Origin: Prochlorococcus sp. AG-418-F16
Lineage (GTDB): Bacteria > Cyanobacteriota > Cyanobacteriia > PCC-6307 > Cyanobiaceae
DNA length: 41,412 nt
Reading direction: 5' to 3'
Assembly: GCA_003214235.1 (NCBI GenBank)
Contig: QCLW01000007.1
Coordinates: 1-41,412, forward strand
How positions within the stretch are numbered: the stretch's first letter is position 1; the number at the start of each line of letters is the position of its first letter. The notes beneath the pieces are model-generated. The model was not told where the DNA came from. It did not search any database and worked only from the letters and a program-made list of their open reading frames with translations. Positions 1 to 41,412 of this stretch are shown here, in pieces. A program made the position numbers and the translations under genes.

Positions 1-121
1 CCATTTATGGTTTTGGGACAAAAATGAAGGATGGAAATTACGTCATACGGTTTTCAATAAAATCAATAACCAAGGAAATGATATTGAAGCAGCCATGTGG
101 GAAGGAAATAAAGCTAAATGA
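1..121 (+). CDS. C-terminal end of a probable N-acetyl sugar amidotransferase (WbpG/WbuX-like), 5' end outside window
   Basis: The frame starting at base 2 is open to a TGA at 119-121 and encodes 39 residues. The visible tail carries an aromatic FWDKNEGWKLR stretch, reminiscent of the end of WbpG/WbuX-type sugar amidotransferases. The stop overlaps the next ATG in an ATGA arrangement, which suggests translational coupling to the HisF-HisH fusion. In O-antigen clusters (WbpG with HisH2/HisF2, or WbuX/Y/Z) such an amidotransferase converts an acetamido group on a nucleotide sugar to an amidino group, using ammonia from the HisH/HisF pair. The family call rests mainly on this context. The catalytic domain lies outside the window. 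Confidence 0.55.
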   Translation, partial: HLWFWDKNEGWKLRHTVFNKINNQGNDIEAAMWEGNKAK

Positions 122-1560
122 GCAGTTCAAAGCGTTTAATTGCTCGTCTTGATATAAAGGGAAAGAGACTTATAAAAGGCATTCGTTTTGAAGGATTAAG
201 AGTAATTGGGGACGCATGTGAAGCAGCTGGAAAGTATGCAGCCAAAGGCGTTGATGAAATATTTTATACAGATGCGGTAGCAAGTCTATATGGAAGAAAT
301 GGGTTAGTCGAAGTTTTGCGAAATACTTCCAAAAAAGTATTCGTTCCAATAACTGCTGGTGGGGCGATAAGAACAGTTGAAGATGGTAGAAAACTTTTGG
401 CTGCTGGAGCAGATAAACTAGCTATAAATTCTGCAGCCATTAGAAATCCTGACCTTATAAATGAACTTTCTGAAAGGTTTGGTAGTCAGTGTGTCGTCAT
501 ATCAATACAAGTCTGTTACTCAACTGAGTCAAGATGGGATGTAATGATTGAGTCTGGAAGAGAAAGAACCAAAAAGAATCTTAATGAATGGGTAATAGAA
601 TGTCAAGATAGAGGGGCAGGAGAGATATTTATAACGTCAGTTGATAGAGATGGTACTGGTAATGGTCCAGATATTAATTTAATATCTCATGTTAAGGATT
701 TAGTAAAAATACCCTTAGTTATTGGAGGTGGCTTTTCGTCTAAAGATAACATTATAGAAGTTTATAAAGATTATAGAAATCTCTCAGGGGTCGCTATAGG
801 TTGGGCTTTACATAATCAAAGAATAAATATTAAGGAAACAAAAGAAAAACTCAAAGAATTAAATTTTTCAGTTAGAGATTTATCAGAAAAAATTACCCTT
901 ACTAATATTAAAGAAAATATTAAAGCTAGCATCATAAATTATGGGATGGGTAATACTCAAAGCCTTATAAATGCATTCAATCACTTAGGAATTGACTGTA
1001 AATTAACGACTGACTTTGAAACTATTGATAACACTCATTTTTGCGTATTACCTGGAGTAGGTGCCTTTCCTGAGGGTATGAGACAACTAAATCACTTCAA
1101 CCTGCTTGAAAAATTAAGAAACTTTAGTTCATCAGGAGGGCGTCTAATTGGAATTTGCCTAGGTATGCAATTACTACTATCAGAAGGAACAGAGTATAAA
1201 AATTGTAATGGTCTAAACTTAATTCGTGGGAAGGTAGAAAAATTACCATCTTTCAATATAAATGGGAAGAAAAGCTTAATTCCACATGTTGGCTGGAATT
1301 CATTAATCTTAAATAATCAAAGTTCTTTAAAAATGCCAAAAGATTTCGAGAACTTATATCAATATTTTGTACATAGCTACGCTTTGATGACTTCAAAAGA
1401 AATTGAAAAAAACATTATTTCTACAACAAATTTCGAAGGCCACTCCTTTGTCTCAATGATAAAAAATAAAAATACTATTGGTATGCAATTTCATCCTGAA
1501 AGGAGTGGGAAAGATGGTTTAAATTTACTAAGTTTTACTTTAAATTCTATTTTAGATTAA
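118..1560 (+). CDS. HisF-HisH fusion, ammonia-supplying subunits for surface-sugar amidation (WbuZ-WbuY type)
   Basis: This 480-residue protein joins a HisF-like barrel (about 1-258) to a HisH-like class I glutamine amidotransferase (about 270-480). The HisH half has a complete triad: Cys347 in GICLGMQ, and His459 and Glu461 in FHPE. The HisF half keeps the first catalytic Asp (ARLDIKGK), the phosphate-site Lys, and the gate residues seen in RLIARLD, VDEIF, ADKLAIN and GAGEI. The second catalytic Asp, in the VAIDA segment of histidine HisF, is Gln131 here (SIQV). Eukaryotic HIS7 has the opposite order, HisH then HisF. I infer that it hydrolyses glutamine and channels ammonia to the amidotransferase encoded just upstream, and does not make histidine. 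Confidence is high on family and moderate on role. Confidence 0.85.
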   Translation: MSSSKRLIARLDIKGKRLIKGIRFEGLRVIGDACEAAGKYAAKGVDEIFYTDAVASLYGRNGLVEVLRNTSKKVFVPITAGGAIRTVEDGRKLLAAGADKLAINSAAIRNPDLINELSERFGSQCVVISIQVCYSTESRWDVMIESGRERTKKNLNEWVIECQDRGAGEIFITSVDRDGTGNGPDINLISHVKDLVKIPLVIGGGFSSKDNIIEVYKDYRNLSGVAIGWALHNQRINIKETKEKLKELNFSVRDLSEKITLTNIKENIKASIINYGMGNTQSLINAFNHLGIDCKLTTDFETIDNTHFCVLPGVGAFPEGMRQLNHFNLLEKLRNFSSSGGRLIGICLGMQLLLSEGTEYKNCNGLNLIRGKVEKLPSFNINGKKSLIPHVGWNSLILNNQSSLKMPKDFENLYQYFVHSYALMTSKEIEKNIISTTNFEGHSFVSMIKNKNTIGMQFHPERSGKDGLNLLSFTLNSILD

Positions 1561-1594
1561 TATTGTGATTAATTTAAAAGGATAATATTTAATT

Positions 1595-2434
1595 ATGCTT
1601 TCAGAATTAGACCTAATACCAAAAGAGTTCGATTGGGTAAAGTACACCAGCTCAAATTATCTTAAAAAAATTCTAAACATTGAAGAGAATATTCAAAATC
1701 TAGATCAAAATTATTCACATCAAATTAACAAAAATGTTGATCCTAATAATCGAATTCCTTTCGCAGCAGAATTTGATGATTTAGCTCGCTTGCATTATAT
1801 TGCTAAAAACAGAAAAGTTACTACTATTCTGGAATTTGGTGTAGGCAAAAGTTCAATAATATTTGCTGATGCTTTAAGAAATAACAAATCAAAATTTTTC
1901 GAATATACATCTAGAAATTTAAGAAAATCAAACTTATATCAATGTTATTCTGTGGATAACAATTCTAAATGGATTAAAATATGTAAAAAAAACGCACCTG
2001 AAGATCTCTTAACCAATAATTTTTTAATTTTTAATAAAGCCCAATTGAAAACATCTGAATTTGTTGGAAGAATTTGTACTTTCTTCGATCCTATTCCTAA
2101 TATATCTCCTGATTTAATTTATTTAGATGCTCCCGATCAGTTCTCAGCTATTGGGAGTATCCGTGGTATTAGTACAAAACATTCAGATCGAATGCCTATG
2201 TCTGCTGATATTATTTCAATTGAACATTTTCTTCAACCTGGAACCTTAATAATTATTGATGGTAGAACAGCAAATGCAAGATTCCTAGAAAAAAACCTTC
2301 AAAGAAATTGGTCTTATTTATATGCAAGAGAATGGGATCAACATTTTTTCGAACTACAGGAAGAACCCTTAGGAATTTATAATGAAAAACATATTGACCA
2401 TTGTCTAGGAAAATCCTTTTATGAAAGATTTTAA
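1595..2434 (+). CDS. Methyltransferase-like protein of the surface polysaccharide cluster
   Basis: This 279-residue protein has no name I recognise. It has the outline of a class I SAM-binding fold: a glycine-containing loop (TTILEFGVGKSS, about residue 90), an acidic residue after strand 2 (YSVDNNS), and a strand-4-like DLIYLDAPDQF. A second hydrophobic strand ends in IIIDGRT. It lies 34 bases after the HisF-HisH fusion on the same strand, with an AAAGGATA Shine-Dalgarno-like sequence ahead of the ATG, so it is probably in the same operon. An O-antigen modification role is inferred from context. It could also be a SAM-fold protein without methyltransferase activity. Confidence 0.6.
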   Translation: MLSELDLIPKEFDWVKYTSSNYLKKILNIEENIQNLDQNYSHQINKNVDPNNRIPFAAEFDDLARLHYIAKNRKVTTILEFGVGKSSIIFADALRNNKSKFFEYTSRNLRKSNLYQCYSVDNNSKWIKICKKNAPEDLLTNNFLIFNKAQLKTSEFVGRICTFFDPIPNISPDLIYLDAPDQFSAIGSIRGISTKHSDRMPMSADIISIEHFLQPGTLIIIDGRTANARFLEKNLQRNWSYLYAREWDQHFFELQEEPLGIYNEKHIDHCLGKSFYERF

Positions 2435-2507
2435 ATAATTTATAGTTATTAATTTGCTCAAAATTCCATCACTACATTATATTTAAAATTAAATAATGGC
2501 TTAATTG

Positions 2508-3230
2508 ATGAACTGGGGGAAAAAAAGATTTTCTGACGATGATATTTATCTTAATGAAGATAGATACAATAATCAAAGACAAGACTTTGAATTAATCTTA
2601 TCAATTATAAAAGAAAAAATAAAAGAACCAGAGGTAAGCATTCTTGACTGTGGTTGCGCAACTGGAGAATTATTATATTTTCTTCAAGAAAATATAATTA
2701 ATTCGAAACTATCAGGATTTGATATATCTGAAAAAATGATAATGAAAGCAAAATGTAAAATGCCCAATGTTAATTACTTTGTACAAAATATAAACACTGA
2801 ATTTCAGAAATGGAAAAAAAAACCAGAGTGTGACATTGTAATTTTATCTGGAGTATTAAGTATTTTTGATGATTTTAAATTTATTTTAAATAATTTAATT
2901 TCCTGTACTAATAAGTTAGGATGTATTATTTTGACAATTATTTATAATAAAGATCCAATAGATGTTCTAGTAAGGTATAAGAGATATGGCTCTGAAGATT
3001 GGGAATGCGGATGGAATACTCCATGTAAAGAATCAATTGAAGATTACCTAAAGAAATCTCAGAAAATTAAAAATTTTGAGTGGAGAGATTTTAATCCAAA
3101 AGAAGATAGAAAAAAAAGAAAAGATGATCCAATGAGAAAATGGACTATAAATCTGAACGGAGAAAAGACAAATATGGTTGGAACTGGACAAATAATAAAT
3201 CAATCATTACTCATAATTAATTTGAACTGA
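2508..3230 (+). CDS. Class I SAM-dependent methyltransferase
   Basis: This is a protein of about 240 residues with a clear SAM-binding motif I, ILDCGCATGELL, near residue 46. An acidic strand-2 motif (SGFDISEKM) and a strand-4 CDIVILSGVLS follow, the pattern of Methyltransf_11/25-type enzymes. I start it at the ATG at 2508; a TTG one codon earlier is also possible. It is the last plus-strand gene of the polysaccharide cluster and faces the convergent 458-residue gene. The substrate is unknown. Methylation of a sugar or lipid in envelope synthesis is the contextual guess. Confidence 0.75.
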   Translation: MNWGKKRFSDDDIYLNEDRYNNQRQDFELILSIIKEKIKEPEVSILDCGCATGELLYFLQENIINSKLSGFDISEKMIMKAKCKMPNVNYFVQNINTEFQKWKKKPECDIVILSGVLSIFDDFKFILNNLISCTNKLGCIILTIIYNKDPIDVLVRYKRYGSEDWECGWNTPCKESIEDYLKKSQKIKNFEWRDFNPKEDRKKRKDDPMRKWTINLNGEKTNMVGTGQIINQSLLIINLN

Positions 3231-3283
3231 ATCTATCTTAAATTGGTATATAGGATTAAAATTTAAGGTTAATTTTGAAAATT

Positions 3284-4660
3284 TTAACAACCGAACAACG
3301 TTTTTATTATTTTTATAATGCCAACTCTCCTAGCTTTTTCATGTATAGAATTTTTTATGGTTGGTAATATTCCATTTTTAACTTCAAAGCCAGAAACACA
3401 TTTATTTTTTAAGCTATTTAAAAAATAATCTGTTGAAGATTGGAAATCTACATTATCTATATTTCTAAGAAAATCTTCTAGACCTTTTGAATCTTTATAA
3501 AAATGACATCCCGAATGATCTCTGAATGAAGAAGGAGCAAAACAAATGCATGGTTTATTTCTTAGAAGTCCTTGAAAACCAACCTTACCATTAAGGGTAG
3601 AAACTATTTTTGTTTGGTCAATTAAATCATAACTTGGGTACATTGGATCGACAAATTCTACTCCTTTTATTGAACTGATAATTTCATAATACTGAGGAGG
3701 TCTAAATCTTGGGTCAATTGGTTTTATATAAGTAGTAGGGTGCTCTTTTACATAAATTTTCATTTCTTTTGGCAAAGTTAGCCTAAGAGTATTGATAGCA
3801 CGTGTTTGTTCAACAAAACTTTTACCCATAGGCAAAGAACTTGACTCCGGTTGATAATGCATAAAATAAACAGCACTATTGTTTTGTATTTTGCTTCCCT
3901 TTTGCATGTTCCTTAAATATTTCTTGAAAATATATTTTGCATATATTTTTTGAACTAACCTTTGAGGTATATGTATAGGTTTGTATATTGAAAATGCCTT
4001 ATATCCATCCAAATTGTACATCCATGTAAGCATTCCTTTTTCATCTCTATGTGAAGAATCAGATCTTGAAGCATTTAAGTAATCTAAAGCATACTTTTCT
4101 GCAGTAATATCAGCACACTCAAATCTGTTATCCAATTCTAAAGAGACTAATTTATCAATTCCCTTATAAATAGAAATGAAGCCTGGTATCGCAGAAATAT
4201 CAAAAATATAAACCTCACCATAGTATATATTCTCTAATATCATCGCTAAAAGCCAAGTTTCAATACAATGAGGGACATTTACAGAAAAAAGATATTTGAT
4301 TTTTTTATCTTCAATATAATTACAACATCCAATAACTAATTCCCTAATTTTTGCCACGTAAAAAATAGAAGAATTTACCCACCTTCTTTCGCATAACATT
4401 ACCCATCTATAATCAGAAAGGATGAAATCTAGAGCTTTTTCATATATATCTACTCTTTTATTTATTAGATGATTAGAAAATAAATTACTTATGTTTGTTT
4501 CTCCCTTTAATTTATAATGCGAGCTGAAATGATTGCTTGTTGGATTTATTAAATTTAAAAATTTAGATAAATTTATTTCACGAAATTCTTCCCATTGATC
4601 AGGACATATTAATACTGAATTACTTAAATTCTCAGGACTACTTATGTAATCAAATCTCAT
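3284..4660 (-). CDS. Capsule polysaccharide/Kdo-transferase-like glycosyltransferase
   Basis: This is a 458-residue soluble-looking protein. The C-terminal half has the signature of the capsule-synthesis (KpsC/KpsS, Pfam Capsule_synth) fold: YFMHYQPE near residue 265, YVKEHP near 302, then STLNGKVGFQGLLRNKPCICF, where a Ser/Asn-Gly-Gly pattern binds the sugar nucleotide. The N-terminal 220 residues are not recognisable. It is convergent with the methyltransferase across about 50 bases and lies downstream of lexA on the same strand, separated by 185 AT-rich bases. It probably transfers a sugar in surface glycan assembly. Donor and acceptor are unknown. Confidence 0.65.
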   Translation of the reverse strand: MRFDYISSPENLSNSVLICPDQWEEFREINLSKFLNLINPTSNHFSSHYKLKGETNISNLFSNHLINKRVDIYEKALDFILSDYRWVMLCERRWVNSSIFYVAKIRELVIGCCNYIEDKKIKYLFSVNVPHCIETWLLAMILENIYYGEVYIFDISAIPGFISIYKGIDKLVSLELDNRFECADITAEKYALDYLNASRSDSSHRDEKGMLTWMYNLDGYKAFSIYKPIHIPQRLVQKIYAKYIFKKYLRNMQKGSKIQNNSAVYFMHYQPESSSLPMGKSFVEQTRAINTLRLTLPKEMKIYVKEHPTTYIKPIDPRFRPPQYYEIISSIKGVEFVDPMYPSYDLIDQTKIVSTLNGKVGFQGLLRNKPCICFAPSSFRDHSGCHFYKDSKGLEDFLRNIDNVDFQSSTDYFLNSLKNKCVSGFEVKNGILPTIKNSIHEKARRVGIIKIIKTLFGC

Positions 4661-4845
4661 ATAAAATTAAATATCCTAGATATAAAACTATACGATAATT
4701 ATCTTTAATATTCAATGCAATTAAAATTAAATTTTTAAAAATATAAAGGAAACAAATATTCTTTAATTCTAATTATTTTTATTAGATTCATTTAAAAAAA
4801 ACTTAAATTATAAAAATTAGTTATTTATGTTTAGCAGTTTAAACT
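4661..4845. other. AT-rich gap between lexA and the polysaccharide cluster
   Basis: This stretch of 185 bases is nearly all A and T. I see no ORF, tRNA or convincing stem-loop in it. It probably holds the promoter of the minus-strand glycosyltransferase-like gene and the untranslated tail of lexA. It marks the visible change from envelope genes to core genes. Confidence 0.4.
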
Positions 4846-5460
4846 CTATATTTTCCTCCATACTGCTAGTAACTTTCCTTGTATTACAACTTCATCTAGG
4901 TTTAACTCTATAGGTTCATAATTTGTATTTGCTGCCTCCAAAAATATCTTATTATTTTTTTTTATAAAATATTTTAATGTGGTTCCAAGCCCTGGAACCA
5001 ATGCACTAACAATAGTGCCATTTCTCAGAGAAAGAGAGTCTTTTATTGGCTCCATCAAAACCATATCTCCATCTGCAATGCAAGCATCAATCATTGAATC
5101 TCCATTAACTGTAAGAGCAAAAACATCTTTCTTTTTAATAACTTCAGAAAAATCTAGATTTTCATTAACATCAGAAAAAGTCTCTATTAAACCTCCTGCT
5201 GCGACTGATCCCATAACAGGAACTCCTTCTATCATCTCATCTATTAACTGAAGTGTTCTTGCTTTACCTTCTTGCCAAGAAATATATCCTTTTTCCTGAA
5301 GATGTTTTAGCCGACTTTGAATAGGAGCTGGTGATTTAAGACCCATTGCTTGCATCATTTGTCTTATTGATGGACTATGTTGGAAATTACTTATATATTC
5401 TTTTATCCAGGTATAAAGCTCATTTTGGGCTTCTGTTAGCTTGTCAGAAGAATGTAACAC
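4846..5460 (-). CDS. lexA: LexA repressor (SOS regulator, S24 protease)
   Basis: This 204-residue protein has an N-terminal winged-helix DNA-binding domain (about 1-70) and a C-terminal S24 self-cleavage domain. The cleavage bond is Ala88-Gly89 in VAAGG. The catalytic dyad is intact: Ser122 in NGDSM and Lys163 in TTLKYF. It should therefore be a self-cleaving repressor of the RecA-dependent type, unlike some cyanobacterial LexA proteins that lack these residues. The start is GTG. A near-consensus cyanobacterial LexA box lies 15 bases upstream of it, which suggests autoregulation. It follows argF on the same strand with a 57-base gap. Confidence 0.95.
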   Translation of the reverse strand: MLHSSDKLTEAQNELYTWIKEYISNFQHSPSIRQMMQAMGLKSPAPIQSRLKHLQEKGYISWQEGKARTLQLIDEMIEGVPVMGSVAAGGLIETFSDVNENLDFSEVIKKKDVFALTVNGDSMIDACIADGDMVLMEPIKDSLSLRNGTIVSALVPGLGTTLKYFIKKNNKIFLEAANTNYEPIELNLDEVVIQGKLLAVWRKI

Positions 5461-5475
5461 GACAAAAAAGTAACT

Positions 5476-5489
5476 AATACATTTGTACC
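5476..5489 (-). promoter_or_regulatory. Candidate LexA box upstream of lexA
   Basis: The 14 bases on the plus strand read AATACATTTGTACC. The cyanobacterial LexA consensus, as I remember it, is AGTACWNWTGTACT, so 12 of 14 positions agree and the spacing is exact. It sits between argF and lexA, 15 bases before the lexA GTG, a natural place for autorepression. It was found by eye and not scored against a matrix. Confidence 0.6.
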
Positions 5490-5517
5490 TCTTTTAACAA
5501 AAAAATGCAATAAATTT

Positions 5518-6441
5518 CTAAAGCAAGCAAGATAAAAGTGCTTGTTGTACATGTAATCTATTTTCGGCTTGATCAAAGATTCTACTTCTTTCACCTTCAA
5601 TAACTTCGTCAGTAATTTCTTTAGATCTATAAGCAGGCAGGCAATGAAGCACAATTGCATTTTTACTAGCATTACCTAGTAATTCTTTATCAATAGTAAA
5701 TCCCTTAAAGTCTTTATCTTTCTTTTCCTTAAAATTTTCTTCACCCATAGATGACCATACATCTGTATAAAGAACATTTGCGCCAGAAACGGCTTTATAA
5801 GGATCATCCGTGATTTTCAATAAATTTTTATCTTTATATATTTCATTTGCTCTTTTTATAATCAGAGCATCAGGTTCATAGCCTTTTGGGCATGCAATTC
5901 TAACTTCTACTCCTAATAATGCCCCACATAAAATAAGAGAATTTGCAACATTATTTCCATCACCTATAAATGTCAAAACTACATCTTTAAAATCGAGAAA
6001 TTCCTCATAAATTGTTAAAAAATCAGCTAAGGCCTGACATGGATGTTCTAAATCTGTAAGTGCATTAATAACTGGCTTAGTAGACCACTTTGCATATTCC
6101 TCCAAATTTGAATGCTCAAAAGTTCTAATCGCAATAACATCACAATATCTACTAAGAACTCTTGCAGTATCTTTGATAGGTTCACCTCTACCTATTTGAG
6201 AGGTTGTCGGATTGAGATCGATAGTTGTTCCACCAAGCCTTGACATGGCAACTTGAAAACTAACTCTTGTGCGAGTTGATGACTTATCAAATATTAATCC
6301 TAAAACTTTATTGTTAAGATCAACACTTATTTTTTTATTTTTAAAATTAATTGCAAGATCTAAAATATGAAAAACCTCATCAGTTGATAAATCCAAGCTT
6401 GATAGGAAATTATTATTAGCAAGCTTATTTGGTTTTAGCAT
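5518..6441 (-). CDS. argF: Ornithine carbamoyltransferase
   Basis: This 307-residue enzyme makes citrulline from ornithine and carbamoyl phosphate in arginine synthesis. Seen in the sequence: the carbamoyl-phosphate motif SSTRTR (54-59), HPCQALAD in the middle, and the ornithine-binding HCLP motif (266-269). The length is normal for the family. It lies between ftsH, whose stop is 28 bases upstream, and lexA on the same strand, so cotranscription with ftsH is possible. The LexA box lies downstream of it and should act on lexA only. Confidence 0.97.
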   Translation of the reverse strand: MLKPNKLANNNFLSSLDLSTDEVFHILDLAINFKNKKISVDLNNKVLGLIFDKSSTRTRVSFQVAMSRLGGTTIDLNPTTSQIGRGEPIKDTARVLSRYCDVIAIRTFEHSNLEEYAKWSTKPVINALTDLEHPCQALADFLTIYEEFLDFKDVVLTFIGDGNNVANSLILCGALLGVEVRIACPKGYEPDALIIKRANEIYKDKNLLKITDDPYKAVSGANVLYTDVWSSMGEENFKEKKDKDFKGFTIDKELLGNASKNAIVLHCLPAYRSKEITDEVIEGERSRIFDQAENRLHVQQALLSCLL

Positions 6442-6469
6442 AAATTTTTCTAGTAAGAACTAGATTCTA

Positions 6470-8356
6470 CTATGCAGGCATTTTACTCTCTGCCAAGAGA
6501 GCTTTGAGATCCTCCCCTTCTATAACTTCCTCTTGAAGAATTTTTTGAGAAATCGACTCCAGAAGAGGCAAATTGTTCCTCAAAATATTAAGTGCAGTTT
6601 CATGCGCATCATCAACTAAATCTCTAACCTCTTTATCAATTGCTTGAGCAGTAGCATCACTAACAGATCTTCTAGGATTATTTCCATTTCCTAAAAACTG
6701 ACCTCCTCCTTGTTTGTCGTAAGCAAGGGGACCAAGAATATCACTCATTCCAAATGTACCAACCATTTGTTCTGCTATATCAGTTGCTCTCTGTAAATCA
6801 TTTGAAGCTCCAGTAGTGATCTTTCCAAATACAACCTCTTCAGCAGATCTCCCTCCAAGAAGTGTAGCTATCTGACCTTTTAGTTCATCTTTGGAATTCA
6901 AAAATCTCTCTTCAGTTGGTAATTGAAGAGTGTAGCCAAGCGCACTCATACCTCTTGGTACAATCGAAATCTTTGCAACTTTTGAACCTCCAGGCATAAG
7001 ATGACCAACAATTGCATGACCCACTTCATGATACGCAACGACTTTCTTCTCATCATCCTGTAAAACCCTACTTTTCTTTTCTAAACCAGCAACTACTCTT
7101 TCTATAGCTTCACTTAAATCTTTTTGTTCAACACTCTTTCTTTTAGCTCTTGCAGCCAATAAAGCGGCTTCGTTTACCATATTGGCTAAGTCAGCTCCTG
7201 CAAAACCACTAGTGGCTTGAGCAATAGAATCTAAGTCTATTGAGTCAGAAAGTTTAATTTTTTTTGTATAAATTTCCAAAATTGTTTTTCTTCCAGACAG
7301 ATCTGGTCTATCAACTAAAACTTGTCTATCAAATCTGCCGGGTCTTAGTAAAGCAGCATCAAGCACTTCTGGTTGGTTAGTAGCTGCAAGGACAATTACA
7401 GGCTTGTCGGCAGAGGCAAACCCATCCATTTCTGTAAGGAGCTGATTTAAAGTTTGTTCTCTTTCATCATTCCCACCGACTACACCCATAGATCCTGAAC
7501 GACTCTTACCTATCGCGTCTAATTCATCAATAAATATTATGCAAGGAGCTTTTTTCTTCGCCTGTTCAAATAGATCTCGAACTCTTGCAGCTCCAGCGCC
7601 AACAAAAAGCTCTACAAATTCAGAACCTGAAATAATGAAGAAAGGGACTTCTGCTTCACCAGCCACAGCCTTTGAAAGAAGAGTTTTTCCTGTTCCTGGT
7701 GGTCCTACAAGAAGTACACCTTTAGGTATTCGCGCTCCTATATCAGTATATCTTTCTGGTTTTTTTAAAAAATCAACTATTTCTGTTAATTCCTCCTTAG
7801 CTTCATCAACTCCTGCTACATCTGCGAATGTTACTTTTGATTCGTCATCTGGTACATATACTTTAGCTTTACTTTTAGTAAAACTTAGAGCACCTTGAGC
7901 ACCTCCGCCTCCCATACTTCTTCTAGCGAAAAATTGTAAGACAAGGATAAAAATCAAAGGAGGAACAACCCAGCTCAATATAGTTGAGAAGAAATTAGGT
8001 TTCTTTGGAGGAGCAGCAGCGAATTCCACCCCTTTACTTTCTAACCTTTGAGGCAGATCCATATCAAAAATTGGGGTTGTCGCTAACACTGAGGGGGCGC
8101 CCTCTTCAGCTCCATTCAACTCATATCTGATTTGTTCTTGGGTAATATATGCTCTCTTTACCTCTCCATCATTAACTTGATCAATAAATAAGGAGTAAGG
8201 GACTCTAGGGATTTGCATATTTTGATTAGGGAAAAGGCTACTAAATAAAAGTAGTGCTCCAACTCCTATCAAAATGATATTTATAATTCCAAATCTTCTA
8301 TTAGGTTGATTATCGTCTTGTCTTATTGGCATAATTGTGAACAAATCTAAACTCAT
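6470..8356 (-). CDS. ftsH: ATP-dependent zinc metalloprotease FtsH
   Basis: This is a 628-residue membrane-anchored AAA+ protease. Two N-terminal membrane segments (about 23-41 and 124-142) flank a short periplasmic or lumenal domain. Walker A is GPPGTGKT (218-225), Walker B lies in [11 protein letters not shown] (about 273-283), and the zinc motif is HEVGH (443-447). Cyanobacterial FtsH proteins degrade damaged photosystem II D1 and other membrane proteins; which paralogue this is cannot be told by eye. The first ATG gives MSLDLF. A second at 8332 gives MPIRQD and is the alternative start. The upstream gap carries the palindrome at 8401-8428. Confidence 0.97.
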
Positions 8357-8400
8357 TATAAACTAAACCAACAGTTTCCGTATCTGTGATTGTTTGTTTT

Positions 8401-8428
8401 GGGTAAGAACCGTACGGTACTTTAACCC
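8401..8428. repeat. Palindrome between ribD and ftsH, candidate operator or RNA hairpin
   Basis: The core ACCGTACGGT (8409-8418) is a perfect 10-base palindrome. The dyad extends outward through AAG/CTT (8405-8407 with 8420-8422) and GGGT/ACCC (8401-8404 with 8425-8428), with one A:A mismatch and a two-base bulge. It lies 45-72 bases upstream of the ftsH ATG and 20 bases past the ribD stop. Neither side has a T-run, so a classic intrinsic terminator is unlikely. A DNA operator or a leader hairpin for ftsH fits better. This is inference. Confidence 0.45.
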
Positions 8429-8447
8429 ATATAAAATATCTTAAAAA

Positions 8448-9548
8448 TTAATTTTTGAATGAACTCTTAACGCATATATCATCACCAATCAAACTAAGCT
8501 GAGATTCGCTTAATTTAATAATTTCATGCATTTCTCCAAACTCAAAATCCCCAAGGGGATTCATACTATTTTCTCCGCCTAAAATTTTTGGAGCAATAAA
8601 AGTTATAATTTCCTGCATACAATTAGATTTAATAGCGGCAGTAGCCAATCGAGGGCCACATTCCCACAAAACTTTATTACATCCCCTTTTAGCAAGTATT
8701 TTTGAAATTAACTCTGGATTATCTGATGATACCTTTTCAACTTCAACAGACTTTGGAATCCTAGTAAGATAATTTTCATTTGCTGTTGAAGAATCATAAA
8801 TAACTATTGTTTTTGCCTTATTACAATCCCAAAGATTAGATTTCAAAGGCAGATCTAAACTTTTTGTAAAAACAACTCGCAAAGGCTCAGGTTTTTTTAA
8901 ACCTCTAGTAGTCAAAAGGGGATTATCTCTTCTTAATGTGTTTCCACCAATGATTATTGCATCAAATTCTGCTCTAAAAGAGTGAACTAATGCCCTTGAT
9001 TCTTCATTAGTAATCCATTTACTTTTTCCATTTTTTAAAGCTATTCTTCCATCAATACTCATTGCCCATTTAAAAACACCAAATGCCTTGTTAGTAATAT
9101 TCCTATGAATGAAAGCCTTATTTAAATCTAAGGATTCCTTTTTACATAATCCTAAGTGAACCTGTATTCCAGCTTCTTTTAGCAGCTTAATACCTTTACC
9201 AGCGACTCTTTTATCAGGGTCTTCAATAGATATATAAGCCTTTTTTATCCCAGAGGATATCACCCTATCTACACATGGAGGTGTTCTACCCTGGTGACAG
9301 CAAGGTTCAAGATTTATATAAATTGAACCACCTTTAGCATCTTTTTTTAAATTATTAAAAGCCATGGCTTCAGCATGGGGCATGCCAGCCTTGTAATGAA
9401 ATCCTTCTGCAATAAGCTTTCCATTCTTATCAATTATCACTGCTCCCACCATAGGGTTAGGACTCGTTGTATTTTTGCCTAAAGAAGCCAAAAAAATTGC
9501 TCTTTTCATCCATTTTGTATGGCTTACATTTTTTTCAGACATTTCCAA
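8448..9548 (-). CDS. ribD: Bifunctional riboflavin biosynthesis deaminase/reductase RibD
   Basis: This 366-residue enzyme carries out the second and third steps of riboflavin synthesis from GTP. The N-terminal deaminase domain has the zinc motif HAE (58-60) and PCCHQGRTPPC (82-92). The C-terminal reductase domain begins near residue 150 (FGVFKWAMSIDGRIA) and includes a GGNTLRRDNP motif. The length is normal. The ATG at the first codon and a second ATG at codon 3 are both possible starts. It lies 9 bases after the DUF3122 gene, so the three minus-strand genes 10284-8448 probably form one transcript. Confidence 0.95.
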   Translation of the reverse strand: MEMSEKNVSHTKWMKRAIFLASLGKNTTSPNPMVGAVIIDKNGKLIAEGFHYKAGMPHAEAMAFNNLKKDAKGGSIYINLEPCCHQGRTPPCVDRVISSGIKKAYISIEDPDKRVAGKGIKLLKEAGIQVHLGLCKKESLDLNKAFIHRNITNKAFGVFKWAMSIDGRIALKNGKSKWITNEESRALVHSFRAEFDAIIIGGNTLRRDNPLLTTRGLKKPEPLRVVFTKSLDLPLKSNLWDCNKAKTIVIYDSSTANENYLTRIPKSVEVEKVSSDNPELISKILAKRGCNKVLWECGPRLATAAIKSNCMQEIITFIAPKILGGENSMNPLGDFEFGEMHEIIKLSESQLSLIGDDICVKSSFKN

Positions 9549-9557
9549 AAATCAAAT

Positions 9558-10058
9558 TCAGTTTATTGATCTCCACTCTTTAACAACAAAGGGAGGGACT
9601 GGTAACTCAGAAAAAACTCCTGACAAAGATAATCTTAATGGTCTATTTTTATCTAAATTTTTAATTAATTCATCAAGATCAAATTCTGCAGCAGCTTGTC
9701 TTCCATCATTTACTAATTCCACATTAAGTAATGTTTTATCATCTAAAAGCCACTGTTTTCTCCCTGATTCGACCCTCAACTCAGTGGGATGGTCAATCCT
9801 AAGATTTCCTGGATATCCTATTACTCTTAAGATTAATTTATCTGCAAAAAGAGGTGATTTATAAGCTACTAATTGCCAAGTTTCAAAGTCCAAGTCCCTT
9901 AAAAACTCACTACTTGCATTGATTAATTCCCCATTTATTTCTGTTTCTGCAACTTCTGCGTATACTTTTATTGGATTAAAAATAAAAAACAGTAGTAAAA
10001 GTAAAGGTAATATTCCTTTTAAAAAAATATTATTTTTTGATTTTGTAATTTTCTTCAT
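9558..10058 (-). CDS. Secreted or envelope DUF3122 family protein
   Basis: This is a 166-residue protein with a signal peptide: basic N-terminus, hydrophobic stretch about 15-30, and a likely cleavage after VYA. The body (SEFLRDLDFETWQLVAYKSP, then a GYPGNLRIDHP segment) matches my memory of DUF3122, a small cyanobacterial family of unknown function. Its first 29 bases overlap the end of the preceding small gene and its stop is 9 bases before ribD, so it appears translationally coupled. No enzymatic motif is visible. Periplasmic or lumenal location is inferred from the signal sequence. Confidence 0.7.
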   Translation of the reverse strand: MKKITKSKNNIFLKGILPLLLLLFFIFNPIKVYAEVAETEINGELINASSEFLRDLDFETWQLVAYKSPLFADKLILRVIGYPGNLRIDHPTELRVESGRKQWLLDDKTLLNVELVNDGRQAAAEFDLDELIKNLDKNRPLRLSLSGVFSELPVPPFVVKEWRSIN

Positions 10059-10284
10059 TTTCAGAATCCATCAGGGCATCTAGAGTTACAGCTGTTCTTA
10101 CAATAGCTTGATATCTTTTAATTATTTTACGATTTTTTTCTATAACTCGAGATAAATTTAAAGTGTCTTTTTCAGAATAGCTAGATGTTAAATCGTTGGA
10201 ATCTTCTTCAATAAACTCAAATTCATTATCTTTTTTTATTAGAGTTAACAATAAATCATGTAATCTCTTTCTCCTTTCAGACAA
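10030..10284 (-). CDS. Small conserved-type protein of unknown function
   Basis: This 84-residue, charged, probably helical protein has no known motif. The only workable start is TTG (10282-10284), because a TAA precedes it directly in frame and the next Met is near the C-terminus. It overlaps the DUF3122 gene by 29 bases in another frame, an arrangement that favours real coupled genes. Coding function is supported by position and composition only. Confidence 0.55.
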   Translation of the reverse strand: MSERRKRLHDLLLTLIKKDNEFEFIEEDSNDLTSSYSEKDTLNLSRVIEKNRKIIKRYQAIVRTAVTLDALMDSENEENYKIKK

Positions 10285-10367
10285 TTAATTTACTATTATA
10301 ACTTGAATAATAATAAGATAATTTAATAAAACAATCAAATAGATAAGTTTCTTTTAATTAAATATTC

Positions 10368-11642
10368 ATGACTGAAAAAAAAAGAAAAATTCATGTAGTA
10401 GGAATTAATTCTTATAAATTTGAAGATTTACCTCTCAAATTACAAAATCTATTTCTAGAGACGGATTCTATTGCAGTTCCTAATTCATATTTTGAAAAAA
10501 TTAAATCATGGAGTCAAAATAATTTAGAAAAAAAGAAATCATTTTTTGCAAGCAAAAGTAATAACGAACTAATTAACTGGCTTAAATCTCAAAAAACTGA
10601 TGTAATTTTAATTTCAAGAGGAGATCCTCTATGGTTTGGAATTGGGAGAATACTTCTAGAAAATTTTTCAAAAGATGAATTAAGTTTTTACCCTTCAAAT
10701 ACTTGCATTCAAATAGCATTTAGCAAGTTAAAGATCCCATGGCAAGATACTGTTAATGTAAGTATTCACGGCAGAGATTCGACTAGGTTAGTTGAGGCTC
10801 TTAAACCAAGGCCTTCAAGTTTGGCAATTATTACAGATTCACAAACCAAAAGTTTAGAAGTAATCAAAAAACATTTATTAGAATTAAATCTGTTTGACTT
10901 CTATGATTTCTGGCTCTGTGAAGAGATAGGCTTCGACAATGAAAATATTCGCAAATTAAGTCTTAAAGAGTCATTACCCTCTGATATATCAAGTTTAAAC
11001 ATTGTTGTTCTTACAAAAACAAAGAAAAATTTTTCAAATAATAATATCCCTCTTTTCGGAATCAATGACAGTATTTTTAAAACTTATAATGATAGACCAA
11101 ATTTATTAACTAAAAGAGAAGTTCGCGTTCAAATCTTAGCTGATTTAGAGCTCCCGAAAAATGGTGTCATTTGGGATATAGGAGCAGGTTGTGGATCAAT
11201 TGGCTTAGAAGCATTAAAATTAAGGCCTAATTTAGACTTGTTGTGTATCGATAAAAGGATTGGATCAAAAGCATTAATACTAGAAAACTCAAAAAGACTT
11301 GGCGTAAAACCAAAATTTATTTTTGAGGAAGACATAATTAAAACCTTGAATACGAGAAATTTAAGTTCTTTTTACAAACCAAATAGGTTAGTAATTGGAG
11401 GATGTGATAAAAAGACTAAACTTCAAATTATTAATAGTATGGCTCAGGGCATGAGAATTGGAGATATTATAGTTATCCCAATAATTGACATTCAAACTAT
11501 TAAAGAGTTGAAAGAGGAATTAGAAGATAAAAATTTCAAAACAAATTTAAATTTAATTCAGACCTATAAAAGCTTAAGTATCGCTGAGGGATTGAGATTA
11601 GAACCAAATAATCCTATTTTTCTATTAAAAGGGAAGAAATAA
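10368..11642 (+). CDS. cobL: Precorrin-6B C5,15-methyltransferase/decarboxylase (CbiE-CbiT fusion)
   Basis: This 424-residue protein has an N-terminal tetrapyrrole methylase (CbiE) domain with ISRGDPLWFGIGR near residue 83, and a C-terminal CbiT domain with the SAM loop DIGAGCGSIGLEAL near residue 269. It methylates precorrin-6B at C5 and C15 and decarboxylates C12 in vitamin B12 synthesis. Prochlorococcus makes a cobalamin-type corrinoid, so the presence is expected. It is divergent from the small minus-strand gene across 83 bases and convergent with nadK across 13 bases, so it is a single-gene unit. Confidence 0.92.
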   Translation: MTEKKRKIHVVGINSYKFEDLPLKLQNLFLETDSIAVPNSYFEKIKSWSQNNLEKKKSFFASKSNNELINWLKSQKTDVILISRGDPLWFGIGRILLENFSKDELSFYPSNTCIQIAFSKLKIPWQDTVNVSIHGRDSTRLVEALKPRPSSLAIITDSQTKSLEVIKKHLLELNLFDFYDFWLCEEIGFDNENIRKLSLKESLPSDISSLNIVVLTKTKKNFSNNNIPLFGINDSIFKTYNDRPNLLTKREVRVQILADLELPKNGVIWDIGAGCGSIGLEALKLRPNLDLLCIDKRIGSKALILENSKRLGVKPKFIFEEDIIKTLNTRNLSSFYKPNRLVIGGCDKKTKLQIINSMAQGMRIGDIIVIPIIDIQTIKELKEELEDKNFKTNLNLIQTYKSLSIAEGLRLEPNNPIFLLKGKK

Positions 11643-11655
11643 ATTTGAGTGATTG

Positions 11656-12564
11656 TTATTTGTCAGGTTTAGCCACATGGGGCAACCCCCAACCTAGTTT
11701 ATTTCTTAAAACTTGAAAAAATTCATGATCTTCGAGTCTTATAAACTTCACGGAGTGTTTACTTTTTCTTATTAAAACCCTATCTTCAGGCCAAACATAA
11801 CAACCAGCATTCCCATCAACAACCATTACTAATCTTTCAGGAGTGGCTGGGAAAACAGTTACTGGTTCTGAATCATTAAAAACTAGTGCCCTTGATGCCA
11901 ACGAATGTGGCGCAATTGGAGTTAACTGTACTACTGGACAATCAGGTGTAATAACTGGTCCTCCAGCACTCAGAGAATATGCAGTAGAACCAGTTGGAGT
12001 AGACAAAATTACTCCATCAGCTGAAATATCCACAGGAGCATGTCGCCCTATAGAAATCTCAAAGTGACACATACTTGTTAGAGGTTCTCTATGAAGAGCC
12101 ATCTCATTAAGGCAAAGAGACTCCCATCGCCTCTGATCATTCCTCATTACACTAATGATAAAGCAAGTTCTTTCTTCAATATCCCAATTTCCAGCAATTA
12201 TTTTATCTATAGCCTCATCTAAGTTAGATAAATAAGCTTCCGCCAGAAATCCTAAATGACCTGTATTTATTGTAAGAATTGGAATTTTAGCAGGTGCCGT
12301 TTGTCTTGCAGCAGAAAGGACAGTCCCATCTCCGCCAAGAACAATTGCAAATTCCAGTGATGAATCAAACCCCTCTGGAACACAATTCGTATATCCCAAA
12401 GGACGAAAATGTTGATCAGGATTTGCGAAACCAACCATCCCTCCAGAGCTACTAACTCTTACAACTTCAAAATTAGATTTTTCCAATTTTTTCTGAACAG
12501 AAGTTGCAGTTTGAACAGCTAGTTCCTTTCCATCATTAACGATTAGTCCTGCTTTACGTACCAA
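11656..12564 (-). CDS. nadK: NAD kinase
   Basis: This 302-residue enzyme phosphorylates NAD to NADP. It carries the GGDG motif (77-80, [10 protein letters not shown]) and the substrate motif [16 protein letters not shown] near residue 190. It has the length and N-terminal VNDGKE segment I expect of the cyanobacterial enzyme. The start appears to be TTG at 12564, with no in-frame ATG near it. It follows pheS on the same strand with a gap of 70 bases. Confidence 0.95.
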
Positions 12565-12634
12565 TCAAAAAATTAAAACTAGTACTATCTTAAACTAATT
12601 TGTTGGACAATCCTAATTTAAGAATTAAATACTA

Positions 12635-13642
12635 TTAGAACTGTTCTAAGAATCTAAGATCATTTGTATAAAATTTTCTGATGTCGTCAATCTGATGTCT
12701 TACCATACAAAATCTTTCAACTCCTAATCCAGCTGCGAATCCGGTCCATTTCTCAGAATCTATTCCTAATTTTCCTAAGACCTTCGGATCTACCATCCCG
12801 CATCCCATTACTTCTAACCATTTACCTTTCCATTGAACATCTACTTCTGCCGAAGGTTCAGTAAATGGGAAATAACTAGCTCTAAATCTTACAGGAATAT
12901 CTCCAAAAAAGGTCTTTAAAAATGTAAGAACTGTTCCTCTTAAATGACTAAAATTGATATCTTCATCGATACATAAAACCTCAACCTGATTAAATACAGG
13001 GGAATGAGTAGCATCTACAGCATCTCTCCTATAAACTCTTCCCGGAGCAATAATTCTTACTGGAGGAGGATTTTTCTCTAAGTACCTTATCTGAACAGGA
13101 GAAGTATGGGTCCTCAAAAGTCGATTTTCATCTAAGTAGAAAGTATCCTGCATATCTCTTGCGGGATGATTTTTGGGTATATTGAGAGACTCAAAATTAT
13201 AAAAATCAGTTTCTATTTCAGGGCCGCTTTCAACTGAGTATCCTAAACCACAAAAAATATCTATTATTTCGTCTTGAGTTGTAATCAAAGGATGTTTATT
13301 CCCAGGGGGTGTTCCAATTGAAGGGATAGTTACATCAATTTTTTCTTTTTTAATCTTTTTATCTAAGGCTTCGCTGTTTAGTTTATTTTTTCTTTCAGTT
13401 ATTAGTTCTTGCAAATTTATCTTTATTAAATTTGCCTTTTGGCCAATAATTGGTCTATCAGTAGCAGATAATTGACCCATTGTTTTCAAGATAATTGATA
13501 AATCACCTTTTTTCCCTAGCAGGGAAACTCTCAATTGATCCAATTCTTCATGAGTATTAGAATTATCTATATTATTTTTTGCTGTTAAAGAAAGATTATT
13601 TAATTTTTCCTCAATTTGACTTAATGATTCAATTTGACTCAC
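12635..13642 (-). CDS. pheS: Phenylalanyl-tRNA synthetase alpha subunit
   Basis: This 335-residue class II synthetase subunit has an N-terminal coiled-coil arm (about 1-95) and a catalytic domain. Motif 2 lies in [12 protein letters not shown] and motif 3 near [16 protein letters not shown]. The conserved [16 protein letters not shown] segment is also present. The start is GTG. The beta subunit gene pheT is not adjacent. The gene is divergent from surE across 68 bases that should contain both promoters. Confidence 0.97.
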
Positions 13643-13710
13643 TGATATAGTAAAAATAAGTATTGCTTTATCTTACTTAAATATCGTCCATAAATAAAAT
13701 GTATTGATTA

Positions 13711-14520
13711 ATGAAACCGTTAAATATATTAATTAGCAATGATGATGGTGTTTTTGCAGCAGGGATAAGAGCTTTAGCAAAATCAGCCCAAAAAAGAGGA
13801 CATAAAGTAAAAGTAGTATGTCCTGACCAAGAAAGATCAGCTACTGGTCATGGTCTTACTTTACAATCCCCATTAAGAGTGGAAAAAGCTGACGAATTAT
13901 TTGGAGAAGGAATTGAAGCTTGGGGATGTTCCGGCACACCTGCTGATTGTGTCAAATTAGCACTATCTGAACTTTTGGATCATAAACCTGATCTGGTACT
14001 ATCTGGAATAAATCACGGGCCCAATTTAGGGACAGATATTTTTTGTTCAGGCACAGTCGCTGCAGCTATGGAAGGCACTTTAGAAAATGTTCCCTCCATG
14101 GCAATAAGTGTTGCTAGTTTTAAATGGAAGAATTTTGAATTTGCGGGAGAAATTGCAATGAATATTGCCGAACAAGCACTTAACGATAGTTGGCCAGCTT
14201 CACTTTTATTAAATTTGAATATCCCCCCCTGCGAAAAAAACAAAATAAAAGAATTATCCTGGACAAGGTTATCGGTAAGAAAATATAAAAATCAATTTTC
14301 CAAAAGGGAAGACCCAAGGGGTGACGATTATTATTGGTTAGCAGGTGAGGTTGTTTTAGATCTTAAATCAAAAGGTTATGGTCCAAAAAACTGGCCCAGT
14401 GACGTATCTCAAATACAAGAGAATAAAATATCTCTTACACCTGTAGAACCAGATTTATTTTGGAGAGGTAATTTAGACAACTTACCTAAAATTAATAATT
14501 CATTTGTAAATCCTTCTTAA
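13711..14520 (+). CDS. surE: 5'-nucleotidase SurE
   Basis: This 269-residue metal-dependent nucleoside monophosphate phosphatase carries the acidic metal site [12 protein letters not shown] (Asp11, Asp12), SGTPADCV near residue 76 and [10 protein letters not shown] near residue 100, all typical of SurE. The length is normal. Its last 21 bases overlap the 3' end of the convergent DUF3611 gene, leaving no room for a separate terminator. Confidence 0.95.
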
Positions 14521-15033
14521 AAGCCATAAAGAAAAGCAAAGTCCAAAAAAATGAGCAGCAATAACTTGAGTGTTACTGAGAACTGATAATATTTCAAGAC
14601 CAGTTATTGGGATATCAGATGTCGCTGTTATCAATTGTCCAGTTGTTTGAGAGGATGCTTGTATAAATAAGGCCCCCATAAGGGCTTGATATCCAATTAA
14701 TCCAAACAAAATTCCAAGTAAATCAACTATGAGTCCTCGTTTTATTAATTTACCGGTTTGTCCTCTTGAGGGTCTTGCGTTGCTTGCGATTGCTCTTCCT
14801 GTTCTAACTATTAACCAGCCTTGCCAAAGACTAAAAAGTAGTAAAATCAGGGATATGGTTGTAAGTGATAGGCCAGGCGATAAGCCAAGCTGTCCTTCGC
14901 TGTTATTTACAACATTTGAAAAAAGCAAAACAGCTGCAACAACAACACCTAAAATGGATTGAACCCAAAAGCGTATCCATCCAATGCGCCTCATTCCAAA
15001 TGAAAGGGACTGAAAATCAATTTTGTCAGACAT
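14500..15033 (-). CDS. DUF3611 membrane protein (Tic21/PIC1-like)
   Basis: This 177-residue protein has four predicted membrane segments (about 25-42, 58-75, 103-128 and 152-170). The N-terminal [17 protein letters not shown] stretch matches my memory of DUF3611, the family that includes chloroplast Tic21/PIC1, which has been linked to import or iron transport. The role in cyanobacteria is not settled, with permease-like ion transport proposed. It overlaps surE convergently by 21 bases. Confidence 0.75.
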
Positions 15034-15101
15034 TCATTTGATTGAATAAACTGTAATCAATCCAAATTTGCCACTAAAATCATAAAATTGCACGTAATCT
15101 T

Positions 15102-16025
15102 TTGATCTCTATAATATCGCCATCTGAAGTTAAGAGTCCTACCTCAATAGCTATTGGAAGTTTTGATGGCCTTCATGCTGGCCACAGACAATTAATAAAA
15201 AGTGTAGTTGAAGAGAATCAATATACACCAACAATTGCAAGCTTCTGGCCTCATCCCCGAGAGGTTCTTTACAAAGAGACGCGTCTTAGACTTGATCTCC
15301 CTTATGAAAAACTATCTATTCTTGAAGATCTAGGAATTGAACAATTAGTTCTGATTCCTTTTGATATGGAACTATCCAAATTAAGTGCAGAAAGATTCGT
15401 AAGAGATATTTTAATAAATCAATTACAAGCAAAAAACATTTCTGTAGGTGCTAATTTTAAATTTGGTTGCAGAAGAAGTGGAGACATAAATACAATTAAA
15501 AATATGATTAAGGATACGGATATTAAACTAAAAATTACTCCAATTTTAGAAGACAAGGAAGGTAGAATCAGCAGCAGCAGAATAAGAGATCTATTAGAGA
15601 AAAGTGATTTAAAAAATGCTTTCAAAATTCTTAATAGGCCTTATAGCTTTAATGGAAAGGTTGTTAAAGGTAAAGGAATTGGAAAAAGTATAGGATGGCC
15701 TACCGCAAATCTTGAAATTGATGGCAGAAAATTTTTACCTGGAGAAGGAGTTTACGCATCTTGGACAACCATAGAAAATTCCAACCAAAAAATTGAATCT
15801 ATTATGAATCTTGGCTCTCAACCAACAATAAATCCTTTATTGCCATCTGCAGTTGAAGTTCATTTAATAAATAAAGATATCGATCTATATGGTTTTAATC
15901 TATCTGTAGAACCAGTTGAAAAACTTAGATCTCAAATCAAGTTCAAAAATATAGATCAACTTTCTAATCAAATTAAAAAAGATAGAGATAATGCTCTAAA
16001 AATTTTTAAAAACTATTATAAATAA
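15102..16025 (+). CDS. ribF: Bifunctional riboflavin kinase/FMN adenylyltransferase
   Basis: This 307-residue protein makes FMN and then FAD from riboflavin. The N-terminal nucleotidyltransferase has SFDGLHAGHRQL (20-31) and the C-terminal half a SSSRIRDLL motif. The kinase domain starts near residue 180 and has GKGIGKSIGWPTANLE. The start is TTG at 15102, because a stop lies 27 bases upstream in frame with no ATG in between. It is 7 bases ahead of thiE, so the two are probably cotranscribed. Confidence 0.95.
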   Translation: MISIISPSEVKSPTSIAIGSFDGLHAGHRQLIKSVVEENQYTPTIASFWPHPREVLYKETRLRLDLPYEKLSILEDLGIEQLVLIPFDMELSKLSAERFVRDILINQLQAKNISVGANFKFGCRRSGDINTIKNMIKDTDIKLKITPILEDKEGRISSSRIRDLLEKSDLKNAFKILNRPYSFNGKVVKGKGIGKSIGWPTANLEIDGRKFLPGEGVYASWTTIENSNQKIESIMNLGSQPTINPLLPSAVEVHLINKDIDLYGFNLSVEPVEKLRSQIKFKNIDQLSNQIKKDRDNALKIFKNYYK

Positions 16026-16032
16026 ATCACAA

Positions 16033-17088
16033 ATGCTGAATTCCAATAGTAAAGACTCTGAAGATTTAAGGATTTATCAAATTATTGACGCTAATCTAGA
16101 TAGAGCTAGAGAAGGACTAAGAGTATTAGAGGATTGGGCTAGATTTGGTCTAGGCAAAGAAAAATATGTTGAAAAAATTAAAAATTTTAGACAAATTTTA
16201 GGAAAAAATCATTTAGAAGTTTATAAACAATCTAGAAATCACATTGAGGACAAATGTAAAGGATTGACTCATCAAGAGCAAATCAACAGAAAAACTTCTG
16301 AGCAAATTATTAGTTCTAATTCAGCCCGAGTTCAAGAAGCATTACGAGTCATAGAAGAATTCTCAAGGGTACAGAATCATGAGCTTTCAAAAATCGCTTC
16401 GGAAATTAGATATGAAATTTATACTATTGAAATTGACTTATTAAACTATAGCAAGTGTAAGAAGTCGGAGGACATATTAAAAGAAAATGACTTATATGTA
16501 ATCACAGATCAAAAAGACAATTTATTAGAAATAATAGAAGAGATTTTAGTTGCGGGAGTAAGAATTATTCAACATAGATTTAAAACGGGAACTGATCAAG
16601 ATCATCTTCAAGAAGCAATTCAGATTAAAAATCTATGTAAACGATATAATTCTTTGTTTATCGTTAACGATAGACTTGATATAGCTCTAGCATCTAACGC
16701 GGATGGAATTCATCTTGGACAAGACGATTTAGACTTAAAAACCGCAAGAAAACTATTAGGATATTCAAAAATTGTTGGTATAAGTGCAAATAGTGCAATT
16801 GATATTTCAAATGCTCTTAAGGAGGGTTGTGACTACATAGGAATAGGACCAGTATTTGAAACTACAACAAAAAAGAATAAAAAACCTTTAGGTATTGAAA
16901 ATATCAAAACATTAACAAAGGATTTAAATATCCCTTGGTTCGCTATTGGAGGAATCAAGTCAAATAATATTTCATATTTAAAAAGGAATGGGTTTAAAAA
17001 AGTTGCCCTAGTTTCGCAATTAATGAATTCTGAAGATCCTAAAGAAGACGCTATTATGATTCTAAAAGAGTTGTCTCATGAAAATTAA
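16033..17088 (+). CDS. thiE: Thiamine-phosphate synthase with N-terminal ThiD2-like domain
   Basis: This 351-residue protein is longer than plain ThiE (about 210). The first 140 residues (YQIIDANLDRAREGLRVLED) match the ThiD2-like extension common in cyanobacteria. The rest is a TIM-barrel ThiE: IQHRFK near 175, FIVNDRLDIALASNADGIHLGQ near 210, and IGPVFETTTKK near 270. It joins the pyrimidine and thiazole phosphates into thiamine phosphate. Its end overlaps thiS by 11 bases, consistent with coupling. Confidence 0.95.
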   Translation: MLNSNSKDSEDLRIYQIIDANLDRAREGLRVLEDWARFGLGKEKYVEKIKNFRQILGKNHLEVYKQSRNHIEDKCKGLTHQEQINRKTSEQIISSNSARVQEALRVIEEFSRVQNHELSKIASEIRYEIYTIEIDLLNYSKCKKSEDILKENDLYVITDQKDNLLEIIEEILVAGVRIIQHRFKTGTDQDHLQEAIQIKNLCKRYNSLFIVNDRLDIALASNADGIHLGQDDLDLKTARKLLGYSKIVGISANSAIDISNALKEGCDYIGIGPVFETTTKKNKKPLGIENIKTLTKDLNIPWFAIGGIKSNNISYLKRNGFKKVALVSQLMNSEDPKEDAIMILKELSHEN

Positions 17089-17287
17089 GGTAAATGGAGA
17101 AGAAAAAAAAATAGAACTTGATCATGAAAATGCTCTACTATCTAAAGCTCTTAACCATATGGGATATAAACCAAACACAATTGTAGTGGAGTTAAATAAT
17201 TTAATTATAAATTCAATGAAATGGGAAAAAGTGAAGCTTAAAGATGGTGATAATTTAGAAATCGTTTCGATAGTTGGTGGTGGTTAA
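17078..17287 (+). CDS. thiS: Sulfur carrier protein ThiS
   Basis: This 69-residue ubiquitin-like protein ends in the diagnostic Gly-Gly (VGGG), where the thiocarboxylate forms to deliver sulfur for the thiazole ring of thiamine. The VVELNNLIINSMKWEKVKLKDGD stretch fits the beta-grasp fold. It overlaps the end of thiE by 11 bases and is the last gene of the ribF-thiE-thiS run. Confidence 0.93.
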   Translation: MKIKVNGEEKKIELDHENALLSKALNHMGYKPNTIVVELNNLIINSMKWEKVKLKDGDNLEIVSIVGGG

Positions 17288-17400
17288 AAGATAAATTCTT
17301 TATAATATTAAAAATCTTCATAATTTTTTAAGTTTAGGCTTGAAACAATAAGCAAAATTCTCCTTTTTTCGTTTTATATTTTTAATACCTAAATATAAAA

Positions 17401-17568
17401 ATGAAAGAAAAAATTGATAGTAACTCAAGTTCCCTTAAATGGGAGCAAAATGGTGAGTTATCACATAAAGATCTCTCTGAGCTAATTGAAAGATTAAAAA
17501 ACGTAGAAAGTGAAAATACCTCATCTGAGCTGTCTAGATTAGGTACAAAATCAAACATAAAAGATTAA
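17401..17568 (+). CDS. Small hypothetical protein (55 residues)
   Basis: An ATG at 17401 opens a 55-codon frame ending at TAA 17566-17568. The product is hydrophilic and probably helical, with LSHKDLSELIERLKNVESE in the middle. The start lies 113 bases after thiS and nothing else explains the stretch. It has no recognised motif. Support is an uninterrupted frame with amino-acid use like a real protein. Moderate to low confidence. Confidence 0.45.
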   Translation: MKEKIDSNSSSLKWEQNGELSHKDLSELIERLKNVESENTSSELSRLGTKSNIKD

Positions 17569-17635
17569 ATTTGTTACTTAGATCTTGTTTTTATAAAAAT
17601 TTGTACCAAATTAAAATTACTGAATATAAAAATAA

Positions 17636-17767
17636 ATGCCGAAAAGATTTCCAGAGTGGGTAAATACTGAAGTTGTGATAAAAGCAATCAAAATGAGAGA
17701 AGAAGGAATGCTATCAAAACAACTTAATTTATGGATAGAAAACCTATTAGAAATAGAAAAAAAGTAA
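17636..17767 (+). CDS. Small hypothetical protein (43 residues)
   Basis: An ATG at 17636 opens a 43-codon frame ending at TAA 17765-17767. The product is MPKRFPEWVNTEVVIKAIKM followed by a Leu- and Lys-rich helix. The PEW start, the length and the charge are reminiscent of small Prochlorococcus proteins of unknown role. It stops 4 bases before the convergent larB/cpmA stop. Coding is likely but not proven. Confidence 0.45.
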   Translation: MPKRFPEWVNTEVVIKAIKMREEGMLSKQLNLWIENLLEIEKK

Positions 17768-17771
17768 TTAT

Positions 17772-18428
17772 TTAGGAAATACTTTTAATAATTCTGAGAG
17801 CCGCCATTGCTGCTCCGTAACCATTATCTATATTCATAACTGCAATACCTGGAGAACAACTTGACAACATACTATTTAAAGCAGTTCTTCCATCCTTGCT
17901 AACTCCGTAGCCGACTGAGACAGGTACTGCAATTATCGGTTGTGCCAGCAATCCACCCACAACTGTTGCCAAAGCTCCTTCCATTCCAGCACAAACTATT
18001 AATACATCATATTTATTAATTTCTTCTAACTGACTCATCAATCGATGAAGTCCAGCTACTCCAACATCTATAAAAGATTGACAATTCACTCCATAAATTT
18101 CAAGCGCTAATCTTGCTTCAAGTGTTACGGCCAAATCGCTTGACCCGCCTGAAATTATGGCAACTTTTCTAATCGTATTTATTTTGTTCAAATTTTTCCC
18201 AATTGTTAGGCAATTTGCTTCTTCATAGAATCTTGCATCATCATACAAATCTAAAAGATAATTAGCCTTTTCACTATTAATCCTAGTAATGAAAACAATC
18301 TCATTTTTACTTAATATATTTTCAGATAATCTCTCTAATTGGTCGATACTCTTATCTTGCCCCCAAATAGCTTCTATGAGTCCAAGCCTATCTCTTCTTT
18401 GAAAATCAAACTTGATATCAAAATTCAT
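17772..18428 (-). CDS. larB: LarB/CpmA family protein (PurE-like, nickel-pincer cofactor or circadian phase modifier)
   Basis: This 218-residue protein has a C-terminal AIR-carboxylase (PurE-like) fold: VAIISGGSSDLAVTLEA near residue 89, then VCAGMEGALATVVGGLLAQP and VPVSVGYG. This is LarB, which carboxylates nicotinic acid adenine dinucleotide in nickel-pincer cofactor synthesis. The cyanobacterial homologue is CpmA, named for a circadian phase phenotype in Synechococcus. LarC and LarE are not in this window. It overlaps the preceding TIGR03792 gene by 4 bases, so the two are coupled. Confidence 0.85.
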   Translation of the reverse strand: MNFDIKFDFQRRDRLGLIEAIWGQDKSIDQLERLSENILSKNEIVFITRINSEKANYLLDLYDDARFYEEANCLTIGKNLNKINTIRKVAIISGGSSDLAVTLEARLALEIYGVNCQSFIDVGVAGLHRLMSQLEEINKYDVLIVCAGMEGALATVVGGLLAQPIIAVPVSVGYGVSKDGRTALNSMLSSCSPGIAVMNIDNGYGAAMAALRIIKSIS

Positions 18429-18865
18429 CTTTGCTTATCTAATTCTCCCTCATAAATTAATTCAAAAGGATTTTCGCCCACATATAGAGCAGCTTTAACA
18501 TTATCTTCAAATTTTTGTTGAACTACATTTACTTCTGACATTGGTATGCTTTTCCATAATTTCTTACTTTTCCAATTTACTAATATTAAAGCTTCTTCTT
18601 TTTGTTTATCCCAAAATAATTGTCTTCCCAAAAAACCATCTTGAGAAGATAACCATGGCTCCCATATTTCTTTTTCAGCATTCAACCATGCTGCTTTTGC
18701 ATCGGCAGGGACTTTAAGTCTTAATTCTTCTATAACCATTTCACCTTGATAATTATCCATAGGAAGAGCTTTTACATTTGGTATTTCAGATTGAAAAATT
18801 AAAACTAGTGAGCAAATTAATATTAAACAAAATCTTTGTAATTTTCTTTTTAAATTAAATTTCAT
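18425..18865 (-). CDS. Secreted TIGR03792 family protein
   Basis: This 146-residue protein has a signal peptide (basic start, hydrophobic 12-24, cleavage near VKA). The mature part ([20 protein letters not shown], then [18 protein letters not shown]) matches my memory of TIGR03792, a cyanobacterial family related to antibiotic-biosynthesis monooxygenase-like ferredoxin folds. Function is unknown. It overlaps larB downstream and ispF upstream by 4 bases each, forming a tight three-gene unit. Confidence 0.75.
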
Positions 18866-19362
18866 TTTTTCTCAAGTAATACTACAGAATGGCAACTTAT
18901 CCCCTCCTCTCTTCCTTCTGGGCCCAATCTTTCATTCGTAGTTGCTTTAATCCCAATTAAATTTTCATCAATATTTAAGATCTCAGAAATGTTTTTTTTC
19001 ATTAATTTTATATGCGGCATTATTTTTGGCCTTTCAGCGATAAGAACACTATCAATATTGTTTATTTCCCAACCATTTTGTCTTATCAAGTCAATTACTT
19101 TTGATAACAAAAACAAGCTATCAGCATTTTTCCATTTTTCATCAGATGGCGGGAAATATTTTCCTATATCCCCCAGCGAAAGTGCTCCCAATAATGCATC
19201 CATTATTGAGTGACTTAAAACATCAGCATCACTATGACCTTCAAGTCCAAGATCATCAGGATGTTTTAGTTTTAACCCTCCAATAATTAAATCCCTTCCT
19301 TTAACTAGCCTATGTATATCATAACCATTGCCAATGCGAAAGTTTGGTGAGATTTTTTTCAT
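18862..19362 (-). CDS. ispF: 2-C-methyl-D-erythritol 2,4-cyclodiphosphate synthase
   Basis: This 166-residue zinc enzyme of the MEP isoprenoid pathway carries the metal residues of YDIHRL (Asp15, His17) and the conserved [21 protein letters not shown] segment. The C-terminal [15 protein letters not shown] is the family signature. Substrate and step follow from the family. The length is normal (about 160). It overlaps the TIGR03792 gene by 4 bases. Confidence 0.96.
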
Positions 19363-19495
19363 ATCAATGTCTTTAGGCGTTAAAGAAAAATTTGTAATTA
19401 CTGTAAAATTGAAAAATTATATTTAAGTTTTGAAGTAAAGACCTCATACTTTCGTAATAAATATATTAGCAGTAAAACAACTATACAGTTAAATC

Positions 19496-20581
19496 TTATA
19501 AATAAATTTTCAATATTGAACCATTAAATTGATCAACAAATAATTGTTCATTAGATGGCTCTCTTGAACTTGCAAATCGAGTAAGTATTGATTTATGTAC
19601 TTTATTAATTTGGACTAATTTATTGAATTTATTAAAAACTAAAATACTTCCTCCTGTTCTTGTTGTTACAGAGAAGCCTCCATCATAACCAAGCCAAGCA
19701 ACGTCATTTAAATAACCATGATAATCATTAGTTAAGAGTAAAGGATTTACATATGATTTTTCAACTTTTCTTATTTTAATTTCTTTTCCTATATTTTTAA
19801 TTTTAATATTAAATAAATTACCGACAGTGGTGGTTAAAATGACTGAATTTTTATATATCGGTGAAAACATATATGGCTCCTTAATTTTAATACTTTTGAT
19901 AACTTGAGCCTTAACTCCATTAACTTTTAGTAGACGTACTTTATTTTCTCTTCTACAAGAAACCAATAAGAAGTCATTATTTATCCAACAACTGGCATAA
20001 ACATTTTTACATCCACATTTTAATTGTTTTACTTCGTTTTTAATAAACAAAAAAGGTTCACCTCTTAGGTTTCCCATAAGAACTTTTCCATCCTTTGACT
20101 TTGAAAAAGATGAGATATTAAAGCTACTTGAAGGTATTATGATCTCTCTCCGAAAATTTTTATTAATTAAAACTGGATTAGAAGAAGAACCATTTCCAAT
20201 TAATAAACCTTCATCAATAATTTCAACCAATTCAGGTTTATTTGCAGACTCAAGAATATAATCTTTTACATAAAAACCAGTATTTTTATCATAGATCCTT
20301 AGTATGTTTTTTTCGGTTAAAGGTAAAAAAATATTCTTTGAATCTGAATTCCCTCCATAGATATTGCCTTCGGCATCATCATCAAGCGTGATTCTATCAA
20401 TTTTTGATATAAATTTTTCTTTAAATCTTAAAAATTTTCTAAGAGAAGAAAAATTTGGGATATATTTTCTGGACCTTACAAAATATCCATTAAAATTAGA
20501 TAAAAAAACAAGCCCAAAAGATAATAAGAAGCTTAAATTTGCTAAAAGAAATAAGAGAAAATATCTTCGATTTTTTTTCAT
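19496..20581 (-). CDS. Membrane-anchored, beta-propeller-like protein of unknown function
   Basis: This 361-residue protein has one uncleaved-looking N-terminal membrane segment (about 6-28) and then an extracytoplasmic domain rich in beta-strands. By eye there are about seven strand-rich repeats (for example FFVKD-, LLIGNG-, VLMGNL-, LLVSCR-, ILTTTVG-, GFSVTTRTGG-, LFVDQFNG-like), as in a seven-bladed propeller. The GGFSVTTRTGGSILVFNK part weakly resembles the DUF1513 family. It lies 19 bases after the polysaccharide export gene on the same strand. A role in polysaccharide export or the envelope is only a contextual guess. Confidence 0.55.
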   Translation of the reverse strand: MKKNRRYFLLFLLANLSFLLSFGLVFLSNFNGYFVRSRKYIPNFSSLRKFLRFKEKFISKIDRITLDDDAEGNIYGGNSDSKNIFLPLTEKNILRIYDKNTGFYVKDYILESANKPELVEIIDEGLLIGNGSSSNPVLINKNFRREIIIPSSSFNISSFSKSKDGKVLMGNLRGEPFLFIKNEVKQLKCGCKNVYASCWINNDFLLVSCRRENKVRLLKVNGVKAQVIKSIKIKEPYMFSPIYKNSVILTTTVGNLFNIKIKNIGKEIKIRKVEKSYVNPLLLTNDYHGYLNDVAWLGYDGGFSVTTRTGGSILVFNKFNKLVQINKVHKSILTRFASSREPSNEQLFVDQFNGSILKIYL

Positions 20582-20600
20582 TTATTGATTTTAATTTTAG

Positions 20601-21842
20601 TTATTCTCCAAAACCTTCAATCAATTCTTTTGTAGTATAAATACCTACGAATGGAGCGGTAAATTCTTTAATTAAACCAGTAGTCTTGCCAAAGAGACTG
20701 TTGGTATAAGTTATTAGATCCCCTTCTTTAACATAAGGATTTCTTTTTGAACCCCTTGGAGCATTTGCAGAATATGCAATCTTTTGTTTTGAAATTGAAC
20801 CATCACTTTCATAACGGATCAAAATAACCTTTCCTGACAATGGTTTTACAGGACCAGTTATATCTATAGCATCAGATAATGTTCCCACCAGAGGAAGCTT
20901 TATAGTGCCTGGATTTTCAACTTGTCCATACACCTGAACTTCTATGAAACGTGGCGACAAACCTCTTATAATTGATTTGGATATTTGATCAAAATAAGCT
21001 TTATCTAAAGCAGGAATAAAAATTTGATCACCATCAAGAAGTCTTAAATCATTATCTTTATCATTTTTATCTAAAAATTCATTTAAATTAATGATCGCTT
21101 TCTTTTTACCTCCGCCTTTGCTTATGGGAATATCTCTTATAATTTCAATTTTTGATAAATCAGTTTTAGAGGTAATGCCGCCTGATTTTTTAATTAAATC
21201 TGAGATATTTGTATCTAAATCATCTTTTTTATAAAAAGATTGATTATCTAATAACTGTTGATTTTGAAGATAATTTCTGTCAATAGATGTATCTATAGAA
21301 AGGGGTTTATTTTGAATTTCACTAACTCCAGAAAAATTGGCGTATGATCGGGATTTGTAAGCAGGAAATTTATACTTGCCTGGATATCTAATTTCTCCTG
21401 ATAAACTTACTTTTATCCCTCTAAATATTGCAATTTTTACTTTTATCTCAGGAGAAATAAGAAACTCAGAATATCTTTCTTCAAACAATTTTTCCAAATC
21501 AAGGGTAGTTAAACCTCTTACATTAGTTTCATTCAATCTTGGAAGATATATTTCTCCTTCTTCATTTACAGCATAAAAACCATTTAATTCTTTTGCTGGA
21601 TAAAAATCTATGAATAAAGTATCTCCGCTATCAATTATGTAATCCTCCAATTCTTTTTTGGAATCTAGATAAGTAGATGTTATCTCTTCATAATTTTCAG
21701 ATAGAATTTTTTTCGGTTTTGATTGAACTATCTCAGAGCTTAATAAAAAGCTAAAAAAACTTATTATTAAAAATAACTTTGAAAATTTTTTAAATAAAAA
21801 AAACAAACTTTTAATACTAAATATACAGTTTATTATATTCAC
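20601..21842 (-). CDS. Polysaccharide export protein (OPX/Wza-like, SLBB domains)
   Basis: From a GTG at 21842 this is a protein of about 413 residues. It has a hydrophobic signal sequence (FSKLFLIISFFSFLLSS), a Poly_export domain beginning YIIDSGDTLFIDF, and SLBB-type repeats (VKVSLSGEIRYPGKYKFPAY and FIEVQVYGQVENPGTIKLPL). Wza-like proteins form the outer-membrane channel for surface polysaccharide. An earlier in-frame ATG at 21962 would overlap trmD by 44 bases and place the signal sequence deep inside, so I prefer the later start. No Wzc kinase or polymerase gene is adjacent. Confidence 0.75.
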   Translation of the reverse strand: MNIINCIFSIKSLFFLFKKFSKLFLIISFFSFLLSSEIVQSKPKKILSENYEEITSTYLDSKKELEDYIIDSGDTLFIDFYPAKELNGFYAVNEEGEIYLPRLNETNVRGLTTLDLEKLFEERYSEFLISPEIKVKIAIFRGIKVSLSGEIRYPGKYKFPAYKSRSYANFSGVSEIQNKPLSIDTSIDRNYLQNQQLLDNQSFYKKDDLDTNISDLIKKSGGITSKTDLSKIEIIRDIPISKGGGKKKAIINLNEFLDKNDKDNDLRLLDGDQIFIPALDKAYFDQISKSIIRGLSPRFIEVQVYGQVENPGTIKLPLVGTLSDAIDITGPVKPLSGKVILIRYESDGSISKQKIAYSANAPRGSKRNPYVKEGDLITYTNSLFGKTTGLIKEFTAPFVGIYTTKELIEGFGE

Positions 21843-21918
21843 AAATTGTTCTTCATACTTTCTAGTGTCAAAATAGCTGAATTTAATGTTTTCTAATTTT
21901 ATAATTAAAATCGCAACA

Positions 21919-22638
21919 TTACTCGCTATATTCATTTTTATCAAATTGTTTAAGATAATCATTACGTAATAAATCTTTTCGTCTTTGATAAGTTCTTTTT
22001 AACATCTGTTCTTTTCTCCACAATTCTATCTCTCTATGATTACCACTCACTAAAACATCTGGTACTTTCATATTATTAAAATTCTGAGGTCTGGTATATT
22101 GTGGATATTCAAGCAGAGAAGAATTATGACTCTCTTCTAAAAGTGAATTTGATGTCCCAAGGGTACCGGGCAATAATCTTGTCAACCCATTAATTATTGA
22201 TATAGCTGGTATTTCACCACCCGAAAGGACGAAATCACCTAAAGAAATTTCTTCATCAGCTAAATATCTTATCCTTTCGTCAAAACCTTCATATTGACCA
22301 CAAATAATTATTAATTGATCTAAAGAGCTCCATCGCAAAAAATCATTTTGCTTTAATACCTTACCTTGTGGCGTCATTAATAAAGTTTTAGTATTATTTA
22401 GCTTTTCTATTGAATCAAAAGCATTGTATATAGGTTCTGGCTTTAGTACCATCCCAGAACCTCCACCATAAGGCTTATCATCTACTTGCTTGTAACTACC
22501 TATCCCGAAATTCCTGAGATCATGTAAATTTACATCGATCAAATTATTATCTAGAGCTCTTGTTATAACCCCTAAATTATTGATTAATTCAAAAGCTTTA
22601 GGGAACAATGTAATTACATCAAAATTAAAACCACTCAT
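21919..22638 (-). CDS. trmD: tRNA (guanine-N1)-methyltransferase TrmD
   Basis: This 239-residue SPOUT enzyme methylates G37 of tRNAs to prevent frameshifting. Seen motifs: [13 protein letters not shown] (57-69), [10 protein letters not shown] (114-123) and [11 protein letters not shown] (132-142), which form the knotted SAM site. The length is normal. The ATG follows the era stop directly (TAG-ATG), so it is probably cotranscribed with era. Confidence 0.97.
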
Positions 22639-23550
22639 CTAGAAATCTTCCTCATAACCAAACTCAATTAACCTTGATTCTTTTTTTCTCCAATTTGGAA
22701 CAACTTTCACAAACAACTCCAGGTGAACTTGACCATCAATCAATTTTGACATATTTGATCTTGCTGATTGACCAATAATTTTTAACATTGAACCTTTCTT
22801 TCCAATAAGAATGCCTTTTTGAGTTGATCTTTCAACAATAATGGTAGCCAAAATAGCTGTAAAGCTTTTGCCATTTTTTCTTTTCATTTCCTCTATCTTT
22901 TCTATCTTTACTGCAACACTATGAGGTACTTCTTCTCTTGTATTTATTAATACCTGCTCTCTTACTAAATCAGATAATAAATTATCTAATGGTTGATCGC
23001 ATATCGTCTCTTCGCCATAAAGTTTTGGTCCCTCTGGAAGAAAATTAAGTGCCATATCGACTAGTTCAGAACATCCTTCTCCTTGAGAAGCACTTACAAT
23101 TTGAAAATTTCTATTAATTCCAAAAAATCTTCTATATTGATCTAATCGTAAATTCCTAAATTCTTTATTAACCAAATCCCACTTATTTAATGCAACAATA
23201 AACTCAGTTTTATTTGCGATTAAAAAGTTCAATATATATTCATCACCTCTACCAGGTTCTTCACTTGAATCAATTACAAAAATTACCATATCAACTCCAT
23301 TAATTGCAGATTTTGCGTTTTTTACTAATATCTCTCCAAGGCGATGATGAGGTTTATGAACACCTGGTGTATCGACAAAAATTATTTGTCCATTGTTTGT
23401 AGTAAGTATTCCTTTTAATTTATTTCTAGTAGTTTGCGCTATTGGAGAAGTAATTGTTATTTTTTCTCCAATCAATTTATTAATTAAAGTAGATTTACCG
23501 ACATTTGGCCTTCCTAGTAAAGTTACAAACCCAGATCTATAATTGGTCAA
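22639..23550 (-). CDS. era: GTPase Era
   Basis: This 303-residue protein pairs an N-terminal small GTPase domain with a C-terminal KH domain. It has G1 GRPNVGKST (13-21), G3 DTPGVHKPHH, G4 NKWD, and a KH stretch ILIGKKGSMLKIIGQSAR around residue 245. Era binds 16S rRNA in 30S subunit assembly. The start is TTG at 23550. It is divergent from the 175-residue gene across 38 bases. Confidence 0.97.
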   Translation of the reverse strand: MTNYRSGFVTLLGRPNVGKSTLINKLIGEKITITSPIAQTTRNKLKGILTTNNGQIIFVDTPGVHKPHHRLGEILVKNAKSAINGVDMVIFVIDSSEEPGRGDEYILNFLIANKTEFIVALNKWDLVNKEFRNLRLDQYRRFFGINRNFQIVSASQGEGCSELVDMALNFLPEGPKLYGEETICDQPLDNLLSDLVREQVLINTREEVPHSVAVKIEKIEEMKRKNGKSFTAILATIIVERSTQKGILIGKKGSMLKIIGQSARSNMSKLIDGQVHLELFVKVVPNWRKKESRLIEFGYEEDF

Positions 23551-23588
23551 AGACTTTTAATGCATCAATAATAAAATTCTGATCAAAA

Positions 23589-24116
23589 ATGGAAAAAAAA
23601 ACCATAAATTTAAAAGAAGCTTCGTTTACGCAAGCAATAAACATATCTGCACAATGGTGTAAAGAGTGGGGAGAAGATTTACTGAGCGAAGAGGTTTTAG
23701 CAGATAGAATTGCAGAACTAATTAAGACAAAAAATGGACTCAGAGGATTTTTTGCGTACGCCTTATCAGATAAAGATTGTTTTTTGTTAGATAAACTTCC
23801 TTCTTCAATAATTTTCAAACTTAACGAAGTTGGGGATCCTGTAGTAGAAATAGTAGTAAAAAATTTAATAATGAGTACTGCTCAAATTATTATTCATCAA
23901 AGAGATAATAATCATGAATACGAGATGACATCTGAAAACATTTCAGATAGATGTAAAGCTATTTTGAGACTACTAGAAACAAAGTTAGTTACAAAGACTA
24001 TTAATCAAGTCCTTAAAGACCTAGATAATATGGGAAATAGTTTTGATAATTCAATAAAATATGATTCAGAGCAAAAGGAATTTATAAAAAAACAATTTCT
24101 TGACATCGCCCAATAA
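23589..24116 (+). CDS. Conserved-type hypothetical protein, function unknown
   Basis: This 175-residue soluble protein has no motif I recognise. It is acidic with mixed helix and strand, and includes an ISAQWCKEWGEDLLSEEVLADR segment. It starts with ATG at 23589 and ends just before the bidirectional terminator at 24118. The intact length and the terminator support a real gene. I suggest no function. Confidence 0.75.
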   Translation: MEKKTINLKEASFTQAINISAQWCKEWGEDLLSEEVLADRIAELIKTKNGLRGFFAYALSDKDCFLLDKLPSSIIFKLNEVGDPVVEIVVKNLIMSTAQIIIHQRDNNHEYEMTSENISDRCKAILRLLETKLVTKTINQVLKDLDNMGNSFDNSIKYDSEQKEFIKKQFLDIAQ

Positions 24117-24117
24117 A

Positions 24118-24143
24118 AAAGCGTAGAAAAAATTCTACGCTTT
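24118..24143. terminator. Bidirectional intrinsic terminator
   Basis: A perfect inverted repeat pairs AAAGCGTAGAA (24118-24128) with TTCTACGCTTT (24133-24143) around a four-base loop. A-rich sequence precedes it (24114-24120), which gives U-rich RNA on the minus strand, while the plus side ends in TTT. It lies between the convergent 175-residue gene (stop 24116) and the BI-1 gene (stop 24168), so it can end both transcripts. It is the clearest terminator in the window. Confidence 0.9.
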
Positions 24144-24167
24144 GAATTGGAAATTGGAATAATTTGT

Positions 24168-24905
24168 TTAATCTCTTCTTCCACCACCTTGAAGAGCAAG
24201 CATTAATCTCAATATAAAAACGAAAAGATTTATATAAGTTAGATACATACCTAAAGCTCCTGCCAGGTATTGATCATCATTATATCTTCTTGGCATTGTA
24301 TAGAAATCTACAAAAGACATTGCAACAAACAAGACAGTTCCAAATCCTGCAATGATCAATTCAAGTCCCGAACCGCCAAAAACTCCTGGAGCAAAGAATC
24401 CTCCAATTAATTGAACAAACATTGCTATAAGAAGTCCTATTAACCCAAGACCAACTACCCCACTTAGTGCTTGACCAACGCTATCACTCATTCTTTGGCC
24501 AGTGTAAGAGGCAATAACAAAAGTTATCCCTGTAGCTAAAGCAGCTGTTCCGACTGAACCAATACCAATTGTTCCTATTGCTAAAGCAACTATTCCACTT
24601 AAGGTGAATCCAGTTAACAAGCTAAATCCTGTTAGTAAAGGCAAGGCCTTTGCATTATTTGCATTATTTGCAGCGCTTGTAGCTATAAAAAACAAAATCA
24701 ATTCAGCAATTAAAGCAACTATTGAGAGAGGCTGGAAAAGACCAGGATTTGTTGCTATTAGTGAGACACCTGCTAAAACGCCCAAAGAAGTTAGCACCAT
24801 ACCTCCACCAACGTAGGGTAGGGCTTTTTGAACAACATTAGGTCCAACAATTGAACTAGTTTGCGCTTCACGAATAGCTTGATTGAAATTACTACTTGCT
24901 GGCAT
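24168..24905 (-). CDS. Bax inhibitor-1/YccA family membrane protein
   Basis: This is a 245-residue protein with about seven membrane segments. It begins with a soluble ASSNFNQAIREAQTS tail and contains a YPRRYNDD-like loop (TMPRRYNDDQYLAGALGMYL) ahead of the last helix. The BI-1/YccA (UPF0005) fold is linked in bacteria to FtsH regulation and in some members to pH-dependent calcium leak. Only the family is visible here. It lies downstream of phoH on the same strand with a 74-base gap. Confidence 0.85.
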   Translation of the reverse strand: MPASSNFNQAIREAQTSSIVGPNVVQKALPYVGGGMVLTSLGVLAGVSLIATNPGLFQPLSIVALIAELILFFIATSAANNANNAKALPLLTGFSLLTGFTLSGIVALAIGTIGIGSVGTAALATGITFVIASYTGQRMSDSVGQALSGVVGLGLIGLLIAMFVQLIGGFFAPGVFGGSGLELIIAGFGTVLFVAMSFVDFYTMPRRYNDDQYLAGALGMYLTYINLFVFILRLMLALQGGGRRD

Positions 24906-24979
24906 TTTTTTTTATTAAATATGATTTTATTCTACTTGATTTTTAAAATTTCAGGGTACGGATCTCCAGAGTTATAAAG

Positions 24980-25936
24980 TTATTTATAAGCCTCAATAAT
25001 TTTCTGAACTAAAGGATGACGAACCACATCTTCAACAGATAGATAACACAATTTTATACCTTCAGTTTCAGAGAATATTCTTGATGCTTCGATAAGGCCG
25101 CTTTCCTGATCTTTTTTTAAATCAATTTGAGTAATATCTCCATTTACAACCATCTTTGATCTTTCACCTAATCTTGTTAAAAACATTCTCATTTGAGCGC
25201 AAGTTGTGTTTTGTGCTTCATCTAAGATCACCAAAGAGTTATCCAAGGTTCTGCCTCTCATAAATGCTAATGGTGCAACTTCAATAATTCCTTTGTCGAC
25301 TAACGAATTTGTTCTATCAAATCCGAAAATACTATGTAAAGAATCAAATAGTGGTCTTAAATATGGATCTACTTTTTGTTGCAAATCTCCAGGAAGGAAT
25401 CCCAAACTTTCGCCAGCTTCTACTGCTGGTCTGGTTAGAACAATTCTCTCTATTTTTTTTTCGTTCAATAGTCTTGCTGCGCAAACAGTTGCTAGAAATG
25501 TCTTACCTGTTCCAGCTGGACCAATTGCAAATGTAAGATCAAAGTTTTCAATTGATTCAACATATTCTTTTTGCCTAATAGTTCTTGGTCTTAAATATCT
25601 CCCTTCTTTCGAACGAGCAAGAACCTTTTTCCCAAGCTCAGCATGTGAAGATGACTCTCCCATATTTAAAGAACTAAGAGCTGCTTTAAGATCTACCTCT
25701 GGGACTTCTAAGCCTTGCTCCCAAATTGGTCTTGTAAGCTCTACTAATGCTGATGCTCTCTCAATTTTAGATATGACACCGTTCATCTCAAGTTGTAAGC
25801 CTCTTATAGTTAAAGAAACTCCAGTTAAAGACTCAAATTTTTTTAAGAAAGAATTCCCAGGTCCAGATAATGCTGTAGCAGCATCAGAGCTTGGCAAATC
25901 GATTGTGAAGTGACCATTTTTGGAAACTTCTTTCAT
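24980..25936 (-). CDS. phoH: PhoH-like P-loop NTPase
   Basis: This 318-residue protein pairs an N-terminal region with a PhoH ATPase domain. Walker A is GPAGTGKT (139-146) and Walker B is LVILDEAQN near 234. The family has been tied to RNA metabolism. The name is historical from phosphate starvation, and nothing here shows a Pho site. It follows rpsP on the same strand with a 36-base gap. Confidence 0.93.
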   Translation of the reverse strand: MKEVSKNGHFTIDLPSSDAATALSGPGNSFLKKFESLTGVSLTIRGLQLEMNGVISKIERASALVELTRPIWEQGLEVPEVDLKAALSSLNMGESSSHAELGKKVLARSKEGRYLRPRTIRQKEYVESIENFDLTFAIGPAGTGKTFLATVCAARLLNEKKIERIVLTRPAVEAGESLGFLPGDLQQKVDPYLRPLFDSLHSIFGFDRTNSLVDKGIIEVAPLAFMRGRTLDNSLVILDEAQNTTCAQMRMFLTRLGERSKMVVNGDITQIDLKKDQESGLIEASRIFSETEGIKLCYLSVEDVVRHPLVQKIIEAYK

Positions 25937-25972
25937 TTAGTTATTGTATAAGAATAAAAATTAGTCAAACTA

Positions 25973-26332
25973 CTAACTTTCAGCTTCATCACTAACACTT
26001 TCAGCTTTACTGCTATCACTCTCTTTGTCTTTAGCTTTAGCTAATTTTTCCTTCTCTAACTTGGCCTTACCAATAGCGATAGAGGGTCTCTCTATTTTTT
26101 CTAACAACCCTCCTTTTTCTAATAATGTTCTAACCACATCAGTTGGCTGAGCACCCTGTGTAAGTCTAGTTCTTAAAGCTTCTGTATCAAGCCTAGTTTC
26201 TTTAGTTCTTGGGTTATAAAAACCTAGTTCTTGTAGGGGTCTACCATCTCTTCTGGAAGTACTATTGCATGCAACAATCCTGAAACTTGCCTCTTTTTTC
26301 TTTCCAAAGCGCTTAAGGCGCAATTTAATCAT
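25973..26332 (-). CDS. rpsP: 30S ribosomal protein S16
   Basis: This 119-residue ribosomal protein begins [20 protein letters not shown]. The S16 core is about 80 residues and ends near residue 85. The remainder is a charged Lys/Glu/Ser-rich extension, common in cyanobacteria. It lies between ffh and phoH on the same strand. Confidence 0.97.
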
Positions 26333-26386
26333 CTTAAGTTAATACGTTTTTAATAATAATATCATTTAAAGGTAAAAATTTAGAAA

Positions 26387-27829
26387 CTATAAATCAGCAA
26401 ACCCTTTTTTCTTTTTATTATTTTTTTGTTTTTTCGTCGGTTTATTACCACTCATTCCTCCCATTCCTCCCATTCCTGGCATTCCTCCCATTCCTGGCAT
26501 TCCTCCCATTCCTGGCATTCCTGGCATTCCTCCATTGGACATTTGTTTCATAAAACCTCTCATTCTTTGAAAATCAGCCAATACTTTATCTACGTCTTTT
26601 GCTTCATATCCACTACCCTGAGCGATCCTTTGTCTTCTTGAAGGTTGAGCGGCAAGCACCTCAGGTTTTTGTTTCTCCTCAAGAGTCATTGAAGAGATCA
26701 TAGATTCTATTTTCTTAAGTTGATCTTCACCATCTTTTATCATCCCATCATCTATCTTATTCATTCCAGGTATTAACTTAATCAATCCACCAAGTGAGCC
26801 CATCCTTTTAATTAATCTCATTTGCTTAACAAAATCATTAAAATCAAAAGTTGCTTCTTGAAGTTTCTTTTGCATCGCTTCTGCATCAGCAAGCTCAACT
26901 TCTTTTTGGGCTTTTTCAACAAGTGTCAATACATCACCCATGCCTAATATTCTGCTTGCCATTCTCTCTGGATGGAATGGTTGAAGTGCCTCTATTTTTT
27001 CGCCTACACCAATAAATTTGATGGGTTTACCACTTATTTTTCTTATTGATAAAGCCGCTCCTCCTCTTGAGTCTCCATCTAACTTAGTAAGTATCGCACC
27101 AGAAATTCCTACTTTTTCATGAAATGATTTTGTCAAATCAGCAGCTTCTTGACCAATCATAGAATCTACAACAAGCAAGACTTCATCAGGATTAGAAACT
27201 TCTTTTATCCGAACCATTTCACTCATCATTGAATCATCTATTTGCAATCTTCCTGCAGTATCAATAATGATCGAGTTAAAGTTATTTTCACTTGCATAAT
27301 TTAAGGCATCCTTTGCTATCTCTTCTGGTTTACTATTTTTTCCTTTCGCCGAAAACACTTCTAAATCATATTGACTTCCTAATGTTTTAAGTTGTTCTAC
27401 AGCTGCTGGCCGATAAATATCTGCAGCCACCAAAAGAACTTTCTTATCTTTTCCCTTAAGATAAAGGCCCAATTTTCCTGATGCAGTTGTTTTACCGGCA
27501 CCCTGAAGTCCAGCCATTAAAATAACGGTAGGACTATTCTCATTTTCATTTAATGGAGAGTTTTCATTACCCATAATATTTATCAATTCTTTATTTACAA
27601 CTTCTATAAATTTCTGACCGGGATTTACTCCCCTAACTACTTCTTCTCCAATAGCTTTATCTTTAACATCTGAAATAAACTCTTTTACTACAGACAAACT
27701 AACATCGGCATCCAGTAATGCTCTTTTAACCTCTTTCAAGGCATCGTTGATATTATTTTCACTAATTTTTGCTTCGCCTCTTAAACCCTTTACTGCGTCT
27801 TCAAAGCGTGATGAGAGTTCATCAAACAT
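26387..27829 (-). CDS. ffh: Signal recognition particle protein Ffh
   Basis: This is an SRP54 GTPase of about 480 residues that binds signal sequences of nascent membrane proteins with 4.5S RNA. It has an N domain, a G domain with GLQGAGKTT (about 107-115) and DTAGRL near 190, and an M domain with the hydrophobic Met-rich groove. I use the ATG at 27829 (MFDELSSRF); a TTG two codons earlier is possible. The tail carries nine MPG/MGG repeats and then a Lys-rich end. It lies upstream of rpsP on the same strand. Confidence 0.97.
   Translation of the reverse strand: MFDELSSRFEDAVKGLRGEAKISENNINDALKEVKRALLDADVSLSVVKEFISDVKDKAIGEEVVRGVNPGQKFIEVVNKELINIMGNENSPLNENENSPTVILMAGLQGAGKTTASGKLGLYLKGKDKKVLLVAADIYRPAAVEQLKTLGSQYDLEVFSAKGKNSKPEEIAKDALNYASENNFNSIIIDTAGRLQIDDSMMSEMVRIKEVSNPDEVLLVVDSMIGQEAADLTKSFHEKVGISGAILTKLDGDSRGGAALSIRKISGKPIKFIGVGEKIEALQPFHPERMASRILGMGDVLTLVEKAQKEVELADAEAMQKKLQEATFDFNDFVKQMRLIKRMGSLGGLIKLIPGMNKIDDGMIKDGEDQLKKIESMISSMTLEEKQKPEVLAAQPSRRQRIAQGSGYEAKDVDKVLADFQRMRGFMKQMSNGGMPGMPGMGGMPGMGGMPGMGGMGGMSGNKPTKKQKNNKKKKGFADL
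26451..26531. repeat. Nine-base tandem repeat in the ffh tail
   Basis: Nine tandem copies of a 9-base unit (cccattcct or ggcattcct on the plus strand) encode MPG/MGG/MSG triplets at the C-terminus of Ffh. Glycine-methionine repeats are common in SRP54 M-domain tails. Copy number is likely to vary between strains through slippage. Confidence 0.85.
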
Positions 27830-27878
27830 TATCAAAAAGTATTTTTTTAATTATTATAGATGATCTCTAAGTTTATAA

Positions 27879-29987
27879 TTACAAGCCACTTACAAAATCA
27901 ACTAATTTCCATGATTTATTAGAAAAACCCAAAATATATTTAACTTTCAGAGGAGTAAATGATGTTTCATTAACAAATTCTCCAGAATTCTTTATTATTC
28001 TCTCTAAATAATCTAATTCAACTAAAACAGCTATCCTAGATGAAGTTTGTGATTCCAAATCTATCCTACTTATTAGGGAATTAATTTCTTTATAAATTCC
28101 TTTCTTGATATCATTTTGTCTTTCTTCAATTGTTCTATCAATCAAACCACTCTTAACAATCTTGGAAAGACTAATTTCACTCTTTCCTGCCAAGTAGTTA
28201 CTTTTACTTAAAAGCCATACATTAATTAGATTTCTTATCTCTTTTAAAGTAGGCGAGGGGTTAGTAAGTTCTTTGACTTCAAAAGAGTTAATCGAAATAG
28301 GTTTCTCAGTAATAGACTTCAATTCATTTATAGGTTTTTTTTTAATTTCTTGAACAATATCTTTTTTACTGACCTTTTGATTTTTATCAACTGCTATTAA
28401 AGGTTTCTTCGCAACAGTTTCATCTTGAATTGATTTTTTAAAATTATTTCTTAAGATTCCAATCCCAATACCAAATGTAAATAAGATCAAAAACGCATAA
28501 AAATAAATTAAATAAGGAGATCGACTAATGATCTCTTTATCCTTCAAAAATTCTCCAAAACTAAACTTTAATTCAGCAATTTTTTCAATTAAATACTTAT
28601 AAATCTCTATAGATTTATTCTTGAACATTTCCTCATTGAATTTGTTTTCTTGGATATCAAGCTTCTCATATTCCTGTTTTATGCCACCTGGCCAAGGCAA
28701 TCTTCTTTCATCAAAATTATCTAATGTACTATCAAAATCTTCAGTAGTTTTTTTGATCGAAGATTCTGTATTAATTTGTTGATTCAGAAGATTTGATTTG
28801 ATTGTAATTTTATTTGATTTCTTTTCTAATTTTTCAATAAATTCTTGAATCTCCCTATCTTCAAACCAAGAATCTAAATCCACCTCTTTTGATTCAATAT
28901 CTCTAAAACCAACTAAAACATCATTCTCTAACCAATTTTTACAGAAAATACATATCGCTTCTAACTTATTTCCTGGATAATTATTAAGCCAATCTCGTAA
29001 CTTCTCATCAGAACTGCTAGAGAACCTTGCAGAGGCCTGATCAATATCTGCCAAAAGCAAGTCTAGACAACCAATAAGAGGCATTGAATCAAGACCTGAT
29101 AAATTTAGTTTCTTTAAAATTCTCCTAGCTTCAAATAATTTTTCTGGCTTTCTTCTTGAGAAACCAATTGCTGTCAAGGATAGAAAAGCTAAAAATCCTG
29201 CTTCTAATGATCCTCTTTTTTGTAATTCAAGAAACAAATCTATCTGTTCTTGCACTGTCAAGTATGGCTTTATTTGTTGAAAAAAAGCTTCAAATTCTTT
29301 CTGATTTAGATAATTTCCATATTCAGATTTATTATTACCTTCCAAACCACCTCTTTTAACAATTAAATTTTCCAACATATTTAAACCTTTTTTATGCGAC
29401 TCCTGATCATTTAAATCCCTACTAAGTAGATCTAGGATTCTATAAGGAAGCAAAGAAGCCAAGTCTTCCTCAAGATCTTTTCTTATTTCTCCAAGCTTTC
29501 CCATCCTTTGTAGAAGTTGTATACCTTCATGTAAAAAGTCTGAAGCGTTTGAATAAGATCGAAGCTGTTGTTCTTGAATAGCAGAATCTCTAGCTGTTAA
29601 GGCTGCCAATAAAGTCAGATCGGCTTCTCTACTACTTCCTAAAGCTGGAGTCTGTGGGGGCTGTAAAGCCTTTCTTGTCATTTTAAAAGCTTCTTTAGGG
29701 TACCCTGACTCCCAAAGGAGGACTAACCCTGCCACTTCTCTATTTGACGAAAACTCCAATCCAGAGGCTCCATTTAGTAACAAATTTTCGTATTCTCGCC
29801 TGCTTTCTGGATCTGTAAGCAAATCAGCAGTCAAACGAAGTAACTCTGACCTTTGGGTTAGAACTTCATAAGTAAATCCTTCATCAGGGGTTTTATCCAA
29901 CCGTAATTGAAACGCTCTTAATATTTCCTCAGCTGTTGCAGAGGGGCTTACGCCAATTAAACGAAAATGGTCTAAAGGAAGTTCCAA
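27879..29987 (-). CDS. ftn2: Cyanobacterial division protein Ftn2/ZipN (ARC6 homologue)
   Basis: This 702-residue protein matches the cyanobacterial orthologue of plant ARC6. It has an N-terminal DnaJ-like region (LDHFRLIGVSPSATAEEILRAF), a long helical middle, one membrane segment near residues 488-512, and a C-terminal IMS/DUF4101 domain (LKEIRNLINVWLLSKSNYLA near 585). It tethers FtsZ to the membrane. The start is TTG at 29987. It is divergent from pdhA across about 113 bases. Confidence 0.9.
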   Translation of the reverse strand: MELPLDHFRLIGVSPSATAEEILRAFQLRLDKTPDEGFTYEVLTQRSELLRLTADLLTDPESRREYENLLLNGASGLEFSSNREVAGLVLLWESGYPKEAFKMTRKALQPPQTPALGSSREADLTLLAALTARDSAIQEQQLRSYSNASDFLHEGIQLLQRMGKLGEIRKDLEEDLASLLPYRILDLLSRDLNDQESHKKGLNMLENLIVKRGGLEGNNKSEYGNYLNQKEFEAFFQQIKPYLTVQEQIDLFLELQKRGSLEAGFLAFLSLTAIGFSRRKPEKLFEARRILKKLNLSGLDSMPLIGCLDLLLADIDQASARFSSSSDEKLRDWLNNYPGNKLEAICIFCKNWLENDVLVGFRDIESKEVDLDSWFEDREIQEFIEKLEKKSNKITIKSNLLNQQINTESSIKKTTEDFDSTLDNFDERRLPWPGGIKQEYEKLDIQENKFNEEMFKNKSIEIYKYLIEKIAELKFSFGEFLKDKEIISRSPYLIYFYAFLILFTFGIGIGILRNNFKKSIQDETVAKKPLIAVDKNQKVSKKDIVQEIKKKPINELKSITEKPISINSFEVKELTNPSPTLKEIRNLINVWLLSKSNYLAGKSEISLSKIVKSGLIDRTIEERQNDIKKGIYKEINSLISRIDLESQTSSRIAVLVELDYLERIIKNSGEFVNETSFTPLKVKYILGFSNKSWKLVDFVSGL

Positions 29988-30100
29988 ACAAATATCCTAT
30001 TGAAAATTCTTAGACAAATTTTATCAAGTTAAAAATTTTTTTCATAGGGTCTTGCAGAGTTATTAAAAAAAATCATGAAAATAGACCTTCACGTCTTAGA

Positions 30101-31174
30101 ATGTTAACAAATCAAAACTTCATTAAGGTATTTTTCTTGGAAACACACTTAGAGAGAATCTCAAATCTTCAAGACATAAAAAAAGCCAAATTAGATAGAG
30201 AAACAGGATTATTTCTTTATGAAGATATGACACTTGGTCGAAGATTCGAAGATAAGTGTGCAGAAATGTATTACAGGGGGAAAATGTTTGGTTTTGTTCA
30301 TCTATATAACGGTCAGGAAGCTATTAGCACTGGAGTTATTGGCGCCATGAGAAAGAAACATGATTGGTTTTGTAGTACCTACCGCGATCATGTTCATGCA
30401 CTTAGTGCAGGCGTTCCCTCCTTTGAAGTTATGAGCGAACTTTTTGGCAAGGCTACGGGTTGTAGTAAAGGTCGAGGGGGGTCCATGCACTTATTTTCAA
30501 GAGAACATCACTTATTAGGAGGATATGCATTTATTGGGGAAGGAATTCCAGTCGCTTTAGGAGCAGCCTTTTCAAGTAAATATAAAAAGGAAGTTGCGGG
30601 TAATAATAGTAGTGATGCAGTAACTGCAGCATTCTTTGGAGATGGAACTTGTAATAATGGTCAGTTTTTTGAATGTTTAAATATGGCCCAATTATGGAAA
30701 TTACCCATAATTTTTGTTGTTGAGAATAATAAATGGGCTATTGGTATGGCTCACGATAGAGCAACCAGCAATCCTGAAATCTGGAGAAAGGCCTCTGCTT
30801 TTGGGATGCATGGTGAGGAGGTTGATGGAATGGATGTATTAGCAGTAAGAGGAGCCGCACAAAGAGCAATTGAGCGAGCTAGAGCAGGAGAGGGTCCCAC
30901 TCTTTTAGAATGCTTGACTTATAGATATAGAGGTCATTCTCTAGCCGATCCTGATGAATTAAGATCTGAAAAAGAGAAGGAGTTTTGGGGTAAAAGAGAT
31001 CCTATTAAGAAATTAGCCAAGGAAATTATTGATGGTAAATTCGCAACGGAAGAAGAATTAACAAGTATTGAAAAGAAAATAGATACAGAGATAACAGAGT
31101 CAGTTAAAAATGCTTTAGAAGCTCCTGAACCACCTTCACAAGAATTAACTAAATATATTTGGGCAGAGGATTAG
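30101..31174 (+). CDS. pdhA: Pyruvate dehydrogenase E1 alpha subunit
   Basis: This 357-residue thiamine-diphosphate enzyme subunit has the TPP motif [15 protein letters not shown] at about 180-194, ending in [17 protein letters not shown] near residue 122 and [13 protein letters not shown] near 275 are also family signatures. It oxidatively decarboxylates pyruvate. The E1-beta and E2 genes are not in this window, but lpdA (E3) is at 39705-41144. Its stop is one base from the convergent sigma factor stop. Confidence 0.96.
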
Positions 31175-31175
31175 T

Positions 31176-32117
31176 TCAAATAGCACTCGGTAATTTTCTG
31201 GTTAAATTTCTTAATTTTCGCAGTGCCTTCAGTTCAACTTGCCTTACTCTCTCCCTAGAAACTTCTAATAATCTTCCTATTTCAGCAAGTGTATGTCTCT
31301 CATTCCCATCTAGTCCAAATCGTAATTTAAGAACATGTTGCTCCTGCTCGCTTAGATGAGTTAACCACTTCCCAAGTTGCTCTTGATGCATTTTCTGCTC
31401 AACTTGATCTAAAGGCTCTTCATTATTACTATCTGCAATTAAATCACCTAAAAAGCTCCTACCATCATCACCATTAACTGGAGCATCTAAACTACTTGTT
31501 GATAAGGCTTGTCTTAAAACAGAATCTAATTCCTCCACATCAATTTCCATTGCTTCTGCAATTTCAATTCTGCTTGGCATAGCACCAAGTTTATGTGCTA
31601 AATCCCTACTAACTTTTCTTATAGATGCTAGTCTTTCGCTTAAATGAACTGGTAAACGGATGGTTCGTGATTGACAAGCAATTGCTCTTGTCATGCTTTG
31701 TCGAATCCACCAAAAAGCATAAGTAGAGAACTTATATCCTCTTGTTGGATCAAATTTTTCAACAGCCCTTTCCAAACCAAGAGAACCTTCTTGAACTAAA
31801 TCAAGAAGTTCTAATCCTTTTCCTTGATATTTCTTTGCCACACTGACAACTAGTCTTAAATTAGCTTTCATCATTCTCTCTTTAGCTCTTCTTCCAATTT
31901 TTACTGTTCTTTTTTGCTGCGGTGTAAATTCTTTAGTTTTTTCATCTAATTTGCCATCTTCTGTAAGAAGCATCATTTTCTGGACTTGATTACCCAATTC
32001 AATCTCTTCAGCGGGAGTTAATAAAGGCACTCTACCTATATTCTGCAAATACCAACTAATTGGATCGTTACCTCTCCTTTTTGCCGGTTCTGCTTGGGCT
32101 GGTAATGATGAAACCAT
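31176..32117 (-). CDS. RNA polymerase sigma factor, group 2 (RpoD-like)
   Basis: This 313-residue sigma factor has region 1.2 (DPISWYLQNIGRVPLLTPAEE), region 2 (ELLDLVQEGSLGLERAVEKF then TYAFWWIRQSMTRAIA), region 3, and a region 4 helix-turn-helix near the end (LAEIGRLLEVSRERVRQVE). It lacks the long region 1.1 of the primary SigA, so it is a nonessential group 2 type. A Shine-Dalgarno AGGTG lies 6 bases before the ATG. Stress or light control is the usual role in this family, but nothing here shows the signal. Confidence 0.93.
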   Translation of the reverse strand: MVSSLPAQAEPAKRRGNDPISWYLQNIGRVPLLTPAEEIELGNQVQKMMLLTEDGKLDEKTKEFTPQQKRTVKIGRRAKERMMKANLRLVVSVAKKYQGKGLELLDLVQEGSLGLERAVEKFDPTRGYKFSTYAFWWIRQSMTRAIACQSRTIRLPVHLSERLASIRKVSRDLAHKLGAMPSRIEIAEAMEIDVEELDSVLRQALSTSSLDAPVNGDDGRSFLGDLIADSNNEEPLDQVEQKMHQEQLGKWLTHLSEQEQHVLKLRFGLDGNERHTLAEIGRLLEVSRERVRQVELKALRKLRNLTRKLPSAI

Positions 32118-32257
32118 TTTTTACACCTAATAAGGTATTAAAACTCTCCTATATTTTTAAGGAAATAGCGAAATATTTAATACGCGCTTCAGATTTCACG
32201 TAATATTTGTTTATTTATGTGTTTAAAACTAGAAATAACTCACTTAAATTGTTTCTT

Positions 32258-33823
32258 TCAAGATATTTGTCTCGTTTTACTATTTCTCATTAATACTGAT
32301 AATTCATCACCAATAGCAGATGCATTTGACCCACTCTTACATTTTGATGCAGCAAATGAATGTAAAAGTACATATTTAGCAAAAAAATCAGTTGTTATAT
32401 TTGTACAAAAGGTTAAATCAATCGCAGAGCTACCAGCTACAAATCCCAATAAAAGGTCACCTAATCCTGCTCTAGCAGTGTGGGAATCGGTCCCAAAAAG
32501 TTGCCATGCCTTTTTATTGTCAGCAACTATGCTGTTAGCTCCCTTTAACAAAACGCTAATATTAAATTCTTTTGCAGCATTAAGAGCTAGTCCAACATTA
32601 TTATCAGATTTTATATTTGGGAATAACCTTAAAAATTCTTTGCTATGAGGTGTAATCCAAGTTTTAAATTTTCTCTCTAAAAAGAATTTTGATCCTAGTT
32701 TAGATTCAGAAATTCTATTTAATGCATCTGCATCCAAGATCAATAATCCTTCAAAACCCATAAGGTAGTCTTTTGATTTTTGCCAATCGTCATTATCAAT
32801 TCCTATTCCTGGGCCTACTGCTAATGAATCATATGAACTAAGATCAATTGTATTTAATACACTGAATAATGATGCATTCCCATTATGATTACATTGCATA
32901 GTTCCTTTTAAAACTATTTCTGGGGCAACCTGCCAAACAGATTTAGCCACTAATTCAGGAAGGACCGCAGAGATAAAACCCGCTCCACTTGATATTGCCC
33001 CTTTTAATGCTAAGTATGCGGCCCCTGGATATTTTTCACTTCCAGCAATTAATAATGTTCTACCTCTTTTAAATTTATTAGAATTTTTTGGTAAAGAAGG
33101 TAAATCAATATTTTTTAAATCTTTGTAAGTAACCTTAAAAATCTTTTTATCAACTTTGGAGAGTTTACATATAGGTACCCCAACATCTATGTGGTTCAAT
33201 TCTCCAATAAAAGGCAAAGCAGAATCTTGTATTAACCCAATTTTATTAAGACCTATAGCTAAAGTGTAGTCTGCCTTTACTGCATTATCTAAAAACGGCT
33301 CTCCTTTATCAGGACATAATCCTGTTGGAATATCAATACTTATTACCTTGCCATATTTATTATTAAATTTCTGATTAAATAGCTTGATTAATTTATTATC
33401 AACTATTCTTGTTTGATTATTACCAAAAACCGCATCAATCCATAGTTCTTTCCCATTTGCATCAGGGGGCTCTACTAATTTTGTAACGCCAATAGATGTA
33501 AGATAATTAAGGTGGTTATTTGTTAATGTTTTTTTTATCGGGAATGGACACCATACTTGGACTGAAAAACCTTTCAAAAAAAGCTCTCTAGCTATTACGG
33601 CACCGTCCCCACCATTATGCCCAGGACCTATTAAAACAGTTATTCCATGCTTTAGAAGAGGTTTCCTTTTCAAGAGCCATCTACTAATTTGAATACCAGC
33701 TTTTTCCATCAATGCTTCTTGTGGCATTCCATCAGAAAACATTTCTTTCTCTAATATCAACATTTGCTTTGAATCAACAATTAAATGTTTAGAGTCAATT
33801 GTTGGCCATAAAATTTCGTTCAT
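32258..33823 (-). CDS. nnr: Bifunctional NAD(P)H-hydrate epimerase/ADP-dependent dehydratase
   Basis: This 521-residue fusion repairs damaged NADH and NADPH hydrates. The N-terminal YjeF epimerase domain has GPGHNGGDGAV (66-76). The C-terminal dehydratase has the ribokinase-like LLIAGSEKYPGAAYLA near 255 and HTARAGLGDLLLGFVAG near the end, where the catalytic Asp sits. It is divergent from mnmA across 46 bases. Confidence 0.94.
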   Translation of the reverse strand: MNEILWPTIDSKHLIVDSKQMLILEKEMFSDGMPQEALMEKAGIQISRWLLKRKPLLKHGITVLIGPGHNGGDGAVIARELFLKGFSVQVWCPFPIKKTLTNNHLNYLTSIGVTKLVEPPDANGKELWIDAVFGNNQTRIVDNKLIKLFNQKFNNKYGKVISIDIPTGLCPDKGEPFLDNAVKADYTLAIGLNKIGLIQDSALPFIGELNHIDVGVPICKLSKVDKKIFKVTYKDLKNIDLPSLPKNSNKFKRGRTLLIAGSEKYPGAAYLALKGAISSGAGFISAVLPELVAKSVWQVAPEIVLKGTMQCNHNGNASLFSVLNTIDLSSYDSLAVGPGIGIDNDDWQKSKDYLMGFEGLLILDADALNRISESKLGSKFFLERKFKTWITPHSKEFLRLFPNIKSDNNVGLALNAAKEFNISVLLKGANSIVADNKKAWQLFGTDSHTARAGLGDLLLGFVAGSSAIDLTFCTNITTDFFAKYVLLHSFAASKCKSGSNASAIGDELSVLMRNSKTRQIS

Positions 33824-33869
33824 AATTAGTACAAAACAATTGAAGTACTGTTCAAAAAATTAAACTTCC

Positions 33870-35027
33870 ATGTTAAAGACACAAAAGGATAAAAAATTAG
33901 AGAACTATTTTTCTACTAATAATAAAACTAAAAAGGAGAAAAATATTATTGTAGGTCTTTCTGGTGGCGTAGATAGTTCTCTTTCAGCCGCTCTTCTTGT
34001 AGAAAGAGGCTGGAATGTTGAGGGACTAACTCTTTGGCTAATGAAAGGACAAGGCTCCTGTTGCTCTGAAGGATTAGTAGATGCTGCTGGCCTTTGTGAA
34101 GATTTAGGAATTAACCATAAAATAATAGATTCAAGAGAAATATTCGAAAGAGAGGTGATTAAAAAAACTACTGAAAGCTACGAGAAAGGTTTCACTCCAC
34201 TTCCATGTTCGATGTGCAACAAAAATGTGAAATTTGAAGAGCTGCTTAATTACGCAATAACCAAAAAAGACTTTACTCATATTGCGACCGGACATTACGC
34301 AAGGATAAAAAAATCATCTTATGCTGAAAAACTTGATTGCAAGAGCTTTGTATTTAAGGAATTTCTTCTTCTAAGAGGTGCTGACGAGAACAAAGACCAA
34401 AGTTATTTTCTTTATTCTCTTTCACAAGAAGTACTGAGCAGATTAGAATTTCCTCTTGGTGAAATGAAAAAAGAAGAAACCAGAAAGGAAGCCCTGAGAT
34501 TAGGCCTTAGAACCGCTCAAAAACCAGAAAGTCAAGATTTATGTTTAGTTGAGCATTATGGATCAATGCAGAGATTTATTGACAAGCACATTGAACCCAA
34601 AGAAGGAGAAATTATGCATGTAAACGGTAAAGTCCTTGGGACACACAATGGAATTCAGCACTTTACGGTAGGTCAAAGAAAAGGTTTGGGGATTGCTTGG
34701 CCTGAACCATTATATGTAAAAAGTTTAGACAGAAAAAAAAACGTAGTCTACGTAGCTGATAAAAGTGATCTTTTTAATAGAGAAGCAATAATTAGTAAGG
34801 TTAACTGGATTTCAATCGAAGAGCCTAAGCAAGAGATAGAAGTAGAAGCACAAATCAGATATAGAAGTCATCCAGTAAAAGGCACTTTAATTCCTTTGAA
34901 AAATTCAGATAATCCAACTAAAACATTTAAATTAATTTTTGAAGAAAGTCAAAGTTCGGTAACACCCGGACAAGCTGCAGTTTTTTATAAAGGAGAAATT
35001 TTATTAGGTGGTGGATTAATCAATTAA
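33870..35027 (+). CDS. mnmA: tRNA-specific 2-thiouridylase MnmA
   Basis: This 385-residue enzyme puts sulfur on U34 of Glu, Gln and Lys tRNAs. The PP-loop is GLSGGVDSS (29-37), the catalytic Cys116 lies in [11 protein letters not shown], and Cys225 in ESQDLCLVE supplies the disulfide partner. Length and motifs are typical. Its last 8 bases overlap the convergent lnt gene. Confidence 0.96.
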
Positions 35028-36507
35028 TTTTCCAAAAGATATTTAATCCCATAAAAAATATAAACAAAAACAAAATAGGTTTATCTCCAAATTTTGTATA
35101 GAAAGTCTTTTCGGATAAAAAATTAGGAAACACTATTTCATTTTGCTCAACATTTAAATCAAGCATTTGAATTATTTTTCCATCATCTTGAACTAAACCC
35201 GAAGGGCCTGTGTTTGATACGAGTAAATTGTTTTTCTTATTTTCAATACTTCTTAATCTAGCCAAAGATAGGAATTGATTAGACAGCTTAATTGGATAGG
35301 GATCTAAATTTGCTGCAGTTATTATTAGTTTTGCCCCGCTATTAATAGCCTTTCTTATTTTCACTCCATCACTAATTTCGTAACAGATAGCTACTGCTAA
35401 TGGGGGTGTAAATTTAGGATCGAAAAATCTTGAATCAGAACCTGGTTGAATTCCTCCTACTGCAGATAATCCTCTTGAAAAACTATTTAGAAATCTAGGT
35501 ATTTTTTCACCTAATGGGACAAGTCTATTTTTATCTATGAAAGAGGTAAAAGATTTATCTCCAATTTGAAATCCTAGTAAAGAGCTTCTTAACTCATTAT
35601 CGTAATTTCTGAAACCTCCTGCCAAAGTATTAACTTTAATGCCTTTAGGTAAATAAAAATTATTAGATAGAGTTCCTTCAGGAGCAACAAGAAGTTTTGC
35701 TTGATTGGCTAAAGCATATTCTTGAGCAATAGATTGTTTTTCTTTAATAAACTCATCATCTATTTTTAATTTTTCTCTTGTTGGGATATTTGTTTGCCAA
35801 ATAGCTACAGGAAATTCAGAATTTCTTTTTATTGGATTTGTTAGGCCCCCAAATAAATGTAAGAAAACAATTATCAAAAGTCCAAAAATAAATATTTTTT
35901 TAAAATTAAGTTTTCTTCTCCATCTACCGTGACTAAAAAAAATCCAAAATCCAATCAATATTTGTAATACGCATAAACCACTTGAACCAATCCATTTTGC
36001 CAAACCAGCAAGATAAATATCACCAGGGACTAGACTTTCACCTAAACCTATCCAGAAAAAAGGTGTTTGAGAAAGTATCAATTCACCAATTCCCCAAGTC
36101 AAAGATAAAAAAAATACTTTTATGGTTAAAGGCATAATTTTCATTTTAAAAACATCCTCTTTCCAGAAAATCATTTCAACTAATAGCCCCCATAAATAAA
36201 CTAATAACCCACCCCAAAAAGCACAAAATAATAATATTGAAATAGCAATTATTAAACTTGCAAACCATGAAAAACCGAGCCATGTCAATGGATGAAGATC
36301 ATATAACCATGAATGACTTATCAAAACAAAGAAAAAGCCCCACCAAAAATTGGCTATTTTTCTTTCACTTCCCTCCCATAAAATAAATAAAGATATCGGC
36401 ATAAAAATCAGCCACAAGTGAGTTGACACTGAGATTCCTCCTAAAATCCCACCTAAACAAGGGTAAAAATATTGTCTTAAACTTTTAATATGAGTTGGGA
36501 TTAACAA
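35020..36507 (-). CDS. lnt: Apolipoprotein N-acyltransferase
   Basis: This 495-residue membrane enzyme adds the third acyl chain to lipoproteins. It has about six N-terminal membrane segments, a periplasmic nitrilase domain, and one C-terminal membrane segment. The catalytic triad is visible as Glu277 (VAPEGT), Lys335 (GEKIP) and Cys375 (AVAICYEIS). The length is normal. The start is TTG at 36507. It overlaps mnmA by 8 bases at the convergent end. Confidence 0.92.
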
Positions 36508-36593
36508 TCTAAAATTACGAAATTAAATTTATAATCACGCATTTATTGTACCTTTATTCTGTAAACTTAGTTTTAGTAACTTTCAAAATTTAA

Positions 36594-37166
36594 GTGAGAG
36601 AAGTCTTTATTAGTTTTGCAGTTTTTGTTTTTTGTGTTTCATTAACTCTTTTCAGTCAATTTAATTCACCACAAGTTGTTAATGCTGCCGAATCAGAAAC
36701 TCAGTTAATTCAAAAAACACCTGTTGCAAAATCATCAAATGTTTCAAATAATAATTTATTTGAGCTAGACCCATCAGATCCAAATCCTATCCTTTTCGCT
36801 ATGGCAGAAGAAACACAATCAGAAAGCAATTCAAGGACTACAGAAAGTGGTCTAATTATTTCGGATATCGTAAATGGGGAAGGAGATGAAGCTACTGCTG
36901 GGCAAACAGTGACTGTAAATTATACAGGAACTTTAGAAGACGGGACGCAATTTGATACTAGTATCGGTAGAGCTCCATTCAGCTTTCCCTTAGGAGCTGG
37001 ACGAGTAATAAAAGGTTGGGACGAAGGTGTCGCAGGGATGCAAGTTGGAGGCAAAAGAAAATTAACAATACCTCCTGAACTGGGATACGGATCAAGAGGG
37101 GCAGGAAGTGTTATACCCGCCAATGCAACTTTGATATTTGAAGTTGAATTATTAAAAGTCAATTAA
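36594..37166 (+). CDS. Secreted FKBP-type peptidyl-prolyl isomerase
   Basis: This 190-residue protein has an N-terminal signal peptide (hydrophobic about 5-20, cleavage near VVNA at 28-31) and a C-terminal FKBP domain (about 90-190). Visible FKBP markers: [34 protein letters not shown], and [11 protein letters not shown] low-complexity linker lies between the two. It probably folds proteins in the periplasm or thylakoid lumen. The start is GTG. It lies 78 bases ahead of sodN. Confidence 0.9.
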
Positions 37167-37244
37167 ATTAAGTAAGAAAAATATCTAAGACTTTTCAATT
37201 TAGTTAATCTGCAAGTAATATATATACAACACCAAATATTTGAA

Positions 37245-37718
37245 ATGTTAAGTAAATTCATCAATTCTTTTCTAAATAAAAAATCCCCAATGACAGTCCA
37301 TGCTCACTGTGATGGTCCTTGTGGTGTTTATGATCCAGCATCTACAAGAGTTGCTGCTGAAGCAGTTTTATCAATGACAAAAAAACTTATTTCATTAGAA
37401 GCTCCTTCTAGCACTGATTCAGCAGAGTGGGCTACTTACAGTAATACATTTTCTAGATATGTTGCAGTTAAAGAAGAGCAAGCAAAAGAAACAAAGAAAG
37501 AAATTCTAATTTTGTGGACAGATTACTTTAAACCAGTTCACTTAGAAACTTATCCAGACTTACATGAAACCATTTGGAAGGCGGCTAAATTATGCAGCGC
37601 ATGCAAAGTTAATATTGATTTAGCTCAAGCTGAAGAACTCATGAGTTATGTAGAAAAGATTCATAATATTTTCTGGGCTTCAAAAGGAAGATCAGACGCT
37701 TTTGTAAAAGCTAGTTAA
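37245..37718 (+). CDS. sodN: Nickel superoxide dismutase precursor
   Basis: This is a 157-residue precursor. After a 20-residue leader (MLSKFINSFLNKKSPMTVHA) comes the nickel hook HCDGPCGVY (His21, Cys22, Cys26), where the mature chain begins after cleavage. The rest is the helical domain of NiSOD. It detoxifies superoxide without iron or manganese, which suits iron-poor waters. The leader must be cut by SodX, encoded directly downstream. Known to be common in marine picocyanobacteria. Confidence 0.97.
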   Translation: MLSKFINSFLNKKSPMTVHAHCDGPCGVYDPASTRVAAEAVLSMTKKLISLEAPSSTDSAEWATYSNTFSRYVAVKEEQAKETKKEILILWTDYFKPVHLETYPDLHETIWKAAKLCSACKVNIDLAQAEELMSYVEKIHNIFWASKGRSDAFVKAS

Positions 37719-38119
37719 TCAGAATTATTTTCAAAAGTTTTTTTGACTTAATTTTATTTTTCTTAGGCTTAAGAAAAACCGCCATTATTAGCGGTGATTC
37801 TATGTTACCTTCCCTCAAAGAAGGAGATATTGTATTTTTTAAAAATTATAAGGAAGGCAAATCAGATCCTAAACCTGGACAAATAGTTATCTTCAATCAT
37901 CCACTTAAAAATAATAACCTCATTAAAAGAATAAATTTAGTGAATCAAAATAGCATTGAAGTTTTTGGTGACAATGTTGAATTTAGTGAAGATAGTAATA
38001 AATTTGGATTAGTAAATAACGAAAAAATCATTGGGATTGTCACCTCTAAACTAATCAGTCCTAAATTAAAAAGTTTTTTAATTCAAAAAGATAGAAGCAC
38101 TTCTTTGAATCCAAAATAA
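37718..38119 (+). CDS. sodX: Ni-SOD maturation protease SodX (S26-like), start codon non-canonical
   Basis: The frame resembles nickel-SOD maturation proteases (signal peptidase fold). The catalytic Ser lies in SGDSMLPSLKEGD and the general-base Lys in LIKRI. The first ATG (37802) would start at the Met just after the catalytic Ser and remove it, so the gene must begin upstream. The frame is open from 37715 but holds no ATG, GTG or TTG. My proposed start is ATC at 37718-37720, overlapping the sodN TAA by one base in a TAATC arrangement, giving 133 residues with Ser28. ATT at 37724 is an alternative. It overlaps the convergent transporter gene by 42 bases. Confidence 0.8.
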   Translation: MRIIFKSFFDLILFFLGLRKTAIISGDSMLPSLKEGDIVFFKNYKEGKSDPKPGQIVIFNHPLKNNNLIKRINLVNQNSIEVFGDNVEFSEDSNKFGLVNNEKIIGIVTSKLISPKLKSFLIQKDRSTSLNPK

Positions 38120-38749
38120 TCCCATGGAGAAGGAAAGCCCTCCTGCACCAGCTATTAATCTTTTAATAAATTTTTGACTTGCGTTAAAGGTCGTCAAAGA
38201 TATTAAACAAGTAAAAAGATTCATACTTATTAATGAACCAATTAAATATGAAATCAAATAAAAGCAAGCACTTGTTAAAGGTAGAGCTAATGCAGGTAGA
38301 ACTGCAAGAAAATGCGAACCTCCTGCTATACCATGGAGTAAGCCTAAACCTGTTAAAGCATGTGAGTGCTTATTAGTATTTTTTTGTTCCTTAACATGGA
38401 AATGAAAGTGACGATGAGCAATCCCATTCTCATGCTTGTGAGAGTGGGAATGCATACTTAATTGAAAAGAATTCTTAATAGCAAATACTCCAACAATTAG
38501 AAGAGAAATTCCAACTAGGAATTCAGCAATATTGGAGAATTTGTTTAATGGCGTAATGTCCTTAATAAAAATAGCGAGAAAAGCTAATAAGAGAACTCCA
38601 GAAGAGTGTCCTAAGCCCCATGAGAAACTACTTTCAAGAGCTTTTTTGGGATTATTAATAGCTACTGGCGCCATTGCTATTAGATGATCAGCACCACTAA
38701 CTACATGCACAAATCCTGCAACGATGCCGGTTAATATTACAGCCTGCAT
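38078..38749 (-). CDS. Nickel/cobalt transporter-like membrane protein (probable SodT)
   Basis: This 223-residue protein has about six membrane segments. The first carries HVVSGADHLIAMAP (a His/Asp metal motif as in NicO/UreH/HupE-type permeases), and a His-rich cytoplasmic loop in the middle starts at HSHSHKHENG. LLHGIAGGSHFL is a second metal-like motif. Its position opposite sodN-sodX suggests it supplies nickel to NiSOD; the symbol sodT has been used for such genes in picocyanobacteria, as I recall. Its 3' end overlaps sodX on the other strand by 42 bases. Confidence 0.75.
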   Translation of the reverse strand: MQAVILTGIVAGFVHVVSGADHLIAMAPVAINNPKKALESSFSWGLGHSSGVLLLAFLAIFIKDITPLNKFSNIAEFLVGISLLIVGVFAIKNSFQLSMHSHSHKHENGIAHRHFHFHVKEQKNTNKHSHALTGLGLLHGIAGGSHFLAVLPALALPLTSACFYLISYLIGSLISMNLFTCLISLTTFNASQKFIKRLIAGAGGLSFSMGLFWIQRSASIFLN

Positions 38750-38804
38750 ATATATTCAGTACAACTCTGTTTATTAAATTTTATAGCACGATTTGGAGTC
38801 AAAA

Positions 38805-39692
38805 TTAATTTGAGTTAAATAATTTCTTGAAAGATTTTTCAATATCACTTTCTCTCATAAAAGTTTCACCAATTAATACTCCCTTAATTCCAATAGAAAC
38901 AAGCGACTCTATGTCTTCGGCACAATTAATTCCGGATTCACTAATGGGAAGAATATTTTGTTTTAAAAATATATCTGAATATGTATTCATCAATTCTATT
39001 GATGTTTTTAACTCTGTTTTAAAAGTTTTTAAGTCCCTATTGTTTATTCCAATCAAATTAAAAGACTTTAACTTTAATATCCTTTCTAATTCATTCTCGT
39101 TATGGACTTCAACAAGAACGCTCATCCTTAAATTATCAGCAATTTTTTTTAGATAAATTAAATCGTCATCGCTTAAAATCGCCGCGATTAATAATATTGC
39201 ATCAGCACCAGATACCCTTGCTTTATAAATCTGATAAGCAGAAATAATAAAATCTTTGCAGAGTAGAGGGAGATTAGTTGATTTCCTTACAGTTTCAAGT
39301 ATTTCGTAACTACCTTGAAAAAACCTTTTATCGGTTAATACTGAGATACATGATGCGCCTAATCCTTCATAACAAGGAGCTATCTCTTCAGGATTAAAAT
39401 CTTCTCTGATAACACCTTTACTTGGACTAGCTTTTTTTATTTCAGCAATCACTCCTGGTTTTATTTTCGACTCCAAGATACTTTTATAAAAATCTTTAGG
39501 AGCGGGAAGGTTACTAATCTTCTTTATTAGATCTTCCAAAGAAACTATTTTTTTAAAATTTTTAATTTCAAAGTCCTTATACCATACAATTTCTTCGAGA
39601 ATATTTTTTGCTTGTGCCTCTCTGTGAGGTACAGCATATTCTAAATTTTCTACCCTAACTGTTGGATTTGGTGGCCTGCGTCTTATTTCCAT
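38805..39692 (-). CDS. trpC: Indole-3-glycerol phosphate synthase
   Basis: This 295-residue TIM-barrel enzyme of tryptophan synthesis has a cyanobacterial-type N-terminal extension ([20 protein letters not shown]). Catalytic landmarks: [14 protein letters not shown] near residue 95, PLLCKDFI near 155, [10 protein letters not shown] near 205, and SESGI near 262. It lies 12 bases after lpdA on the same strand. Confidence 0.96.
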
Positions 39693-39704
39693 TAAGTGTA
39701 AATT

Positions 39705-41144
39705 CTATTTTACTTGAGAAGCCGCTTGTTTATATGCGACCTCAACTACTTCACTAAGAGTGGGATGAGTATGTACTTCTGTAGATAATTCAATTACATC
39801 TTGATTCCTTGAAATAGCGTTCGAAATTTCTTGAATCAAATCAGCTGCATGTAACCCAAAAATATGAGCACCTAATACTTTTCCATTATCTTTATTGAAA
39901 ATCAACTTAAGCATTCCATCACTCTCCAATTCAGCCAATGCTTTTGAATTAGCCTTAAAGAAACTTTTGACAACTCCCAAAGTAAAATTTTCTTTTGCCG
40001 ATATTTCTTTAGCTTCAGCTTCAGAGAGACCAACTGAACTTATCTCAGGATGAGTAAATGTTGCAGCAGGGATACTCTTATAGTTAATTTCGAAGTTGCC
40101 ACCACAAATATTATCAACAGCAATAGTACCTTGCGCTGCGGCTGTATGGGCAAGCATTAGTTTACCAGTTACATCTCCAACAGCCCAAATGTTAGGTATT
40201 GTTTCCTCACCATTTTTAACCCTCATTTGATCATCTATAGGAATGAAACCTTTTACTGTTTCAATCCCAACAGACTCAAGATTTAAGTTATTACTATTAG
40301 GAATTCTGCCAGTTGCTACTAGTACAGCGTCAACTTCTAAAGTTTCTATAACTTCTTTAGATTTTGCATCCGTCAGTTCTATTTTGACAGGACATCCAGG
40401 TGTTATTTTTGTCGCAAAGACATTTGATTTTGTATCTATATCTCTTGATTGAATAAGGTTCTTCTTAGCAATTTTTGCAATGTCTGGATCAAATGTTGGC
40501 ATAATATTTTCCAAAGCCTCGATCATGGTAACTTCACAACCTAGCGCGGTATAAACATCAGCAAATTCCAATCCTATATATCCGCTTCCAATAATAGCTA
40601 TCCACCTTGGTAGCCACTCAAGTTTAACAGCATCATCACTAGTAAATACAGTCCTATTATCCAAAGTAATTCCACGAGGCACGAAAGGAGAAGAACCAGT
40701 TGCTATAACAATATTTTTAGATGTGAAGATTTTATCAATTCCGTTTTTATCTCTCACACCCACTTTTTGATTTCCTTCAAGTCTTCCAATGCCCAAAATA
40801 ATTTCAACTCCACTCCTTTTGAGAGTTTTTGTTAAATTTTCTCTTACATTTAAAACTAAATTATTTGCGTGATCTGCGATTTTTGATCTCTCAAACCTTA
40901 CTGGGGACGCATGAATACCAAATTTAGCTAAATGTTCATGATCAGCAATTTCTCTAACTTTTCCACTTGCAGCCAAAAGAGCTTTAGAGGGAACACAACC
41001 CTTGTTAACACAAGTGCCTCCCATCTCAGAAGATTCTACTATTGCGACTTTCAGCCCCTTACCAGCAGCATGTTTAGCGGCATCGAAACCTCCATATCCC
41101 GCTCCTATTACGATTAAATCAAAATCAAAACTTGAATCAGTCAC
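39705..41144 (-). CDS. lpdA: Dihydrolipoamide dehydrogenase (E3)
   Basis: This 479-residue flavoprotein has the redox disulfide in GGTCVNKGCVPS (Cys45, Cys50), an FAD-binding GAGYGGF at the start, an NAD-binding IIGSGYIGLEFADVY near residue 188, and the catalytic pair HTHPTLSE (His460, Glu465) near the C-terminus. It reoxidises lipoyl groups of the pyruvate dehydrogenase complex (E1-alpha encoded by pdhA in this window) and possibly the glycine cleavage system. It is 7 bases downstream of the TrmH-like gene. Confidence 0.96.
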   Translation of the reverse strand: MTDSSFDFDLIVIGAGYGGFDAAKHAAGKGLKVAIVESSEMGGTCVNKGCVPSKALLAASGKVREIADHEHLAKFGIHASPVRFERSKIADHANNLVLNVRENLTKTLKRSGVEIILGIGRLEGNQKVGVRDKNGIDKIFTSKNIVIATGSSPFVPRGITLDNRTVFTSDDAVKLEWLPRWIAIIGSGYIGLEFADVYTALGCEVTMIEALENIMPTFDPDIAKIAKKNLIQSRDIDTKSNVFATKITPGCPVKIELTDAKSKEVIETLEVDAVLVATGRIPNSNNLNLESVGIETVKGFIPIDDQMRVKNGEETIPNIWAVGDVTGKLMLAHTAAAQGTIAVDNICGGNFEINYKSIPAATFTHPEISSVGLSEAEAKEISAKENFTLGVVKSFFKANSKALAELESDGMLKLIFNKDNGKVLGAHIFGLHAADLIQEISNAISRNQDVIELSTEVHTHPTLSEVVEVAYKQAASQVK

Positions 41145-41151
41145 TTTTTAT

Positions 41152-41412
41152 CTATGTATTAGAAGTATATGCGACTCTTTTTCGTTCTAGTAATAATGGA
41201 ACTGCAACACAAGCCACATTCAATGATTCTACAAGCTCACTATGCGGAATTGAAATTGTTTCATTAAAAGCTTCTTGAATTTTTTTATGAATCCCTTCAC
41301 CTTCATTACCCAAAATTAATGCAGTAGGTTTAGTCCAATCAATTTCCCAGTAGGGCTTTGAAGATTCTTTAGAGCTTTTATTATGACTACTAGTAGAAAA
41401 TATCTTAAACCC
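41152..41412 (-). CDS. C-terminal part of a TrmH/SpoU-family RNA methyltransferase, 5' end outside window
   Basis: The minus strand is open for 86 codons from the window edge to a TAG at 41152-41154. It encodes PTALILGNEGEGI and ISIPHSELVESLNVACVAV, the last two motifs of the SPOUT knot of TrmH/SpoU 2'-O-ribose methyltransferases. It then ends in a short basic tail. It lies 7 bases ahead of lpdA on the same strand. Whether its target is rRNA or tRNA cannot be seen from this part. Confidence 0.85.
   Translation of the reverse strand, partial: GFKIFSTSSHNKSSKESSKPYWEIDWTKPTALILGNEGEGIHKKIQEAFNETISIPHSELVESLNVACVAVPLLLERKRVAYTSNT

Follow-up and report, generated by a model that had tools for sequence, protein, structure and literature searches.

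Homologues of HisH and HisF encoded beside sugar amidotransferases are already known (WbuY/WbuZ, HisH2/HisF2), and the family description of WbuZ notes that it occurs alongside homologues of HisH and WbuX. In these trios, WbuX-WbuY-WbuZ and WbpG-HisH2-HisF2 (TIGR03573, TIGR03572, NF038364), the HisH and HisF homologues lie beside a PP-loop amidotransferase in surface-sugar loci, and the ammonia gate is shared with the protein described here. In canonical IGP synthase, ammonia released by HisH travels through the HisF barrel past a gate, a route also named in the title of the PDB entry 1gpw. In the cyclase reaction of T. maritima HisF, D11 is the acid and D130 the base (PMC11350729). Fused IGP synthases, HIS7 or HisHF, are described from eukaryotes, some delta-proteobacteria and two Archaeoglobales; they likewise carry HisH and HisF in one chain, but in the order HisH-HisF and with a role in histidine biosynthesis (PMC1963479, PMC11237513).

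The amidotransferases of these trios use an ATP PP-loop and are considered to ligate ammonia onto the N-acetyl group of the sugar (PMC10607449). The crystal structure of LpNASAT (PDB 8WEX) represents this partner family, with an SGGXDS PP-loop and a tetracysteine zinc site, but it shows the enzyme alone, and HisH is absent as a term from the main text (PMC10607449). A related cluster was described for Legionella serogroup 6, in which HisF4-HisH2 is found in the O-antigen region together with NeuB (PMC3694923). The gene pairs of Rhizobium sp. WL3 (WP_147885244.1, WP_147885245.1) and Azospirillum sp. TSA2s resemble our protein in the hisF-hisH order, with the first catalytic Asp kept and the second replaced. 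They are located beside an N-acetyl sugar amidotransferase and an acylneuraminate cytidylyltransferase, but consist of separate genes and carry Glu instead of Gln. In the part of the matching open-access papers that was covered, neither a fusion in the order HisF-HisH, nor a HisF-WbuX fusion, nor an alternating Asp pattern was reported.

The window, i.e. the whole stretch of 41,412 nucleotides analysed here, forms the beginning of contig C7 in a cyanobacterial assembly of 1.17 Mb (72% complete, 32% GC). ChlG and subunit N of the NAD(P)H-quinone oxidoreductase, each scoring above its cut-off, identify the genome as cyanobacterial, and its small size and low GC suggest the marine Prochlorococcus type. 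On its forward strand it carries an ATG-started, uninterrupted ORF of 480 aa (118..1560) encoding HisF and HisH in a single chain. The HisF-type barrel domain (residues about 4-255, 127..882; PF00977 5.9e-53) is joined to a HisH-type glutaminase domain (residues about 269-478, 922..1551; TIGR01855 172.6 bits, cut-off 105.4) by a linker (883..921), whose length and sequence differ across the 17 fusions found. An AlphaFold model of the two-domain chain reached a pLDDT of 88.7 and a pTM of 0.88. The predicted barrel superimposes on HisF-LUCA (4evz) over 252 residues with a Z of 35.8 and an rmsd of 2.0; the structure-comparison matches shown (Foldseek, VIA-align) span the HisF domain only. Between residues 246 and 290 the sole in-frame ATG, GTG or TTG is ATG277, which lies already within the start of the HisH domain. 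As the natural N-terminus of HisH thus lacks an in-frame start codon, the product is one chain. An assembly or frameshift artefact was ruled out by the 17 separate single ORFs.

The first-pass annotation of this DNA had placed HisF at the N-terminus and HisH at the C-terminus, the reverse of eukaryotic HIS7, and the profile matches agree; the HisH-first arrangement that characterizes HIS7/HisHF is not the one found here. Asp12 (151..153), the first catalytic Asp of HisF, is retained (D in 16 of 17 fusions, E in the one from genome G042). The second is replaced by Gln131 (CAA, 508..510; Q in 17/17), which aligns with the second catalytic Asp of solved HisFs and of the host genome's own canonical HisF. 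Canonical HisF has both Asps, D11 and D130 in T. maritima, whereas the window fusion has Asp12 and Gln131. The ammonia-gate residues Arg6, Glu47, Lys100 and Glu169 are all present. In the HisH domain the nucleophile Cys347 (1156..1158) and His459-Pro-Glu461 (1492..1500) are present, and the triad Cys347-His459-Glu461 is intact in all 17. The same annotation had also pointed out the exchange at Gln131, the retained first Asp and gate, and the full triad; each of these observations was confirmed, including the residue numbers.

Among the described families, the best-scoring one for the HisF part is WbuZ (TIGR03572, 236.8 bits), followed by canonical HisF (TIGR00735, 233.7 bits) and AglZ/HisF2 (NF038364, 174.5 bits), yet all three scores are below the respective cut-offs of 299.7, 294.55 and 310. 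WbuZ/AglZ-type sequences show the opposite Asp pattern, while in comparison with the separate genes of the trios the window has one chain with HisF first. The canonical HisF:HisH IGP synthase (T. maritima 1gpw, HisF-LUCA 4evz) has the same folds, gate and glutaminase triad, but there the second catalytic Asp is not replaced, and the window fusion has no his context.

Since both HisF and HisH are recognisable, the fusion might be taken for a fused and mildly changed IGP synthase that serves histidine biosynthesis in this organism. Furthermore, no separate hisH was found in the 72%-complete assembly, the fused one being the sole HisH above cut-off. However, a canonical hisF with both catalytic Asps exists separately on contig C34 of this genome. 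The search for separate copies suggested in the first-pass annotation was therefore successful for hisF and without result for hisH in this incomplete assembly. Two other genomes bearing the fusion, G042 (100% complete) and G044, possess separate hisF and hisH matches, too. Together with the score below the hisF cut-off, the lack of Asp131 in 17/17 fusions and a WbuX gene adjacent in 16/16 relatives, this speaks against a histidine enzyme. We rejected this identity on the grounds of residues, score, context and the separate hisF, and regard it as very unlikely.

Instead, judged from the sequence and its surroundings, the fusion would with high probability act as a single-chain glutaminase and ammonia conduit for the formation of an acetamidino group on a cell-surface sugar, which in relatives is probably often a nonulosonic acid. 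The first lines of the window contain the end of the expected partner gene, namely the last 39 codons and the stop of a WbuX/WbpG-type N-acetyl sugar amidotransferase (2..121, forward strand), cut by the contig start and assigned by alignment to the WbuX C-terminus of genome G197. The TGA of this fragment overlaps the ATG of the fusion, and an identical 4-base overlap is present in G197. Against the exact C-terminus of the WbuX upstream of the G197 fusion the 39 residues scored 131, the best of 200 shuffles 56; against WbuX of seven relatives they exceeded all 200 shuffles in each case, in G230 narrowly (50 versus 46). It counts against our reading that the partner gene is represented in the window's genome by this 39-residue fragment only: a WbuX search gave one weak match (22.1 bits, cut-off 203.2), the remainder of the gene being beyond the contig edge.

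In the relatives the partner is complete. A WbuX-type gene with an SGGKDS PP-loop adjoins the fusion in 16/16 of them (15 upstream, one, in G230, downstream), and in the nine other fusion carriers of the same genus it is above the TIGR03573 cut-off in 9/9. The association known for WbuZ, with HisH and WbuX homologues alongside, is thus found here with HisH fused, the WbuX C-terminus in the window and whole WbuX in all 16 relatives. A NeuB-type gene was detected in 7/9 fusion loci of the genus (L040, L063, L065, L066, L067, L068, L069), and was seen neither in locus L064 nor in the short L039, nor at the seven fusion loci of other genera (about 4.4 kb each), nor in the window's own 72%-complete genome. 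The proposal of the first-pass annotation, that a single chain supplies ammonia for the amidination of a sugar, is accordingly backed by the adjacent amidotransferases, the partner-gene end in the window, the separate hisF and the NeuB-type genes. Counting against it, NeuB was not seen in the window's genome or at the loci of the other genera, and the PP-loop pattern SGG[KTRQ]DS was present in only 32/57 WbuX-like ORFs in a scan of the genus. Four loci (L213 5635, L228 6942, L229 6996, L230 5612) encode proteins of 611-647 aa with a WbuX-like C-terminal half containing SGGRDS; neither HisF nor HisH was found in L228-L230.

Full-length HisF-HisH fusions were found in 17 cases from 8 genera, all within one cyanobacterial family. 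In the genus of the window they occur in 10/266 genomes, 9 of them (including the window) at E <= 1e-62 and a further one in G042 with 33% identity; beyond the genus, one was found in G439 and six in a family sample of 400 genomes. The 16 further proteins are 31-65% identical to the window fusion. A class-wide sample of 388 genomes yielded G439, from the same family, as the only further full-length match, and the matches in G333 and G359 cover the HisF part only. Outside the family, a scan with the single protein gave no match, and among the best 80 contig loci listed in a further scan none encodes the two domains in one ORF. By tblastn, matches were obtained in 16 of 50,697 records for phages and in 91 of 72,556 for plasmids, all with less than 60% identity. 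Among the 20 plasmid matches listed, the annotated records have separate genes, and most phage matches carry no annotation, so that a fusion may be present among them; at DNA level, no match was obtained in phages.

Such a patchy occurrence, together with a substituted catalytic residue, could be expected from a degenerate duplicate on its way to a pseudogene. Against such decay, the 17 ORFs are intact with all gate and triad residues: Gln131, Arg6, Glu47, Lys100, Glu169, the PGVG motif, Cys347, His459 and Glu461 are found in every fusion, and Asp131 in 0/17. Furthermore, one close pair has a dN/dS of about 0.23 (dN 0.070, dS 0.312), and the partner gene is conserved, so we consider a decaying duplicate extremely improbable.

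The fate of the two Asps separates the HisFs by their genomic context. Those beside hisA in loci from named genomes have Asp at both sites in 48/48 cases, and those of the genus without a nearby WbuX in 27/27, a 28th locus being an amidination gene, which gives 75/75 for canonical HisFs assigned by context. Amidination-type HisFs with HisH in the locus, from all sources, have both Asps in 0/63 readable rows, 3 of which had no WbuX in the DNA examined. Twenty HisFs without clear context were set aside as "other" and excluded from every count, and the residue table of the named genomes does not contain L040 (domain score below 200), which is counted in the tree and among the 17 fusions.

The survey of the genus comprised 46 amidination HisFs in 53 WbuX loci, 14 with HisF first and 32 with HisH first. 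Loci without a detected HisF (L202, L206, L223, L228-L231) were excluded; in L202, L206 and L223 WbuX is at the contig end. HisF pieces below 150 residues were left out as well (the split HisF of L201), and L215 was unreadable at the first Asp. Where hisF precedes hisH, the first site is D in 13 and E in one of the 14 loci, and the second Q (11), S (2) or E (1). Where hisH precedes hisF, the first site is L, I, T or V in 31/31 readable loci and the second D, N or P. Among the 63 rows from all sources, the locus L083 is the one exception to this rule, as hisH comes first and yet the residues are D and E. The equivalent of Gln131 is also present in the unfused hisF-first pairs L041, L071 and L197. 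In the sequences compared, Gln131 is hence one outcome in a lineage in which the second Asp is often Glu, while the sister amidination lineage of the WbuZ/AglZ type loses the first Asp.

Nine unfused hisF-first relatives scored 224.4 to 301.4 against the WbuZ profile, one of them above the cut-off of 299.7. This gene is named WbuZ by NCBIfam by 1.7 bits, and its score lies about 1 bit above the hisF cut-off as well; the hisF-first lineage therefore falls within a known kind. The gate residues are nearly invariant in the other amidination HisFs, with Lys changed to Arg in some. The amidination HisFs of L195 8571(-), L204 8848(-), L196 458(+), L208 8210(-) and L209 8219(-) are more divergent; they carry Ser or Pro in place of the second Asp, and their gate Lys is replaced by Arg. 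In L208 and L209 two WbuX genes flank hisH-hisF, and in L201 the HisF of an amidination cluster is seemingly split into two ORFs (7297-7866(-) and 7910-8164(-)).

A quick maximum-likelihood tree of HisF was calculated from 76 rows, in which the 48 his-operon HisFs were represented by 18 chosen at random and the 17 fusions by 10. Three parts can be distinguished in it: the canonical HisFs (SH-aLRT 85), those of the WbuZ/AglZ type (97) and a further clade (99), which contains the hisF-first genes of the tree as well as several viral and other WbuX-linked HisFs. The ten fusions form one clade (99) beside the unfused G038 and a Pelagibacteraceae pair, both also with Gln. After removal of the two trait columns, a single change is still required for the state of the first Asp, and two for gene order. 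Since the tree asks for no more changes than these, the lost Asp and the gene order characterize two lineages and do not reflect repeated events; the idea that gene order predicts the lost Asp repeatedly and independently is not supported. A single origin of the fusion could not be derived from the HisH half, which does not form one clade in a quick HisH tree (3 changes), although no branch with strong support rules it out. The Pelagibacteraceae locus L071 (7989-9371(+)) has hisF and hisH in a shared reading frame, with a stop and two codons in between and with Gln at the site of the second Asp; it is plausible that this arrangement resembles a precursor of the fusion.

HisF is also found fused to the other neighbour. 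In G271, G287 and G280, all of the same genus, single ORFs encode HisF-WbuX proteins of 701, 701 and 684 aa (L192 6360-8465(+), L193 5628-7733(+), L194 6606-8660(-)), with a separate hisH just upstream. Their HisF half is WbuZ-type, the first Asp being replaced by Leu and the second retained. In the two fusions tested, the WbuX half reached 301.6 and 290.7 against TIGR03573 (cut-off 203.2), whereas the HisF half remained below the WbuZ cut-off (244.0 and 201.5). The two fusion types imply that HisF contacts both HisH and WbuX.

Viral loci from IMG/VR contigs (L151-L164) contain HisF without HisH in 14/14 cases as fetched, together with a WbuX-like gene in 11 and a NeuB-like gene in 8. In L152 (1325-6720(+)) the neighbours of HisF recognised by Pfam are a cytidylyltransferase, a UDP-GlcNAc 2-epimerase-like gene and NeuB. 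The viral HisFs L154 5911, L156 5989 and L164 5992, members of the hisF-first clade located beside WbuX, keep both Asps, unlike their cellular relatives. The host may contribute the glutaminase, or the reaction may run on free ammonia. As these loci have HisF without HisH, HisF may do more than relay ammonia from HisH. It might serve mainly as a scaffold or allosteric switch that joins HisH and WbuX and keeps the glutaminase off until WbuX is loaded; ammonia would then move outside the barrel, or the barrel chemistry would be reused on the sugar. The fact that different lineages have fused HisF to one or the other neighbour and the viral cassettes retaining HisF, with no HisH in the DNA fetched, would agree with such a role. 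The four gate residues, however, are invariant in 17 fusions and almost unchanged in the remaining amidination HisFs, as a channel in use needs, and we rate this alternative as unlikely.

A gated conduit, our preferred reading, would work as follows. HisH would hydrolyse glutamine with Cys347, His459 and Glu461, and the ammonia would cross the HisF barrel past the retained gate. The far end of the barrel, once the cyclase site, would face the docked PP-loop synthetase WbuX, which would use ATP to activate the N-acetyl group of the sugar, so that ammonia displaces the oxygen and an amidine is formed. As cyclase chemistry would no longer be needed in the barrel, one of the two catalytic Asps would be free to change; a gate that is kept and a cyclase Asp that is dropped are what a pure conduit predicts. 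An inability of the fusion to make IGP fits these data. The fusion itself, the residue pattern, the neighbour, the separate hisF and the clade structure are read from the DNA, and from them we infer the path of the ammonia, the docking of WbuX, the loss of cyclase activity and the exact sugar. To our knowledge, the TIGRFAM note on WbuZ states that WbuYZ homologues are non-essential for WbuX activity, which counts against this reading. Going further, we lean slightly towards a general picture in which HisH-HisF-WbuX forms a channelled, three-part amidine synthase. Here the histidine barrel would have turned into a passive, gated ammonia pipe to a docked ATP-dependent enzyme; two lineages would have given up opposite Asps, and the pipe would then have been fused to either end, to HisH in 17 cases of one family and to WbuX in three genomes of the same genus.

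Downstream of the fusion, the window encodes a protein with a weak methyltransferase-like match (1595..2434, forward; PF13578 18.0 bits, below the cut-off of 26.3), a class I SAM methyltransferase with a listed TTG start (2505..3230, forward; PF13847 45.9 bits, cut-off 27) and, on the reverse strand, a capsule polysaccharide synthesis-like protein (3284..4660; PF05159 23.5 bits, cut-off 20). GC content is 27-29% across 1595-4660 compared to 33% across 4846-41412, and the low-GC stretch is the edge of a surface-sugar island. It is followed by ORFs that by eye resemble lexA, argF and ftsH.

For annotators, the Asp pattern offers a residue test that separates amidination HisF from histidine HisF; the hisF-first protein of Azospirillum, for instance, still bears the annotation of an IGP synthase subunit. 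From the two fusion types the order HisH-HisF-WbuX is predicted, and the fusions make the ammonia route to the sugar enzyme testable with one chain and one partner instead of a mix of three proteins. The locus suggests that amidine-bearing sugars occur on the surface of small, probably marine, cyanobacteria, whose surface sugars plausibly matter in the contact with phages.
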